A stretch of DNA of 64,000 bases from Haloterrigena salifodinae (GTDB lineage: Archaea > Halobacteriota > Halobacteria > Halobacteriales > Natrialbaceae), in NCBI RefSeq assembly GCF_003977755.1, contig NZ_RQWN01000001.1, forward strand, positions 512,995 to 576,994, written 5' to 3'. The notes below the pieces were generated by a model, which saw only the letters and a program-made list of their open reading frames with translations, was not told the DNA's origin and ran no database searches. The position numbers and the translations under genes were made by a program. Position 1 is the first letter of the stretch; each line of letters opens with the position of its first letter. Shown piece after piece: positions 1 to 64,000 of the stretch.

Positions 1-448
1 CGAACGTCACTGACTCGAGGCTCGATACACTCGCCGAAAGTGCCACGATCGTCTCCAACGGCACGTCCCGGATCTCCCCCTCCACGGTGAACGAGAGCAC
101 GTCGGGATGCGAGTCGACCGACCCGGGACTGTCGTTCGCGGACGATCGAAGCGCGTCGATTCCGTCCGCGAGGTCTTCCCGGTCCGACGTCGCAACGCCG
201 ACGTCGACGGTCTCGAGTCGAAGCGTCGCCGGCCCGGACAGATCGAGCGCGACGGAGTCCGCGTCGCCGACCGACACGGTCACGCGGACCGGCTTCAATG
301 TCGTTCCCTCGAACTCGCCGAGCAGCGCCTCTGACACTCTCAGATGGCCCTCCACCGCGAATTCGATCCCGTCGGGCGGTCGTGTTTCCACGGCGACGTC
401 CGACAGTCGAATGCGCTTCGCGTCGTCGAATCGGACTGTGTTGTTCAT
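1..448 (-). CDS. Unknown haloarchaeal protein, 3' end outside window
   Basis: Reading down from an ATG at 448 gives 149 uninterrupted codons to the window edge, beginning MNNTVRFDDAKRIRLSDVAV. Codon third positions are strongly GC-rich and the product is acidic, as in the neighbouring real genes; it has no signal peptide or membrane segment and seems to be a soluble beta-rich protein. I recognise no family or catalytic motif. It is divergent from the GH3 gene at 637, with an 8-bp-arm inverted repeat in the shared upstream region. The coding call is fairly secure from composition and length; the function is unknown. Confidence 0.7.
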   Translation of the reverse strand, partial: MNNTVRFDDAKRIRLSDVAVETRPPDGIEFAVEGHLRVSEALLGEFEGTTLKPVRVTVSVGDADSVALDLSGPATLRLETVDVGVATSDREDLADGIDALRSSANDSPGSVDSHPDVLSFTVEGEIRDVPLETIVALSASVSSLESVTF

Positions 449-505
449 CGATCCCTGGGTGAGCGTGCGGTCCGAGCGGGGGAAACGGTACCGCCGAGAA
501 TCGGC

Positions 506-530
506 GTGTACGGCGTACTCCTCCGTACAC
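506..530. promoter_or_regulatory. Perfect inverted repeat in divergent promoter region
   Basis: GTGTACGG at 506-513 and CCGTACAC at 523-530 are exact reverse complements separated by 9 bp. The site lies 58 bp upstream of the minus-strand start at 448 and about 107 bp before the GH3 start. The geometry suits a dimeric regulator, but no regulator is encoded nearby. Confidence 0.45.
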
Positions 531-597
531 AAGCGCTACCCGATCGTTACCCGCAGTCGCGTGCGACATAGCCACCTGCTACCTCGCGTGTAGCTAG

Positions 598-612
598 GAA
601 ATATTTATACAA
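598..612 (+). promoter_or_regulatory. TATA-like promoter of GH3 gene
   Basis: An AT-only stretch around TATTTATACAATAT lies about 27-30 bp before the ATG at 637. Archaeal TATA boxes sit about 25-28 bp before the start site, so transcription is predicted to begin at or within a few bases of the ATG (leaderless mRNA). It is the only AT-rich block in the region. Confidence 0.55.
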
Positions 613-636
613 TATAGAGTAATATGAATAGGTCGT

Positions 637-3201
637 ATGACAGCTGATAACAATGGTGACGAAGTCGACGAATCGCGCCGAACGTTCATGAAGGCGACCG
701 GTGCAGCGACGGCCGCAGCCGGACTCGGGGCCACCGGTGCGGCGGCCGGCGACGGGACGCGATCGAAGCGCATCGAGAACCTGCTCGAGGCGATGACCAT
801 AGAGCAGAAGGTCGGCCAGATGACCCAGGTCGCGATCGACGACCTCGGCGAGGGGTTCGACCCCGACACCGCGTTCAACGATCACGACGACGCGGACACG
901 CTCGGCGACCTGTTCGCCGAACTCCACGTCGGATCGATCCTCAACGGCGGCGCCACAGGACCGACCGACGACGGTGGGGAGTTCGTCGAGGGGCTCAACG
1001 GCCTCCAGGAGTACAACCTCGAGGTCAACGAGCCCTCGATCCCGTTCGTCTGGGGCTGTGACGCCCTCCACGGAAATTGCCTGCTCGAGGGCTGTACGAG
1101 CTTTCCGCAGCGACTCAACATGGGTGCAACGCGCGACGTCGACCTCGTCGAGGCGGCGGCGACCCATACGGGCGATTCCGTCGCGGCGATCGGCGGCCAC
1201 TGGACCTTCGGGCCGACGCTGGACGTCCTGCGGGACATGCGCTGGGGTCGCTACTTCGAGGGCCACAGCGAGGACGCGATGCTGCTCGGCGAGATGGGGA
1301 AAGCGCGGGCGCGAGGCTTCCAGCAGAGCGGGCGGGTCGCCGCGACGGTCAAGCACTTCGCCGGCTACGGCTCCCCGAACACCGGTTCCGACCGGACCCA
1401 CGCTCGGACCTCGATGCGGGACCTGCGGACCAGACAGTTCGAGTCCTACCGGCGCGGTCTCGAGGAGGCCAAGACGGTGATGGTCAACAGCGGCGCGGTC
1501 AACGGAAAGCCGGCCCACGCTTCGCCGTGGCTGCTGACGACGGTCCTGCGCGACCGGTTCGGTTTCGACGGTGTGGTACTGACCGACTGGGACGACTTCG
1601 AGCGGATGCTCTCGAACCACGAGTACCTGCCGGACACCGACGCGGGCTGGCGCGAGTCGGTCCGACAGGGCATCGAGGCCGGCATCGACATGCACATGTG
1701 CGGCGGCGAGACGGCGCCGACCGAGTTCATCGACACCGTGATCGACCTCGTCGAGAGCGGTGAGCTCTCCGAGCGGCGCATCGACGAGTCGGTCCGTCGC
1801 ATCCTCGCGCTCAAGGCCGATCTCGGACTGTTCGAGGACCCCCTCGCGCCGGAGGACGAGATCGGCGACATCGTCGGCGGCGCCGCCGACGTCTCTGAGC
1901 AACTCGCCAAGGAGTCACTGGTCCTGCTACAAAACGAGGACGACGCGCTGCCCCTCGAGGGCGTCGACGACCTCCTGCTGACCGGCCCCGGCGTCCACGA
2001 CGGGATGGAAAATCGGTTCCTGATGCAACACGGCGGCTGGACACTCGGCTGGCAGGGGATCGAGGACGGCGAGCTGACCCCGGACGGCCCGCGGCCGCGC
2101 CAGAACACGATCGAGGGCGAACTGGAAGCCCGGCTCGGCGACGGACTCACGCACGTGCCGACGGAGTACGAGCCGGCCGCCTACGAGAGCCTCTACGAGA
2201 ACTTCGACAACGGCTTCTTCAACATCACCGACGAGCAGGCGGCGGCGATCCGCGAGGCCGCACCGGGCTCCGACGCCGTCGTCGTCGTCCTCGGCGAGGG
2301 GACGCACAACGAGAGCTTCGGCGACCGGGACAAGATGCGGTTCCTCGAGGCCCAGCGGGAACTCGTCGAACTCGTCGATGCCGAGACGGGCGACGACGTT
2401 CCGCTCGTCGGCGTGATCCTCGCCGGAAGCCCGCGCGGCACGGCGGAGACGTTCCGACACCTAGACGCCGTGGTCTTCGCCGGCCAGCCGGGCAGCGATA
2501 CCGGCGTCGCGGTCGTCGACACGCTCTTCGGCGACTACAACCCCTCTGGGAAGCTCCCGTTCACCTGGGAGTCCCACGTCGGGCACGTCCCACAGATCTA
2601 CGACGAGTATCCGCCGCGTCACCCCGACGGGGCGGGCGATCAGATGGTCCAGTTCGAGTTCGGCCACGGCCTCTCCTACACCGACTGGAAGTACGCGGAC
2701 CTGTCGCTGTCGACCGACTCGGTGAAAAACCCCGCGTCGACACCGGCCGTGACGGCCCACGTGACCGTCGAGAACGCGGGCGAAACGGCCGGCGAGCACG
2801 TCATCGAGGTCTATAACACCGAGTCCTATGGCTCCGTGCTCCAGCCCCACCGTCGCCTGATGGGCTTCGAACGGGTCGCCCTCGAGCCGGGCGAGTGCGA
2901 GACCGTCGCCGTCGGCCTCGACCTCTCGACGCTCGAGGTCGTCCCCGGCGACGTCCCCGGATGGGGGCCACGGGTCGTCGAGGCCGGCGAGTACGAACTC
3001 TGGATCGGCACCGACTGGGGCGTAAACGCGGACGACGAGGACGACGGCGAGACGGCGACGCTGACCGTCGGGAAGACGGCCTCCATCACCGACCCCGAGC
3101 CGACGCCGGGCCGCTACGACATCGACGGAGATGGCGACGAGGACTTCGAGGACGTGATGGCGCTCCACCGGCGGCTCAAACACCGAAGACGGCGACGGTG
3201 A
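637..3201 (+). CDS. Secreted glycoside hydrolase family 3 (beta-glucosidase type) with EF-hand-like tail
   Basis: 854 aa. The N-terminus has a twin-arginine signal (SRRTFMKATGAA), implying folded export by Tat. The GH3 N-domain shows GCDALHGN, KHFAGYG and the nucleophile region GVVLTDWDDF (Asp about residue 317). A GH3 C-domain and a fibronectin-III-like domain follow. A calcium-loop motif DIDGDGDEDFED (about 828-839) resembles dockerin/EF-hand tails of other haloarchaeal secreted enzymes. It probably releases terminal beta-linked sugars outside the cell; the substrate is not determinable. The end is odd: the frame terminates in an arginine run (HRRLKHRRRRR), while the +1 frame stays open and acidic to a TGA that overlaps the next gene's ATG (see findings). 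Confidence 0.93.
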   Translation: MTADNNGDEVDESRRTFMKATGAATAAAGLGATGAAAGDGTRSKRIENLLEAMTIEQKVGQMTQVAIDDLGEGFDPDTAFNDHDDADTLGDLFAELHVGSILNGGATGPTDDGGEFVEGLNGLQEYNLEVNEPSIPFVWGCDALHGNCLLEGCTSFPQRLNMGATRDVDLVEAAATHTGDSVAAIGGHWTFGPTLDVLRDMRWGRYFEGHSEDAMLLGEMGKARARGFQQSGRVAATVKHFAGYGSPNTGSDRTHARTSMRDLRTRQFESYRRGLEEAKTVMVNSGAVNGKPAHASPWLLTTVLRDRFGFDGVVLTDWDDFERMLSNHEYLPDTDAGWRESVRQGIEAGIDMHMCGGETAPTEFIDTVIDLVESGELSERRIDESVRRILALKADLGLFEDPLAPEDEIGDIVGGAADVSEQLAKESLVLLQNEDDALPLEGVDDLLLTGPGVHDGMENRFLMQHGGWTLGWQGIEDGELTPDGPRPRQNTIEGELEARLGDGLTHVPTEYEPAAYESLYENFDNGFFNITDEQAAAIREAAPGSDAVVVVLGEGTHNESFGDRDKMRFLEAQRELVELVDAETGDDVPLVGVILAGSPRGTAETFRHLDAVVFAGQPGSDTGVAVVDTLFGDYNPSGKLPFTWESHVGHVPQIYDEYPPRHPDGAGDQMVQFEFGHGLSYTDWKYADLSLSTDSVKNPASTPAVTAHVTVENAGETAGEHVIEVYNTESYGSVLQPHRRLMGFERVALEPGECETVAVGLDLSTLEVVPGDVPGWGPRVVEAGEYELWIGTDWGVNADDEDDGETATLTVGKTASITDPEPTPGRYDIDGDGDEDFEDVMALHRRLKHRRRRR

Positions 3202-3318
3202 CGCGACGGGGCCCAGCGCGACGGTGACCGTCGCGGCTGCGGCCGTCGCGAGCGGGTGGACGCGACTCCGGCACCCGCTTCGACAACAACTAACTGTCGG
3301 CTCGGTGAACGGGCGTCC

Positions 3319-4449
3319 ATGACCCTCGAGATCGGCGTTCTCGGCTATCGATTCATGGGTAAAGCACACGCGAACGCGATGGCGCGGCTGCCAATGTTCT
3401 TCCCGGAGGCGCCCGACGTCGAGCGCAGCGTGCTCGTCGGCCGAGACGAGGACGCGCTCGAGGACGCGGCCGACCGACTCGGGTTCGACGAGATATCGAC
3501 CGACTGGACGGGCGTGATCGACGAGGTCGACGCCTTCTACAACCTCGGTCCGAACCACGTCCACGCCGAGCCCTCGATCGCGGCGCTCGAGGCCGGCACG
3601 CCGGTCTTCTGCGAGAAACCCCTCGCCCCGACGCTCGAGGACGCCCGGTCGATGGCCGACGCGGCCCGCGAGGCCGGCGACGACGTGCCCGCCGGCTGCG
3701 CGTTCAACTACCGGTTCGTTCCCGCGATCCAGTACGCGAAGCGGTTGCTCGAGGAGGGCGAACTCGGCGAGATCCGCCACGTCCGTGGGCGTTACCTCCA
3801 GGACTGGCTGGTCGACCCCGAAGCGCCGTGGTCGTGGCGCAACGACGAGGAGCTGGCCGGCTCGGGCGCGCTGGGCGACCTCGGTGCGCACACGGTCGAC
3901 CTGCTTCGGTTCTTGGTCGGCGACGACGACCTCGCGGGCGATATCGACCGGCTCAGCGGTCACCTGCGGACGTTCGTGGACGAACGTCCCGTGGAGGGCG
4001 AGGACGGTGAGACGCGATCCGTCACCGTCGACGACGCCTACTCCGCGCAACTCGAGTTCGAAAACGGCGCGATGGGCACCCTCGAGGCCTCCCGCGTCGC
4101 GACCGGGCACAAGAACGACCACGTGATCGAAATCCACGGCTCCGAGGGGAGCTTGAAGTTCTCCCTCGAGCGCCTGAACGAACTCGAACTGCTGCGCCGG
4201 GACGAGAACCGCGGCTACGAGACGATCCTGGTGACCGACGAGGACGACCCCTACGTCGACCACTGGTGGCCGCCGGGCCACGTACTGGGCTGGGAGCACA
4301 CATTCGTCCACGAGAACTACGAGTTCTTAAGCGCCGTCGAGAGCGGCGGCGAGTTCGAGCCGAGTTTCGACACCGGCCTCGAGGCCCAGCGCGTCCTCGC
4401 CGCGATCGAGGAGAGCGACGAGCGCGGCGAATGGATCGGGCTCGAGTAG
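3319..4449 (+). CDS. Gfo/Idh/MocA family oxidoreductase
   Basis: 376 aa from the ATG at 3319 (MTLEIGVLGYRFMGKAHANA). The Rossmann fold motif is GVLGYRFMGKAH, and the family signature lysine region is VFCEKPLAP. The C-terminal GFO_IDH_MocA domain contains the DLGAHTVDLLRFLVGD segment typical of sugar or inositol dehydrogenases. Such enzymes use NAD(P) to oxidise or reduce sugar-type substrates in the cytoplasm. Its position right behind a secreted beta-glucosidase suggests metabolism of the released sugar. An in-frame GTG upstream at 3256 would add 21 residues lacking family similarity, so 3319 is preferred. Confidence 0.9.
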   Translation: MTLEIGVLGYRFMGKAHANAMARLPMFFPEAPDVERSVLVGRDEDALEDAADRLGFDEISTDWTGVIDEVDAFYNLGPNHVHAEPSIAALEAGTPVFCEKPLAPTLEDARSMADAAREAGDDVPAGCAFNYRFVPAIQYAKRLLEEGELGEIRHVRGRYLQDWLVDPEAPWSWRNDEELAGSGALGDLGAHTVDLLRFLVGDDDLAGDIDRLSGHLRTFVDERPVEGEDGETRSVTVDDAYSAQLEFENGAMGTLEASRVATGHKNDHVIEIHGSEGSLKFSLERLNELELLRRDENRGYETILVTDEDDPYVDHWWPPGHVLGWEHTFVHENYEFLSAVESGGEFEPSFDTGLEAQRVLAAIEESDERGEWIGLE

Positions 4450-4539
4450 GACGAGATCGCCGCGAGGACGGGGTTCAGTCGACGATTCGTCTCGCAGTCG
4501 GAGTGACTCGAGTGTCCTCGACTCGTGAACCGACACGCC

Positions 4540-4880
4540 GTACGGTGGCGCGCGCTGTCGATCCGACCGAACGAGAGTGAGGGCGGTCGATGACAGCGCG
4601 CGAGGGATGAGCGAACGAACGAAATGAGTGAGCGAATCGGCTGGGGAGGGAGTGGCTCTCCTCGTTGCCAGCAACAGGGGTAGTACACTGACGAAACTAG
4701 CGTTCTGCTCGTGCTGGCAACAGGGAATTACCACCACCCCAGCCGATTCGTTCCCTTCGTCTGCTCACAGGCCGATAGCCCGTTCGCATGGTATGCGGGA
4801 CCGAAGGTCCCGCACTAGTCACTCATCCCTCGCGTGAGTTCATCCTCCGATTCACGGTCGTTCATCGCAGGACAGCGCGC
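4540..4880. repeat. Head-to-head pair of an intergenic repeat element
   Basis: Two copies of one element face each other here. The left copy (about 4544-4675) is the reverse complement of the right copy (about 4712-4877). Shared blocks, in right-copy orientation, are GGCAACAGGG, CCCAGCCGATTCG, a CATCCCTCGCG block and GACAGCGCGCGCCACCG. The right copy contains a perfect hairpin, TGCGGGACC-GAA-GGTCCCGCA, at 4794-4814. A third copy is at 53220-53356. No protein is encoded. This fills most of the gap between the oxidoreductase and the SHOCT gene. Confidence 0.7.
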
Positions 4881-4975
4881 GCCACCGCAGGATCGCCTTC
4901 CACTCCGTTCTCCGATCGACCGACGTCCAGCGCCGCGGGATTTTTTGTAGCTCCGTTGAGAACAACGAGGGAGAG

Positions 4976-5470
4976 ATGGACGAGAGGATCAGAGACGCCA
5001 TCGCCTACGATGGATGGCTGTTCGTAGCGATCCTGACGCTCGCGCTCACGAGCCTCGCCGGACTCGCCGGCCTCGAGGCGCTCGCCGGCGTGATCACGAT
5101 CGTTGGCTGGTTCGTGCTGACGCCGATCCTGCTGTTCTGGGGCGACGAAGTCGCGCTGTTGCTCGAGGACGACGGGCCGACGGACGCAACGCGTACCGGC
5201 GAACCCGCCGCCGATTCGGATCCGCTCGAGGAACTGAAACGCCGCTACGCGGCGGGAGAGATCGACGACGCGGAGTTCGAGCGCCGACTCGAGCGACTCG
5301 TGGCCGTCGACGAGCTCCCGGACGACGCAATCGGCGCCGAGGCGCCGACCGAGACGACGGCCGACGAACCGATGGCGGACGCTGCAGCCGTCAGCGAGGC
5401 AGCAGACGAAGCAACTGAACCCGACCCGCTCGAGCGAGATCGAGACCGCGAGCGGGCCCGAGACCGCTAG
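4976..5470 (+). CDS. SHOCT-domain membrane protein
   Basis: 164 aa. Two hydrophobic helices (about residues 14-58, including WLFVAILTLALTSL and VITIVGWFVLTPILLFW) are followed by a SHOCT motif, DPLEELKRRYAAGEIDDAEF (about 82-101), and then an acidic Ala/Glu/Asp-rich tail. SHOCT modules occur at the ends of many small prokaryotic membrane proteins and probably mediate oligomerisation; no enzymatic role is visible. It stands alone between the repeat pair and the oxidoreductase at 5558. Confidence 0.85.
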   Translation: MDERIRDAIAYDGWLFVAILTLALTSLAGLAGLEALAGVITIVGWFVLTPILLFWGDEVALLLEDDGPTDATRTGEPAADSDPLEELKRRYAAGEIDDAEFERRLERLVAVDELPDDAIGAEAPTETTADEPMADAAAVSEAADEATEPDPLERDRDRERARDR

Positions 5471-5557
5471 CCGGGAGCGCACGAGCGCGAGCGGCACCCG
5501 CTTTCGATTGCCGCAAGCGTCGCGTATTCCCGGCGGACGACCCAAGGGGCGAGCGCT

Positions 5558-6562
5558 ATGTCTTCGGAGATGACCGCCTACGTGATCGAGGAGTTCGGCG
5601 AGCCGGACGCCTTCGAGCGAACGACCGTCGACGTCCCCGAGCCCGGACCGGACGAGATCCGCGTCGAGGTCGTCGCGAGCAGCGTCAACCCGGTCGACTA
5701 CAAGATCCGGCAGGGGGCGATCCCGGACTTCGCACCGGAGCTCCCGGCGCGGCTCCACTGCGACGTCGCGGGTGTCGTCGACGCGGTCGGCGAGGATGTC
5801 GACGCCTTCGAGGCCGGCGACGAGGTCTACGGCATGCCCGGCGGCGCCGGCCGGCAGGGCGCGCTCGCCGACTACGTCGTCGGCAACGTGGGGACGTTCG
5901 CCCGCGCGCCCGAGTCGCTGCCGCTTTCCGACGCCGCGGCCCTCCCGGTCGTCGCGCTCACGGCGTGGGAGCTACTCACCGACAAATCAAGCGTCGCTGA
6001 CGGCGACGACGTGATCGTCTACGGCGCCAGCGGCGGCGTCGGTCACGTCGGCGTCCAGATCGCCGACCACCTCGGCGCCGAAGTCACCGCGACCGGCTCG
6101 AGCGAGGAAAAGCGCGAACTCGCCGAACGGCTCGGCGCCGACGCGACCGTCGACTACACCGAGACGGACGTCGAGGAGTACGTCGCGGAACACGCCGACG
6201 GGATGGGCTTCGACGTCGTCTTCGACCCGATCGGCGACGACCACCTCGAGACGGCCTTCGAGGCGGTCCGACCCTACGGTTCCGTCGTGACGACCGAGTC
6301 GAGCGCGGCCCAGGACGTCGACCTCGCGCCCATGCACGAGAACTCCCTCGAGTTGGGCGTCGTGCTGGTCATCCTCCCGGTGCTGCTCGGCGACCGACAG
6401 GAGCGCATCGGTGAGGAACTCGCAGAGATCGCCGAGCTCGTCGACGACGGCGCCGTCGAACCCCACATCGACGACCGCTATTCGTTCGACGACGTCGCCG
6501 AGGCCCACCGGCGCGCTGAGTCCGGCGACTTCGTCGGGAAGCTCCTGCTGGTCAACGAGTAA
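5558..6562 (+). CDS. NADPH:quinone oxidoreductase-like medium-chain dehydrogenase
   Basis: 334 aa, normal length for the zinc-free quinone oxidoreductase branch of the MDR superfamily. The GroES-like N-domain shows ASSVNPVDYKIRQG, and the nucleotide fold has VIVYGASGGVGHVGVQIA. Structural and catalytic zinc ligands are absent. It probably reduces quinones or alpha,beta-unsaturated carbonyls with NADPH in the cytoplasm. A second in-frame ATG at 5570 is an equally plausible start. It appears monocistronic. Confidence 0.88.
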   Translation: MSSEMTAYVIEEFGEPDAFERTTVDVPEPGPDEIRVEVVASSVNPVDYKIRQGAIPDFAPELPARLHCDVAGVVDAVGEDVDAFEAGDEVYGMPGGAGRQGALADYVVGNVGTFARAPESLPLSDAAALPVVALTAWELLTDKSSVADGDDVIVYGASGGVGHVGVQIADHLGAEVTATGSSEEKRELAERLGADATVDYTETDVEEYVAEHADGMGFDVVFDPIGDDHLETAFEAVRPYGSVVTTESSAAQDVDLAPMHENSLELGVVLVILPVLLGDRQERIGEELAEIAELVDDGAVEPHIDDRYSFDDVAEAHRRAESGDFVGKLLLVNE

Positions 6563-6673
6563 CGAGCGACGCCTGATCTCTCCGGTCCCCACTTCCGATA
6601 TCGCTCGAGCCCTCCCGCCGGTTCCGTCCGAAGATCGATATTTCTTATGCGCGACCGCGAGTAGCGACCGAGC

Positions 6674-7411
6674 ATGCGACTCGAGACGAGTTCCTGGACC
6701 GACGTGGACGAGGCGTCACCGACGACCGCGCTGCTCCCCGTCGGCAGCACGGAACAACACGGCCCGCACGCCCCCGTCGGAACCGATACGTTCGTCGCTC
6801 GAGCGATCGCCAACGCGGCCGACCGAGCGAGCGACGCCGAGTCGATCGTCGGCCCGACGATTTCGGTCGGAATCGCCCCCTACCACGGTAACTTTCCGGG
6901 GACGTGCTCCGTCTCCGCGGAGACGTTCCGGCGCTACGTCCGCGACGTCGTCGAGTCGATCGCCGACTCGAGCGTCGAGACGGTCGTCTTCGTCAACGGC
7001 CACGGCGGCAACGGCGAGACGCTATCCCACCTCGCCCGCGAGATGACCGCGGCAGACGAGATCGACTGCGAGGCGTACCTGTGGGAGTGGATGCGTGCCG
7101 TCGACGAGCACGTCGGTCACGCGGGCGAACTCGAGACGGCCGTGTTGCTCCACCTGCGTCCCGACGACGTCGGCGACCCGGTCGCCGGCGACGCGGCGAC
7201 GTGGGCGGATACGGTCGACGGCGGGGTCGTCCACCAGTTCACCGACGCGTTCAGCGGGAACGGCGCGGTCGGCGACGCGACGGACGCCTCTCCCGAACAG
7301 GGAGAACGGGTGTTCGAGACGGCCGTCAATGCGCTCGTCTCGTTCCTCGAGCGGGTTCGGCCCGCTGACGGAGACGAGGGAAGAGAGACGAGAGAGAGCG
7401 CCCAGTCGTGA
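6674..7411 (+). CDS. Creatininase family protein
   Basis: 245 aa. The creatininase metal-site motifs are present: VGSTEQHGPHAPVGTD (Glu27, His29, Asp38) and NGHGGN (about 108-113), plus a later glutamate in GHAGELETAV. The family includes creatinine amidohydrolase, MftE-type peptidases and formamide hydrolases; the substrate cannot be chosen from sequence. Its stop overlaps the next gene's start by 4 bp (GTGA), so the two are translationally coupled. Confidence 0.88.
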   Translation: MRLETSSWTDVDEASPTTALLPVGSTEQHGPHAPVGTDTFVARAIANAADRASDAESIVGPTISVGIAPYHGNFPGTCSVSAETFRRYVRDVVESIADSSVETVVFVNGHGGNGETLSHLAREMTAADEIDCEAYLWEWMRAVDEHVGHAGELETAVLLHLRPDDVGDPVAGDAATWADTVDGGVVHQFTDAFSGNGAVGDATDASPEQGERVFETAVNALVSFLERVRPADGDEGRETRESAQS

Positions 7412-8088
7412 CGCGCTCGTCGAACGGCGACGAGGACGTCAAAGAGGTCGTCCGGCGGTACTGGAACGGCCGCGCCGACTCGTACGACGACGACGGAATC
7501 TCCGGCGTCCGCGCCGACGAACAGCGCGAGGCGTGGCTGGCGGTGCTCCGACAATGGACAGGCGACCCGCCCCGCCGCGCGCTCGACCTCGGCTGCGGAA
7601 CGGGGACGATCTCGCTGCTGCTGGCCGAGTTGGGCCACAACGTCTCGGGCGTCGATCTCACGCCCGAGATGCTCGAGCGCGCCCGAGCGAAGGCCCGGGA
7701 AGCGGGGTTGTCGATCGACTTCGGTCTCGGCGACGCCGAGGCGCTCCCGGTTCCCGACGACGCCTACGACGTGGTGACGGCGCGCCACCTCATCTGGACG
7801 TTGCCGAACCCTTCGAGGGCGATTCGGGAGTGGCGACGGGTCGTCAGACCCGGGGGTCGGATCGTCCTCCTCGAGGGTCACTGGGACTTCCCGGAGCCGT
7901 GGGACGAGTATCGAGAGATCCACGACGACCTGCCGCTGTACCGCGGTCGGCCGCCCGGCGAACTGGTCGATTTTCTCGCGGATCACGGACTCGAGCGGAT
8001 CGAGCACGAACCGCTGATGGACGCGACGCTCTGGGGCGAAGACCCGGAGCAAGAACTGTACGTCGTGGGCATCGACGTTCCCGAGTAA
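7408..8088 (+). CDS. Class I SAM-dependent methyltransferase
   Basis: 226 aa with a GTG start overlapping the creatininase stop. The SAM-binding motif I is ALDLGCGTGTISLLL, followed by the acidic loop GVDLTPEMLERA and motif IV region VVTARHLIWTLPNP. It looks like a small-molecule methyltransferase of the UbiE/BioC type; the substrate is unknown. It converges on a peptide/nickel ABC importer operon (its last gene ends at 8145). Methyltransferases of this class are often encoded beside such importers, but that link is only suggestive here because the strands differ. Confidence 0.88.
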   Translation: MTRSSNGDEDVKEVVRRYWNGRADSYDDDGISGVRADEQREAWLAVLRQWTGDPPRRALDLGCGTGTISLLLAELGHNVSGVDLTPEMLERARAKAREAGLSIDFGLGDAEALPVPDDAYDVVTARHLIWTLPNPSRAIREWRRVVRPGGRIVLLEGHWDFPEPWDEYREIHDDLPLYRGRPPGELVDFLADHGLERIEHEPLMDATLWGEDPEQELYVVGIDVPE

Positions 8089-8144
8089 CCGTCGCGGCGG
8101 GGCCCATGACATGCGTCGGAGCCCGAGCTAGTCTTCGACCACCG

Positions 8145-9701
8145 TTAGTCTTCGTCCACCGTAATCGACTCGAGTCCGTACCGCGATTCCGTCGGGTGCG
8201 GCTCGTATCCGTCGACGTCGGCCACGGTGGCGACGACGTTCGTGAAGTTCGTCAGGACCGCGATCGGCGCGTCCTCGAGGACGATCGACTGGACCTCGTG
8301 GTAGCGCTCCCGTCGCGCGTCCCGATCGGTGAGTTCCCGGGCCTCCTCGAGCAGATCGTCGATCCGGTCGTTCTCGTAGCCGTGGTGGAGCGTCGCGTCC
8401 GTCGAGTGAAACAGCTGGGTGAGTCGATCCGGATCCGGGTACCGGAAGATTCCCCACGACGTGAGGTAGCCGTCGAACGAGCCCTGGCTGACGCGGTCGA
8501 CCATCGAACTGTACTCCACCGTCGTCACGTCGACGTCGATCCCGACCGCGGCCAGGTGGTCCTGCATCGCCTCCGCGATCAGCGGGAGGCTCCTGGCGTC
8601 GTAGGTGAGGAACTCGACGGCCAGTTTCTCGCTGTCGCGGGTGCGGACGTCGCTCGAGCCGGTCGTCCAGCCGGCGTCCGACAGCAGAGAGCGAGCGCGC
8701 TCGGGATCGACCGCGTGCGCGTCGGTGTCGACGTCCGGGTTCGCCCAGTCGGTGATCGTCGACGAAAACGGGCCGACCGCGGGCTCGTCGAGTCCTTCGA
8801 GAATCGATTCGGCGATCGCCTTCCGGTCGATCGCGCGGTGGACGGCCCGTCGAACGCGCCGGTCGTCGAACGGCGTCGACGTCGTGTCGAACGTGAGGAA
8901 CCTGATCCGCGGCACCTCGTAGGTGTGGACGTCGATACCGTCGTCGGAGTCGAGCGGGTCGACGGTCTCCTGGGGGAGGATACGGGCCATCTCGAGTTCG
9001 CCGCTCTCGAGTTTCATCCGGCGCGTCTGGTCGTCCTCGACGACCTCGTAGCGGACGGACTCGAGCGACGGCTCCCGACCGTGGTACTCGTCGTGTCGGG
9101 CGGCTCGAATCTCGGCGCCGGAGCGAAACGACTCGAGGGCGAACGGGCCGGTACCGACGGGATCCGCGATCGACCCGTCGTCGCCGATCGCGTCCGGGCT
9201 GAGAACGACCGCCTCGTCGCGAGAGAGGTGCGCCGGCAGCGGGGCGAACGGCGTTTCGGTCTCGACGACGACGGCGGTCTCGTCTTCGGCCTCGATCGAG
9301 TCGATGGGAACGTCGGCAAACGCCGTCGCGTCGGCGGTTCGGCGAAGCGATTCGACGGCCGCCGACGCGTCGAGCGAGGTCCCGTCGTGGAACGTTACGC
9401 CCTCTCGGAGGGCGAACCGCCACCGGCGCTCGTCGACCCGTTCCCAGTCGGTCGCGAGGCCCGGCGCCGGCGTCGCGTCGTAGTCGACGCTGACGAGCGC
9501 CTCGGTGATCCCCAACCGGCGGAGCAGAGTGCCCCCATCGAGGGGGTCTCGAGTCGGTTTCCACGGGGCCCCGATCCGAAAATCGGCCGCGTCGGGGTCG
9601 CTCGAGAGGCAGCCGGCGACGGTCAGGGACAGGGTCGCGGCTCCGAGGGTCGTCTTCAGCGCGGTTCGTCTGGTCGTGGCGTATCGCGAGTCGCGTGTCA
9701 T
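8145..9701 (-). CDS. ABC transporter substrate-binding lipoprotein, family 5 (peptide/nickel)
   Basis: 518 aa from the ATG at 9701. The N-terminus has a Tat motif (TTRRTALKTTLG) and a lipobox ending in AGC (about residue 30), so it is exported folded and anchored by a lipidated cysteine. The SBP_bac_5 signature regions are visible, such as LREGVTFHDGTSLDASAAVE and DRRVRRAVHRAIDRKAI. The opening segment GTLLRRLGITEALVSVDYD resembles the NikA-like branch more than DppA, making nickel or a nickel chelate as likely as a peptide. It is the last gene of the operon 13855 to 8145. Confidence 0.88.
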   Translation of the reverse strand: MTRDSRYATTRRTALKTTLGAATLSLTVAGCLSSDPDAADFRIGAPWKPTRDPLDGGTLLRRLGITEALVSVDYDATPAPGLATDWERVDERRWRFALREGVTFHDGTSLDASAAVESLRRTADATAFADVPIDSIEAEDETAVVVETETPFAPLPAHLSRDEAVVLSPDAIGDDGSIADPVGTGPFALESFRSGAEIRAARHDEYHGREPSLESVRYEVVEDDQTRRMKLESGELEMARILPQETVDPLDSDDGIDVHTYEVPRIRFLTFDTTSTPFDDRRVRRAVHRAIDRKAIAESILEGLDEPAVGPFSSTITDWANPDVDTDAHAVDPERARSLLSDAGWTTGSSDVRTRDSEKLAVEFLTYDARSLPLIAEAMQDHLAAVGIDVDVTTVEYSSMVDRVSQGSFDGYLTSWGIFRYPDPDRLTQLFHSTDATLHHGYENDRIDDLLEEARELTDRDARRERYHEVQSIVLEDAPIAVLTNFTNVVATVADVDGYEPHPTESRYGLESITVDED

Positions 9702-9741
9702 GTGGGTGGTGGGGTTCGTGGACGGAAGTCGATCGGTCGGG

Positions 9742-11973
9742 CTATTCGTCGTCGGATCCGGGATCGGGTGCATCGACGTCGGACGGCGGATCTGCGCCCG
9801 CTTCGATCCACTCCGGCGCGTACAGACACCGGGAACACGGCCCGGATGCTCCGTCGCCGACGGACTCGAGGGGCGGCTCGCGGCGACGACACTCTTCGGT
9901 AGCGACGGGACAGCGGGGATGGAACGCACAGCCGGCGGGCGGATCGGTCGGGCTCGGCGGGTCGCCCGCGAGCGCGTCTCGATCCTCGACCGCCGTCGGC
10001 ATCGGGTCGCCTCGGTCGCCCGGAAGCGACGCCAGTAACGTCGCCGTGTACGGGTGCGTCGGGTTCGAGAGCGTCCGCTCGGTCCGGCCGACCTCGACGA
10101 GTCGGCCGAGATACATCACCGCGACGCGGTCCGCGACGTGGCGAACGACGTCCAGATCGTGGGAGACGAACAGGCACGCGAGCCCGAGTTCGTCCCGGAG
10201 ATCAGCCAGCAGGTTGAGGATCGTCGCCTGCGTCGAGACGTCGAGCGCCGCCGTCGGTTCGTCGAGGACGAGCACGGACGGCTCCAGCGCGAGCGCGCGA
10301 GCGATCGCGACCCGCTGGCGCTGGCCGCCCGAGAGCTGGCGCGGGAACCGGTCGGCGTACTCGAGCGGGAGATCGACGAGCGAGAGGAGTTCGTCGACGC
10401 GGTCCTCTCGCCGAGTTGCGGCCCATCCGGCTTCGATCAGCGGCTCGGCGATCGACTCCCCGACTGTCCGCTTCGGATCGAGACTCGTTCCGGGGTGCTG
10501 GAAGACGACACCGATCTCGGCGCGCTGGTCGTCGGTCCGCGCGTCGACGCCGCCGACGGCGGTCCCGTGGAGCCTGACCGCGCCGTCGGTCGGCTCCTCG
10601 AGGCCCGCGATCAGTCGCGCGAGCGTCGACTTGCCGCAGCCGCTCTCGCCGACGAGGCCGACGGTCTCTCCCGGCTGCAACGCGAGCGAGACGCCGTCGA
10701 CGGCCGGCACGCGCTCGTCGGTTCCGAAGAGTCGATCGAGCAGCGCGTCCGATCCCCGGAACGACTTCTCGACGGCCTCGAGTTCGACGATCGGCGTCCC
10801 GGTCGTCGGATCGTCATCCCGTCGAACGCGCTCGCCCGTCCGCGCGTCCGCGCCGCCGTCGACGGCCAGCGCCGTATCGGCGGTCGTCGCCGTCCCCGTC
10901 GCCTCTGTCGTCGGTTCCGCCGCGTTCGCACCCCTCTCCTCGAGCGTCGCCTCGCGAGCGTCCGGAACGCCGCAGGCGACCGTGTGGTTCTCACCCACCG
11001 AAACGGTCGGCTGCGCGGTCGAATAGCAGTCCTCCCGCGCGAACGAGCAGCGATCGGCGAAGGCGCAGCCGTTCTGCGGGCGAGAGCCGTCCGACGGCGA
11101 GCCGTCGATCGCCGGCAACCGCGCCCCGGGCCTCGAGCGACGGGGGAGACAGCCCAGCAGCGCCTTCGTGTAGGGGTGGGCCGGGTTCGACCGCAGGTCG
11201 TCGACCGGACCTCGTTCGACGACGGTCCCGTCGTACATGACGACGAGTCGATCGCACAGCTCCGCGACGACGTCCAGATCGTGGCTGATGAGCAACACGC
11301 TCATCTCCCGTTCCTCGTTGAGCGCCGCGAGCTGCTCGAGGATCGCCGCCTGCGTCGTCGTGTCCAGCGCCGTCGTGGGCTCGTCGGCGATCAGCACGGA
11401 GGGGCGACGAGCGAGCGCGATCGCGAGCATCACTCGCTGGCGCATCCCGCCGCTGAACTGGTGCGGATAGTCGTCGATTCGCTCCACCGGTCGGGGGATG
11501 CCGACCGTTTCCATCAGGTCGAGGACGTCCGGTCGCAGCGCCCGCGAGCGAAGCCGCGAACTCGCGCCGAGTATCACCTCCCTGAAAAACGGCTGCCGGT
11601 CCGGATCGCTGCGTACGCGCAGCGCCTCGGCGATCTGTTCGCCGACGGTGTAGACCGGGTTGAGCGACGTCGAGGGGTCCTGAAAGACCGTCGCGAGCTC
11701 CCGGCCGCGGAGCCGCCGCAGCGTCCGTTCGTCGGCGGTCGTCAGCTCCCGGCCGTCGAACCGGATGCTCCCGTCGACGATCTCGCCTGGCTCCTCGAGC
11801 CGAACGATCGATCTCGCGGTGACGGACTTGCCGCAGCCGCTCTCGCCGACGAGGCCGACGATCTCGCCGGGTTCGATCCGGAACGATGCGCCGTCGACCG
11901 CACGGACAGGCTCCGATCCCGCCCGGGAACGGAACCGAACGTGTAAGTCGTCGATCTCGAGTAGTGCGTTCAT
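9742..11973 (-). CDS. Fused double ATP-binding subunit of peptide/nickel ABC importer
   Basis: 743 aa comprising two complete nucleotide-binding domains of the DppD and DppF types in one chain. Domain 1 has Walker [11 protein letters not shown], signature FSGGMRQRV and Walker [13 protein letters not shown]. Domain 2 (from about residue 390) has [18 protein letters not shown] and [12 protein letters not shown]. Each ends with an Opp/Dpp C-terminal region; the first has a cysteine-containing [14 protein letters not shown] segment and the second a [14 protein letters not shown] segment, as in oligopeptide/nickel ATPases. It powers import through the permeases just upstream in the operon (2 bp gap). 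Confidence 0.93.
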
Positions 11974-11975
11974 GG

Positions 11976-12905
11976 TCAGGTCCGCCTCCGATCCGCGTCG
12001 TCTACGTGATCAGGATCCAGTACGTCCCGCAGCCCGTCGCCCAGAACGTTGAAGCCGATAACGGTCACCGCGATCGCGACACCGGGCGCGGTGATGAGCC
12101 ACGGCGCCGACCGGAGGTAGTTGCGGCCGTCGGCGATCATGGTCCCCCACTCCGCCGTCGGGGGCTGTGCGCCCAGTCCGAGGAAGGACAGGCCCGCTGC
12201 CGCGAGCACGACGGTCCCGAGGTTGAGCGTCGCGAGGACGAGCACCGGGCTCGCGACATTCGGGAGCAGGTGCCGCGTGACGATCCGTCGCCGGGGCGTT
12301 CCGCAGAGCCGCGCCGATTCGACGAACGGCCGGTCCTTGACCGCGAGGACGCTGCTGCGCACGACGCGTGCATACGAGGCCCAGCCGACGGTCGAGAGCG
12401 CGATCACGACGTTGCGCACGCTCGGGCCGAGCGTCCCGGCGATCACGAGCGCCAGCACGAGCCCCGGGAAGGCGAGCTGGACGTCGACCAGCCGCATCAA
12501 CGCGGCGTCGACGAGTCGGCTCCCGGTCGCCGCGAGCAGGCCGACCGCCGTCCCGACGACGAGGCGAACGAGCGTCGCGCCGACCGCCAGCGCGAGCGAG
12601 ATCCGGGCGCCGTAGACCAGCCGCGTCGCGACGTCGCGCCCGAGCGCGTCGGTTCCCAGCGGGTGGGCGAGCGACGGCCCCGCGAGGCGCCGCTCGAGCG
12701 CCTGGGCCGTCGGATCGTAGGGAGACAGCATCGGACCCACGACCGCGACGATCGCGAGGAGACACACGATTGCGCCGCCGAGCCGAATGTTGCCGTTCGA
12801 TCGATATCGGCGGCCGAACCGGCGCCGAACGAGGCGTCGCCCCCGCTCGAGGAGCGCTCGCAGCCGGCGCGTCGGTCGGCGACGCCGCGTTTCGCGGTCG
12901 CTCAT
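11976..12905 (-). CDS. ABC transporter permease, DppC/NikC type
   Basis: 309 aa from the ATG at 12905, which overlaps the stop of the DppB-type gene by 4 bp. An Arg-rich cytoplasmic N-terminus leads into the first membrane helix (IRLGGAIVCLLAIVAVVGPM), then the OppC-type DALGRDVATRLVYGARISL motif. The EAA loop for ATPase contact is FVESARLCGTPRRRIVTRHL. About five or six helices are visible. A longer reading starting at 13649 is antisense-like Arg-rich sequence and is not used. Confidence 0.92.
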   Translation of the reverse strand: MSDRETRRRRPTRRLRALLERGRRLVRRRFGRRYRSNGNIRLGGAIVCLLAIVAVVGPMLSPYDPTAQALERRLAGPSLAHPLGTDALGRDVATRLVYGARISLALAVGATLVRLVVGTAVGLLAATGSRLVDAALMRLVDVQLAFPGLVLALVIAGTLGPSVRNVVIALSTVGWASYARVVRSSVLAVKDRPFVESARLCGTPRRRIVTRHLLPNVASPVLVLATLNLGTVVLAAAGLSFLGLGAQPPTAEWGTMIADGRNYLRSAPWLITAPGVAIAVTVIGFNVLGDGLRDVLDPDHVDDADRRRT

Positions 12906-13855
12906 CGGCGATCGCTCCCTCCCCCGCCGCGTTCGATCCGTGGGTCGAGCGCGACGTACGCGAGATCGACCAGTTGGTTCGTCACGACGAAGGCGAACGC
13001 CGTCACGAGGACGACTCCCTGCACGATCGGGTAGTCGCGCGCGAAGATGGCGTCGACGAGCAGCGTTCCCAGTCCCGGTCGTTGAAAGACGACTTCGACG
13101 ACCACGGCGCCGTTGAGGACGAAGCCGAACTGGAGGCCGACGATCGTCACGACGGGAACGAGCGCGTTTCGCAGCGCGTGTTTGTAGACGACGAGCCGTT
13201 CGCGAACGCCCTTCGAACGGGCGGCCGTCACGTACTCGGCCTCGAGGACCTCGAGCATTGACGTGCGAACGAGGCGGGTGATGACCGCGGCCATCCCGGT
13301 ACCGAGCGTGATCGCAGGGAGCACGAGGTGGGAAAGCGTGCCGGCGCCAGAGACGGGCGTCACTCCGAGCCGGAGCGAGCAGACGAGGATCAGCAGATAG
13401 CCCAGCCAGAAGTTCGGCATCGAGACGCCGACCAGCGCGGCGATCTGACCGGTCCGGTCGATCCACGTCTCGTGGTGGACGGCGCTGACGACGCCCAGCG
13501 GGACGGCCACTACCAGCGCGACGGCCGTCGCCGCCAGCGCGAGTTCGAGCGTGTTCGGCAGGTGCTCGACCAACAGCGACGTGACGGGTTCCGACTGGTA
13601 GTACGACGTCCCGAGGTCGCCCCGAACCGCGTCGCCGAGCCACGAGCAATAGCGGACGACGAACGGCTCGTCGAACCCGTGTTCGGCACGGAAGGCCGCG
13701 ACCTCGCGCTCCGACGGCGGGCTCTGTCGCTGCTCTCGGAGGATCGTGTACGCCGGATCGCCGGGCGTGAGGGAAACGAAGCCGAACGTGACGAACGAGA
13801 CGGTCGCCATGACCGCCGCGAGCGATCCGAGTCGGGCGAGTAGGGCTCGTAGCAT
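12902..13855 (-). CDS. ABC transporter permease, DppB/NikB type
   Basis: 317 aa. The protein opens with a membrane helix (LAAVMATVSFVTFGFVSLTP), has the GDLGTSYYQSEPV family motif and an EAA loop (YVTAARSKGVRERLVVYKHA), and ends with a conserved NQLVDLAYVALDPR segment. It is the first secure gene of the importer operon. A 14-bp palindrome and TATA-like box lie about 210-240 bp upstream. The interval 13857-14063 is open from a GTG in frame but reads as a Ser/Arg-rich peptide unlike a halophilic protein. Confidence 0.93.
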   Translation of the reverse strand: MLRALLARLGSLAAVMATVSFVTFGFVSLTPGDPAYTILREQRQSPPSEREVAAFRAEHGFDEPFVVRYCSWLGDAVRGDLGTSYYQSEPVTSLLVEHLPNTLELALAATAVALVVAVPLGVVSAVHHETWIDRTGQIAALVGVSMPNFWLGYLLILVCSLRLGVTPVSGAGTLSHLVLPAITLGTGMAAVITRLVRTSMLEVLEAEYVTAARSKGVRERLVVYKHALRNALVPVVTIVGLQFGFVLNGAVVVEVVFQRPGLGTLLVDAIFARDYPIVQGVVLVTAFAFVVTNQLVDLAYVALDPRIERGGGGSDRR

Positions 13856-14063
13856 CTCAGTCTCCGGCGCTCGAGGACGAGGGTTTCGAACGACTAGTCG
13901 GTCGCCGGGACGCGAGAGCCGCGGAGGTGCCGCCGTTCGGCGGTCGGCCCGAACCGCGAATCGGCGGCACGGGACACGACGGAGCCGTCTCCCGTTGCGA
14001 CCGTCGCGTCGCGCTGGCTTCCTCGAGTCGCGCTGCGTCGATTGACACGGTAATCAAACTCAC

Positions 14064-14097
14064 TTTAGTTAACTAAACTTCACCTGATTATATTGAA
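14064..14097 (-). promoter_or_regulatory. TATA box with palindromic operator at predicted start site of importer operon
   Basis: TTTAGTTAACTAAA (14064-14077) is a perfect 14-bp palindrome. Reading on the minus strand, a TATA-like CAATATAA lies at about 14088-14095, which places the predicted transcription start on the palindrome. A repressor bound there would block initiation. The sequence resembles the TTAGNTNANCTAA style of DtxR/MntR-type operators, which fits a metal-regulated importer, but this assignment is inference. Confidence 0.5.
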
Positions 14098-14441
14098 CAC
14101 TTTGGTCGGATTCTCGATTCGCCGTCTCGCGAATCGCGATCCGTCCCGGACGCATTCTATTGTGGTTTCTATAGCAGTAATTAATAAAAATTGCTATCTT
14201 AACCACTTGGTTAATAATTGGGTGAGAGCGGTCTCAGGGCCGAGCGAGAGAGCAAACGGAAACCGAAAAGGAAGCGGAGAGCGCGGGTGAGCGGATACAA
14301 CGGTTGCGGAGAACAACTGTGTCGCTAACAGTAGATAGTAGCGCAGTTTCTTTATTCAGAACCTCGTCTGAAACTGAATCGGATGCTTCACTAAGTACAG
14401 ATGCAAATTGAACATTGGATCTGAATTCTTCGATAGCTATT
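14098..14441. other. AT-rich intergenic stretch with inverted repeats
   Basis: This stretch is much richer in A/T than its surroundings. It holds ATAGCA...TGCTAT (14171-14176 with 14192-14197) and TTAACC-ACTT-GGTTAA (14199-14214). No convincing gene is visible: the longest reading (minus strand, 14503-14234) overlaps the end of the lipoprotein remnant and has non-halophilic composition. Confidence 0.5.
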
Positions 14442-15217
14442 CTACACTGGACCCTCAATGAGTTCTCCATCATCGTTCCATTCGCAACCTTTTGCTGTTC
14501 CATATTCTGATAGTCTCCTCGAACGGTGATTTAACTCTCTGTCAGGAGAGAGTTCGATAACGCCGCCTGAATCCCATTCTTCATACATAACCCATGTGAT
14601 AACATTCGATAAATCTAACTCATCTACTTTCACTTCCGCTTGATAACTCCCGTATCGGTAGTTCTTATTGCTTCTTAGTGTAGTACTCTGACTTGTGCCA
14701 ACTTTTACTGTTTCTTCAACCAGTACGTTGCCCCTGGTTTCAACGATATCCGTAACCCGTTTATTATGGAGCGGGACGATATCTGCATATGTAACCCGAA
14801 TATCAAATGAGAGATCATCGTTCGTCTCGTTGCGTAGTCTTACTGGGTCAGTTTCGGGGAACGTCTCCGTGACGTAAAGACGATTAAGATGGTCATCTTT
14901 CTCTGTTTCCACGGTGTAATATTTTTGTTATCTTCCTCATCCCATCTAGTAAAGTAGGTGTTCTGGATGGTATACGCTTACGGAAGAACCAGGTTATCAG
15001 ATGACTTATATTCGCCGTTTAGAATTGCCGCTAGAATCTCTACTTCAGCGGATTCAGGTAAGCTAGAAGTTCTCACGTAAGGAGGTGAAGCACACTGCTC
15101 ATAGGTCACTACGTCCTTTTCGCCCTCGCCTGTCTTCTTTCCGCCCTCTCCATTTAGACATCCTGCTAGAACAGTTGTTATTGCCCCTGTTTTTGCGAGA
15201 AAATCACGGCGTTTCAT
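14442..15217 (-). pseudogene. Decayed haloarchaeal lipoprotein gene (stop plus frameshift)
   Basis: The start at 15217 encodes a Tat lipoprotein signal, MKRRDFLAKTGAI...LAGC, then reads to a TAA at 14978-14980. Past that stop the same frame continues sensibly (AYTIQNTYFTRWDEEDNK) to an A-run near 14925, where a one-base change passes into the frame that gives YYTVETEKDDHLNRLYVTE and runs to 14442. The second part (about 156 aa) is acidic, with beta-sandwich-like sequence and a WVMYEEWDSGG segment. Read together this is one about 250-residue secreted lipoprotein inactivated by a nonsense codon and a homopolymer indel. Base composition is AT-rich, unlike neighbours, suggesting acquisition by transfer. 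Confidence 0.65.
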
Positions 15218-15432
15218 CGTGCTCAGTAATTCAGGATAAACTACAAGTGTTTTCTGATGTGACCACTGGAATCCCTATACTGAACACGAGTTTCACGAAC
15301 CACACTGAATAAAGAGAGCGTATTACCAACTACTGCTAAGGGCCTCCCAGACGGCTAGTCTAGACGAACCGGGTAGACGCAGGGCCCTACGGATCCATAC
15401 TGAAGTCCTCGACCGTCAGAGCGAGGTACATC

Positions 15433-15681
15433 TCAAGTCGATTCGACCCGGATTACCGTCCCGATCCGGTCGTAGCGGACGCTCCCCTCGCCGGGCGGTC
15501 GGCCGTCGAGTTCGAGGTAGCCCGGTTCGATACCAGTCACCTCGCCGGTGACCTCGGGGTCGTCGCCGCCGGTTCGGTCGCGCTCCCAGACTTGGACGAC
15601 GTCGCCGACCGTCACGTGGTCGCGGACGAGCTCCGCGGCGCGCTCCTGATCGGCGTCGCGTGGAACGGTAAGTTCGGTCAT
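15433..15681 (-). CDS. Small conserved haloarchaeal protein
   Basis: 82 aa, acidic, beginning MTELTVPRDADQERAAELV. The segment VGDVVQVWERDRTGG and following alternating hydrophobic pattern suggests a small beta-barrel (SH3-like). No catalytic motif is visible and I do not know a function. It is divergent from the HD-domain gene at 15789 and lies between that gene and the AT-rich patch. Confidence 0.75.
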   Translation of the reverse strand: MTELTVPRDADQERAAELVRDHVTVGDVVQVWERDRTGGDDPEVTGEVTGIEPGYLELDGRPPGEGSVRYDRIGTVIRVEST

Positions 15682-15788
15682 GTAGCGGGGAAACCACGGC
15701 CACGCGGGTAAGTACCCCCGCGTCAGGTGACGGCTCCTTATAACTCTTCGAACGACCGTTTTTGTGTAATCGGACCGAACGGAGGGGT

Positions 15789-17021
15789 ATGACGACCATC
15801 AAGGACAGCGTGCACGACCACATCCGGATCGACGGCGTCGCGCGGGATCTCCTCGATACGCCCGAACTCCAGCGGCTCCGCCGGATCCGCCAGCTCGGGA
15901 CCGTCTCCCTCGTCTATCCCTCCGCGAATCACACGCGCTTCGAACACAGCCTCGGCGTCTACCACCTCGCCTGCGAGGCGCTGGAGTACCTCAACGTCGA
16001 CGGGCGACAGGCCGAGCGCGTCCACGCCGCTGCGATCCTCCACGACATCGGCCACGGGCCGTTCAGTCACAACCTCGAGCCGCTGACCCACCGGCGAACG
16101 GGCCGGTACCACGACGACGTGCACGACCTGCTGACCAACGGCGAGATCGGCTCGGTGCTTCGCGACCACGATCTGGCGCCCGACAAGATCGCGGACCTGA
16201 TCGCGGGCGACGGACGATTCGGCCAGCTGGTCTCGGGCGAACTCGACGTCGACCGGATGGATTACCTCGTGCGGGACGCCCATCACACGGGCGTCCCCTA
16301 CGGAACGATCGACCACGGCCGGCTCGTCCGCGAACTGACGTTCACGGACGGCGAACTCGTCCTGGACGAGGGGAACGTCCAGACCGCCGAGAGCCTGCTG
16401 GTCGCGCGGGCGCTGATGAACCCCGCCGTCTACAGCCACAGCGTCGCCCGGATCAGCAAGGCGATGCTTCGGCGGGCCGCCGAGCGCCTGCTCGACGCCC
16501 CCGAAACGGACGTCGACGCGGCGACGCTCCAGCGGATGGACGATCACGACCTGATCGCCGCCCTGCGCTCGTGTTCGGCGACGGAGACGTTCTCGCGCCG
16601 GCTGGACCAGCGGGATCTGTACAAACGGGCAGTGTGGGCCGAGATCGACGACGTGCCGGGTGGAATCATCGAGGCCGACCACGAAGCGGTCCGCGAGTTC
16701 GAGCGAGAGATCGCCGACGACGCCGCGGTCGATCCCGAGTGCGTCATCGTCGACGTCCAGAGCCGGCCGTCGATGAAGGAGTCGACCTCGAGGGTGATCG
16801 TCAACGGCGATATCCGCCGGCTGGGCCAACAGTCGCCGCTGGTCGAGGCGCTGCGCGCGGCCCAGTACTCCCAGTGGCGACTCGGCATCTACTCGCCCCC
16901 CGAGATGCGCGAGCGAGTCGGGCGGGCGGCCGTCGACGTCCTCGGGCTCGATATCGACGGCGCACTGGTCAGCGAGGTCCGGAACGGCCTCGACGCAACG
17001 CTGGATCAGTTCGTCGACTGA
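15789..17021 (+). CDS. HD-domain phosphohydrolase (dNTPase/SAMHD1-like)
   Basis: 410 aa from the ATG at 15789. Metal-binding residues of the HD superfamily are clear: NHTRFEHSLGV (His53), AAILHDIGHGPFSH (His85-Asp86) and a later Asp in DVDRMDYLVRDA. The opening KDSVHDHIRIDGVARDLLDT matches the archaeal/bacterial proteins related to SAMHD1 and YdhJ-type dNTP triphosphohydrolases. Probable role: hydrolysis of (d)NTPs, or of another phosphate ester, in the cytoplasm. It appears monocistronic. Confidence 0.9.
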   Translation: MTTIKDSVHDHIRIDGVARDLLDTPELQRLRRIRQLGTVSLVYPSANHTRFEHSLGVYHLACEALEYLNVDGRQAERVHAAAILHDIGHGPFSHNLEPLTHRRTGRYHDDVHDLLTNGEIGSVLRDHDLAPDKIADLIAGDGRFGQLVSGELDVDRMDYLVRDAHHTGVPYGTIDHGRLVRELTFTDGELVLDEGNVQTAESLLVARALMNPAVYSHSVARISKAMLRRAAERLLDAPETDVDAATLQRMDDHDLIAALRSCSATETFSRRLDQRDLYKRAVWAEIDDVPGGIIEADHEAVREFEREIADDAAVDPECVIVDVQSRPSMKESTSRVIVNGDIRRLGQQSPLVEALRAAQYSQWRLGIYSPPEMRERVGRAAVDVLGLDIDGALVSEVRNGLDATLDQFVD

Positions 17022-17419
17022 GCCGAAGCGACGACGGGCTCGAGCACAGCCGCTCACTTCGACCCCCGCCTGCGTACCGCGAGTACCCGACGTGCCCGCC
17101 CGCTCGCAGACTGCTTGCGACCGGTCCGCCGGGAGGGGACCGTCGTCGACGCCACCGCAGAACGCGATCCGCGACGCGGTGACTCATTGCGGTGAGCCGG
17201 TGCGGCTCGAGGGGCTTCTCGACAATGGTTAAATATCTAACAACATTCGCTGCTGGGACTAATAGAGAAACGGTTAATTCCACCATTACAGCCCTCTCGA
17301 GGGTTCTACCCTCCACTATCCCATATGGTAATTCTCTTTCATATATGGTTGAGGGTCGGGCCGTACGCGGATATTGGCGGGAATTAACTTAGCGGTCAGC
17401 GCCGGTCGATACGGGTAGA
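17022..17419. other. Intergenic region with AT-rich promoter zone and alternative hairpins
   Basis: The first 180 bp show nothing recognisable. From about 17220 the sequence becomes AT-rich. It contains three alternating 5-bp arms, CCCTC (17292-17296), GAGGG (17299-17303) and CCCTC (17309-17313), so two mutually exclusive hairpins are possible. Direct repeats CATATGGT and CATATATGGTT follow. This is the probable control region of the gene at 17420. Confidence 0.4.
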
Positions 17420-18550
17420 ATGGCGCAGACGACTTCTGTATCCACCGCGCCCGATCGAGAGGAAGAGCGAGATGGGGAGGAGAGGACGACGGTCGACGGA
17501 CACTCCGAGACGCTGACGACGACGGAGTCGGGGCTGGAAGTGACGCTGTACGACTCGATCCGATCGATCTCGGCGTCTCGCTGGAACGACGTCGTCGAGC
17601 GGTCGACCTGCGGCAGCGTCTTTCACCGCTACGAGTGGCTCGAGGCCGTCGAGACCGGACTCGGACAGACGCCGCGACACCTCGTCGTCGAGAAGGACGG
17701 CAACCTCATCGGGCTGCTACCGCACTTCGTCGTCGACATCGAGAGGACGCCGTTTCGGCGGCTCTCGTCGTCGTATCCGGGATTCGGGGGGCCGCTGGCC
17801 ACGACCGACGTCGCCGAGTCGCTGTCGCTGCTCACCGAAACTGTTCCGGACCTCTGCTCCGGTCGAACGGTCGTCCACCAGATCCGCGGGCTCGATACGA
17901 AGTATCTCAGATACAACAACGTCCTCCAGTCCGAGGGGTACGAACCGTATCGACGCGAGTGTCGGTTCGTCCTCGACCTCACGAGGGGGTACGACGAGGT
18001 TTTCGACGGAATGAGCGGGACCAGACGGCGGGGGATCGAACGCGGGAAGGACGGCGACTACGAGATCGTTGAGGAAGAACTCACGCGGCCGACCCTCGAG
18101 CGGTTCCATCGGGTGTACGAGCAGGTGATGGACCGCGTCGACGGCGACGCCTATCCGCTCTCGTTTTTCGAACGGCTGCTGGATATGCGGGAGCGGCTGT
18201 TGCTCCTGACGATCCGGATCGACGACGAGTACGCGGGCGGCTTCCTCGAACTCCTCGACGAGCAGCGGTCGTCGATCCACGGCTTCTTCGCCGCGGTCCC
18301 CGAGGAATACTTCGGCGATCACGCGTCGGAACTGCTCTACGACTACGTCATCCGGTGGGGAATCGACAACGGATACGACACGTACGACTTCGGCAGTACG
18401 AACGCGAACTTCGAGAACGGCGTCTTCCGATTCAAAGAGGGATTCGGCGGGCGGATCGTCCCCATTCTCGTCTGGGAACGGGGCTGTAGCCCGCTCTGGA
18501 ACGTGCTCAAAGCGGGCCGTTCGCTGTACTGGCCGCACCGATACGACTGA
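17420..18550 (+). CDS. FemAB/BcsL-like GNAT family acyltransferase
   Basis: 376 aa. The N-terminal half (GSVFHRYEWLEAVE, GLLPHFVVDIERTPFRRLSS) and C-terminal GNAT-like half (YAGGFLELLDEQRSSIHGFF, DYVIRWGIDNGYDTYDFGST, GVFRFKEGFGG) match the FemAB/CelD-type double-GNAT fold, used to transfer amino-acyl or acyl groups to cell-surface or extracellular-polymer precursors. Archaea lack murein, so the acceptor is probably a glycan or glycoconjugate; this is inference. A long AT-rich leader region precedes it. Confidence 0.82.
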   Translation: MAQTTSVSTAPDREEERDGEERTTVDGHSETLTTTESGLEVTLYDSIRSISASRWNDVVERSTCGSVFHRYEWLEAVETGLGQTPRHLVVEKDGNLIGLLPHFVVDIERTPFRRLSSSYPGFGGPLATTDVAESLSLLTETVPDLCSGRTVVHQIRGLDTKYLRYNNVLQSEGYEPYRRECRFVLDLTRGYDEVFDGMSGTRRRGIERGKDGDYEIVEEELTRPTLERFHRVYEQVMDRVDGDAYPLSFFERLLDMRERLLLLTIRIDDEYAGGFLELLDEQRSSIHGFFAAVPEEYFGDHASELLYDYVIRWGIDNGYDTYDFGSTNANFENGVFRFKEGFGGRIVPILVWERGCSPLWNVLKAGRSLYWPHRYD

Positions 18551-18574
18551 TTTCGACTTCGGGCGAGAATCAGA

Positions 18575-18648
18575 GGTCCGGGTGCGAGAATCGAACTACG
18601 CGTCTCAGCCGAAACGGACTGAAGGATGACCACTACCCCAACCCGGAC
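18575..18648 (-). pseudogene. Degenerate tRNA-His
   Basis: On the minus strand the 74 bases fold like archaeal tRNA-His: an 8-bp acceptor stem GTCCGGGT/ACCCGGAC including the extra G-1 paired to C73 typical of His tRNAs, then a D-arm (GGGT/ATCC with AGTGG loop), and a T-loop TTCGATT. The anticodon stem CAGTC/GGCTG survives, but the loop is only 6 nt (CGTTTC) and has no GTG anticodon. The T-stem carries an extra T (GCGTAG against CTCGC). It is therefore probably non-functional. It follows the acyltransferase gene on the opposite strand. Confidence 0.6.
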
Positions 18649-18871
18649 GCGAGTGCGTCCGAAACGAGTACGGACCGACGGAAATGTGTTCTGTCAACTC
18701 TCCCGTCGTGAAAGACGAATCGACCGCTGGCGTCCGAGTTTCGCGTCCCACTAGAGCGGTCGAGATCGATCCCTCGATGCGTTCGCGCCCCGAGGTGTGC
18801 GCCGCGCTCGAGACGACGCACCGACGCTCGATCCCCGACGGTCTTTAGCCTCGAGACCCATTCCCTACCCG

Positions 18872-19897
18872 ATGCGAGCCGCAGCCTTCACCGATCTGAT
18901 CGGCCCCGAGGGAGTGAGCGTCATTGAGCAACCGGACCCCGAACCCGATCCGGGCGAGGCCACCGTCGACGTCGACGCCTGCGCGATCAACCGTCACGAT
19001 CTGTGGATTCTCGAGGGCGATTCGGCGATGGTCGACACCGACGACCTCCCGTTCGTGACGGGGCTGGACGTCGCCGGCGTCGTCAGCGAGGTCGGCGACG
19101 ACGTTAGCGCCGTCGAGCCGGGCGACAGGGTCGTCCTCTGTCCGAACCAGACCTGCGGCTCCTGTCGGTTCTGCCGCGAGGGGCCGGAGAACCGCTGCGA
19201 GCGCTTCTCGCTGTACCACGGCGGACTCGCGGAGACGGCCCGCGTCGAGGCCGATCGACTCGTTCCGCTTCCCGACGGCGTGAGCACGACGACCGCCGCG
19301 GCGATTCCGACGGCGTACATGACTGCGTTCCACATGCTCCGGCGGGCCGACGTCGGACCGGGCGACCTCGTCTTCGTCCCCGGGGCGACCGGCGGCGTCG
19401 GCGTCGCCGCCGTCCAGCTCGCCGACATCCTCGGCGCCCGGACGATCGGGACGTCGTCTTCGGAATCGAAACTCGAGCGCGTCGACAAACTGGGGCTCGA
19501 TCACGCGATTCGGGCGACCGAGCCAGATGAGATCCGCGAGGAGGTCGAGTCGATCGGCACCCCCGACGCGGTCATCAACCATCTCGGCGGCGAGTACACC
19601 CGGCTCGGCCAGGAGGTCATGCGCCGCGGCGGGACGATGGTCATCTGTGGCCGCACGGCCGGCGGCGAGTCGACGATCGACGTGCCCGACCTCTTCCTCG
19701 GCCACAAGCGCGTCGTCGGCTCCACGATGGGCACGCAGGACGATCTGCGCCGCCTCGTCGAACTGACCGCTGACGGCGACCTCTCGCCGGTGATCGACGA
19801 GACGTTCCCGCTCGAGGCGACCGGCGAGGCGTTCGCGACGATGCAAGATCGGGAGAGCGTCGGCAAACTCGTCGTCGAGCCGGAAAGCGATCGGTAG
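18872..19897 (+). CDS. Zinc-dependent alcohol dehydrogenase (MDR family)
   Basis: 341 aa from the ATG at 18872. The structural-zinc motif CGSCRFCREGPENRC is intact. The catalytic zinc region starts with INRHDLWILEG, a variant in which the usual catalytic cysteine position is occupied by another residue (Asn-Arg-His). The coenzyme fold has VPGATGGVGVAAVQLA. It probably oxidises alcohols or reduces aldehydes with NAD(P). The unusual catalytic site places it near crotonyl-CoA reductase/quinone-reductase-like branches, so the substrate is uncertain. Confidence 0.88.
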   Translation: MRAAAFTDLIGPEGVSVIEQPDPEPDPGEATVDVDACAINRHDLWILEGDSAMVDTDDLPFVTGLDVAGVVSEVGDDVSAVEPGDRVVLCPNQTCGSCRFCREGPENRCERFSLYHGGLAETARVEADRLVPLPDGVSTTTAAAIPTAYMTAFHMLRRADVGPGDLVFVPGATGGVGVAAVQLADILGARTIGTSSSESKLERVDKLGLDHAIRATEPDEIREEVESIGTPDAVINHLGGEYTRLGQEVMRRGGTMVICGRTAGGESTIDVPDLFLGHKRVVGSTMGTQDDLRRLVELTADGDLSPVIDETFPLEATGEAFATMQDRESVGKLVVEPESDR

Positions 19898-19976
19898 CGT
19901 CGACTATCGATGCGTTTCGGCGACTGGGGCTGCCGTCCACGCGTTTCACCCGGTCGGGTCCCTTCCTTGGGTGGGG

Positions 19977-20026
19977 CTGAAGGGGGCGACTCGTCGGCGC
20001 AAGCGCCGACGGGCCGGGGCTTTCAG
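19977..20026. terminator. Nested GC-rich hairpin between two plus-strand genes
   Basis: CGTCGGCGC (19992-20000) and GCGCCGACG (20003-20011) pair perfectly over 9 bp with a 2-base AA spacer, enclosed by CTGAA (19977-19981) and TTCAG (20022-20026). A second imperfect hairpin, GCTAGCG-CTTT-CGCCAGC, follows at about 20034-20051. It lies 80 bp beyond the dehydrogenase stop and could end that transcript; no T-run follows, so it may instead be a repeat-family palindrome. Confidence 0.4.
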
Positions 20027-20104
20027 TGAGACTGCTAGCGCTTTCGCCAGCGGGTCAGGGCTTTCAAGCCAGAGCTATTTCCCCGTACTCGGTGTCCGTC
20101 GGCT

Positions 20105-20875
20105 ATGACCGAGATCGCCATCACGGGCGCATCGGGTCGGGTCGGCAGGCAGTCCATCGAGGCGTTCGACGACGAGACGCTCACGCTCTTCTCCCACAGC
20201 GAGAGCGAGGATTTAGACACCGAGACCCTCGAGATCGCGAACCGCGACGAGTTCGCCGACGCCCTCGAGGGCCAGGACGTCCTGATCCATCTGGCGGCGA
20301 ATCCGAGTCCGCGGGCCGAGTGGGACGAGGTGCGAGAGCCGAACGTTGACGGGGTCTACAACGCGTTCGAGGCCGCCGCGGAGAACGACCTCGAGCGAGT
20401 GGTCTTCGCGAGTTCGAACCACGCGGTCAACATGGGGAACGTCGTCTCGCCTATCCGGCCGGAGTCGACGGTCGGCAAGCCCGACATTGTCCGGCCAGAC
20501 GACGAGATGGATCCCGACACCTACTACGGCGTCACCAAGGTCTTCGGCGAGGCGATGGGCCACTACTACGCCAACCGCCACGGCCTCGACGTGGTCAACC
20601 TGCGGATCGGCTGGCTGCTCTCGGAGGACGAACTCGAGGAAGAAGTCGCCGACCGCGACGGCGCCGGCGAACGGTACGCCCGCGCGATGTGGCTCAGTTC
20701 CGACGACTGCCAACAAGTGGTTCGCGCGGCCGCGACGACGGCCCTCGAGTCGACGCCGCTGACCGCCCACGGCATCTCCGACAACTCGGAGCGGTTCCTC
20801 TCGCTGTCGGAGACGATGCTCGAGCTGGGGTATCGGCCGCAGGACGACTCGGCCGACGTCTTGGGTGGCGAGTAG
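20105..20875 (+). CDS. Extended SDR NAD-dependent epimerase/dehydratase (sugar dehydrogenase type)
   Basis: 256 aa. The coenzyme motif is ITGASGRVGRQ, and the catalytic YxxxK is YYGVTK (about 140), with HLAANPSP and VVFASSNHAVNM segments typical of the archaeal Azf/uronate dehydrogenase group. Known members oxidise glucose-6-phosphate (haloarchaeal Azf) or uronates with NAD+. Which substrate applies here cannot be read from the sequence. It stands alone, preceded by the GC-rich hairpin. Confidence 0.85.
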   Translation: MTEIAITGASGRVGRQSIEAFDDETLTLFSHSESEDLDTETLEIANRDEFADALEGQDVLIHLAANPSPRAEWDEVREPNVDGVYNAFEAAAENDLERVVFASSNHAVNMGNVVSPIRPESTVGKPDIVRPDDEMDPDTYYGVTKVFGEAMGHYYANRHGLDVVNLRIGWLLSEDELEEEVADRDGAGERYARAMWLSSDDCQQVVRAAATTALESTPLTAHGISDNSERFLSLSETMLELGYRPQDDSADVLGGE

Positions 20876-20982
20876 GTCGTCGGGCTCGAGTTCGCGCTAT
20901 CGATGGCGCACTCGGGGACGGAGCGACGACCGTTCGTCGCGGGACCGTAAGACCGATTAGCGACAGGTTCCTACCCTGATGT

Positions 20983-21204
20983 ATGGCCACAGACGTCGCC
21001 GATTCCACGGGGATGGGCCCGAACCTGCAGATGTCGCTGTTCGGGTACGTGATGGCGGCTATCCTCGTGATCGTCATGATTCCGTTGTTGCCGGTGTTGA
21101 TCCCGGCGTATCTCATCTGGCGGGCGTTCTTCGCGCCCGACGAGTTCGAGCACAGTTTCGAATCGTGGCGCCGGGAGTCGGGTAAGCCACCGAGCGGGTC
21201 GTAA
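20983..21204 (+). CDS. Small single-pass membrane protein, haloarchaeal family
   Basis: 73 aa with one long hydrophobic helix or hairpin (LFGYVMAAILVIVMIPLLPV, about 19-46) and a charged C-terminal tail ending RRESGKPPSGS. The composition and clean start (ATG at 20983) support a real gene. No function is known to me; it belongs to the group of short conserved membrane proteins common in haloarchaea. Confidence 0.75.
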   Translation: MATDVADSTGMGPNLQMSLFGYVMAAILVIVMIPLLPVLIPAYLIWRAFFAPDEFEHSFESWRRESGKPPSGS

Positions 21205-21285
21205 CCGCTCGAGCGTCCCGGTAGGGACCGAAGAAGAATCGCATGATCGAACGCGTATGCGCGCGATGCGCTGCTGTTCGAGCGG

Positions 21286-22293
21286 TCAGTCGTCGGCGCT
21301 GGCCGCGGTCAGATCCGCCGGCGGACTACCCGGCAACTCGTCCCGATCGTGGGGCGCCTCGAAGTCCAGATCGGGGCCTTGAGCGACGATTCGGTGGGGG
21401 TTCACGTCGGGGTGGGTCGTGTAGTAGTGTTCCTTGATGTGGTCCATGTTCACCGTCTCCGCGACATCGTCTGTCTGATACAGATCGCGTAGGTACGGCC
21501 AGAGGTTCTCGTACTCGCGGACGTACTGGACGTTACACATGAAGTGCGTGTGGTAGACGTTGTCGAACCGAACCAGCGTCGTGAACATCGCGACGTCGGC
21601 CTCGGTCAGCCGATCGCCGGCGAGGTAGCGCTGGTCTGCCAGCACCTCGTCCCAGTGATCGAGCGCCGCGAAGAGGTCGTCGACGGCCTCGTCGTAGGGC
21701 TCCTGTCTGGTCGCGAAGCCGGCACGGTAGACGCCGTTGTTGATCGGCTCGTAGATCTCGTCGATGATCCGGTCAACCTCGTCGCGGTAGCCCTCGGGGT
21801 AGAGGTCGACGTCCCGGTTCGCGTAGTCGTCGAACTCGGTGTCGAGCATTCTCATGATCTCTTCGGACTCGTTGTTGACGATGGTGTCCTCCCGTTTGTC
21901 CCAAAGGACGGGCACCGTCACGCGACAGGTCGCGTCCGGATCGGCCTCCACGTACAGCTCTCGGAGGTAGTCGGCGTCGCGGACGTGATCGCGCGTACAG
22001 CCCTCCTTTTCGGGCGTGAACTGCCAGCCGTCCTCGTCGCGGTAGGGGTCGACGATCGAGACCGAAATCGCGTCCTCGAGTCCCTTCAGCGCCCGCGTCA
22101 CGAGCGTCCGGTGGGCCCACGGGCAGGCGTAGGAGACGTAGAGGTGGTACCGCCCGGCCGCGGGCTGGAATGTCGCGTCGGGATCGTCCCGAACCCGGTC
22201 GCGAAACGTCGTCTCCTGTCGCTGGAACGAGCCGTCGCCGTCGTTGGCCTCGTACGCGTCGGTTCGCCACTCGCCGTCGACGAGCATGTTCAT
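21286..22293 (-). CDS. Glutathionyl-hydroquinone reductase-like GST (YqjG/ECM4 family)
   Basis: 335 aa. The catalytic motif YACPWAHRTLVTRALKGLED contains the nucleophilic cysteine of omega-class/YqjG transferases. The C-terminal helical domain includes VYRAGFATRQEPYDEAVDDL and the YLAGDRLTEADVAMFTTLVR hallmark. Bacterial members remove glutathione from glutathionyl-hydroquinones. Haloarchaea are known to use gamma-glutamylcysteine instead of glutathione, so the physiological thiol is probably that one (inference). Convergent with the small membrane protein gene. Confidence 0.9.
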   Translation of the reverse strand: MNMLVDGEWRTDAYEANDGDGSFQRQETTFRDRVRDDPDATFQPAAGRYHLYVSYACPWAHRTLVTRALKGLEDAISVSIVDPYRDEDGWQFTPEKEGCTRDHVRDADYLRELYVEADPDATCRVTVPVLWDKREDTIVNNESEEIMRMLDTEFDDYANRDVDLYPEGYRDEVDRIIDEIYEPINNGVYRAGFATRQEPYDEAVDDLFAALDHWDEVLADQRYLAGDRLTEADVAMFTTLVRFDNVYHTHFMCNVQYVREYENLWPYLRDLYQTDDVAETVNMDHIKEHYYTTHPDVNPHRIVAQGPDLDFEAPHDRDELPGSPPADLTAASADD

Positions 22294-22477
22294 GGTCGAT
22301 TAAAGGGGCTCGAGGCTCAAAGACTCTCGCTAACACCGGTGTTACCGCGGCGGACCGTCGACGAACGCATCGCCGCCCGCCGCGGTTATCTGGGAAATCC
22401 GTCGTATTCGGTCCGTTCACCGGTTTCGTAGTAAGACTTTTCAGCTATCGTTGGATTATACCGTATCGTGACTTTCG

Positions 22478-24049
22478 ATGAGTGGCGGTAGTGACGGTCC
22501 ACCGGACGGTGACCCGACGGATACATTCGTTGAGGGAACGGGCGACGAAGAGCCGCGAATAACCTTCTACGGCGGGCGGGGCATGAGCGCGCTCCCGATC
22601 GCCGTCTTCATCGTTTGGGCGATTGTCCAGACGGCGCTGTGGCGCATCTCGGATACGGGCGGGCTGATCGTCGGGATGCTGCTCGGGCTCATCGTCGGGA
22701 TGTTCTTCGTCCGCGGGGACTGGGCGTCCTACGCCAACACGATCTTCGAGGGGATGACCCAGCCGGTCGCGGTGACGGCCATCGTGGCCTGGATCTGGGC
22801 CGGCATCTTCGCGCAGCTGTTACAGGACGGCGGCTTCGTCGGCGGCCTCGTCTGGCTCGCCGATCTGGCCGGCGTCGGCGCGGCGCTGTTCCCGGCCGCC
22901 ACGTTCGTCCTCGCGGCGCTGTTCACGACGGGCATCGGGACGGGATACGGCGCGGCCGTCGCGTTCGTCACGCTGTTCTTCCCGACCGGGCTCCTGCTTG
23001 GAGCGAGTCCGGTGCTCACGTTCGCCGCGATCCTGTCCGGTGCGATCTTCGGCGACAACCTCGCGCCCGTCAGCGACACGACGATCGTCAGCGCCGTCAC
23101 GCAGGACTCCGACATCGGCGGCGTCGTCGCCTCGCGGTTCAAGTACGTCATCATCGCCGCCGCGCTGACGTTCGTCGGCTACGTCGTTGCAGGACAGACG
23201 ATGGGCGGCATCGAGACCGGCGCAGGCGCCGCCGACCTCCTCGCCGAGGCGAGCGATCCGATCGGACTCGTCCACCTCGTCTCCATGGGGATCGTGATCG
23301 GCGCGGCGATCGCCGGTCGACACATCGTTGAGGCGATCTCGTGGGGGATCGTCGTCGCCATCGCGTTCAACCTCGTGCTCGGACTGGCGGGTATCGGCGA
23401 GATCGTCACGTTCTCTGCGCCGGCGGACGCCCCGCTGGCCCAGCCGCTTGCCGACCTGCCGATCCTCCAGATCGTCGACAATGCGGACGCGGTCGGCGTC
23501 TCCGGCAGCGTCATGGAGGGCGCGTCCGGCTTCTTCGAACTCTCGATTCTCGTCTTGCTGATCATCGCGGCCGCCCAGATCATGATCCGGGGCGGCGCGT
23601 TTCAGGCGATCCTCGACTGGTCGCTCGAGAACCTCGCGACGAACGTCCGCAACGCCGAACTCACGATGGTCGCCTCGGCGGCCCTGATCAACGCGATCAT
23701 CACGATCAACACGGCCGCGGAGGTCGCGATCGGTCCCTACATCTCGAAGATCGGCGAGCGGTTCAACTTGAACGGCTACCGCCGGGCGAACATCTTGGAC
23801 GGCCAGACCGCCGCGCTGGGGTACATTTTCCCGTGGTCCGGCGGCGTCCTCGCCGGCTACCAGGCGATGGAGGGACTCCCCGGTGAGTACGAGTGGCTCG
23901 ATCAGGGGATGCTCGTCACCCCGATCGACGTCGTTCCCTACGTCTTTCAGGGCTGGCTGCTGGTGGCGGTGTTCGTCGTCGCGGCGATCACCGGCTTCGG
24001 CCGCGAGTACGTGACCGACCGCGAGAGCGAGGAGGTGGCTCGCGTATGA
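22478..24049 (+). CDS. NhaC-family Na+/H+ antiporter
   Basis: 523 aa, about 11-12 membrane helices. The family motif GDNLAPVSDTTIVSA (about 190) and a later FPWSGGVLAG region are present; a cytoplasmic acidic N-terminus precedes the first helix. It expels Na+ (or related organic cation/proton pairs) at the plasma membrane, a core need in a halophile. It overlaps the next small gene by 4 bp (ATGA), indicating an operon. Confidence 0.9.
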   Translation: MSGGSDGPPDGDPTDTFVEGTGDEEPRITFYGGRGMSALPIAVFIVWAIVQTALWRISDTGGLIVGMLLGLIVGMFFVRGDWASYANTIFEGMTQPVAVTAIVAWIWAGIFAQLLQDGGFVGGLVWLADLAGVGAALFPAATFVLAALFTTGIGTGYGAAVAFVTLFFPTGLLLGASPVLTFAAILSGAIFGDNLAPVSDTTIVSAVTQDSDIGGVVASRFKYVIIAAALTFVGYVVAGQTMGGIETGAGAADLLAEASDPIGLVHLVSMGIVIGAAIAGRHIVEAISWGIVVAIAFNLVLGLAGIGEIVTFSAPADAPLAQPLADLPILQIVDNADAVGVSGSVMEGASGFFELSILVLLIIAAAQIMIRGGAFQAILDWSLENLATNVRNAELTMVASAALINAIITINTAAEVAIGPYISKIGERFNLNGYRRANILDGQTAALGYIFPWSGGVLAGYQAMEGLPGEYEWLDQGMLVTPIDVVPYVFQGWLLVAVFVVAAITGFGREYVTDRESEEVARV

Positions 24050-24318
24050 GCCTCTTTAGCAAGTACCTCCGCGGCTGGCGGTTCCGCAGTTCTGAACCGA
24101 CGTTCGAACCCGGCGACGAGATCAGCGTCTTCGTCGCTGAAACCAACGGGACCGACGGCCGCGCCTACGTCGGCGACACCCGTCTGACCGTCGAGGGAGC
24201 CGGTCCAGAGACCGTCGAGAAACGCGTCCGGGTCCGCGTGACCGAGTTCGACGGCTCGTCGGCGACCGGCCGCGGTGAGTTACTCGAAGTCGTCGGCGAG
24301 AGCTCCTACACCGGCTGA
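24046..24318 (+). CDS. Small TRAM-like beta-barrel protein coupled to antiporter
   Basis: 90 aa, start overlapping the antiporter stop. The body (PGDEISVFVAETNGTDGRAY, then VEKRVRVRVTEFDGSSATG) has the spacing of a TRAM/OB-like barrel as found in haloarchaeal RNA-binding proteins. No catalytic residues are visible. Translational coupling suggests shared expression rather than proven shared function. Confidence 0.8.
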   Translation: MSLFSKYLRGWRFRSSEPTFEPGDEISVFVAETNGTDGRAYVGDTRLTVEGAGPETVEKRVRVRVTEFDGSSATGRGELLEVVGESSYTG

Positions 24319-24397
24319 CGACCACCGACGACGGGGTCGGCCCGTCATCCCGGGAGAGAGACGCGCTTTTATCATCCAGCGGTTCCCACCGAGGAAC

Positions 24398-25486
24398 ATG
24401 GCAGAGGACGAACGGGAGCAGCACCGCCAGAGCCGCCTGTTCACGGACGACGACGGCGATTTCGACGCCGAACGGGCCCGCGAGGAGTCGCTGCCGGTCG
24501 AGGACGGCGAGGTGATCGACACCGACGAACTGGCCGATCACCAGCGCTACGTCGAGGGGCGGGGGATCTACGACGAGCGCAACCGGCTCAACGACCTCAC
24601 CGGCAAGGAATGGAAGTACGCGACGAAGTCCGTGATCGCCGAGGGCTACCCGCCGGCCCTCCAGCACGACCTACGCAGCGAACACGGCGGCCAGAAACCG
24701 CCGCGGCTCTGCGCCGAGCTGATCGGCCGGTTCAGCAAGACCGGCGACACCGTTCTCGATCCGTTCGCCGGCGTCGGCGGCACGCTGCTCGGTGCGAGCC
24801 TCTGCGAGCACGAGGGAACCGGGCTGCGCGAGGCCATCGGCTTCGAGCGGAACCCCCGGTGGGTCGAAATCTACGAGACCGCCCTCGAGCGCGAAAACGA
24901 GGAGCGCCGCGAGCGCGGCGAGCCGCCGCTTGCCGATCAGGACATGCGCCACGGCGACTGCGCGGATCTAATCGAGGAGGTCCCGGACGACTCGGTCGAC
25001 CTCCTGTTGACCGACGTTCCCTACTGGCACATGGACGAACTCGAGCAGACGCGCAACGAACGCGCGACCCGGGAGAGCAAACTGGGTGCGTTCGACGCGG
25101 CCGCCGTGCCCGACGAGGACGACGACGTCGAGGAGTCACCGACCGACGAGGGGCCGGCGACCGAAGCGGACGCGGAAACGGGAACCGGAACGAAGGCGGA
25201 GTGGCTCGACGACATGGCCGCGAAGTTCGAGCGCTTTACCGACGCGGTCACACCGGACGGCCACCTCGTCGTCTTCATCGGCGACATGTACCGCGAGCAG
25301 TCCTACAAGTTCCTTTCCGCCGACCTCGCGCGAGCGATCGAGTCGACCGCGCCGGTAACGCTCGCGGCGAACCTAATCTGGTACGATCCGACGAAGGATC
25401 TCCACGTCTACGGCTATCCGTTCTCGTTCGTGCCGTCGATGGTCCACCAGAACGTCCTCGTCTTCCGCCCCGAAACCGATACCTAG
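24398..25486 (+). CDS. Solitary site-specific DNA methyltransferase (N6-A/N4-C type)
   Basis: 362 aa from the ATG at 24398. The SAM motif DPFAGVGGTLLGA (about 121-133) precedes the catalytic motif LLTDVPYWHMD (about 203-213), the gamma-class order. Motif IV reads DVPYW where most family members have DPPY/NPPY. A low-complexity acidic insert (about 229-265) separates it from IWYDPTKDLHVYGYPFSFVP. No restriction endonuclease gene is adjacent, so it is probably an orphan chromosomal methyltransferase. An RNA substrate is a less likely alternative. Confidence 0.82.
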   Translation: MAEDEREQHRQSRLFTDDDGDFDAERAREESLPVEDGEVIDTDELADHQRYVEGRGIYDERNRLNDLTGKEWKYATKSVIAEGYPPALQHDLRSEHGGQKPPRLCAELIGRFSKTGDTVLDPFAGVGGTLLGASLCEHEGTGLREAIGFERNPRWVEIYETALERENEERRERGEPPLADQDMRHGDCADLIEEVPDDSVDLLLTDVPYWHMDELEQTRNERATRESKLGAFDAAAVPDEDDDVEESPTDEGPATEADAETGTGTKAEWLDDMAAKFERFTDAVTPDGHLVVFIGDMYREQSYKFLSADLARAIESTAPVTLAANLIWYDPTKDLHVYGYPFSFVPSMVHQNVLVFRPETDT

Positions 25487-25570
25487 TTCGGGTCTGACTG
25501 TCGTCATTCGGCCGTCTGACGGGATTTTATGCCATCAGAGTGTGTGGTCGAAACCGGCGCGCACTTGCCG

Positions 25571-25634
25571 GACGCTCCCCATCCCACTTCCACCCATCCG
25601 CGCGCCAGCCTTCCTTCCCACTCGCTCCCCCTTT
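25571..25634. other. Pyrimidine-rich tract between convergent genes
   Basis: Between the convergent methyltransferase and TrkA genes the plus strand is almost entirely C and T for about 60 bp (blocks such as CTCCCCATCCCACTTCCACC). It may act as a termination zone or form an unusual structure. No gene is visible in 25487-25737. Confidence 0.35.
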
Positions 25635-25737
25635 GGTTTGGTGTGAGAGTTCGACCGTACTCCCGGCGCTACTGCCGACAGCGTTCGGTATTGCCGCTAA
25701 CAGTGACCAGCACCGCCGCTCCACTACGATGTGTGCC

Positions 25738-26400
25738 TCAGGCACTGGCGGGCAAGAGCGTCTCCCGGACCTCTTCGGCGCGGTCGGTCTCCGTGATGAC
25801 CGCGATCTCGTCGCCGGCGGCGAGTTCGGTTCCCGGTAGCGGGATCGTTAGCGACTCGCGCGCTCGGCCGTGGGCGTAGATCCGCGCGCCGCCGGGGAGT
25901 TCGAGTTCGCTCATTCGCTTGCCGACCGCCGGCGAGTCGTCGGCGATCTCGAGGACGGTCAGTTGCAGGTTCGACGCGATGTCGGCGACGACGTTGAAGT
26001 CGCCGCCGAGCATGGCCGTCTTGGCCCCGGCCGCGCCGAGGCGCTCGGGGTAGATGATCTCGTCGACGTCCGCGGCGTACTTCTCGTAGATGCCCTGGCG
26101 GTAGTCCTCGTCAATCCGGAGGACGGTCCGGCAGCCGTGGTGGTCGCCGACCATGCAGGCCGCGAAGTTGACGTTCAGGTCTGGGGTGAAGGCGCCGATG
26201 GCGGCGGCATCCTCGATTCCCGCGTCGATGAGCGTCGCTTCGTCGGCCCCGTCGCCCCGAATCGTCTCGAACCCGTCGGACTCGGCCCGATCGATCCGAT
26301 CGGGGTCGTTGTCGACGACGACGACGTCGTGTCCCTCCTCGGTCGTGATCCGAGCGGTTCGCGACCCGACCCGCCCGTACCCCACGATGACGAATCTCAT
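25738..26400 (-). CDS. TrkA-family K+ channel/transporter regulatory subunit
   Basis: 220 aa from the ATG at 26400. An RCK N-domain binds nucleotide through MRFVIVGYGRVGSRTA and the acidic VVVVDNDPDRI strand. A TrkA-C domain (about 135-220, MSELELPGGARIYAHGR) follows. Such proteins gate Trk/Ktr K+ uptake in response to NAD(H) or ATP; no membrane partner is encoded beside it, so it must act on one elsewhere or be a stand-alone regulator. The start codon was chosen at the canonical MRFVIVG. Confidence 0.9.
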   Translation of the reverse strand: MRFVIVGYGRVGSRTARITTEEGHDVVVVDNDPDRIDRAESDGFETIRGDGADEATLIDAGIEDAAAIGAFTPDLNVNFAACMVGDHHGCRTVLRIDEDYRQGIYEKYAADVDEIIYPERLGAAGAKTAMLGGDFNVVADIASNLQLTVLEIADDSPAVGKRMSELELPGGARIYAHGRARESLTIPLPGTELAAGDEIAVITETDRAEEVRETLLPASA

Positions 26401-26465
26401 GGTGCGTGGGTACACGCCCCGAGGTAAAATACGTTGGCTCACGGAACTGCGAGCCGGAGCGACCG

Positions 26466-27827
26466 CTACTCGACGACGAACACTCGCAGATCGTTCAGAT
26501 TCGTCCCCGTCGGACCGGTGCGGATCAGGTCCCCGCGCTCGGCGAGGTACGGGTAGACGTCGTTGTCCGCGAGCATCTCGCGGGCTTGCTCGGCGTCGTC
26601 GACCGTCGTCTCGTCGACGACCGCCCCTGCGACGTCGGTCGCACCGTCGATCCCGTCCGTGTCGACGGCGGCGACGGTGATCCCGCCTTCGAGATCGAGG
26701 GCGGCGCTCGTCGCGAACTCCTGGTTCGGCCCGCCGGTGCCGCTGCCACGGACCGTCACCGTCGTCTCGCCGCCCGAGAGGATCACCGCCGGCGCCGAGA
26801 CAGGAGTCCCCGTCGCTTGCGCCTCTTCGGCGACGGCGACGTGGGTCGTGGCCGCGTCCCGAGCCTCCCCGCGGACCCGCGAGGAGAGGATCAGCGTCTC
26901 GTAGCCCCGCTCGGCGGCCGCGTCGCGGGCCGCCTCAAGGACCGTCAGACCGTCGGCGACGACGTGGTTCGACACGGTCTCGAAGGCGGGATCGTCGGGA
27001 CCCGGCGTCTCGTCGATCTCGCCGACCGCGCCGCGCTCGAGGCGGTCGGCGACGGCGTCGGGCACGTCGATCCCGTACCGGTCGACGACCGCGAGCGCGT
27101 CCTCGTAGGTCGACGCGTCGGGCGCCATCGGTCCGCTGGCGATCACGCTCAAGTCGTTTCCGACGACGTCGCTCAGGATCAGCGAGACGACCGTCGCGGG
27201 GGCCGCTCGGCGGGCCAGGTGGCCGCCCTTCAGCGCCGAGCAGTGTTTCCGGACGGCGTTGATCTCGTGGATATCGGCGCCGCTCTCGAGCAGCGCGTTC
27301 GTCGTCTCTTGGAGCGCCGCGAGCGAAACGTCGCCCGCGGGGGCGGGCATGACTGCGCTCCCGCCGCCGGTGATCGCCGCAAGCACGAGCGTCCGCTCGC
27401 CGGCCGCATCGGCGGCCGCGAGCAGTTCCCGCGTGCTCTCCACGCCGCGCTGGCTCGGGACCGGGTGATCGCCTTCCCGGATCGCAACGCGCTCGGTGTC
27501 GGCGGGATCGTCCGTGACGACGACGCCGCCGTCGATCCGATCGCCGAGAACGTCCTCGAGGGCCGCAGCGACGTGTGCGGCGGCGTTGCCGCCGCCGAGG
27601 ACGACGACCTCGTCGTACGCCGAGAGGTCGTAGGTCTCGTCCGCGATGCGGAGGGTCTCGTCGGCGGCGCCGCCTTCTCGAGACTCCGCTGGAGTCTCGC
27701 TCCCCCCGAGGGAGACCGCCTCGCGGATCACGCGCTGCGGACGGCCGGCCTCGATGCCGGTCTCGACGCACTCGAGGGCGAGGTCGCGCGCGTCGGTGGT
27801 CGCCACCCGCTCGCGGTCCTCGATCAC
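26466..27827 (-). CDS. Glycerate 2-kinase (MOFRL/GckA type)
   Basis: 453 aa. The DUF4147 N-domain has VVVLGGGNAAAHVAAALED and the glycine-rich ITGGGSAVMPAPAG loop; the C-terminal MOFRL domain has ILSGGETTVTVRGSGTGGPN and AVDTDGIDGATDVAGA. It phosphorylates D-glycerate to 2-phosphoglycerate, linking sugar-acid breakdown (semi-phosphorylative Entner-Doudoroff and related routes) to glycolysis. TrkA follows 65 bp downstream on the same strand, possibly in the same transcript. Confidence 0.93.
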   Translation of the reverse strand: MIEDRERVATTDARDLALECVETGIEAGRPQRVIREAVSLGGSETPAESREGGAADETLRIADETYDLSAYDEVVVLGGGNAAAHVAAALEDVLGDRIDGGVVVTDDPADTERVAIREGDHPVPSQRGVESTRELLAAADAAGERTLVLAAITGGGSAVMPAPAGDVSLAALQETTNALLESGADIHEINAVRKHCSALKGGHLARRAAPATVVSLILSDVVGNDLSVIASGPMAPDASTYEDALAVVDRYGIDVPDAVADRLERGAVGEIDETPGPDDPAFETVSNHVVADGLTVLEAARDAAAERGYETLILSSRVRGEARDAATTHVAVAEEAQATGTPVSAPAVILSGGETTVTVRGSGTGGPNQEFATSAALDLEGGITVAAVDTDGIDGATDVAGAVVDETTVDDAEQAREMLADNDVYPYLAERGDLIRTGPTGTNLNDLRVFVVE

Positions 27828-28018
27828 GCGCTCTCACCCGGCGGTCGTTCGCCCGTTCGATCCGGTCTAACCCTCGGCCCGGTCGCCGCGTCGACGGTCG
27901 GCGGGACGGCTCGCTGGCCTCTCATGGAGGTGGGTTTTCCAGAATCCGATAAGTGGGTTCGGGTCCGTCACCCGGGGTGGCGGTCGCCCACTATTCTCGA
28001 AGGCCTGACACCTGGGAA

Positions 28019-28036
28019 ACATATCCACGAATATGT
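28019..28036. promoter_or_regulatory. Short inverted repeat upstream of purine permease
   Basis: ACATAT (28019-28024) and ATATGT (28031-28036) are exact reverse complements with a 6-bp spacer, about 70 bp before the permease ATG. The AT-rich sequence may also serve as the promoter. The short arms make an operator call tentative. Confidence 0.3.
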
Positions 28037-28103
28037 ATCAATACGCGGCGAGGGCGGACGAGAACCTTTAACTAATCCGTATGGCTATGCTCGAGCATCC
28101 AAT

Positions 28104-29540
28104 ATGGGGGCATTCGAGCAACTCGCAACGTTCTTCGGCTTCGACGAGCACGATACTGACCTCGAGACGGAACTGATCGCGGGAATCACGACGTTTCTGG
28201 CGATGTCGTACATCATCGTCGTCAACCCGGCGATCCTGAGTCAGGCGATCCAGATCGAGGGCTACGAGCAGCCCGAGGTTTTCCAGATGATCGCCGTCGC
28301 CACGATCCTCGCGTCGGTCGTCGCCATCCTCGTGATGGCCTTCTGGGCGAATCGACCGTTCGGTCTCGCACCCGGAATGGGGCTGAACGCCTTCTTCGCC
28401 TACACCGTCGTGCTTGGGTTGGGCGTCCCGTGGCAGGTCGCGCTCGCGGCGGTCTTCGTCGAAGGGATCGTCTTCATCGTGCTGACTGCGGTCGGGGCCC
28501 GTCGGTACATCATCGAACTCTTCCCCGAACCGGTCAAGTTCGCTGTGGGGGCCGGGATCGGCGTCTATCTCCTCTTTCTGGGACTCCAGGAGATGCAGAT
28601 CGTCGTCGACGATCCCGAGACGCTGGTCGCGATGGGCAACGTCGCGACGAGCGCCGTCGCCGCCCTGTCGGTCGCCGGACTCGCACTGATGCTCATCCTG
28701 CACGCTCGCGGCATTCGGGGCGCGATCGTCATCGGTATCGTCGCGACGGCGATCGCCGGCTGGGTGCTCACGCTCGCCGGTGTCGTCGACTCGGGAACGC
28801 TCGTCGATGGCAACACCTACGATCAGGTCACCGGCGGCGGGATCGTCGACTTGATCACGAGCGTCCAGTACGACTTCACGCCGCTGGTCGCGGGCTTCGT
28901 CGACGGTCTCGGGATGATCACCGACGATCCGCTCGTGTTCGTCCTCGTCGTGTTCACGTTCTTCTTCGTCGACTTCTTCGACACCGCGGGGACACTCATC
29001 GGCGTCTCCCAGATCGGCGGTTTCCTCGACGAGAACGGTGACCTTCCCGAGATCGAGAAACCGCTGATGGCCGACGCGGTCGGGACCACGGCCGGGGCGA
29101 TCATCGGGACATCGACGGTTACGACCTATATCGAGTCTTCGACCGGCGTCGAAGAGGGCGGCCGAACCGGTTTCACCGCACTCGTGGTCGGCGTGCTCTT
29201 CTTGCTGTCCCTGCTCGTCGTCCCGCTGATGAGCGCGATCCCCCAGTACGCGACCTACCTCGCGCTGGTCGTCGTCGGGATCATCATGCTGCAGGGCGTC
29301 ACCGACATCGACTGGCAGGATCCGGCCTGGGCGATCTCCGCCGGGCTGACGATCACCGTTATGCCGCTGACCGCCTCGATCTCAAACGGGCTCGCCGCCG
29401 GGATCATGAGCTATCCGCTGGTCAAGGCCTCGATGGGCGAGGCGGACGACGTTTCGCTGGGCCAGTGGACGCTCGCTGCCACGTTCATCCTCTACTTCGC
29501 GACGTACTTCGCGGTCGACGCCGGCATGCTCTCGTTCTGA
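28104..29540 (+). CDS. NCS2 family purine/nucleobase permease (AzgA-like)
   Basis: 478 aa from the ATG at 28104, the first methionine that gives the conserved N-terminus LIAGITTFLAMSYIIVVNPA. About 12-14 helices. The family signature VTTYIESSTGVEEGGRTGFT and the FFFVDFFDTAGTLIGVSQ helix place it in the AzgA adenine/guanine/hypoxanthine:H+ branch. It imports nucleobases at the plasma membrane. It is divergent from glycerate kinase. Confidence 0.92.
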   Translation: MGAFEQLATFFGFDEHDTDLETELIAGITTFLAMSYIIVVNPAILSQAIQIEGYEQPEVFQMIAVATILASVVAILVMAFWANRPFGLAPGMGLNAFFAYTVVLGLGVPWQVALAAVFVEGIVFIVLTAVGARRYIIELFPEPVKFAVGAGIGVYLLFLGLQEMQIVVDDPETLVAMGNVATSAVAALSVAGLALMLILHARGIRGAIVIGIVATAIAGWVLTLAGVVDSGTLVDGNTYDQVTGGGIVDLITSVQYDFTPLVAGFVDGLGMITDDPLVFVLVVFTFFFVDFFDTAGTLIGVSQIGGFLDENGDLPEIEKPLMADAVGTTAGAIIGTSTVTTYIESSTGVEEGGRTGFTALVVGVLFLLSLLVVPLMSAIPQYATYLALVVVGIIMLQGVTDIDWQDPAWAISAGLTITVMPLTASISNGLAAGIMSYPLVKASMGEADDVSLGQWTLAATFILYFATYFAVDAGMLSF

Positions 29541-29638
29541 TCGAGATCGCAGCGCGGGCGGGGACTCCCGCCGCCTCGACACCGGCAACCGATCGGTCGA
29601 CCGGTGACCTCATACGTCTTCCGCGGCAACACACGGGT

Positions 29639-29896
29639 ATGGCTGCCATCACGATGTACGAACTACCCGGCTGTCCGTACTGCGCGAAAGTCCGCTCGAA
29701 ACTCGACGACCTCGACCTCGAGTACGACGTGATCGAGGTCCCCCGCTCGCACGACGAACGGACCGAAGTCGAGAAGGTTAGCGGCCAAACTGGCGTCCCC
29801 GTCATCACCGACGAGGAAAACGGCGTCGAGGGGATGTCGGAAAGCGACGATATCGTCGAGTACTTAGAGGAGACGTACGGCGACGGTGCCGCGTAG
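29639..29896 (+). CDS. Glutaredoxin family protein
   Basis: 85 aa. The active-site CPYC lies at residues 12-15 (YELPGCPYCAKVRSKLDDLD); the cis-proline is in QTGVPVITDE, followed by SDDIVEYLEETYG. It is a GST-N/glutaredoxin-fold thiol-disulfide oxidoreductase, probably cytoplasmic. A second glutaredoxin domain in this window is fused to thioredoxin reductase at 45125-46453. Confidence 0.9.
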   Translation: MAAITMYELPGCPYCAKVRSKLDDLDLEYDVIEVPRSHDERTEVEKVSGQTGVPVITDEENGVEGMSESDDIVEYLEETYGDGAA

Positions 29897-29950
29897 GCAG
29901 CCTCTCGACGGACATTCGGCTGATTCTGCGACGTCGGGACAACCGCCCCG

Positions 29951-30160
29951 TCAGTTGCGCCACAGGAACCGATCGAAGAGCAGATCCATCGCCGTGAGCG
30001 TGAGATAGCCGACGACGAGGAAGACGGCCATGGCGCCGGCCGCGTCGGCGACGGTTCTGACGAGCGAACCGTAGTTGAAGGCAAGCATGAGGACCGCCAT
30101 ACAGACCGTCAGGACTGCGCGGCGGCGGCTGACAAGAGGAACGGAGGACTGGCTCGACAT
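29951..30160 (-). CDS. Small two-helix membrane protein
   Basis: 69 aa with two hydrophobic segments (AVLTVCMAVLMLAFNYG and AGAMAVFLVVGYLTLTAMDL) separated by a short polar turn, and an Arg-rich N-terminal stretch (VSRRRA) that predicts a cytoplasmic N-terminus. No known function. It converges on the glutaredoxin gene. Confidence 0.72.
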   Translation of the reverse strand: MSSQSSVPLVSRRRAVLTVCMAVLMLAFNYGSLVRTVADAAGAMAVFLVVGYLTLTAMDLLFDRFLWRN

Positions 30161-30327
30161 CGGGTTTTAATCACTATATCTTCCACTGCGTTGAAAGGTA
30201 TTGCCATCGAGCCGAGTCCGCGGCTCGAGGTGTAGGTGTAACTCGGTTCCGAGAACGAAGGCGAGAAGACGGCGAGGCTGACGAACGTGGCGGAACGGAA
30301 ACGGGAATGGGGACGGGAACAGCGACC

Positions 30328-31299
30328 TCAGGCTGCCTCTTCGTGTTCGGCGCGCTCCCGGATGACCTTCCGCAGTTCGGCCGCGTCGTGGAGTTGCTCG
30401 AGTTCCTCGCGTTCGACCAGCGCGGTGCCGTCGACGGACTCCTGTTTGGCGCGGTCGACGACGTAGACCGAGTGGGTGTGGGTGACGTGGCCGATCGAAC
30501 TCATGATTCGGGCACGCTTCTCCGCGGCCTTCGTGAACTCGGAGTGGCCGGTGAGCACGACGTCGTCGTCCTTCTCTTCCTCCTCGTGGCTGACGGCTTT
30601 AAACGGCGAGCGAAGCGTCGGATGGACCTCGTAGCCGGCCCGTGTGAGGACGGCGACGACCTCCTCGTCGTCGGGGTCGGCTTCGGGGTCGTCCGGCGTC
30701 GCCTCCGTCTCGTGGACGTCGTCGGCCCCCTCGAGAACGGAGACCGGACTCGTGAGCGGCGCGCCGAACAGGTTCTCGAGTTCCATCGCGACCTCGACGG
30801 AGGCGTTCATGCCGTCCTCGTACTTCGAGACGGTCCGGCGGGAGACGCCGAGTTCGTTAGCCAGTTGGCCGAGACTCCAGTCTCTGTCCTGTCGTTCGTC
30901 GGCGAGCAAGTCGCCGTCGATGTTGACGTAGAGGCCGCCGGGGGCCGCGTAGATCAGCGGCGGCACCTCCTCGATGAACAGGTTGTATGCCGTGTCGGGG
31001 CTGAGGACGGGGACACCATGTCGGAAGTAAACCACATCGGGTTTGAGGTCCTCGTCGCGACTCCGTAGGCCGATGACCAGCGGGGTCGCGTTGAGATAGG
31101 TTCCGAGTCGTCGCATCTCGTGGCCCGTCGCCTCGTTGAACGCGTCGATGTTACCGAGGATCTTGACCAGAATGAGATCCTCTCCCCGGCGCGCAGCGAT
31201 GTCGAAACTCTTCGGCCGGATCGCACACCGGTCGCTAACCACAAATCCCGCGTCCTCTAACATCGCGGTTACGTTGCCGACCAGTGCGGAGCGGGACAT
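30328..31299 (-). CDS. Archaeal HTH-type transcriptional regulator with nuclease-like N-domain
   Basis: 323 aa from the ATG at 31299. The N-terminal 110 residues ([20 protein letters not shown]) look like a restriction-endonuclease-like fold that has lost obvious catalytic residues. A Cro/XRE helix-turn-helix follows ([20 protein letters not shown], about 178-197), then a C-terminal domain with an acidic spacer. This matches the archaeal family of putative HTH regulators of about 320 aa; targets are unknown. It is divergent from tiaS and shares the TATA-rich region at 31384-31397. Confidence 0.88.
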
Positions 31300-31383
31300 A
31301 GGGGGATGTAAGCTATTCCTCGTATAAGACGCTTTCCCCGGGATGTCCGGGTGCCGTGTCGCGGTTCGTCCCCGCACCGGCAG

Positions 31384-31397
31384 TATACTTATATAGG
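31384..31397. promoter_or_regulatory. TATA-like element between HTH regulator and tiaS
   Basis: TATACTTATATAGG is the only strongly AT-rich block in the 213 bp divergent region. It is nearly self-complementary, so it can serve either strand: about 115 bp from the tiaS ATG and 85 bp from the regulator ATG, implying short leaders on both mRNAs. Confidence 0.45.
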
Positions 31398-31512
31398 GGT
31401 TTCCGTTCTCCGGGGGGATAGGTCCGCCGTCCGACTCGATTCGTCGCTCGTCGCGGCGTCGGCGCTGCTCCGTCCCGAAAGGTGTTACCCGACGCCAGCC
31501 CAATCGCCGGCG

Positions 31513-32805
31513 ATGACCGTCGTCGGACTCGACGATACCGACTCCCGCGACCGCGGGATGTGTACGACCTACGTCGCCGCGCGGGTCGCCGAGCGACTGC
31601 GCCGTGAGGGGTGTGCGGTCGAGCGCTGCCTGCTCGTGCGGCTCAATCCCGCCGTCGAGTACAAGACGCGAGGGAACGCCGCGCTAGCGATTCACACCGA
31701 CGCCGACCCCGATCAGGCGTTCGACGTCGCCCGCGAGCGCCTCGAGGCGCTGGCCGAAACCGCCGACGAGCGAACTCATCCGGGGCTGGTCGTCGCCGAC
31801 AGCGCACCCGCCGCCGTGGCCGACGAGGTGAGCGCGTTCACCCGGCGGGCGATCCGGGACCACCTCGAGATTCGCGACGCCGTCGACCTCCTCGAGCGCC
31901 GCGGCTACCGCTCGTGGCACACCGGCGATGGCCGCGGCCGGATCGGCGCGCTGGCCGCCGTCGGCGCCTGGAACGCCCTCGAGGAATGGACCTACGAGCA
32001 CATCTCTTACCGCGAGTCCGACCGCTGGGGGACGCCCCGCGAGATCGTCCGCGAGAGCGTCTTCACCGCCGCCAATCGGGGCTACCCCGAGGTCTGGGAC
32101 ACGGTCGACCGCGACGAGGACGAGACCGTCTGCGTCCCCCACACGCCCGGGCCGATCCTCCACGGGATCCGCGGCGACAACCCCGACGCCGTCCGCGGCG
32201 TCGCCGACCGCATTAAGGGAGAACCCGTCGCCTCGAGCCAGCTGTTCGTAACCAATCAGGGGACGGACGTCCACCTGCGAGACGCGAACCTGGCGGCCAT
32301 CCAGGACGGCCGCGCCTACCGGATCGACGGCCGGGTCGTGAGCGAGCCCGAGACGCGCCGCGGCGGGCACGTCTTCGTCGCGCTCGAGAGCGCGGCTGCC
32401 AATCGCTCGGACGACCAGCGGCGGCGCCTCGAGTGCGCCGCGTTCGAGCCGACGAAACGGTTTCGCAACCGCATCCGGGCGCTCCGGGTCGGCGACCGGC
32501 TCACCGTCTGCGGCGAGGTCTCGAGGGGGACGCTCAAACTCGAGAAGTTCGCGGTTCGGGACCTCGTGACGACCGAGCGCGTGACGCCGACCTGTCCCGA
32601 CTGCGAGCGCCGGATGAAGAGCGCCGGCCAGAATCAGGGGTATCGGTGCCGGGACTGCGGGACGAGCGCCGACGGGAAGGCGGAGCGCCCGCTCGAGCGC
32701 GACCTCGAAATCGGCTGGTACGAGGTGCCGCCGTGTGCGCGCCGCCACATCGCGAAGCCGCTGGTTCGCGGTGGGTTCGACGCGCCGACCCATCCCGAGC
32801 GGTAA
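31513..32805 (+). CDS. tiaS: tRNA(Ile2) 2-agmatinylcytidine synthetase
   Basis: 430 aa from the ATG at 31513. The enzyme opens with the TiaS signature [20 protein letters not shown], continues with the ferredoxin-like and kinase-like TCKD domains, an OB-fold ([20 protein letters not shown]) and a C-terminal zinc ribbon ([20 protein letters not shown]). It attaches agmatine to C34 of tRNA-Ile(CAU) using ATP so that AUA is read as isoleucine, an essential archaeal reaction. Confidence 0.95.
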
Positions 32806-32814
32806 TCTCGAGCG

Positions 32815-33124
32815 TCAGACGATGTCCCGTCGACTGGGAGCGGCGCTCGAGGTGGTTCTGACGGCGGAACCGGGTAGTTCCTCGACGCAGTTCAGACAGA
32901 ACCTGTCGCCGAGGTCGTTTTCGGCGCCGCAGTCGAGGCAGACGACCGTCTCCGCGTCCCGGTCAACGGTCGCCGCCCGCTCAACGTCGGGACCGATCCG
33001 AGCCGAGCCGGACAGTAGCGCCTGAGAGCCCCGGCGAGCGACAGGTGGACGGCGAACAGCAGCACGGATCCCAGGACGACTGTGTTCGGGTCTATACCTG
33101 CCAGGAGATAACGCCGAAATCCAT
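32815..33124 (-). pseudogene. Zinc-ribbon membrane protein with disrupted reading frame
   Basis: No single frame carries a whole protein. An ATG at 33124 opens MDFGVISWQV and then stops. A second frame gives a membrane helix (TVVLGSVLLFAVHLSLAGAL). A third carries an acidic stretch (ARIGPDVERAATVDRDAET) and a perfect zinc ribbon, CLDCGAENDLGDRFCLNC, ending at 32815. The order helix then zinc ribbon is a common small haloarchaeal architecture, so two small indels in one gene explain the pattern best. Sequencing error is the alternative. Confidence 0.5.
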
Positions 33125-33289
33125 TTGAATGTGGCGACGGGAGATTTATTACCGGCGGTCTGGGAACCAATATTCGACGCTTCGATCGGTTCCGTCAGTT
33201 ATCGGCCCCGATCGATTCGGGCAGTTATTTCGCAGGTCAACACGGTCCGAAAGAAGAAATGATATGCTAGCGATATCTATGTGCCGAGT

Positions 33290-34501
33290 ATGGCTTCAGT
33301 ACTAACCCGCCGTCGACTCCTCGGCGCGGCGGGCGGGTCCTTGCTCGGTGCCTTCCTCCTCGGTCCTCGCGTCGGCGGCTCGGATCACGTCGATCCGGAT
33401 CCCGAGTCGGGGTGGCACCAGCCCCGCACGGACGCGAGAAACGTCGCGCGGACGGCCGATCCCGGTCCCGGATCGGACGGACGGATCGGGTGGGACCACT
33501 CGCTCGATGCCCACCGTCGGTTCGAGCACGCCGGCCTCGCCCTCGTCGACGGGACGCTCCTCGTTCCGACCCACCGATCGCTTCGGGCGATCGACGTCGA
33601 GAGCGGCGCGGAACGATGGCGGTACGCGTACCAGGATTTATCGGTTGGCCCGTTCGACCGTCCGCAACTCGAGACGGAGCCGCGGATCCGCGACGGCGTC
33701 GTCTACCTGGCGTTTCAGGCCGACGTCTGCGCGCTCGAACTCGATTCGCAGCGACTTCGCTGGCGCTACAGTCTCGACGGCAGCGTCGACGGGCTGCACC
33801 TGTTCGGGAACACAGCGTACGTGACGGGCCACCTCGACGGCGAGGACCGGCTGCTCGCCCTCGATGCGAACACCGGCCTCGAGCGCTGGCGAAAAACCGG
33901 ACGCGTGATCCCGCTGGCCGCCCGCAGCGGGCTGCTCGTCGGCGCTCGCTACGAGAGCGGACGGCTGCTCGGACTCGAGCCCGAAACCGGCACCCGACGC
34001 TGGATGAGCGACGCCGCGATCGGCGTCGCGACGCTGAACCGGGGCTTGGTCGCCGCGGTCGACGATCTCGTCGTCGGGATCGAATCGAACGGCGACCTGA
34101 CCGCCCTCGAGGCGGACGCCGGCGAGCGTCGCTGGACCGTCTTCGACGACGTCGGCGACCCGAACACGTACCGGCGTTCCGTCGCCGTCGATCCGTCCGA
34201 CCGAGCGATCTACCGGTCCCGTCCGGACGCGGGCACGATTTCCCGGATCGATTTCGCGGGCGACGAGGAGTGGCGGACCGACGAATCGGCCCTCGAGTTC
34301 GGCGTCAGCGTCGGCGGCGGGACCGTCTACGCGTCGACGACCGACGGCCTGCTCGCGCTCGAGGCCGACGCCGGTGACGAGCGGTTCCGCGTTTCGGTCG
34401 ACCCCGACGGAACCGACCCTCTCGGCGGTACGCCGTTGATCGCCGACGACCGCGTCTACCACCTGCTCGGCGAGACGGTCTACGAGGTGACTCCGCGGTG
34501 A
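33290..34501 (+). CDS. Exported PQQ-type beta-propeller protein
   Basis: 403 aa from the ATG at 33290. A twin-arginine signal (TRRRLLGAAGGSLLGAFLLG) precedes repeated propeller blades with the motif W-R-Y/ALDANTG-type strands, e.g. RAIDVESGAERWRYAYQ, LLALDANTGLERWRKTG and GLEPETGTRRWMSD. These PQQ-like repeats usually build a binding scaffold rather than an enzyme in archaea. A GTG nine bases upstream is an alternative start. It overlaps the next gene by 4 bp (GTGA). Confidence 0.85.
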   Translation: MASVLTRRRLLGAAGGSLLGAFLLGPRVGGSDHVDPDPESGWHQPRTDARNVARTADPGPGSDGRIGWDHSLDAHRRFEHAGLALVDGTLLVPTHRSLRAIDVESGAERWRYAYQDLSVGPFDRPQLETEPRIRDGVVYLAFQADVCALELDSQRLRWRYSLDGSVDGLHLFGNTAYVTGHLDGEDRLLALDANTGLERWRKTGRVIPLAARSGLLVGARYESGRLLGLEPETGTRRWMSDAAIGVATLNRGLVAAVDDLVVGIESNGDLTALEADAGERRWTVFDDVGDPNTYRRSVAVDPSDRAIYRSRPDAGTISRIDFAGDEEWRTDESALEFGVSVGGGTVYASTTDGLLALEADAGDERFRVSVDPDGTDPLGGTPLIADDRVYHLLGETVYEVTPR

Positions 34502-34926
34502 GCCGCGCAACCGCGGCCCTAAAGAAAGCCGGATGGACGCTTCTGTTCGCGTTTCTCGTCGCACCGGCGGTCGCGCCGATCCGGGGCCTGCTCGAGTCGG
34601 CGGCCGAACTCGCGGGCGGACCCCGGTTGGACTGGCTCGCGATAGGCCTCCTGTTGCTCGTCGGGTTCGTCCTCGCGGAAACGTACGACGGGCCGATCGC
34701 GCTGTTGTTGCCGACCGCGTTGCTGGTGGCGATTCTGTACGCCGCCGTGCAGTGGCTCGTCGGGTTCCGGGGAGCGAACGCGATCTCGCTGCGGCTGCTG
34801 GCGGCTGCCGGACTCGGCTACCTCGCCGCGCTCACCGGCGCGATCGCGATCGTGTTCGAGACGGACCTCCGCCACCGTCTCGCGGCGCACCTCGGGGACG
34901 AGACTGTCGACCCGAACGCGGAGTGA
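34498..34926 (+). CDS. Four-helix membrane protein coupled to PQQ-propeller gene
   Basis: 142 aa, GTG start overlapping the previous stop. Four hydrophobic segments (LLFAFLVAPAVAPI, WLAIGLLLLVGFVLAE, IALLLPTALLVAILYAAVQW and LLAAAGLGYLAALTGAIAIV) are separated by short loops. No family recognised. The coupling suggests it could anchor or assist the propeller protein (inference). Confidence 0.8.
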   Translation: MSRATAALKKAGWTLLFAFLVAPAVAPIRGLLESAAELAGGPRLDWLAIGLLLLVGFVLAETYDGPIALLLPTALLVAILYAAVQWLVGFRGANAISLRLLAAAGLGYLAALTGAIAIVFETDLRHRLAAHLGDETVDPNAE

Positions 34927-34963
34927 CCGCCAGGCACGCGGACACTCGCTCGGCGCCCCGGGA

Positions 34964-35947
34964 TCACCCCGGCGCCCGGTCGAGACGATCCCAACCGCGG
35001 GCCTCGATCCGGCGCAACAGGTTCGCGACCACCGACAGTAGCGGCAACTCGAGCAGCGGGCCGATCACCAGCGCGAGTGCGATCAGTGGTTCGTTCGGGA
35101 AGGCGACGACGGCGATGGCCAGCGCCGTCGGCGAGTTTCGCGAGAGGACCGTACAGTTGAAGCAGGCGACTTCGCGATAGGAGAAGTCGAGCAGCCGGCC
35201 AATCGCGAGCCCGAGCGAGAAGTTGACGGCGTAGAACGCGAGCAGCGGCGCCGCGAGCAGGACCAGCACGTCCGGCCGCTCGAGGACGAGCCGTCCCTGC
35301 GAGGCGAACATCGCGGCGACCGCGAGCGCGAGAAAGACGATCTGGACGGGCCCGAGTTTCGGCAGGAAGACGTCCGTCAGCCACCGGCGACCTCGCAGCG
35401 CCGTCAGGCCGTACCGCGCGACGGCGGCGAGGACCAGCGGGACGACCAGCACCAGCGCGATCCCCTCGAGGAGAATCCCCAGTCGGAGGTCGACGAGCGT
35501 GCCCGCGAACGCGTAGAGGTAGACCGGGAGCAAGACCAACTGAAGCACGAGGTTGTACGGTAACAGCGACGTCGCCAGCGGGACGTCCCCGTTGGCCAGA
35601 TCGGTGAAAATGAGGTACCAGTCGGTACAGGGGGTGACGAGCAACATGAGCAGCCCGACCCACAGCGCCGGGTGATCGGCGAGGAAGACGGCGCCGAGCG
35701 CCACCGCCAGCAGCGGGTTCCAGACGAAGTTCACCGCGAGACTCGAGCCGACGACGCGGCGGTTCCCGAAGGCCCGCTGCAGACCCTCGAGTGGGATGCC
35801 AGCGAAGGAGGCGAACAACATCACCATTAGGAACGGGAAGATGAGCCGGTCGGCGAGGGCGGGGACGCCGGACACCTGCGCGGCCCCGAGGCCGACGGCG
35901 ATCCCCGCCATCACGAACAGCGTCTGGAACCGTTCGAAGACGTTCAC
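34964..35947 (-). CDS. ACR3/bile acid:sodium symporter-like carrier (arsenite efflux type)
   Basis: 327 aa with about ten helices. The motif TPCTDWYLIFTDLANGDVPL is the hallmark of the ACR3 arsenite permease branch of the BASS superfamily, including the cysteine needed for metalloid transport; CFNCTVLSRNSPTALA in helix 9 is also typical. It probably expels arsenite or antimonite. No arsenic regulator or reductase lies beside it. Convergent with the membrane protein gene. Confidence 0.82.
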   Translation of the reverse strand: MNVFERFQTLFVMAGIAVGLGAAQVSGVPALADRLIFPFLMVMLFASFAGIPLEGLQRAFGNRRVVGSSLAVNFVWNPLLAVALGAVFLADHPALWVGLLMLLVTPCTDWYLIFTDLANGDVPLATSLLPYNLVLQLVLLPVYLYAFAGTLVDLRLGILLEGIALVLVVPLVLAAVARYGLTALRGRRWLTDVFLPKLGPVQIVFLALAVAAMFASQGRLVLERPDVLVLLAAPLLAFYAVNFSLGLAIGRLLDFSYREVACFNCTVLSRNSPTALAIAVVAFPNEPLIALALVIGPLLELPLLSVVANLLRRIEARGWDRLDRAPG

Positions 35948-36140
35948 GACCGCCGCTACGGCGGGTTCAACTGAGTGCGTGTCGGTCTCTCGAGTCCGCT
36001 CGTAGAGCGACTGCGAAACTGAGAGGGGCGAAAAGCGAGGCGTGAAGACGCGAACAGTGAGACGAAAACCGGGAAACAGGGGATGAGAGACGACAAGAGA
36101 GGCGAGGGACGAGGATCGGAGTTGCAGCCGTGGCGCGGAC

Positions 36141-36344
36141 TTAGCGCATCGTAACGCCGCGGCGCGCGAGGTACTCGCTGGCGGCCTTGATCTCGACGGG
36201 GCTCCCGATAACGCGACACTGACGGTCTCCCTCCGGGACGACCGTTACGGTAAACTTGTCGGAAAGCGGTGGCTCGACGGCGTCGAGGGTCTCCCGAGGG
36301 AGGACGATCTGCGTGCTGTCGCGAAGCCGCGCCGCGTTTGGCAT
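36141..36344 (-). CDS. Small conserved haloarchaeal protein (possibly AbrB-like)
   Basis: 67 aa, MPNAARLRDSTQIVLPRETL at the start. The RDSTQIVLPRETLD segment recalls the N-terminal strand-loop of AbrB/SpoVT DNA-binding domains, and the rest (VEIKAASEYLARRGVTMR) is a short helix-rich end. I think it belongs to a widespread haloarchaeal small-protein family without known function. It is divergent from the DRG GTPase. Confidence 0.75.
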   Translation of the reverse strand: MPNAARLRDSTQIVLPRETLDAVEPPLSDKFTVTVVPEGDRQCRVIGSPVEIKAASEYLARRGVTMR

Positions 36345-36582
36345 TATCCGAATGGTCAGCCGGGTATCGTTTATACCCGTCGAAACTGCCGTCGGTTGTA
36401 CGACAGATCGATCGACCGTCGTCGTTCGAATCCGCTTGAGGGCCCGTTATACGACGGTTTCCGTTCCGTTTGCCGATCGGTCCGGACACCAGTCGACCGG
36501 TTCGAACGCTCGACGGGAACGGCGACCGTGCGACGGTGCGCATGGAAAGTGTTTTTCGGCGCGGGCAGTTGGATACTGACAA

Positions 36583-37692
36583 ATGGGGCTCGAGGAGGAT
36601 ATCGAGGAGATCGAAGAAGAAATCGCCAACACGCCCTACAACAAGTCGACGGAGGCCCACATCGGCCGGCTGAAGTCCAAGCTCGCGGAGAAAAAGGAGA
36701 AGCTCCAGAACCAGAGTTCGGCCGGGGGCGGCACTGGCTACTCCGTCGAGAAACACGGCGACGCCACCGTCGCGCTGGTCGGCTTTCCGAGCGTCGGCAA
36801 GTCGTCGCTGCTGAACTCGATGACCAACGCCGAAAGCGAGACTGGCTCCTACGAGTTCACGACGCTGGACGTCAACCCCGGAATGCTCCAGCACCGCGGG
36901 GCGAACATCCAGATGCTGGACGTCCCCGGGCTGATCGAGGGCGCGGCGTCGGGCAAGGGCGACGGCCAGCAGGTGCTGGCGGTCGTCCGCAACGCCGACC
37001 TCATCGTCTTCATGCTCTCGGTGTTCGAGATCGATCAGTACGACCGCCTGCAGGAGGAGCTGTACGACATCAACATCCGCGTCGACCGGGAGCCGCCGCG
37101 GGTGACTGTGCGGCCGAAGATCAAGGACGGCATCAAGATCACCTCGAGCACGGACCAGGACCTAGACGAGGAGACCATCAAGCACGTCCTCCGCGAGCAC
37201 GGCTACGTCAACGCCGTCGTCAACCTCCAGGAGAACGTCACGATCGACCGCCTGGTCGATGGCCTGATGGAGAACCGCGAGTACATCCCCTCGATCACCT
37301 GCGTGAACAAGGTCGACCTGATCGAACCCGACTACAAGGAGACCGTCGACGAGCAGTTATGCGAGCGCGACCTCGATCCCGAGGAGGTCACGTTCATCAG
37401 CGCCGAGCAGGAGAGGGGCCTCGAAGTGCTCAAGGACCGCATCTGGGAGAACCTGGGCCTGATCCGCGTCTACATGGACAAACCCGGTCGCGGTATCGAC
37501 TGGGAGGAGCCGCTGGTCATCGAGCGGGGGACGACCGTCGGCGAGGCCATCGAGAAACTCGGCGGCGAGATGGAAGAGCGGTTCCGCTTCGCCCGCGTCA
37601 CGGGCCCCAGCGCCACCCACGACCAACAGCAGGTCGGGAAGGACCACGTCCTCGAGGACGAGGACGTGCTGAAACTGATCCTTCGCCGATAG
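36583..37692 (+). CDS. drg: DRG-family GTP-binding protein
   Basis: 369 aa. An N-terminal helical segment (EEDIEEIEEEIANTPYNKST) precedes the G domain: G1 GFPSVGKSSLLN (about 67-78), G2 TT after the switch, G3 DVPGLIEG, G4 NKVD and G5 SAEQERG. A C-terminal TGS domain ends VLKLILRR. These OBG-relatives associate with ribosomes and translation factors and are nearly universal in archaea and eukaryotes. Confidence 0.95.
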   Translation: MGLEEDIEEIEEEIANTPYNKSTEAHIGRLKSKLAEKKEKLQNQSSAGGGTGYSVEKHGDATVALVGFPSVGKSSLLNSMTNAESETGSYEFTTLDVNPGMLQHRGANIQMLDVPGLIEGAASGKGDGQQVLAVVRNADLIVFMLSVFEIDQYDRLQEELYDINIRVDREPPRVTVRPKIKDGIKITSSTDQDLDEETIKHVLREHGYVNAVVNLQENVTIDRLVDGLMENREYIPSITCVNKVDLIEPDYKETVDEQLCERDLDPEEVTFISAEQERGLEVLKDRIWENLGLIRVYMDKPGRGIDWEEPLVIERGTTVGEAIEKLGGEMEERFRFARVTGPSATHDQQQVGKDHVLEDEDVLKLILRR

Positions 37693-37802
37693 GTTGTTCA
37701 CAGGAACGCCGACACGACGCACCGTTATCGCGAGCCGGCGTCCGGATAACAACACTGAATAGCGCGACCGAGGACCGACACTCTAGGTGACTATTACCGA
37801 CT

Positions 37803-38999
37803 GTGTCCTCTATTTCGAATCCGAAACGCGTTATTAGCGACCTCTCGAGCGACGGCCGCGGAAAGATACTCCTCTCCGTCGCCTTCGGCTGGTTTCTGTC
37901 GATCAGCGTCCGGATGATCTACCCGGCGTTGTTGCCCCATATCCGTGGCACGTACTCGCTTACGCTCACGACGTCCGGCCTGCTCCTGTCGGTGCTCTGG
38001 ATCGCCTACGCGTTCGGGCAGCTGCCAGGCGGCATCCTCGCAGACTGGATCGGTGAGCGTCTGCTGTTGATCGCGGGCTCCCTCCTCGCGGCGGCGATGC
38101 TCGCGCTCGTGATCGTCGTCAACTCGACGATCTTCCTGTTCCTCGCGACGGCCCTGTTTGGCGCCGGAACGGCGCTGTACGGCGTCTCGCGATTCACGAT
38201 CCTGAACAAGATCTACCCCGACCAACTCGGCACGGCGACGGGCGCGACGATGGCCGCCGGTGACGTCGGGAACGCGGTAATGCCGCCGACCGCCGGGTTC
38301 ATCGCGACCGCGCTTGCCTGGCAGTACAGCTTCGGCGCCGCCGTTCCGCTCTTTCTGCTCGCGGCCCTCAGCCTCTGGCTGACGCTTCCAAAACAGCCGT
38401 CAACGGCAGCGCCGCTGAGCGAGTCCCTCGACCTCGAGGACGTCGTTCCGACGCTGTCACAGCCGGTCGTCATCCGGGGAACCGCGCTGCTCGTGCTGTG
38501 GGCCGTCATCATTCAGGCGTTCATGGGGTTCTACCCGACGTATCTGATGAACGTAAAGGGCCTCCCGGCGCAGGTCGCGAACGTCCTGTTCGGCTTCTTC
38601 TTCGCGCTCGGCATCCTGATGAAGCCGATCGCCGGACGGGCCTACGATAGTATCGGCGTCCGGGCGCCCCTCCTCCTGATCATGGGGTCAGCCGGTCTAG
38701 CGCTTCTCGCGCTCCCCTTTGTCGGGGAGGTGTGGCTCTTCGGCTTGCTGACCGTGCTCGCGAGTAGCCTCCTGGGATTCGAAACGATCGTGATCTCCGA
38801 TCTCACCCAGCGGCTGCCGGACGGCACGCAGGGGACGAACCTGGGTGCACTTCGGACGGTCTACCTCGCGCTCGGTGCGCTGAGTCCGGTCCTCTTCGGC
38901 GCGGTCGCCGATCGAGGGTACTTCGACGAGGCGTTCGTCGGGATCGCTGCTCTCGCCGGCGTCGTCGTCTGTATCGTGTTCGTCTCGGTCGAGTACTAG
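37803..38999 (+). CDS. MFS transporter
   Basis: 398 aa with about 12 helices. The start is GTG at 37803. The MFS loop 2-3 motif appears as GILADWIGERLLLIAG, with a second half beginning near TALLVLWAVIIQAFMGFYP. The family imports or exports many small molecules, and the substrate cannot be assigned. It appears monocistronic. Confidence 0.88.
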   Translation: MSSISNPKRVISDLSSDGRGKILLSVAFGWFLSISVRMIYPALLPHIRGTYSLTLTTSGLLLSVLWIAYAFGQLPGGILADWIGERLLLIAGSLLAAAMLALVIVVNSTIFLFLATALFGAGTALYGVSRFTILNKIYPDQLGTATGATMAAGDVGNAVMPPTAGFIATALAWQYSFGAAVPLFLLAALSLWLTLPKQPSTAAPLSESLDLEDVVPTLSQPVVIRGTALLVLWAVIIQAFMGFYPTYLMNVKGLPAQVANVLFGFFFALGILMKPIAGRAYDSIGVRAPLLLIMGSAGLALLALPFVGEVWLFGLLTVLASSLLGFETIVISDLTQRLPDGTQGTNLGALRTVYLALGALSPVLFGAVADRGYFDEAFVGIAALAGVVVCIVFVSVEY

Positions 39000-39125
39000 C
39001 CCGGTACGTGGAGCGGAGTCCTCGAGGAAGAGTCCGACCAGTCAACGAGAACTCAAAACCGAGTACTATTATCGAATGGTACTACAATCAGTGGCATTAT
39101 CACGCAGTCGGCCAACCGATAACGT

Positions 39126-40796
39126 ATGTCCGACTTCGGAGCGCTATCACTCATTCCGCCGCTGCTCGCGATCGGGCTCGCGATCGCGACGCGGCGACCG
39201 ATGCTCTCGCTGTTTCTGGGCATCTGGTCGGGAGCGGTAATCTACACCGAGAGCCTCGGCATCGCACAGACGTTCGACTGGATCGTCGGCGCGATCATCG
39301 CCGACGACGGCTTCCACGTTCAGATCCTGCTGTTTACCATCCTGCTGGGATCGGGCGTCGCGCTCATCTGGCGCCTCGGCGGCGCGACCGCCGTCCGCGA
39401 GTGGGCGACGGCCCGTCTCGGCTCCCAGCGCGCGGTCGGAGTGACGACCTGGGGGCTTGGGATCGCGATGTTCTTTGACGACTACGCCAACACGGCCATC
39501 GTCGGTTCCACGATGCGCGAGATCTCCGACCAGTTGCACATTTCTCGCGAGAAACTCTCCTACATCGTCGACTCGACGGCCGCCCCCGTCGCGACGATCG
39601 GTCTCTCGAGTTGGGTCGCCTTCCAGCTCTCTCTGATCAGCGAGGCATACGACGGACTCGGGGCCGAGGGAGCGCCGACGGCCTTCGAGACGTTCTTCTG
39701 GTCGATCCCGTACAACACCTACGCCCTGCTGGCGATCGTGATGGTCGGCATCATCGTCATCACGCGCCGGGATTACGGCGAGATGCTCGACGCCGAACAC
39801 CGCGCGTCCTCGACCGGTGCGGTCAGCCGCGAGGACGCCCAGCCGCTGCAGGAAGTCCAGAAGGACCTCGGCGAACCGATCGACGATCGGCCGATGTTGC
39901 GGACGTTCTTCGGGCCCGTGGTCGTCCTCATCGCGGTGACGCTCGCCGGCGCGTTCTGGACAGGGTACCAGTCGTGGATGTCGACGCAGGCCGAGGCGGG
40001 GGCTCCGACGACGATCGAGGGAGCCCTCGCAGAGGACGGGTTCGTCCAGGTGTTCGTCGACATCGTCGGCGCCGGGGACTTCGCCGGGGCGCTGGTCTGG
40101 GGCTCGTTCGCCATGGTCGCGACCGCCATCGCGATCGGGATCGCCTACGACCTGTTCGATCTCGGCACCGCCGTCGACACTATCCTCGACGGATTCCGGC
40201 TCATGCTAACGGCCGTGACGATCCTCGTGCTCGCATGGACGATCAGCGCCGTCGCGGAGGAACTCGGGACGGGCAGCTACGTAACGGGGATCGTCGGCGA
40301 CGCAATCCCGGTCGAGTTACTTCCCGTCGTGATTCTGTTCGTCGCCGCCTTCATCGCGTTCACGATGGGGTCGTCGTGGGCGACGATGGGGATCGTGACG
40401 CCGATCGCCATCCAACTCGCCTACGACCTCACCGGGACGTTCGATATCATGCCAGTCATCGTCGGTGCGGTCTTCTCAGGTGCGATCTTCGGCGACCACG
40501 CGTCGCCGATCTCCGACACGACGGTGCTCTCGGCGACCTTCACCGGCGCGGACCTGATCGATCACGTGCGTACCCAACTGCCCTACGCCGCGACCGTCAT
40601 GTTCGTCGTCGTGATCTGCTACCTGCTCAACGGCTACCTCGGCCTCTCGCCGCTGTTCTTCCTCCCGCTGGGCGTACTCCTGCTCGTCGGCCTCGTCCGC
40701 GTCCTCTCGGAACTCGACGCCGCGCGTAAGGGGCTTCACCCGATCGCCGCCGACTCGTTCGAGGGAGGCGCCGAGTCCGACCGTAGGACCGAGTAG
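39126..40796 (+). CDS. NhaC-family Na+/H+ antiporter (second copy)
   Basis: 556 aa, about 12 helices. It carries the same family motif as the antiporter at 22478, here GDHASPISDTTVLSA (about 456-470), plus GIAMFFDDYANTAIVGSTMR typical of the other NhaC subgroup (related to YuiF-type proteins). Differences in the rest of the chain show that the two antiporters are distant paralogues rather than a recent duplication. Plasma-membrane Na+ expulsion is expected. Confidence 0.9.
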   Translation: MSDFGALSLIPPLLAIGLAIATRRPMLSLFLGIWSGAVIYTESLGIAQTFDWIVGAIIADDGFHVQILLFTILLGSGVALIWRLGGATAVREWATARLGSQRAVGVTTWGLGIAMFFDDYANTAIVGSTMREISDQLHISREKLSYIVDSTAAPVATIGLSSWVAFQLSLISEAYDGLGAEGAPTAFETFFWSIPYNTYALLAIVMVGIIVITRRDYGEMLDAEHRASSTGAVSREDAQPLQEVQKDLGEPIDDRPMLRTFFGPVVVLIAVTLAGAFWTGYQSWMSTQAEAGAPTTIEGALAEDGFVQVFVDIVGAGDFAGALVWGSFAMVATAIAIGIAYDLFDLGTAVDTILDGFRLMLTAVTILVLAWTISAVAEELGTGSYVTGIVGDAIPVELLPVVILFVAAFIAFTMGSSWATMGIVTPIAIQLAYDLTGTFDIMPVIVGAVFSGAIFGDHASPISDTTVLSATFTGADLIDHVRTQLPYAATVMFVVVICYLLNGYLGLSPLFFLPLGVLLLVGLVRVLSELDAARKGLHPIAADSFEGGAESDRRTE

Positions 40797-40844
40797 ACCG
40801 CCGGCTTCGCCACGTTTTTTGGGGTCGCAGGCGTCGTCTCGCGT

Positions 40845-41639
40845 ATGGACGGAACGCTCGACCACACGATGATCCGCGTCTCGGATCTCGAGGAGTCGCT
40901 CGACTGGTACCAGACCCACCTCGAGTACGAGGAGAAGGATCGCTTCGAGGGCGACGGGTTCACGATCGTCTACCTCGGCCCCGAGGACATGCACGACGAG
41001 GGCGCCATGCTCGAGATCACCCACAACGAAGGCGAGGAGCCCGAGGTGGGCGACGCCTGGGGGCACATCGCCGTCCGCGTTCCCGACGGGGAACTCGAGG
41101 ACTACTACCAGCAGTTGCTGGACGAGGGCGTCGACGATTACCGCGATCCCGAATCCTGCGGCGGCGACTACGCCTTCGTCAAGGATCCCGACGGCCACGA
41201 GATCGAGATCGTCCAGCGCGACCCCGACGAGGGCGCGCTGTGGTCGATCGACCACACCATGATCCGCGTCGAGGACGCCGACGAGGCGCTGGGCTTCTGG
41301 ACCCGCAAGTTCGAGTACAACGAGGTCGGCCGCTGGGAGGCCGACACCTTCGCGAACTACTTCGTCGAGCCCCGCGACGCCGCTCCCGAGGCGATGTCCG
41401 TCGAACTCACCTACAACTACGACGGCCGCAGCTACGACATGGGCGATGCCTGGGGCCACCTCTGCGTCCGCGTCGACGACCTCCAGGAGGACTGGGAGGC
41501 CCTGCTCGAGCGCGAGGCGCCCGACTACCGGGACCCCGAGAGCAACGACAACATGTACGCCTTCACGACGGACCAGGACGGCCACGAGATCGAACTGATC
41601 GAGCGCGACCTCGAGGCCGACTCACTGTTCCCCTTCTGA
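40845..41639 (+). CDS. Two-domain VOC/glyoxalase I-like protein
   Basis: 264 aa made of two tandem vicinal-oxygen-chelate domains (about 1-130 and 135-264). Both begin with the same DHTMIRV metal-ligand strand. Each retains a histidine in the WGH strand and a C-terminal glutamate (HEIEIVQRD, HEIELIERD). Glyoxalase I removes methylglyoxal as a thiol adduct; in haloarchaea the cofactor would be gamma-glutamylcysteine or another thiol. Both halves keep metal-binding residues, unlike many fused forms. Confidence 0.9.
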   Translation: MDGTLDHTMIRVSDLEESLDWYQTHLEYEEKDRFEGDGFTIVYLGPEDMHDEGAMLEITHNEGEEPEVGDAWGHIAVRVPDGELEDYYQQLLDEGVDDYRDPESCGGDYAFVKDPDGHEIEIVQRDPDEGALWSIDHTMIRVEDADEALGFWTRKFEYNEVGRWEADTFANYFVEPRDAAPEAMSVELTYNYDGRSYDMGDAWGHLCVRVDDLQEDWEALLEREAPDYRDPESNDNMYAFTTDQDGHEIELIERDLEADSLFPF

Positions 41640-41784
41640 GGCGGTCGTAACCGTACTGCGGTCTCTGCTTATCTGACGCGGTCACGGACCGGCGAGGAAC
41701 GGGAAGCCAGTGGAGAAAACCGTCGCGGTCGGACGTCGTTGATCGACGAGAGGATTCGGTCTACCGAAGTGATCTGCAGTTCGG

Positions 41785-41988
41785 CTACTGTTGGTGTCTC
41801 TCGCGGGCCGCCTGCAGACACTCGTCGCTGCAGTAGTGATACTCGAACACGTCCGCACCGTCGCGAACTCGCCACGTCAGTCGTCGGTCGCGAGGCCCGA
41901 TTTCGCATTCACAGGTGCGACACGCCGTCGTCTCGCGGAGTCGGTTGTGACTCGAGGGGAGTTCGGGTCCGCCGTAGCGGTGTTCCAT
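41785..41988 (-). CDS. Small zinc-finger protein, haloarchaeal family
   Basis: 67 aa from the ATG at 41988. Cysteine pairs CRTCECEIG and YHYCSDECLQAA (C-x2-C and C-x3-C) form a zinc knuckle similar to the TRASH/YHS type; a basic WRV strand separates the pairs. It is probably a nucleic-acid- or metal-binding accessory. It lies between the glyoxalase and the origin region. Confidence 0.78.
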   Translation of the reverse strand: MEHRYGGPELPSSHNRLRETTACRTCECEIGPRDRRLTWRVRDGADVFEYHYCSDECLQAARERHQQ

Positions 41989-42110
41989 ACGGCGACTGGA
42001 CGTCGGACCGACTAAGACGGTCGGGTGAATCACGGAACGCCTTATATCCGGGCCACCATTTCGAATTCGGCGGGTGAGGACGATGGACCTCGAGACGGCG
42101 GTCCGATAGG

Positions 42111-42260
42111 ACACCCCTCGTTTTCAGTGAATGGTAGCTTTCGGAACGATCCGGAGCCGGCAGACACCCCTCGTTTTCAGTGAAGCGAGTTCGGAGCCGC
42201 GATGAAACGGAAACATCCTCGCAACGGCCGGATCGATCGGACACCCCTCGTTTTCAGTGA
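42111..42260. repeat. Three origin recognition boxes downstream of orc1
   Basis: The 20-mer ACACCCCTCGTTTTCAGTGA occurs at 42111-42130, 42164-42183 and 42241-42260, all on the plus strand in the same orientation. The spacings are 53 and 77 bp. The sequence is identical to the box at 43695 and to the reverse complement at 43914. This fits haloarchaeal ORB elements bound by Orc1/Cdc6. Confidence 0.85.
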
Positions 42261-42290
42261 AAGGCGCCGACAAGCAGCAGCAGGACGCCG

Positions 42291-43574
42291 TTATATCGAG
42301 GATTCGGAGAGCGCGTCTAGAACGTTGCGCTGGTCGCTCGTAGACTCGAGGCAGGCGCTCATCACGACGTCGGGATCGTGCAGCAGGCGGTGGGTCCGGT
42401 AGCTGCCCTGTCCCTTGCCGCCGCCGGTGTGTCGGCTCTCGGTGATCTCCGGCAGCGTCCACTTCTTCATCAGATCGAGAACCCGCTGGTGGGTCAGCGA
42501 CTCGCCAGCGACGACGTCGGCGATGACACAGTAGGTGTCGTAGACTTCGCCCGTCGAGAAGGAATCCGAGAGTTTGGACTTCGTCAGGTACGCCAGCGCG
42601 TAGAGGGCGTACCGGGAGTGGGGCGTCCCGTTCTTGATGACCTGAATGGAGCGGTTGAGGTCGCTGTACTCGTCGGCCTTGCGCACGTGGTCTTCGGTCA
42701 CTCGATCGCTGCCGTCCTTCTCCGCGAGTTTGCCGGCCGAGCGGAGGATATCCAGCGCCCGGCGGGCGTCGCCGTGATCGCGGGCGGCGAGTGCCGAGGC
42801 CAGTTCGATCACGCCCGGTTCGAGGACGCCGTCCTTGAACGCGTCCTTGCGGCGCTCGAGGATCGCCTGCAGTTGGGTCGCGTCGTAGGGCGGGAAGATG
42901 ATCGGATCGTCCTGGAAACTCGAGGCGACGCGCTCGTCGGGCGCGTCGGTGTAGTCGGTCTTGTTGCTGATCGCGACGACCGCGATGTAACAGCCCGTCT
43001 TGCCGGCCTCCTCGGAGCGGGAGAGCTTCGAGAGAATTTCGGCGGTGTCGTCGCCGAGTTTGTCGATCTCGTCTAAGATCACGATCAGCGAGTCCGACTC
43101 GTGGAGGAGGCCGTCGCCGTCCCAGAGCGCGTCGTAGTAGCGACTCGCGCCGACGCCGTCCTTGGGGATGTAGCGGTCGGGATCGATCGCGTCCCGGACC
43201 TCGAAGGCCATCTTGCGGGCGGCTCGCGTCTCCGTGTTGTACTGATCGCAGTCGACGTACGCGGCCGTTAGATCGGTCTCCTGCATCTGGGCGATGCCGC
43301 GTGCGCGGCCGGTAACGTGTTTGGCGACGAGTGACTTGCCGGTCCCCGTCTTCCCGAAGAGAAAGCCGCTCTCGGGCGGATCGCCGAAGGCCGCCGGTTT
43401 AAGTAGCGCCTCGACGGTCTCGATCTCGCGGTCGCGGCCGACGATGCGGTCCTTCTGGGGCACGTGCTGGGGCCGGAGGAGTTCCCGACGACGGAAGATA
43501 GACGTCGTTCCGTCCGCCATCGGATCGTCCTGGAGTTCCTCGATCGAGGGCGTCGGGATCGGATCAGTTCCCAT
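42291..43574 (-). CDS. orc1: Orc1/Cdc6 replication initiator
   Basis: 427 aa from the ATG at 43574. The AAA+ core contains Walker A FGKTGTGKSLVAKH (about residues 72-85), Walker B LIVILDEIDKLG, and sensor-type SRSEEAGKTG. A C-terminal winged helix (about 330-427) reads AYLTKSKLSDSFSTGEVYDT. It binds ORB repeats and opens the origin in an ATP-dependent manner, then loads MCM. It sits inside an array of origin boxes, so it is very probably the cognate initiator of this origin. Confidence 0.97.
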   Translation of the reverse strand: MGTDPIPTPSIEELQDDPMADGTTSIFRRRELLRPQHVPQKDRIVGRDREIETVEALLKPAAFGDPPESGFLFGKTGTGKSLVAKHVTGRARGIAQMQETDLTAAYVDCDQYNTETRAARKMAFEVRDAIDPDRYIPKDGVGASRYYDALWDGDGLLHESDSLIVILDEIDKLGDDTAEILSKLSRSEEAGKTGCYIAVVAISNKTDYTDAPDERVASSFQDDPIIFPPYDATQLQAILERRKDAFKDGVLEPGVIELASALAARDHGDARRALDILRSAGKLAEKDGSDRVTEDHVRKADEYSDLNRSIQVIKNGTPHSRYALYALAYLTKSKLSDSFSTGEVYDTYCVIADVVAGESLTHQRVLDLMKKWTLPEITESRHTGGGKGQGSYRTHRLLHDPDVVMSACLESTSDQRNVLDALSESSI

Positions 43575-43595
43575 TAGCCAAGACTTTCCCGACGC

Positions 43596-43633
43596 GAGTG
43601 ATAAACGCACCGGACCGGATTTTCAGTGAAAGG
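43596..43633 (-). promoter_or_regulatory. orc1 promoter with half origin box
   Basis: On the minus strand a TATA-like GTGCGTTTAT (43601-43610) sits about 27 bp before the orc1 ATG, predicting a leaderless mRNA. Immediately upstream, TTTTCAGTGA at 43620-43629 (plus-strand notation) is half of an origin box, lacking the ACACCCCTCG part. Initiator bound there could modulate its own promoter. Confidence 0.5.
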
Positions 43634-43694
43634 CTCGAGACGGGCCACGAGAGTGAGTAACTCACTGATCGGGTCGCGGACGACGACGGTACAC

Positions 43695-43933
43695 ACACCC
43701 CTCGTTTTCAGTGAACAGCCGCGTAAGTGGGGATCCGTGATCCGCTCTTGGCTCGAGCCCCTTGATCGCGTTATTATATTATTTATTGTATCGGTAAAGT
43801 AGTAGTGTAGTTGTGTACTCACAGACGCTGAAAATACGCTTCAGTGAGCATTGCTTTCGCTCAGCGTTTCCTTTATACTACGGCTCAATCTTCGCACCCA
43901 CGGGTTTTCGTTTTCACTGAAAACGAGGGGTGT
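43695..43933. other. Replication origin core: ORB pair flanking AT-rich unwinding element
   Basis: ACACCCCTCGTTTTCAGTGA at 43695-43714 faces its reverse complement at 43914-43933. Between them, about 43770-43802 is almost purely A/T (TTATTATATTATTTATTGTA), a duplex-unwinding element; a CTGAA...TTCAG pair lies at about 43829-43845. Opposed ORBs around an AT-rich unwinding element beside an orc1 gene is the established layout of haloarchaeal origins. No gene overlaps this interval. Confidence 0.88.
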
Positions 43934-44219
43934 GCCCGTCGTCGTTCTCCGTCCCGATCGCTCGAGCCGAACCGACGACTGTGTTGCGCCGAGTCTCCGC
44001 CGGAATCGTTGTGCGCGAGTGACAAGAGCGGTACGTCTCGGGTCGTTCACAACGCTCTCGGCGTCGGCGCGTTCCTCCCGGCAGCAGAACGGCCTCTGCG
44101 TATCGCCGCGCTCGAGTACACTCGAACAAACAGTCACTAGCTTCCGGCTACTCCCATCAACAACTTATGAAAACCACCGGTATGTTTATCGGCGTTTGCT
44201 CGAATGCGTGACGTAACTC

Positions 44220-44396
44220 ATGCCAAGGTGTGGCAACTGCGACGCGTACGTAACGAGCGACTTCATTCGGGTGTTCGGCGTGAACGACAAGGTCCACGGC
44301 TGTCCGAACTGTTCGACGTACCGCGAACTCTCCGGCGGCAACGGCGCGGTTCGCGAACCCGAGACGGAACGCGAGGTCGGCGAACTCCACGTCTGA
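44220..44396 (+). CDS. Small two-zinc-knuckle protein beside origin
   Basis: 58 aa, ATG at 44220. CGNCDAYVT and CPNCSTYRE (two C-x2-C pairs) form one zinc ribbon, followed by an acidic tail ending EVGELHV. It is too short for most gene finders but has haloarchaeal codon use. Similar small zinc proteins are widely conserved in haloarchaea; no function is known. It points away from the origin. Confidence 0.75.
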   Translation: MPRCGNCDAYVTSDFIRVFGVNDKVHGCPNCSTYRELSGGNGAVREPETEREVGELHV

Positions 44397-44516
44397 GCGG
44401 CTACGAACCATTTTTTCATGGCGGCGCGCTCGAGTCGTCACCGCTCGCTCTCGAGTTGTCGGAACAGGCTACCGCTCGAGCGCGCCGTCGAGTGCCGAGG
44501 CTGCGTTCGATGGAGC

Positions 44517-44540
44517 ACACCCTCGCAAACGCGAGGGTGT
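44517..44540. terminator. Perfect inverted repeat between convergent genes
   Basis: ACACCCTCGC (44517-44526) pairs fully with GCGAGGGTGT (44531-44540) across an AAAC loop, 120 bp after the zinc-knuckle gene and 64 bp after the tatA stop. Its location suggests a bidirectional terminator, although there is no T-run. The outer bases also resemble the origin box end ACACCCCTCG. Confidence 0.5.
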
Positions 44541-44603
44541 AAATGATATTGGACGCGAGGAAATGGGACGACCGGTCGACGACGGCCGTTCTCGAGCGCG
44601 AGA

Positions 44604-44852
44604 TTACGACTGCGTCTCGGTCGCCGTCTCCGTCTCGACGTCGGGGGCGGCGGTAGCGGCGTCGTTTCGGTACTCCTCGAGTTCCTGCTCGACTTTCGCC
44701 TGGCCTTTCTTGAACTCGCCGGTCGATTCGCCGATGGATCGCGCGAGTTTCGGGATCTTCTGTGCGCCGAACAGCAGGATCGCGACCCCGACGATGATCA
44801 GTAGTTCTGGGGCCCCGGGCGTCGGGACGAACAGCGGTGCGATCGATGTCAC
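44604..44852 (-). CDS. tatA: Twin-arginine translocase subunit TatA
   Basis: 82 aa. A single membrane helix (APELLIIVGVAILLFGAQ) is followed by the LFGAQKIPKLARSIGES hinge and amphipathic helix that define TatA/E, then an acidic tail. It forms the pore for folded Tat substrates such as the GH3 enzyme and lipoproteins in this window. Haloarchaea rely heavily on Tat export. Confidence 0.95.
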   Translation of the reverse strand: MTSIAPLFVPTPGAPELLIIVGVAILLFGAQKIPKLARSIGESTGEFKKGQAKVEQELEEYRNDAATAAPDVETETATETQS

Positions 44853-45124
44853 GTCTTGACTGCCTATCGGTGTGCATGTAGTCTTTTCCTCTCAACGGAT
44901 CGCCCCCGGTCTGCGACCGCTCGGTCTACTCGTCCGTCCTCACGGGTGCTTCGGGCACGCTATCCGCCGAATCCGGCTCACTCTCCAGTTCGTTCCCCGG
45001 GAGCGCGCTCGGGCGTGACCGGATACTGACGCTTCGGCCGGTGAAAAGACAGAATCGAATCGACGTACTCCGATATCTCCGCCTCGTACTCGAGTGCTAG
45101 CCAGTGCGCGTTGAACGGCGCGGC

Positions 45125-46453
45125 TCAGTCGTCGGCCGCGGCCGGTTCGACTTCTTCGATACTCGAGTCAGCGCGCTCGAGGTCCTCCAGATACTCGTCG
45201 GCGTCCAGCGCGGCCTTCGAACCCATGCCGGCGGCCGTCACGGCCTGCTGGTAGTGGTAGTCGACGACGTCGCCGGCGCCGAAGATGCCGGGGACGGCGG
45301 TCTCGGTCTGGCCGCCGCCCGATCCGCCCTCGGTCTTCAGGTAGCCGTCGGCGTCCATCTCGACGCCGGTGCCCTCGAGGTAGTCGGTGTTTGGCGTGTG
45401 GCCGATGGCGAAGAAGACAGCGCCGACGTCGAACTCGAACTCGTCGGTCTCGGGGTCGTCGAGCCGGTCGGTGGGGTGGCCCTGCTCGTTTTCGACGAGG
45501 GTGACGTGGTCGACGCCCTCCTCCTGGGAGCCGTAGATCTCGATCAGCTCGGTGTTTTTCATGATCTCGATCTCACCCTCTTCGACCTTCTCCTCGACGC
45601 GGTCGACCCAGTAGTCCTCCGCGCGGAACTCGTCGCGGCGGTGGGCGATGTAGACGGTGTCGGCAAATTTCGTCAGGAAGGTGGCCTCCTCCATGGCGGC
45701 GTCGCCGCCGCCGACGACGAGCATGTCCTCACCGCGGAAGAACGCGCCGTCACAGGTCGCACAGGTCGAGAGTCCGTAGCCCATGAGTTCGTCCTCGCCG
45801 GGAATGCCGAGCGTCCGAGCGCTGGCGCCGGAGGCGGCGATGACGGCGTCGGCGGTGTAGGCGTCGCCGTTGGTCAACTCGACGCGGAACGGCCGCTGGT
45901 CCGAATCGACGGACTCGATGATGCCGTTCTTCAACTCGGCGCCGAACTGTTTGGCCTGCTCTTTCATGTTATTGACCAGTTCGGGCCCGCTGATCCCCTC
46001 GGGGAAGCCGGGGTAGTTCGCGACGTCCGTGGTGAGGGTGAGCTGGCCGCCGGGCTCGTCGCCCTCGATGACCAGCGGCTCGTTGTTCGATCGGCCGGCG
46101 TAGATCGCGGCGGTGAGGCCGGCGATCCCGGTGCCAGCGATGATCAGTTTGCGGTGCTCGAGGACCTCGCCGTCCTCGGTATCGTCCTCGATGCCGAGCT
46201 TCTCATCCAGTTCGCCGGTCTCGTCGAGCGCGCTGGTGTCGTCCCAGCCGCCGATGAGTTCGTCGTCGATGAACACTTCGGGCGCGGTCTTGCGGCCGTC
46301 GGCGCGCTCGACCATCTCCTCGAAGAGGTCGTCGTCGCCCGTGACGTTGTACGTCTCGTACTCGACGTCCTTGCTGTCGAACAGGTCCTTTGCCTTCTCG
46401 CAGTACGGACAGTCCTCTTTGGTATAGATTTCGACGCGAGGCTGCTCGCTCAT
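45125..46453 (-). CDS. Glutaredoxin-thioredoxin reductase fusion
   Basis: 442 aa. Residues 1-85 are a complete glutaredoxin domain with active site EDCPYCEKAK (Cys15, Cys18) and cis-Pro in KTAPEVFIDD. Residues 100-442 are a thioredoxin-reductase-type flavoprotein with FAD motif AGTGIAGLTAA, active site STCATCDGAFF (Cys231, Cys234), NADPH motif VVGGGDAAMEEA and C-terminal FGAGDVVDY. The fusion could pass electrons from NADPH through the flavoprotein to its own glutaredoxin domain, a compact thiol-reduction system. A short His-rich-free hinge joins the two (about 85-100). Confidence 0.93.
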   Translation of the reverse strand: MSEQPRVEIYTKEDCPYCEKAKDLFDSKDVEYETYNVTGDDDLFEEMVERADGRKTAPEVFIDDELIGGWDDTSALDETGELDEKLGIEDDTEDGEVLEHRKLIIAGTGIAGLTAAIYAGRSNNEPLVIEGDEPGGQLTLTTDVANYPGFPEGISGPELVNNMKEQAKQFGAELKNGIIESVDSDQRPFRVELTNGDAYTADAVIAASGASARTLGIPGEDELMGYGLSTCATCDGAFFRGEDMLVVGGGDAAMEEATFLTKFADTVYIAHRRDEFRAEDYWVDRVEEKVEEGEIEIMKNTELIEIYGSQEEGVDHVTLVENEQGHPTDRLDDPETDEFEFDVGAVFFAIGHTPNTDYLEGTGVEMDADGYLKTEGGSGGGQTETAVPGIFGAGDVVDYHYQQAVTAAGMGSKAALDADEYLEDLERADSSIEEVEPAAADD

Positions 46454-46582
46454 GTATCTGGGTTGGGGTAGAGCGCCTAAACCCCTTGCGTTCTCAGCAA
46501 TCTCAAGTGGTTGCTACGACGCGCCGGCGCCGTCGTTCGATCTCCGCTCGCGGTCGCGAGGCGTATCGCGTCTCGCTATTGC

Positions 46583-47878
46583 TTACGAAGCACGAGGCGC
46601 CCCACTCTCGACGAACTCGACGGTCACGGCCACGTCGCGGTCGGTCCGGTCCTCGAGGCCGGCCTCGAGGGTCGAGACGAGGGTCGGATACGGAACGTCA
46701 GCGGGTCGCTGGACGACGACGGTGACCGCCGGCTCACCGTCGGTCCCAGGACCGACGAACTCGGTGCGCACCTCGACGAGCTCGAGGTCGTCGTACGCGT
46801 CGTCCTCGAGGACGGTCCGCACCTCGTCGTTGACGGCGTTCTGGTGGCCGACGTACTGGCCGATGACCAACCCGCCGGCAGCGAAGACGAGCATGCCGAC
46901 GACGGCGGCGATGAGGAGGGTATCGAGCCACTCGCCGGGAACGTTGTCACGGAGCGATCCCTGCGTCCAGCCGTCAGGCCGGTAGCCCAGATACCAGAAG
47001 ACTGCGAGGCCGGCGAAGAGGATCGACGTGGCGTTGACGGCGACCAGCGCGCCGGCGCCGACGGCGACAGTCGTCTCGCCCCAGGCCAGCCCGATGCCGA
47101 CCGCCGCGGCCGCCGGGATGAGCGCGACGGCGATCATCACGCCGACCAGCGAGACGGGGATTGCCGTCGCGAGGCCGAACGCACCGGCGGCGCCGGCGCA
47201 GACGCCGACCACAAGCGCGAGCAGCCCCGGCGAGATCCGGTTCTGGACCTGCACGATGGCCGTGATGTCGATCGTTGAGGGAACGATCCCGCCGGACCGG
47301 ACCAACCACGCGAACGCGAAGGCGCTAGCGATGGCGACGACGAGCCCCATCGCCAGCGAGGTGAGTCCGCCGGCGATCATGTCGCGGTCGTCGAGCACGA
47401 GGCCGACGGTCCCCGTCAGCGCGGCGCTGACCTGCGGCGCGATCACCATCGAGCCGACGACGATCGCCGGCGAGTCCAGCAGCAAGCCCGCCGTCGCGAC
47501 GATCGCGCTCAGAACCGTCATCGCGTAGTAGGTGACGCGACCAGGAGTCATGTTCAGCGCCCGCGTGCGGATCTCCTCGCGGGCGATGCTATCGTCTTCC
47601 TCCTGTCCGTTGACGTACCGTTCCTCGAGTTCCTCGATTCGCGGCGTCCGGGCCGTCTCGATCGAGGAGACGACGATGAAGTCGTCATCGACGCCGGCCT
47701 CGCGCAGCGACGTGAGCACGCTGTCGACCGCCTGGGTCGGGACCGGGAACGTGACGAGTTCGCCCTCCCCTCGGTCGCTGCTCTCGTTCGTTCGAACGTA
47801 ATCGAGGCCCTCGTCCTCGAGCACGTCGAGCGCTGCGTCCCGTGTTTCGGCCGGGACGAACACCTGCAGTAGTCGCAC
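46583..47878 (-). CDS. DUF389/TIGR00341 membrane protein
   Basis: 431 aa. An N-terminal ACT-like soluble domain (MRLLQVFVPAETRDAALDVL, about 1-75) precedes a membrane domain with about seven helices (VTYYAMTVLSAIVATAGLLL, SLAMGLVVAIASAFAFAW, LLALVVGVCAGAAGAFGLAT). A C-terminal soluble segment follows. This matches the TIGR00341 haloarchaeal/bacterial proteins of unknown function. No partner gene lies in the same operon. Confidence 0.88.
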   Translation of the reverse strand: MRLLQVFVPAETRDAALDVLEDEGLDYVRTNESSDRGEGELVTFPVPTQAVDSVLTSLREAGVDDDFIVVSSIETARTPRIEELEERYVNGQEEDDSIAREEIRTRALNMTPGRVTYYAMTVLSAIVATAGLLLDSPAIVVGSMVIAPQVSAALTGTVGLVLDDRDMIAGGLTSLAMGLVVAIASAFAFAWLVRSGGIVPSTIDITAIVQVQNRISPGLLALVVGVCAGAAGAFGLATAIPVSLVGVMIAVALIPAAAAVGIGLAWGETTVAVGAGALVAVNATSILFAGLAVFWYLGYRPDGWTQGSLRDNVPGEWLDTLLIAAVVGMLVFAAGGLVIGQYVGHQNAVNDEVRTVLEDDAYDDLELVEVRTEFVGPGTDGEPAVTVVVQRPADVPYPTLVSTLEAGLEDRTDRDVAVTVEFVESGAPRAS

Positions 47879-48123
47879 TGGCGACGGAAACGAGTCGTCG
47901 CGTGATACCTATGCGGTCGTTATACTGTTGTTTCCGATCGTTTCTTCCCGGTTACCGTCGGAGTCGCGCGCGCCGCCGTGCCGGTGCTGCCGACGGTGGC
48001 GCGGCGTCGAGTCCCGGCTCCGCTTCCCCGTCAGTGATAGTGGAAGGCGACCCCCGGCGCCGATCCGCTGCTGCCAGCCGAGCGAGACAACGCACTTACG
48101 GTCTCGACCGACGAGTATCGACC

Positions 48124-48408
48124 ATGGCTGCGGATCTCGAGGAGAAGACGGATCGCTACGGCGAGTTGCTCGCGGAGGCCCTCGAGGCGGCGTCGGTCGC
48201 GCCGCCGGAGGGGACCCCGATGGCCGAGGCGGCGGCCGAATGTTACGAGATGGCATCGTCGTACCTCGAGGACGGCCGTCACTTCCGCGAGGAGGACGAC
48301 CTCGTCAACGCGCTGGCATCGTTCTCCTACGGCCACGCGTGGCTCGACGCGGGCGCTCGAGTCGGCCTGTTCGACGTGCCGACTGAGGGTCACCTATTTA
48401 CGGTCTAG
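48124..48408 (+). CDS. DUF357-family protein
   Basis: 94 aa, all-helical (ADLEEKTDRYGELLAEALEA, then EAAAECYEMASSYLEDGRHF), ATG at 48124. The sequence fits the archaeal DUF357 family, which contains small helical bundles of unknown role. The start was chosen at the first methionine that keeps the helical N-terminus. It precedes the TFB gene at 48810 by about 400 bp. Confidence 0.82.
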   Translation: MAADLEEKTDRYGELLAEALEAASVAPPEGTPMAEAAAECYEMASSYLEDGRHFREEDDLVNALASFSYGHAWLDAGARVGLFDVPTEGHLFTV

Positions 48409-48708
48409 CGGTCCGCTCGCGGCCAGCGAGCCGCGTCGGCTTCGAGAGCGAGGAACCGGAGCACGGACGGCGAGACGCGATACCAATACATTTGGACACT
48501 ACACTTCTGTAGCTCGCTGTTGTAGGATCAACTGCGATGATGGGACGCGCCAACCGAGTCGGGCCGAGTTCGCCGGCGGGTAACTCGCACTGCCGGATCG
48601 TCGGCGGAGTGCGTCGTCGCGGCACCCCTGGAATCCACACGAGTAACAGCAATATAACCGCAACATATATAATAGAAAATCCGAACAGTTTATAAGACAG
48701 GCGAAACC
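48409..48708. other. Intergenic region upstream of tfb
   Basis: The first 230 bp show no gene or repeat I can support. From about 48640 the sequence becomes AT-rich (CAACATATATAATAG, then TTTATAAGACAGG), an expected property of a promoter zone. The tfb TATA box itself follows at 48709. Confidence 0.4.
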
Positions 48709-48790
48709 TTTATATGGTTTACGGCCTTACTCTATGTTAGCTGAGGCGACCGGGTTTCTTCTGGTTACCCCACCCGGGAGCCCCGAGTAA
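48709..48790 (+). promoter_or_regulatory. tfb promoter with possible 18-codon upstream ORF
   Basis: GCGAAACCTTTATATGG around 48702-48717 is a good BRE/TATA combination. An ATG at 48734 opens an 18-codon ORF (MLAEATGFLLVTPPGSPE) that stops at 48788-48790, 19 bases before the TFB start codon. The segment can also fold: CCGGGT (48750-48755) with ACCCGG (48772-48777). The predicted transcription start falls near the ATG, so the small ORF could be leaderless. Confidence 0.45.
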
Positions 48791-48809
48791 CGCACCCGAT
48801 ACATACACC

Positions 48810-49781
48810 ATGACAGACACTACCATCAAAACGTACTCAGGCGAGACGGAGAGCGAGGAGACGACCGAACAGTCGGGGGAGCAAGAGCGCTGCCCCGAGT
48901 GTGGCGGCCGAGTCGTATCGGACGCCGAACACGCTGAGACGGTCTGTGAAGACTGCGGTCTCGTCGTCGAGGAAGACGAGATCGACCGCGGCCCCGAGTG
49001 GCGGGCCTTTGACGCCGCCGAGAAGGACGAGAAGTCCCGCGTCGGCGCGCCGACGACGAACATGATGCACGACCAGGGCCTCTCGACGAACATCGGCTGG
49101 CAGGACAAGGACGCCTACGGGCGGGCCCTCTCGAGTCGCCAGCGCCAGAAGATGCAGCGTCTGCGCACCTGGAACGAGCGGTTCCGCACCCGCGACTCCA
49201 AGGAGCGCAACCTCAAGCAGGCGCTGGGCGAGATCGACCGGATGGCAAGCGCGCTCGGCCTCCCGGAGAACGTCCGCGAGACCGCCAGCGTGATCTACCG
49301 CCGCGCACTCGAGGAGGACCTGCTGCCGGGTCGTTCGATCGAGGGCGTCGCGACGGCCTCGCTGTACGCCGCCGCACGACAGGCCGGCACGCCGCGTAGC
49401 TTAGACGAGATCTCGGCCGTCAGCCGCGTCGAGAAGATGGAGCTGACCCGCACGTACCGGTACATCATCCGGGAACTCGGCCTCGAAGTCAAGCCGGCCG
49501 ACCCCGAACACTACGTGCCGCGGTTCGTCAGCGACCTCGACCTCTCGGACGAGACCGAGCGCATGGCTCGCGAGTTGCTCGAGTCGGCCCGTCAGGAGGG
49601 CGTCCACAGCGGCAAGTCGCCGGTCGGCCTCGCGGCCGCCGCGGTCTACGCCGCCGCCCTGCTGACCAACGAAAAGGTTACCCAGAACGACGTCAGCGAA
49701 GTCGCCAGCATCTCCGAGGTCACGATCCGCAACCGCTACAAGGAGTTGCTCGAGGCCTCCGACACGGCAGCCCCAGCGTAA
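48810..49781 (+). CDS. tfb: Transcription initiation factor IIB (TFB)
   Basis: 323 aa. An acidic N-tail precedes the zinc ribbon RCPECGGRVVSDAEHAETVC plus EDCG (about 27-52). A B-reader/linker follows, and two cyclin-fold repeats, each about 90 residues (ASVIYRRALEEDLLPGRSIE and ELLESARQEGVHSGKSPVGL), bind TBP and BRE. Haloarchaea carry several TFB paralogues with different promoter preferences; the number for this paralogue cannot be assigned. Confidence 0.96.
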   Translation: MTDTTIKTYSGETESEETTEQSGEQERCPECGGRVVSDAEHAETVCEDCGLVVEEDEIDRGPEWRAFDAAEKDEKSRVGAPTTNMMHDQGLSTNIGWQDKDAYGRALSSRQRQKMQRLRTWNERFRTRDSKERNLKQALGEIDRMASALGLPENVRETASVIYRRALEEDLLPGRSIEGVATASLYAAARQAGTPRSLDEISAVSRVEKMELTRTYRYIIRELGLEVKPADPEHYVPRFVSDLDLSDETERMARELLESARQEGVHSGKSPVGLAAAAVYAAALLTNEKVTQNDVSEVASISEVTIRNRYKELLEASDTAAPA

Positions 49782-49891
49782 ACGCCATGTTTCGGGGTCT
49801 GTCATCGGCGGTTTCGATTCGACCTCGGGTGCCGTAAGCGGTTGATTAGGAAGCGACAACACTTTTGAGGCGCGGTGTGGAATATCATGGC

Positions 49892-50071
49892 ATGGACGAA
49901 ACGACCGTGCAACTGTTGTGTCCAGAATGTGCGAAAGATTGGCAGATTTCTCCCGGCGAACTCCCCGCTGCCGCCGACATGTTTCACTGCCCCGGCTGTC
50001 ACGCCTCGCGGCGGATGTCCGAGTTCACGCGAACTGATCGGGATCTCCAGACGTTGAAACAACTCGGCTAG
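49892..50071 (+). CDS. Small zinc-ribbon protein, haloarchaeal family
   Basis: 59 aa, ATG at 49892. Two pairs of cysteines, LCPECAKDW and FHCPGCHASR, form a zinc ribbon. Its size and composition match the short haloarchaeal zinc proteins with no known function. Located 110 bp behind tfb. Confidence 0.75.
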   Translation: MDETTVQLLCPECAKDWQISPGELPAAADMFHCPGCHASRRMSEFTRTDRDLQTLKQLG

Positions 50072-50362
50072 CGATCGACCCCTTGCGGTGCGGAGCGCAA
50101 TCCGCCCACATCTTCGATTCTCTTGCGTCAGTGTCCAGTAGTAGTGACCGTTTACCGAGCCTGACTGGAGCGTTCAAACCCCCCGATGAAAGCGCTCATT
50201 ATTCGTGTAATACCCTATTGTACGCGCTTCCTTCGAGCGGTTTTGCTCCAAGTAGGGACACCTTTCCGCGATTTCTATCTGGCGACGTCCTGCCGACCAA
50301 ACTCAGGGTCCGTGCTAACGCGACTCAAGATAATAATATAACCCTGCAGTGGGTATGATTGC

Positions 50363-50605
50363 ATGGTTATGAAGAAGCAGGAGCTCATTCACCTTCACGG
50401 CCTTCTCGCGGAGGTATCGAACCAGTGCGCGGAGTGGGATGACTGTACTATCGACCTCGAGGAGTACGAGTCGCGGGGTATCCGACCGACATCGATCCAC
50501 AAGTCGAAAACTGATCACAAAGCTGCTGTCTTCGCACTCGCCGGGGGAATCACGAAGAACATGCGCGAGGGGGAGCAGGAAGCAGTCGCCGCTACTGCGG
50601 ACTGA
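50363..50605 (+). CDS. UPF0058 family protein
   Basis: 80 aa. The N-terminus MKKQELIHLHGLLAEVSNQC and the helical HKSKTDHKAAVFALAGGITK segment are typical of UPF0058, a small archaeal family conserved in halophiles and methanogens. The start is the ATG at 50363; a second ATG six bases later is equally good. Function unknown. Confidence 0.85.
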   Translation: MVMKKQELIHLHGLLAEVSNQCAEWDDCTIDLEEYESRGIRPTSIHKSKTDHKAAVFALAGGITKNMREGEQEAVAATAD

Positions 50606-50825
50606 GACAGACGACATCTCCTTCGATAACTCAACCGCTGACTGGCGAGACTCGTCTTCGCGTCGCTACGCTGGCTTCTTGTGAGCCTCGTCGGCGACGA
50701 GCGCCAATCTGCTAGGTCTCACGATACTCGCGCTGCTAGCCGTCGCGATAGTCGCCCTCCTGTCATTACTGAAGGTGTTGCTCGCGAAAGTACACTAGGA
50801 CAGTGGAGCCAGTCGAGGAGGGTAG

Positions 50826-51281
50826 TTACTCGACCAGATCCTCGAACTCGGGGAGGATCTCCTCGTCGTCGTCGGTCTCCTCGTCATCGGTCTCCGCGGT
50901 CGACGACTCCTCCGTCTCGGTGTCCGACTCCTCGTCGATCTCGTCTTCCTCGAGTTCCTCGACCTCGACGACTTCGAGGGGGATGTTCTCGAGGAGTTGG
51001 CCGATCTCCTTTCGCGCGATGCGGGAGGCGTGTTCCTCGCGCTCGACGTTGAAGACGGTCATCTCCAGTTCGAGCGCGACCAGCGCCTCGTCGGCCGCGA
51101 TGAAGGCGGGCGGGAGTTCCTCTCCCGATGGAGAGGTGCGCTCGCCCATGTTGATCTCGACGTAGTTTAAGTCAGGGTTTAACATCTCCCCCGTCTTCGA
51201 AATGGCGATGCGAATCGCCTCGTCCGGAGTTTCCACATCGAACACCGGCACGGCGGCTTCGACGACAACCCTGCAGTCCAT
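50826..51281 (-). CDS. DUF555 family protein
   Basis: 151 aa from the ATG at 51281. The conserved core (VVVEAAVPVFDVETPDEAIR, KTGEMLNPDLNYVEINMGER) matches the archaeal DUF555 family. The last 45 residues are a low-complexity acidic tail of Glu, Asp, Ser and Thr, a common halophilic extension. Function unknown. Confidence 0.85.
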   Translation of the reverse strand: MDCRVVVEAAVPVFDVETPDEAIRIAISKTGEMLNPDLNYVEINMGERTSPSGEELPPAFIAADEALVALELEMTVFNVEREEHASRIARKEIGQLLENIPLEVVEVEELEEDEIDEESDTETEESSTAETDDEETDDDEEILPEFEDLVE

Positions 51282-51486
51282 GTGCGGATATTGTGTCGCA
51301 TCCAGTATGAAAGTTCGCCTCAGGAGACAGGACACTCTGTTCGAGAGCTAGCTCTGCCCGGCGAGCGCCCCGTTGGTCGGATAGCCAGTTAATACCACGC
51401 ACTATACGGCTGATTCGATCGACCGGCCACCCGTCCGCCCCGTCGGTTCGAAAGGCAAAAGCCCGCGCCCCCGAACGGACGGCTAG

Positions 51487-52416
51487 ATGGAGACAGGGAC
51501 GATTCCGGTCGACGAACTCGGGGGCGGTCTCGACCTGTACCGCACGCTCGAGAGCGGACAGAGCTACCTCTGGCGGCGCAGCGACGGCAAGATGTACGGC
51601 GGATCGCCGGCGCCGGAGGCGTGGTACTACACCGTCGTCGACGGAGAGGTAGTCCGCGTTCGCCGCCGCGGCGGCCCCGAGGGCGATCCGACCGCCGGCG
51701 TGGCGGCCGACGCGACGACCGGCCGCCTCGAGTGGGAGTCGACCACCGACGCTAAACCGATCGTCCGCCGGCTCCTGCGCCTGGACGACGACCTCGAGGC
51801 GATCGTCGACGCGGCGCCGGACGATCCCCTCCTCCGGGAGGCCTACGAGGCCCACCGCGGGATGCGACTAGTCGACGATCCGGCCTTCGGCTGCCTGATC
51901 TCGTTTATCTGCTCGACGCAGATGCGGGTCAGCCGGATCCACACGATGGTCTCGACGCTGGCCCGCGAGTATGGCGACGCGATCGAATTCGACGGCGAGA
52001 CCTACCACGCGTTCCCCACGCCGACCCAACTCGCGGCGGCGACCGAGGCCGAACTGCGGGATCTGGGACTGGGCTACCGCGCCCCCTACGTCGTTCGCAC
52101 GGCCGAGATGGTGGCCGACGGCGAGGCCCACCCCGAGGAAGCGCGGGACCTCGAGTACGAGGCCGCGCGGGAGTGCCTGACGCGGTTCGTCGGCGTCGGC
52201 GACAAGGTCGCCGACTGCGTGCTCCTGTTCTCGCTGGGGTTCGACGAGGCCGTTCCCCTCGACACGTGGCTCAAGTCGGCTGTCGAGGAGTACTACCCCG
52301 ACTGCGACCGCGGCTCCTACGCCGCGACCTCGCGGGCGATCCGCGAGCGACTGGGCGGGGAGTACGCCGGATACGCCCAGACCTACATCTTCCACCACCT
52401 GCGGACCGGCGAGTGA
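51487..52416 (+). CDS. OGG1-type 8-oxoguanine DNA glycosylase
   Basis: 309 aa. The OGG N-domain is followed by an HhH-GPD fold; FVGVGDKVADCVLLFSLGFD includes the catalytic lysine (Lys240) and EAVPLDTWLKS the conserved aspartate (Asp259). SFICSTQMRVSRIHTMVSTL is the canonical substrate-recognition helix. It excises oxidised guanine from DNA and cleaves the strand by beta-elimination. In an aerobic halophile it is an important defence against oxidative damage. Confidence 0.93.
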   Translation: METGTIPVDELGGGLDLYRTLESGQSYLWRRSDGKMYGGSPAPEAWYYTVVDGEVVRVRRRGGPEGDPTAGVAADATTGRLEWESTTDAKPIVRRLLRLDDDLEAIVDAAPDDPLLREAYEAHRGMRLVDDPAFGCLISFICSTQMRVSRIHTMVSTLAREYGDAIEFDGETYHAFPTPTQLAAATEAELRDLGLGYRAPYVVRTAEMVADGEAHPEEARDLEYEAARECLTRFVGVGDKVADCVLLFSLGFDEAVPLDTWLKSAVEEYYPDCDRGSYAATSRAIRERLGGEYAGYAQTYIFHHLRTGE

Positions 52417-52464
52417 CGCCGTTCGCGCGGAACAATTTTGTAATACTGCTGTCAATATGCTCAT

Positions 52465-52782
52465 ATGGTCGACGGATCGATCCTCTCGCTGCTCGCGGCC
52501 GCCGGGTTCGTCGGCGCGCTCGGCGTCGCGATCAAGTACTTCGGGATGGTTCGGCTGATCGCGGGCTACGATTCCGGCCGCGTCACCGACGAGGAGGGTC
52601 CGGCGGACTTCGTCGGGACGAACACGCTGTACGTCGCTGGACTGCTGGCGATCGTCGCCGTCGTGGAGTACGCGGAACCCCTCGGTGACTCCGACCTCGT
52701 CTGGATCGTCTTCGCCGTCGCGGTGTTCGGTCTCACCGCTCGCATGATCCGCGGCGCTCGCCGGTACGAACGTCCGGCGTGA
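52465..52782 (+). CDS. Three-helix membrane protein
   Basis: 105 aa with three hydrophobic segments (ILSLLAAAGFVGALGVAI, TLYVAGLLAIVAVVEYA, LVWIVFAVAVFGLTARMI) and a short cytoplasmic loop. Codon use and a clean start support it as real. No family recognised. Located 48 bp downstream of the glycosylase gene; no evidence for a shared role. Confidence 0.78.
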   Translation: MVDGSILSLLAAAGFVGALGVAIKYFGMVRLIAGYDSGRVTDEEGPADFVGTNTLYVAGLLAIVAVVEYAEPLGDSDLVWIVFAVAVFGLTARMIRGARRYERPA

Positions 52783-52870
52783 GTAGCGCCGACGTGTTCA
52801 GAAAGAAGCGAGTCCGCACTGCTCGAGTGCGCGGTCTCGAACGTCGGTCTCACCGTCGACAGCGAGCGGT

Positions 52871-53116
52871 TCACTCGTAGTCCTCGCGACCGGTAACTGC
52901 CCAGTAGGCCTGCGAGACGAGCATAATGACGAAGATAGCTGCGAGTATGGCGGCGACGTAACGAGCGGCCGTCTCGCCGACCAGATAGTAGGCGAGTCCG
53001 CTCGCGACGAGGACGAACAGGATCGCACCGACGAGCAACTCGAGTAGTTCCCGGAGCGTCGCGCGGCTACTCGAGACGTCGAGATACTCGTCTTCGATGC
53101 GTTCGATGATGCCCAT
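52871..53116 (-). CDS. Two-helix membrane protein
   Basis: 81 aa. An acidic N-terminus (MGIIERIEDEYLDVSSS) precedes two hydrophobic segments (LLVGAILFVLVASGLAYYL and VAAILAAIFVIMLVSQAYWA). No function known. Convergent with the preceding gene. Confidence 0.78.
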   Translation of the reverse strand: MGIIERIEDEYLDVSSSRATLRELLELLVGAILFVLVASGLAYYLVGETAARYVAAILAAIFVIMLVSQAYWAVTGREDYE

Positions 53117-53219
53117 AGTCGTGTCCTATCGTGTTCGGTTCCCGAGTCAAAAGAACTCCTCGAGTGTGATCTGATCCCGCTTTAGCGGTCACGCTCGAGC
53201 CGTATAAGAGAATACGAGA

Positions 53220-53356
53220 CAGGAACACCCCCTATCGCGGCAACAGGGGATTCCACGGCCTCCCCAGCCGATTCGCTCACTTCTCCCTCGCACGGCTCCG
53301 TCGGTCGCACCTCGCTTCGCTCGGACGCCCGACAGCGCGCGCCACGGCGTGGGGTC
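53220..53356. repeat. Third copy of the intergenic repeat element
   Basis: GCGGCAACAGGGG, CCTCCCCAGCCGATTCGCTC and GACAGCGCGCGCCACGG occur in the same order as in the right-hand copy at 4712-4877, with a different sequence in between. The region lies before the acylphosphatase gene and encodes nothing. Its presence at two sites 48 kb apart supports a dispersed family. Confidence 0.7.
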
Positions 53357-53417
53357 GGTCGGGCAGCACTCGCATCGTAGAGTCGACTTTTTGCCGCTCG
53401 CGGTCGATCCCTCGCAT

Positions 53418-53696
53418 ATGGCAGGACGAACCCGCGCACACGTCTTCGTCTCTGGGACGGTACAGGGCGTCTACTACCGTGCGAATACTCGAGACACGGC
53501 CCGCGAGAGGGGCGTCGACGGCTGGGTGAAGAACTTGGACGACGGCCGCGTCGAGGCGATCTTCGAAGGGCCCGAGGACGCCGTCGAGGGGATGATCGAG
53601 TGGTGTCACACGGGCAGTCCCGCGGCCGACGTCGAGGACGTCGAGGTCGAGTACGAGGAGCCACAGGGCGAGGACGGCTTCGAAATTCAATACTGA
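53418..53696 (+). CDS. acyP: Acylphosphatase
   Basis: 92 aa from the ATG at 53418. The catalytic Arg is in GTVQGVYYRANTRDTA and the Asn in DGWVKNLDDGRVE, both as in known acylphosphatases. It hydrolyses acylphosphates such as 1,3-bisphosphoglycerate or carbamoyl phosphate. The dispersed repeat copy ends about 60 bp upstream. Confidence 0.94.
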   Translation: MAGRTRAHVFVSGTVQGVYYRANTRDTARERGVDGWVKNLDDGRVEAIFEGPEDAVEGMIEWCHTGSPAADVEDVEVEYEEPQGEDGFEIQY

Positions 53697-53772
53697 ACTG
53701 GTGTTCGGCGCTGCTGTCGGCCGCTATCGAGGACCGAACCGATCCGTTCGGCGGTCGCCGTCACCGATCGTT

Positions 53773-54057
53773 CTACTCTCGACCGTCGGCGTGCCCGTCT
53801 CCCGAGTCGTCGCGGTCGGCCCCCGATTCCGTGACCTCGTCGTCGTAGATGTCGATGTGGTGGATCGCGCTCGGGGAGAGGAGTCGGTTTCCCTCGAGTT
53901 CGATCCACCCGTTGGCGTGGACAACGATCGGCCCCTCGTAGAGCGGGTTGTCGTCGACCGGTTCGTCGTAGATGACGACGTCCCTGTAGGCTTCCGTGAG
54001 AGGGTTCACGTCGTCAGAGACGATCGAGTCGCGGGAGGCGATCGGCGGGAACATCAT
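53773..54057 (-). CDS. Small conserved haloarchaeal protein
   Basis: 94 aa, acidic. The conserved core (NPLTEAYRDVVIYDEPVDDN, WIELEGNRLLSPSAIHHIDI) appears beta-rich; the tail is a run of Asp, Gly and Arg/His. No function or recognised family; I think it belongs to a short haloarchaeal family. Convergent with acyP. Confidence 0.72.
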   Translation of the reverse strand: MMFPPIASRDSIVSDDVNPLTEAYRDVVIYDEPVDDNPLYEGPIVVHANGWIELEGNRLLSPSAIHHIDIYDDEVTESGADRDDSGDGHADGRE

Positions 54058-54151
54058 AGTATGCTGACTTCAATGCGCCAGATAAGTGTACCGTAACGGA
54101 CAGCACCCGCGCTGTGGAACGCGATGACTGCGGCACGATCGAAGCGAGCGG

Positions 54152-54649
54152 TCAGACGGACTCGACCAAATACGCCTCGAGCCACGGCGGCTCCTCGGTG
54201 TACTTCCACTCGGCCATCTCGGCCTTCTCGCCAGCGTAGTAGGCCCGATAGGCTGCGACGGGATCGCCCGGTCGCTTGTACTCGTCGGGCATCGTCTGGG
54301 GCCGGGGCGTCGGCTCCTCGCTGGAGAACTCGATCGCATCGGGGTCGATGCGCTCGATCACCCCCCAGGAGGCGTGGTCGTCGTCCTTGTCGTAGCGCTC
54401 GACGAACTCGGCGTTGAGCGCCGCGGCGTGTTCTCGGAGGCGAAGCCAGTTCGCCCGCGACTCGGTCGCCCACGTCGTGACGGGGTGGTCGACGTGGGTC
54501 GCTCGGTAGAGGAAGTCCGCCTCGTAGCCGTTCTCCCGGGCTGCAGTGCAGAGGACCTGCGCGGCCTCGAGCAGCAGCTTGTTGACGTGCTGATCGCAGT
54601 GATAGCGCGCGGCGAGCCGCGGGTCCTCGTCGAGCCAGAAGACGTTCAC
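54152..54649 (-). CDS. Small protein of a phage-associated family of unknown function
   Basis: 165 aa from a GTG at 54649. The opening NVFWLDEDPRLAARYHCDQH and following VNKLLLEAAQVLCTAAREN repeat the pattern of a family I associate with phages, cyanobacteria and archaea. No catalytic assignment is known to me. The conserved aspartate, histidine and lysine of the first 30 residues suggest a nucleic-acid or nucleotide role (inference). Codon use resembles the host. Confidence 0.7.
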   Translation of the reverse strand: MNVFWLDEDPRLAARYHCDQHVNKLLLEAAQVLCTAARENGYEADFLYRATHVDHPVTTWATESRANWLRLREHAAALNAEFVERYDKDDDHASWGVIERIDPDAIEFSSEEPTPRPQTMPDEYKRPGDPVAAYRAYYAGEKAEMAEWKYTEEPPWLEAYLVESV

Positions 54650-54753
54650 GACGGTGGTTAGGGCTCGAGACGATTGACGGTATCGCCTACCGACGTTCGA
54701 CTGAGTACCACCGGTCCGCAACGTTGAACGGACGGCCCGTCGAACCCCTGGAC

Positions 54754-56181
54754 ATGATCACAGGCGAGCGAATGGGCGCCGTCGACGAGAACGCCGCGGC
54801 ACTGGGCGTGCCGCGAAAGCAGTTGATGGAGTCGAGCGGGAACGCCGTCGCCCGCGCGGTCCGCGACGCCGCCGAACCGGGGGCTCGAGTCGCCATCGTC
54901 GCCGGCCGGGGCAACAACGGCGGGGACGCGTTCGTCGCCGCCCGCTTTCTAGATGGGTACGACGTCACGATGCTCCTGCTCGGCCGCGCCGCGAACATCG
55001 GCACGGACATCGCTCGCGAGAACTGGGAGGCCCTCCAGCGGGCCGACTACGACGCGCGGGAGGTCGCGGACTCGAGCGGGTTTGAACTCCCCAAGTGCGA
55101 CGTCGTCGTGGACGCGATGCTGGGGACGGGGATCAGCGGCGACCTCCGGGAACCCGCGGCGACCGCAGCCGAAGCGATCAACGCCGCCGACGCGACCGTC
55201 GTGGCGGTCGACGTCCCCTCCGGCTTCGACGCCGACGGGGGCGACCACGCCGACAACGGCGTCGAGGCGGATCGCGTCGTCACGTTCCACGACGCGAAGC
55301 CGGGACTCGAGGACCTCGACGCGGAGATCACGGTCGCAGATATCGGTATCCCGGCCGCGGCCGAACGGTACGTCGGACCCGGCGACGTCGACCTCGCGCG
55401 ACCCGACACTCGCGAGGGACGGCCGAATATCATCGGCGGGGGCCCCTACACCGGCGCGCCGGCGCTGGCGGCCCAGGCCGCCCTGCGGGCCAGCGCGGAG
55501 CTCGCCTTCGTCGCGGCTCCCGACTCCGTCGCCGGCGAGATCCAGGGGTACAGCGAGGATCTGATCGTCCAGTCGTACGAGAGTGACGTCCTCACGCCCG
55601 AGGTGGCCGACGACCTCCTCGAGACGGCCGAAGCGTACGACAACGCCGTCGTCATCGGCCCTGGCCTCGGCACCGCCGACGAAACCCTCGAGGCGACCCG
55701 CCAGTTCCTCTCCTCGTACACCGGCCGGGCGGTCGTCGACGCGGACGCCCTTGAGGTCGTCCCGGAGATCGAGACCGACGCGACGCTGGTCTGTACGCCC
55801 AACCGCGGCGAACTCGCGCGGATGGGGGGCCCGGACACCGACGACCTGGCAGCGGCGGCCGACGAGATCGAGTCGTTCGCGGCCGAACTCGGTCACACCG
55901 TCCTCGCGAAGGGGGCAAACGACGTAATCACCGACGGCGAGCGCACGCGGATCAGTCGCTCGGGCACCGTCGGCATGAAGGTCGGCGGCACCGGCGACAC
56001 GCTCGCCGGCATCGTCGCCGCCCTGCTCGAGCACGCCGAGCCCCTCGACGCCGCCGCGGCGGGGGCCCACGTCAACGGGCTCGCGGGCGAGCGCCTCGCG
56101 GAGAGTCAGGAGTACGGGTTCCTCGCGTCCGATATGCTCGCGGAACTGCCCGCAGTGCTCTGGGGTGGTGACGATGAGTGA
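54754..56181 (+). CDS. nnr: Bifunctional NAD(P)HX epimerase/dehydratase
   Basis: 475 aa from the ATG at 54754. The epimerase domain (YjeF-N type) has AIVAGRGNNGGDAFVAARFL and DAMLGTGISGDL. From about residue 226 the kinase-like dehydratase domain shows VVIGPGLGTADET, VVDADAL, TPNRGELARM and GMKVGGTGDTLAGIVAALL. It repairs hydrated NAD(P)H. An upstream TTG at 54724 would add ten residues. Its stop overlaps moaC by 8 bp. Confidence 0.93.
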   Translation: MITGERMGAVDENAAALGVPRKQLMESSGNAVARAVRDAAEPGARVAIVAGRGNNGGDAFVAARFLDGYDVTMLLLGRAANIGTDIARENWEALQRADYDAREVADSSGFELPKCDVVVDAMLGTGISGDLREPAATAAEAINAADATVVAVDVPSGFDADGGDHADNGVEADRVVTFHDAKPGLEDLDAEITVADIGIPAAAERYVGPGDVDLARPDTREGRPNIIGGGPYTGAPALAAQAALRASAELAFVAAPDSVAGEIQGYSEDLIVQSYESDVLTPEVADDLLETAEAYDNAVVIGPGLGTADETLEATRQFLSSYTGRAVVDADALEVVPEIETDATLVCTPNRGELARMGGPDTDDLAAAADEIESFAAELGHTVLAKGANDVITDGERTRISRSGTVGMKVGGTGDTLAGIVAALLEHAEPLDAAAAGAHVNGLAGERLAESQEYGFLASDMLAELPAVLWGGDDE

Positions 56182-56701
56182 GGATCCGTCTCCCGCCGCG
56201 GACTCGAACACGGATCCGCGGACCGACGCCGACGACCTCACCCACACCACCGACGAGGGCGACGTCCAGATGGTCGACGTCGGCGACAAGCCCGACAGCG
56301 AGCGCCGCGCGGTCGCGGCCGGAGAGATCCGCCTCCAGTCCTCGACGATCGAGGCGATCCGTGACGACCAGATCGGGAAGGGCGACGTGCTCGCGACCGC
56401 CCGCGTCGGCGCGATTCAGGCCGTCAAGCACACCTGGGAGACGATCCCGATGTGCCACCAGATTCCGATCACTAACGTCGACACCGAGTTCTCGCTTTCG
56501 GAGGATCGAGTCGAACTCGAGGTCGCCGTCGAGACCACCGGCAAGACGGGTTGCGAGATGGAAGCCCTCGAGGGCGTCACGACCGGCCTCAACGTCGTCT
56601 GGGACATGGTCAAGGCCGTCGAGAAGGACGACGAGGGGCAGTATCCCGAGACGGGGATCGAGAACGTCCGGGTCGTGACTAAGGAAAAGCACCGAAAGTG
56701 A
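56174..56701 (+). CDS. moaC: Cyclic pyranopterin monophosphate synthase MoaC
   Basis: 175 aa from the ATG at 56174 that overlaps the repair gene. Motifs include MVDVGDKPDSERRAVA, the catalytic MCHQIPITNVD and KTGCEMEALEGVTTGLNVVW, all as in MoaC. It makes cyclic pyranopterin monophosphate in the first steps of molybdenum cofactor synthesis. A 35-residue acidic N-terminal extension is atypical but common in haloarchaea. Its overlap with nnr indicates a shared transcript. Confidence 0.95.
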   Translation: MSEDPSPAADSNTDPRTDADDLTHTTDEGDVQMVDVGDKPDSERRAVAAGEIRLQSSTIEAIRDDQIGKGDVLATARVGAIQAVKHTWETIPMCHQIPITNVDTEFSLSEDRVELEVAVETTGKTGCEMEALEGVTTGLNVVWDMVKAVEKDDEGQYPETGIENVRVVTKEKHRK

Positions 56702-56730
56702 AATACTAGTGACTCGAACCGGGGCGTATC

Positions 56731-57768
56731 ATGGCACTCCGGACGCCGCTCTGTGACGCCCTCGAGATCGAGTACCCAATCGTCCAGGCGCCGATCGGCA
56801 GCGCGACGACCCCGGAACTCGCGGCGGCCGTTTCGAACGCCGGCGGGCTGGGCCAGCTCGCCGTCACGTGGCGGGACCTCGAGGAGACGCGCGAGGCGAT
56901 CCGCGAGACCCGCGAGCGAACCGACCGGCCGTTCGCCGTCAACCTCGCGCTGGACGATGCGACGACGGTCGTCGACACCGATTCCCATCTCGAGGCCGTC
57001 CTCGAGGCAGGCGCACCGATCGTCTCGTTTTCCTTCGGCGATGCGGCCCCGTACGTCGACCGCATCCACGATACCGGTGGGACGGTGCTGCAGACCGTCG
57101 GCAGCGCGGACGCCGCACGCAAGGCCGTCGAGGCCGGCGTCGACGGCGTCGTTACGCAGGGCCTCGAGGCCGGCGGCCACGTCCAGAGCGAGATCGCGAC
57201 GACGGCGCTCGTGCCGCGGGTCGCGGACGCGGTCGGTGACACGGTGCCGATCGTCGCGGCGGGCGGGATCGCCAACGGCCGCGGCGTCGCGGCGGCGCTC
57301 GCCCTCGGTGCGGACGGCGCGTGGCTCGGCACCCGCTTCGTCGCGTGCGAGGAGGCGAACGTGCACGAAACGTATCGGCGACGGCTCCGCGAGAGCGACG
57401 AGACCGACACCGCGTACACGACCCTGTATGACAAGGGGTGGCCGGGGATGCCCCACCGCGTGCTCGAGAACGAGACGCTCGAGCACTGGCGGGCGGCCGG
57501 GGAGCCGCCTGCGGGCGAGCGGCCCGGTGAGGACGATGTCGTCGCGCGGACACACGACGGTGACGGCAGCCCAATCGAACGCTACGACGAGGCGCTGGCG
57601 ACGCCCGACCTCGAGGGCGATATCGAGTCGATGGCGCTGTACGCCGGCCAGAGCGTCGGCGGAGTCGACGAGGTGCAGTCTGCGGCTGCGGTCGTGAGGC
57701 AACTCGTCGCGGAGACGTGCGAGACGATCTCGGATCTCTCGGCGATCGCTAGTTCGGTGGATCGGTAG
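56731..57768 (+). CDS. Nitronate monooxygenase/2-nitropropane dioxygenase family
   Basis: 345 aa, TIM-barrel flavoprotein. IEYPIVQAPIGSATTPELAA and the FMN phosphate loop AAGGIANGRGVAAALALGAD are conserved, as is the QGLEAGGHV catalytic strand. It oxidises nitroalkanes or reduces related substrates, using FMN. It starts 30 bp after moaC and may share its transcript. Confidence 0.9.
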   Translation: MALRTPLCDALEIEYPIVQAPIGSATTPELAAAVSNAGGLGQLAVTWRDLEETREAIRETRERTDRPFAVNLALDDATTVVDTDSHLEAVLEAGAPIVSFSFGDAAPYVDRIHDTGGTVLQTVGSADAARKAVEAGVDGVVTQGLEAGGHVQSEIATTALVPRVADAVGDTVPIVAAGGIANGRGVAAALALGADGAWLGTRFVACEEANVHETYRRRLRESDETDTAYTTLYDKGWPGMPHRVLENETLEHWRAAGEPPAGERPGEDDVVARTHDGDGSPIERYDEALATPDLEGDIESMALYAGQSVGGVDEVQSAAAVVRQLVAETCETISDLSAIASSVDR

Positions 57769-57823
57769 GACCATTCCTCGGCGTCCTCGAGCGTACTGGC
57801 TCGAATCGGGCCGGATGCGGTAA

Positions 57824-58218
57824 TTGCTCTCGGATAAAATGGGAAAAAGACATTTATGGTGGTTAGCCATACCCGAACGAATAACGCCGCCGGTCAGTCT
57901 CCAGTTTCTGGCGATGTTGCTCGTCGTTCTGCTCGTTCCCGTTCGGGAGCGTGTCTCTACTACGCGGTCTACAAGGACGCGGCCGCTCGAGGCGCGAACG
58001 CTACTGGCTGGGGCGCAGCAATCTTCCTCTTGGCTCCGATCGGTGGACCGGTGTACGCGGTATATCGGCGTCGGCTTCCCGATCGGACCGATCCGCCCGG
58101 ATGGACCGAGCGACTGCTCGGCGCGGTCGGTATCGGCGGGATAACCGCGGTCCTGTTTTCGACGTCGATCACGCCGCCGGATCCCATATCGAACGGAATC
58201 GACATTGGAGGCGCCTAG
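57824..58218 (+). pseudogene. Small membrane protein with disrupted reading frame
   Basis: Frame 2 starts with ATG at 57824 or 57839 and gives a hydrophobic helix (LQFLAMLLVVLLVPV) before going off into basic sequence. The other frame (open from 57856) picks up at about 57946 with CLYYAVYKDAAARGANATGW, then AIFLLAPIGGPVYAVYRRRL and a second helix to the stop at 58218. Joined, they resemble a two-helix haloarchaeal membrane protein with one missing or extra base near 57935-57945. The stop overlaps phaB by 4 bp from the other strand. Confidence 0.5.
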
Positions 58219-58958
58219 AGGTCCATCCCGCCGTTGACGTCGATCACTTCGCCGGTGACGTACGAGGAGTCCTCGCTGGCGAGGAACCGGACCACTGCCG
58301 CGATGTCCTCGACTTCGGCCAACCGCTCGAGGGGGATCCCCGAGACGATCCGCTCTAAGACCTGATCGGGAACCGACTCGAGCATGTCTGTCCGGGTGAA
58401 GCCTGGAGCGACGCAGTTGGCCGTCGAGCCGCCCTTGGCGAGTTCGAGGGCGATGGTTCGAGTGAAGCCGAACATGCCGCTTTTTGCGGCGGCGTAGTTG
58501 GCCTGGCCGAAGTTCCCCTGTTTACCGACGACGCTCGAGATGTTGATCAGGCGCCCCTCGTGGGCGTTCCAGATGTCGTCGAAGAACTCCTGGGTGCAGT
58601 TGAACATCCCGCCGAGGTTGACGTCCATCACCCGGTCCCAGTCCTCCCGGGTCATCTCGGTGAACTGTACGTCGGCCGTGATGCCGGCGTTGTTGACCAG
58701 GACGTCGGCCGGGCCGAACGCCTCGTGGCAGACCTCCCGCATGTGTACGACCTCCTCGCGGTCGGTGACGTCGGCCTGGGCCGCGACGGCGCTCCCGCCG
58801 GCGTCCTCGATCGCGTCGACCGCATTTTGGGCGGCGTCTTCCGAGGAGCGGTAGTTGATGACGACGTTCGCACCCTCCGCGCCGAGGTACTCCGCGATCC
58901 CCCGACCGATGCCGCGCGCCGAGCCGGTGATGATGCAGGTTCGCCCATCCATAGACAT
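58215..58958 (-). CDS. phaB: Acetoacetyl-CoA reductase (PhaB/FabG-type SDR)
   Basis: 247 aa. Classical SDR motifs: TGSARGIGRG coenzyme loop, NNAG, catalytic NISSV...YAAAK (Tyr about 154, Lys 158), PGFTRTDM. Its position at the end of the PHA cluster, same strand as phaC, makes acetoacetyl-CoA reduction to (R)-3-hydroxybutyryl-CoA the likely role; a fatty-acid FabG role is less likely because archaea lack that pathway. An intergenic gap of 141 bp precedes phaC. Confidence 0.9.
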   Translation of the reverse strand: MSMDGRTCIITGSARGIGRGIAEYLGAEGANVVINYRSSEDAAQNAVDAIEDAGGSAVAAQADVTDREEVVHMREVCHEAFGPADVLVNNAGITADVQFTEMTREDWDRVMDVNLGGMFNCTQEFFDDIWNAHEGRLINISSVVGKQGNFGQANYAAAKSGMFGFTRTIALELAKGGSTANCVAPGFTRTDMLESVPDQVLERIVSGIPLERLAEVEDIAAVVRFLASEDSSYVTGEVIDVNGGMDL

Positions 58959-59099
58959 GACTCACGCCTTCAACGGCTGCCGATAAATAACGACCTGTTA
59001 GTTATCAGCACATACAACGAGGGTAATGGTTTAGGGGCCGCTCGAGCCCAGACGTCGGTCTCGAGCGAGCCGCGAGCGTCCCCGACAGCCGAGCCGATA

Positions 59100-60692
59100 T
59101 TATCGGCTTTCGGCCTGCTCGATCCAGTCTTCGATGCGACTGGGCGAAATCCCCGTCTCGGTGGCCAGTTCGGCGACGTCGGCGTCGGTCAACTCGTCGA
59201 ACGTCTCGATGCCGGCCTCGGCCAGCGTATCCGCGTAGGCCTGTCCGATGCCGTCGAGGGCCGTCAGATCGTCGGTGTCGGACTCGATCGCCGACGCAGC
59301 GTCGACGTCCTCGTCGGTGACCTCCTCGACGACCTCCTCGTCGACGTTCATCTCGCCCGGTTCGGCGGGTTCCTCCTGAACGTCGTCCTCGCCGCGTTCG
59401 ACGATCTCCGCGTCCGATCGGTCCTCGCCGTGGAGGTCGCTGGTCTCGGCGTCGAGTTCGGTCTGGGTACTGCTCTCGGCGTCCGTCTCGAGTCCGGATC
59501 CGTCCGTGAGGTCCTCGGCGCCGGACTCGTCGCCCGCGACGTCCTCCGCGAGCGCGGCGTCTGTGGTCTCGGGTTCGGGCGTCTCGGGTTCTGATGCGAC
59601 ATCCGTACCGTTTGAACGCTCCTCGAACCACTCGCTGACCTGCGGCCAGAGCTCCTCGTGGCTGCGCGAGGAGACGGACATGCCGATGTGGCCCGTCGCG
59701 AACTCCATGGTCTCGGTGTCGTCGGAGCCGATGACCTCGTTGAACGGTTTCGAGGCTCCCGGCGGGATGAGGTGGTCGTACTCGGCGACGATCTGGAGGA
59801 CGGGCATATCGATGTTGGAGACGTCGACGCGCTCGTCGCCCAGGTAGAGCTCGTTGTTGTAGAGCTTGTTGTCCTGGTAGATGTCGCGGATGAACTCCTC
59901 GTAGGCCTCGCCCGCGACGTCGATCCCCTCGTCGAGCCAGCGCTCCATCCGGGCGAAGTTCTCGACGAAGTCCTCGTCCTCCATGTTGTCGTAGAACCGG
60001 ACGTACTTCGTCACGTTGTTCGCGACGGGGTCCATCAGCGCGAAGCCGACGTCCAAGAACTCGGCGGGAACGTTGTCGAAGGTCTCGGTGACCGCTTCCG
60101 GATCATAGAACTCCTCGCCGCCCCAGAGCTCGAGGACGCCGCCCTCACCGGCGAAACAGAGGCCCGCGGCCATCAGCCCGAGGTTCTTGACCTTCTCGGG
60201 GTACAGCGAGGCGTACATGGCCGACTTCGTGCCGCCCATGCAGTAGCCGAGGATGTTGATCGCGTCCTGACCGGAGCGCTCGCGGACGACGTCAACGCAG
60301 TTGTCGATGTAACGGTTGACGTAGTCGTCCAGCGACAGCGAACGGTCCAACTTCGAGGGCTCGCCCCAGTCGATCAGATAGACGTCGAAGCCGGACTCGA
60401 GTAAGGTCCGGACCACCGAGCGGTCCGACTGGAGGTCGAGGATGTAGGGTTTGTTGATCAGCGCGTAGACGATGAGGATCGGCACGTCGTGTTGCTCCTC
60501 CGTCTGGGACTCGTAGTGGAGGAGTTTCAGCTTGTTCTCCTCGTAGACGACCTCACTGGGCGTCTGACCGACCTCGATGTTCTCGACGGTTTCGGTGCGG
60601 TCAGGGGCGACCTGACTCTTCTCGGCCAGATCGGCGGTCGCCTCCCAGGCCTGTCGCTGCATGTTCAGGGCGGTCGCGAATGGATTGTTCAT
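59100..60692 (-). CDS. phaC: Class III PHA synthase subunit PhaC with C-terminal HhH domain
   Basis: 530 aa. The alpha/beta-hydrolase core (about 1-360) has the lipase-like box GYCMGG with the active cysteine (about 151), catalytic Asp in [10 protein letters not shown] (about 306) and His in ATGHIGMSV (about 335). It polymerises hydroxyacyl-CoA. A very acidic linker (about 361-474) leads to a helix-hairpin-helix domain, [20 protein letters not shown] (about 475-530), typical of DNA or protein contacts and absent from bacterial PhaC. Overlaps phaE by 4 bp. Confidence 0.94.
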
Positions 60693-61234
60693 TGCTCCTC
60701 TAGGTGCTCGAGAACGCGGTCGAGTTTCTGCTCGACGTCGTGCTGGCGACGCTCGAGTTCGACCAGCCGGTCGCCGATTTCGACGACGTCATCCTCGGTC
60801 GCGAAGCCGAGCGTCCGCAGAGTCTCCTGGGACGTCTTCTGGGCCTGCTGTTGCATCTCGAGGACGTCGCCGACGGTCTCGCCGGTCATCCGTGCGAAGG
60901 CGGTCGTCGACATGACGTCCTTGAACGCCTCGTTGGCCGTGTTGAGCCAGATGTCGCGGAACTCCTCGACGTCGACGTCCTCGCCCTCGAGCTGGTCGTT
61001 CATCCGCTCGACCATCTGCTGGGAGGCATTCATCCAGGTCTCGTAGGCCCGGGCGTAGCCCTCGACGCCGTCGGAGATCTCGTTCTCCTCGGTCGCCTCG
61101 CCGACGGCGTCCGACCAGCTCTCGACGAACTGGGCCTGGGCCTCCATGTTCTCCTCCAAGGCGTTCATGAACTGTTCGTTCCACTGTTCGACGACCTCGT
61201 TCCACTCGTGTGACTGGGGCTGTGAATCTGACAT
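60689..61234 (-). CDS. phaE: Class III PHA synthase subunit PhaE
   Basis: 181 aa, mostly helical and acidic: [20 protein letters not shown], then [20 protein letters not shown], and a C-terminal coiled coil ([20 protein letters not shown]). PhaE partners PhaC in archaeal synthases and is required for activity. The ATG of phaC overlaps its stop, indicating coupling. It follows phaP after a 50-bp gap. Confidence 0.9.
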
Positions 61235-61284
61235 TGGAATAATATTAGCGGGCCAACCGCAAAAGCCTGGGGCTGCGTTGCGCG

Positions 61285-61766
<482 letters not shown>

Positions 61767-61770
<4 letters not shown>

Positions 61771-62087
61771 GATTGATCCTCTCGGTTTCGTTTGACGGGG
61801 ACGACGACGGTCTGGACGATATCTCCCTCTTCGATGTCGAGGGCTTCCCGTTCTGGACCGGGAATGCTGATCCGACCGCCGCTCTGGACGCGGGCTTTGA
61901 ACGTCGCCGTACCCATGTTCATCGGCCCGAAGCTCGAGCCCGTATCGAACGGGTTCGAGCTACTGGCCTGCATCATCTTCTTCAACATCTCCTGCTGGGA
62001 TTCGGCAACTTGCTCGCCCGCCTCCTGCATCTGTTCGGTGAACATCGCAGGCGGGAACCAGAGCGATCGATCGGAGTCGTCCGTCAT
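61767..62087 (-). CDS. phaR: AbrB-type regulator PhaR
   Basis: 106 aa from the ATG at 62087. An amphipathic N-terminal helix (MFTEQMQEAGEQVAESQQEM) could contact the granule surface. The C-terminal AbrB/SpoVT domain (KARVQSGGRISIPGPEREAL, then EEGDIVQTVVVPV) is the DNA-binding part. In Haloferax a PhaR of this type represses its own phaRP promoter and is displaced by PHA. Gene position upstream of phaP is the same here. Confidence 0.88.
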
Positions 62088-62110
62088 CACCTGTATCAAC
62101 GAGCGCACTC

Positions 62111-62160
62111 CACATAAGGGTTTCCACTAGATACCATCTAATACCATCTGATACCATAGA
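62111..62160 (-). promoter_or_regulatory. phaR promoter with three 10-bp-phased repeats
   Basis: ATACCATCTA (62131-62140), ATACCATCTG (62141-62150) and ATACCATAGA (62151-62160) share ATACCAT at exact 10-bp spacing, so a protein would find the same groove face three times. A TATA-like CTTATGTGG (minus strand, about 62112-62120) lies between them and the phaR ATG at 62087, predicting a nearly leaderless mRNA. The repeats are probably the autoregulatory PhaR operator. Confidence 0.6.
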
Positions 62161-62352
62161 GGGGGACGGGTGGTTTCGAGGGCGACTGTATTACCGGATC
62201 GTATCACCGGAAAATTCCTGTCTGTCGGTTGTACCGATGCGAATTCCGGCTCCAGAGCGGCCCTAATCGTAAATTACTAGCTATGAGGGCCAGTAACAGT
62301 CCGTGCGCGAGCCAAAGAAGTCATAATGTCCACACGCTTACCGACGCCATAG

Positions 62353-62988
62353 ATGTCCCACGAGAATACTGCGAAACGCAACCTCGCTGCCATGACCGAT
62401 GCCTGGTCGGCGATGACCCAGACCCTCCTCCAGAGCGCGACCGCCGCGAACCGGGCGGCCATCTCGGCGATGGTGCCGCCAACCGCGTCGAACGGGTCAG
62501 AGAGCGAAACGGTTCCCGCGTCGATTCCGTCGATCGACCACTCCAGTCTCGACTGGCAGTTCGACCGAACCGTCGACGATCCGGACCACATCAGCGTCGG
62601 CGACACCGTGACCTTCGAGAAAGTAATCAGCGACGAGGACGTCCGCGCGTTCGCCCACGTCAGCGGCGACACGAACCGGCTTCACCTCGACGAGGAGTTC
62701 GCCGCTGGCACCCGCTTCGGCGAACGGATCGTCCACGGCACGCTCGTGTCCGGGCTCATCAGCGCCGCCCTGGCTCGGCTACCCGGGCTCACCATCTACC
62801 TCTCTCAGGACCTCGAGTTCAGCGGTCCCGTCGGGATCGGCGACCGCGTCTCCGCCCGCGTCGAAATCGTCGAGGAACTCGGGAACGATCAGTACCGCCT
62901 CGAGACGGTCATTCGCAACGAGGACGACGACGCGACCGTCATCAACGGCGAGGCGGTCGTGCTGATCGACGACCTCCCCGAGGAGTAG
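62353..62988 (+). CDS. phaJ: MaoC-type (R)-enoyl-CoA hydratase
   Basis: 211 aa. The C-terminal 145 residues form a hot-dog fold with the hydratase motif FAHVSGDTNRLHLDEEFAAG (Asp and His) and FGERIVHGTLVSGLISAALA. It supplies (R)-3-hydroxyacyl-CoA to PHA synthase from beta-oxidation. The first 45 residues (TDAWSAMTQTLLQSATAANR) are an extra amphipathic helix resembling a phasin, which could bind the granule. It is divergent from phaR, with TATA-like AGTCATAATG about 30 bp upstream, implying a leaderless mRNA. Confidence 0.88.
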   Translation: MSHENTAKRNLAAMTDAWSAMTQTLLQSATAANRAAISAMVPPTASNGSESETVPASIPSIDHSSLDWQFDRTVDDPDHISVGDTVTFEKVISDEDVRAFAHVSGDTNRLHLDEEFAAGTRFGERIVHGTLVSGLISAALARLPGLTIYLSQDLEFSGPVGIGDRVSARVEIVEELGNDQYRLETVIRNEDDDATVINGEAVVLIDDLPEE

Positions 62989-63201
62989 CCCGCTCCGAAC
63001 TCGAGTCGGCATCGTCCAGCCGCTCGCCGTCCGCCGCTTGCCGCTCCACGGGGGCGAGTAACCACCGCAGCCGCGTTGAATCGGCTTCCCCGCCGTTTTC
63101 GCAGTTTCACGAGTTCGCCAGAGCGGACGGATCCGCCGTCGGGCGTGCGAACGTGACGCGTGTGCAGTGTTGCTAAGTAGTTCCTCGCGGAACGGCCCCA
63201 C

Positions 63202-64000
63202 ATGACGCTATTCGGGACTGCCGGGATCCGCGGTCCAGTCGAGGAGATCACCCCGTCGCTGGCGCTTTCCGTCGCGCAGGCCGCCGGCGAACCGGGGTCC
63301 ACATTCGTCGTCGGCCGCGACGGCCGGGAAACCGGACCCGCGCTCGCCGCCGCCGTCGAAGCCGGCCTCGAGAGCGCCGGCGCGGACGTCTACCGCCTCG
63401 GGCAGGTGCCGACGCCGACGCTGGCCTTCGCCTCGCGCGGGCGACGCGGCGTGATGCTCACCGCGAGCCACAACCCGCCCACGGACAACGGGATCAAACT
63501 CTTCGTCGACGGCGTCGAGTACGACCGACAGGCCGAACGGGAAATCGAAGACCAGCTCGCGGACGGCTCCTCGCCCGCGGTCGCCGACTGGGACGAGTGG
63601 GGTCGGCCGGCCGAACTCGATATTCTCGATCGGTATCGCGACGCCGTTATCGATTTCGTCCGCGACCGCTTCGACGGTGCGGAGCACGCGGTCTCGTCTT
63701 CGGGTCCGCTCGCCGAGCTCTCGATCGCCGTCGACTGCGGCAACGGCATGGCGTCGCTGGCGACCCCGCAGGTCCTCGAGCGGCTGGGCGCCGACGTCGT
63801 CGCGGTCAACGCCACCGTCGACGGCCACTTCGTCGCCCGCGAGAGCAAACCGACGCCCGAGACGCTCGCGGAGTTCATCGACTTCCTCGCGGGGAGCGAG
63901 GCATCGCTCGCCTCGGAACGGCGGGGCGCCACCGCCGCGAGGGCCGACCAGTTCGATCTCGGACTGGCCCACGACGGCGACGCCGACCGGCTGGTCGTCC
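63202..64000 (+). CDS. Phosphoglucosamine/phosphomannomutase, 3' end outside window
   Basis: At least 266 codons without a stop, ATG at 63202. The alpha-D-phosphohexomutase fold shows the N-terminal MTLFGTAGIRGPV, the phosphoserine loop GVMLTASHNPPTDNG (Ser89) and the metal loop HDGDADRLVV at the window edge. It interconverts hexose (or glucosamine) phosphates; which sugar is not determined. Transcript appears independent of phaJ. Confidence 0.9.
   Translation, partial: MTLFGTAGIRGPVEEITPSLALSVAQAAGEPGSTFVVGRDGRETGPALAAAVEAGLESAGADVYRLGQVPTPTLAFASRGRRGVMLTASHNPPTDNGIKLFVDGVEYDRQAEREIEDQLADGSSPAVADWDEWGRPAELDILDRYRDAVIDFVRDRFDGAEHAVSSSGPLAELSIAVDCGNGMASLATPQVLERLGADVVAVNATVDGHFVARESKPTPETLAEFIDFLAGSEASLASERRGATAARADQFDLGLAHDGDADRLVV

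Follow-up and report, generated by a model that had tools for sequence, protein, structure and literature searches.

A probable accessory replication origin built around orc1 in Haloterrigena salifodinae

The interval 42111-43933 of a 64,000-nt stretch of Haloterrigena salifodinae DNA (the window) can with good probability be classed among the orc/cdc6-adjacent replication origins of haloarchaea, as an accessory origin complete in itself. Its family is scattered patchily over plasmids and chromosomes, and it would fire from an opposed pair of boxes, regulate its own initiator through a half box and be restrained by titration downstream. The identity of the interval as an origin module is well supported from sequence, because its parts match those of a haloarchaeal orc/cdc6-adjacent origin and their arrangement is conserved wherever the module occurs. 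The original prediction had been of a complete replication origin that might mark position zero of the chromosome. Conserved parts and spacing uphold the origin module, while position zero falls away with an oriC1 that lies elsewhere.

The box array and its initiator gene

The module consists of the following features, listed with the orphan copy found in a relative.

43913-43933, + strand: distal origin recognition box; G-string outward with respect to the AT-rich element; placed at differing distances from the gene among homologues
43763-43807, - strand: conserved unwinding core of 45 nt, CACTACTACTTTACCGATACAATAAATAATATAATAACGCGATCA, positioned at -233 relative to the ATG; the A/T-only run 43771-43787 falls within it
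43695-43715, - strand: proximal origin recognition box, in opposed orientation to the distal one; 15 of 16 homologues have it at -140 to -142 relative to the ATG
43620-43631, - strand: half box TTTCACTGAAAA, at -57 from the ATG and without the full G-string; candidate Orc1 operator at its own promoter
43600-43605, - strand: TATA box TTTATC, at -31 to -26 from the ATG, recognised from sequence and alignment; putative promoter element
42291-43574, - strand: orc1/cdc6-family initiator gene, 427 aa, ATG at 43574; TIGR02928 match, PDB relatives, ATG aligned in 16 homologues
42241-42261, - strand: downstream box 1, sense relative to orc1
42164-42184, - strand: downstream box 2, sense relative to orc1
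42111-42131, - strand: downstream box 3, sense relative to orc1
G349:C3:366386-366634 (L210, about 1887-2135): orphan box-core-box module on the 492-kb plasmid of Natrinema versiforme

Five identical 21-mers ACACCCCTCGTTTTCAGTGAA start at 42111, 42164, 42241 and 43695, with the fifth present as the reverse complement at 43913. Each consists of the 20-mer CACCCCTCGTTTTCAGTGAA with its preceding A, and the 20-mer is exact in all five (42112, 42165, 42242 and 43696 read on the + strand, opposed at 43913). The observation of five identical 20-mers and one half box around orc1 is confirmed, the half box at 43620-43631 being kept in 16 homologues. The boxes occupy both flanks of orc1 at 33 to 356 nt from the gene ends. 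Those at 43695-43715 and 43913-43933 are opposed, end in GAGGGGTGT and carry their G-strings outward. When the 4.96 Mb genome was searched with up to two mismatches the five boxes of the window were found and nothing else; allowing up to three added two 3-mismatch sites, which flank a different orc paralogue on contig C2. As the genome-wide search gives only these sites and a reversed-pattern control gave 0 matches, chance is excluded as the origin of the array.

Judged from its sequence, the initiator is plainly an Orc1/Cdc6 protein. The reading frame scores 354 bits against TIGR02928, for which the cut-off is 181, and has PDB relatives in 2qby Orc1-1 (E=3.5e-48) and 2v1u (E=5e-48). Upstream of the gene, the TTTAT of the TATA box is invariant in the alignment of 16 homologues, and as it stands at -31 to -26 the orc1 transcript is probably leaderless. 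The half box TTTTCAGTGAAA matches at 12/12 letters in 14 of the 16 homologues and at 10/12 in the other two, always at -56/-57, which would place it just upstream of the expected seats of TFB and TBP. It retains the CACTGAAAA part of the box, with the full GGGGTG missing in most members. The excerpted text of PMC3936714 reports that an extended G-string is required for the activity of H. hispanica oriC1, so it is a reasonable inference by analogy that the half box is a weaker Orc1 site.

The GC-rich hairpin ACACCCTCGCAAACGCGAGGGTGT at 44515-44540 of the window, between tatA and a small zinc-finger-like gene, is terminator-like.

Conservation of the module

The anatomy was defined from an alignment of 16 upstream regions and a table of positions relative to the ATG. 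Three elements are locked to the start codon, namely the half box (-56/-57), the proximal box (-140 to -142) and the core (-231 to -234), and the distal box floats between -260 and -391. The layout of the cassette is kept across homologues in differing replicons and gene contexts. Each homologue has one to four downstream boxes, always in sense orientation, with three in the window.

Across nine carriers the 20-mers are confined to this same cassette, with the single exception of an orphan ori module in Natrinema versiforme. This species has an intact cassette on a 414-kb plasmid, and a 492-kb plasmid of the same cell carries a second copy reduced to box-core-box. The orphan has a core matching at 39/45, adjoins an orc of another family and lacks its own orc1, the half box and the downstream boxes. 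Since exactly these pieces are kept, the ori part of the module can be delimited to box-core-box. Two carriers lack intact parts, which counts against the origin reading: the Natronosalvus carrier has a broken orc1 frame, and in Halostagnicola sp. A56 the half box is present while the upstream full boxes and the core are not recognisable.

The unwinding element

The opposed boxes had been predicted to flank an A/T-only unwinding element. The boxes are as described, and the A/T-only character is limited to the 17-bp run at 43771-43787, the longest in the window, with the whole ~190-bp interval between the boxes at 52% AT. The 40 bp around this run are among the least stable DNA of the window, with 7 of 63,960 positions less stable. 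The core that contains the run is 36-45/45 identical in 14 of the 16 homologues. Elsewhere in the window, a low-GC island at 13001-16000 (0.51-0.57 vs ~0.66) holds its most AT-rich 60-mers and is a possible mobile element.

Within the same genome, a resemblance to the core was seen in the AT-rich region of a single further family, an accessory origin with the box TTCACTCTGAACGAGGGGTG (L009, G000:C2:703716-707936), at a score of 36 against a null of 16.8 (sd 3.0); other families gave weak resemblance or none. The idea of one unwinding motif for all origin families was rejected, full-length matches being at chance in most families. Words rich in TAG or CTAG are only mildly enriched.

A conserved element at this position has a precedent in Sulfolobus oriC1, where opposed ORBs enclose ucm, a short conserved element in an AT-rich region that is not merely AT-rich (PMC12141716). 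By analogy, the core of the window may play a ucm-like part. The gene for the ucm-binding protein is described as a recent acquisition in Desulfurococcales and Sulfolobales (PMC12141716).

A probable accessory origin and not oriC1

The suggestion that the site could be position zero of the chromosome is contradicted by the location of the universal haloarchaeal oriC1, which lies on contig C3 at ~522 kb. The universal oriC1 (Cdc6A type) shares with the window its opposed outward G-string boxes, its AT-rich element and a box near the orc1 start codon. It differs in its box word TTCCACTCGAAACGAAGGGGTG, its G-rich inner repeats, its universal occurrence and its contig, and no downstream boxes were found beside it. 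Every near-complete family genome (57/57) has the universal orc1, and 7/61 family genomes have the window orc1. The two are also far apart in H. turkmenica, which has the universal orc1 at base ~1,127 and a near-identical counterpart of the window orc1 (99.5%) at 2,503,286 (2.50 Mb). This genome was recognised as H. turkmenica by its contig C5, whose orc coordinates match those of plasmid NC_013747.1. It is therefore highly improbable that the window module is the main chromosomal origin oriC1 and the natural position zero, despite its full origin anatomy and five exact boxes around orc1. As the assembly is split into 11 contigs and the site lies 0.55 Mb into C1, contig numbering is uninformative on position zero. 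About 17 orc homologues and at least eight orc-origin pairs are present in the genome.

GC skew was computed on selected genome stretches. The predicted switch is absent from the site. Cumulative skew declines right through C1:556 kb, dropping from -679 to about -815 in the preceding 100 kb and reaching -1610 at the end of the following 100 kb. The real oriC1, used as a control, sits at a local cumulative maximum. Skews of the N. bangense and Natronosalvus plasmids were not above block-shuffled chance (p 0.15 and 0.39). With no switch at the window site, GC skew was dropped as proof of an origin; a captured accessory origin need not show one. The lowest cumulative skew in the 460 kb examined is at about 695 kb of C1, near the orc paralogue C1:680720 (L018).

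Distribution and mobility

Close homologues of the window orc1 were found in 11/392 genomes of the order, on chromosomes and plasmids, and carriers include Haloterrigena, Natronolimnohabitans, Natrinema and others. Four homologues are plasmid-borne, in N. versiforme (414 kb), N. bangense (214 kb), Natrinema sp. SYSU A 869 (881 kb) and Natronosalvus amylolyticus (99 kb). A trxB gene adjoins the cassette in Natronolimnohabitans innermongolicus and in four further Haloterrigena genomes. In the remaining carriers none of the neighbouring genes of the window are nearby.

A Haloterrigena congener without the cassette (G315) retains only trxB nearby. A clean empty insertion site was sought in relatives and not found; in another Natrialbaceae genome (G002) trxB and the VOC gene are ~4.6 kb apart with no orc1 between them, and other genes occupy the gap. 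We infer that plasmid capture is the likely history of the cassette, and the most fitting reading of the module is an accessory origin of plasmid type that resides in a chromosome.

This reading agrees with what is described for haloarchaeal orc/cdc6-adjacent origins in the available portion of Wu et al. 2012 (PMC3528665), in which orc1/cdc6 stands beside opposed G-string boxes around an AT-rich element. The window likewise has an intergenic region adjoining the gene, opposed G-string boxes and an AT-rich element. The pairing of a family-specific box word with its initiator and the patchy occurrence on chromosomes and extrachromosomal elements are also shared with the origins of that text. It gives 12 predicted origins for H. 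turkmenica, 7 of them on the chromosome. The window family, which is not named in that portion, may be among these predictions.

Downstream boxes and their orientation

The arrangement 3' of orc1 is similar to that of the Haloarcula hispanica oriC2-cdc6E locus with oriC2D, where extra boxes also lie directly 3' of the initiator gene and the ori lies upstream (PMC3936714, in part). The two differ in number, with eleven downstream boxes in oriC2D versus one to four in the window family. In the same excerpted source, the downstream cluster of oriC2 acts as a negative control, likely by titration, and the oriC2D array is devoid of ARS activity and reduces plasmid copy number. A second origin formed by the downstream boxes was considered and is unlikely, since the array is made of direct repeats, none of them with an opposed partner, and the array in H. 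hispanica lacks ARS activity. Another orc family of this genome (L014, G000:C2:27908-29059) has about 15 copies of the box TCGACACCTGGGGTG as direct repeats downstream, within ~860 bp, an arrangement that recalls oriC2D.

Seven other orc families, drawn from this genome and from two of its congeners, resemble the window module in layout and use unrelated box words. Box orientation was scanned without supervision at about 85 loci, with shuffled flanks as the null, and 119 of 124 downstream boxes proved to be in sense orientation and 5 opposed. The families with solid downstream boxes (F0, F3, F4, F7 and F9) are uniformly sense, and the clear exception is locus L165 (G076:C5:39163-40257 and its flanks), in which the downstream direction is mixed (<<<>>). 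Because arrays can grow by tandem duplication the independent sample is about five families. The sense orientation is thus a strong regularity, short of a law. No comment on the orientation of downstream boxes was found in the published text, as far as the excerpts extend.

Simple titration needs no orientation, yet the sense bias holds for 119/124 boxes and for all multi-box families but one. This could mean that the downstream boxes act through their orientation and not through titration, for example by anchoring a loop to the half box at the promoter or by giving a bias to MCM loading or to the direction of forks. We consider this rather unlikely, as tandem duplication can yield uniform arrays, with about five independent families to judge from, L165 is mixed, and titration is genetically supported in H. 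hispanica.

Proposed mechanism and the question of dormancy

In Sulfolobus, each ORB is bound by one Orc1 with a defined polarity (PMC12141716). For the accessory origin favoured here, the window Orc1 would bind its private box word, and monomers on the opposed boxes at 43695-43715 and 43913-43933 would recruit the MCM helicase toward the AT-rich element. The conserved core at 43763-43807 would then be opened and forks would depart both ways. Surplus Orc1 would occupy the three sense downstream boxes, which as direct repeats could not form a second opposed pair, and initiation would be held in check. The weak half box would be filled last, at which point Orc1 would damp transcription of its own gene.

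A broader proposal, offered tentatively, is that haloarchaeal accessory origins follow a polarity code. All gene-side boxes, including the downstream ones, would point away from the core and a weak half box would stand at the initiator promoter, giving feedback and titration without a second opposed pair. The 45-nt core would be the haloarchaeal counterpart of ucm, and some protein would read it at a constant offset from the proximal box.

Dormancy occurs among predicted haloarchaeal origins. The module could likewise be a dormant or relic origin, its Orc1 and boxes serving chiefly as a regulatory circuit or as a reserve that would fire only on failure of the others. The coexistence of at least eight orc-origin pairs in the genome and the absent skew switch are in keeping with this, and Haloferax mediterranei provides a documented case of a dormant origin (PMC4595724). 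Against it, the core and box spacing are kept within 1-3 bp across genera and replicons, a conservation which indicates that the ori part is still under selection somewhere within the family, and the orphan module retains only box-core-box. Dormancy is therefore judged unlikely. Replication profiles or ARS data for the window orc1 family were not found in the literature.

Significance

As a compact origin with one private box word, the module can be dissected without cross-talk from other initiators. The shared orientation of the downstream boxes makes the titration model testable, as under simple titration a flip of the array would have no effect. The conserved core bears on the question raised in PMC12141716 of whether an analogous factor acts inside the unwinding region in other archaea. 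For the haloarchaea at large, a perfect-looking orc1 box array is no marker of the main chromosomal origin.
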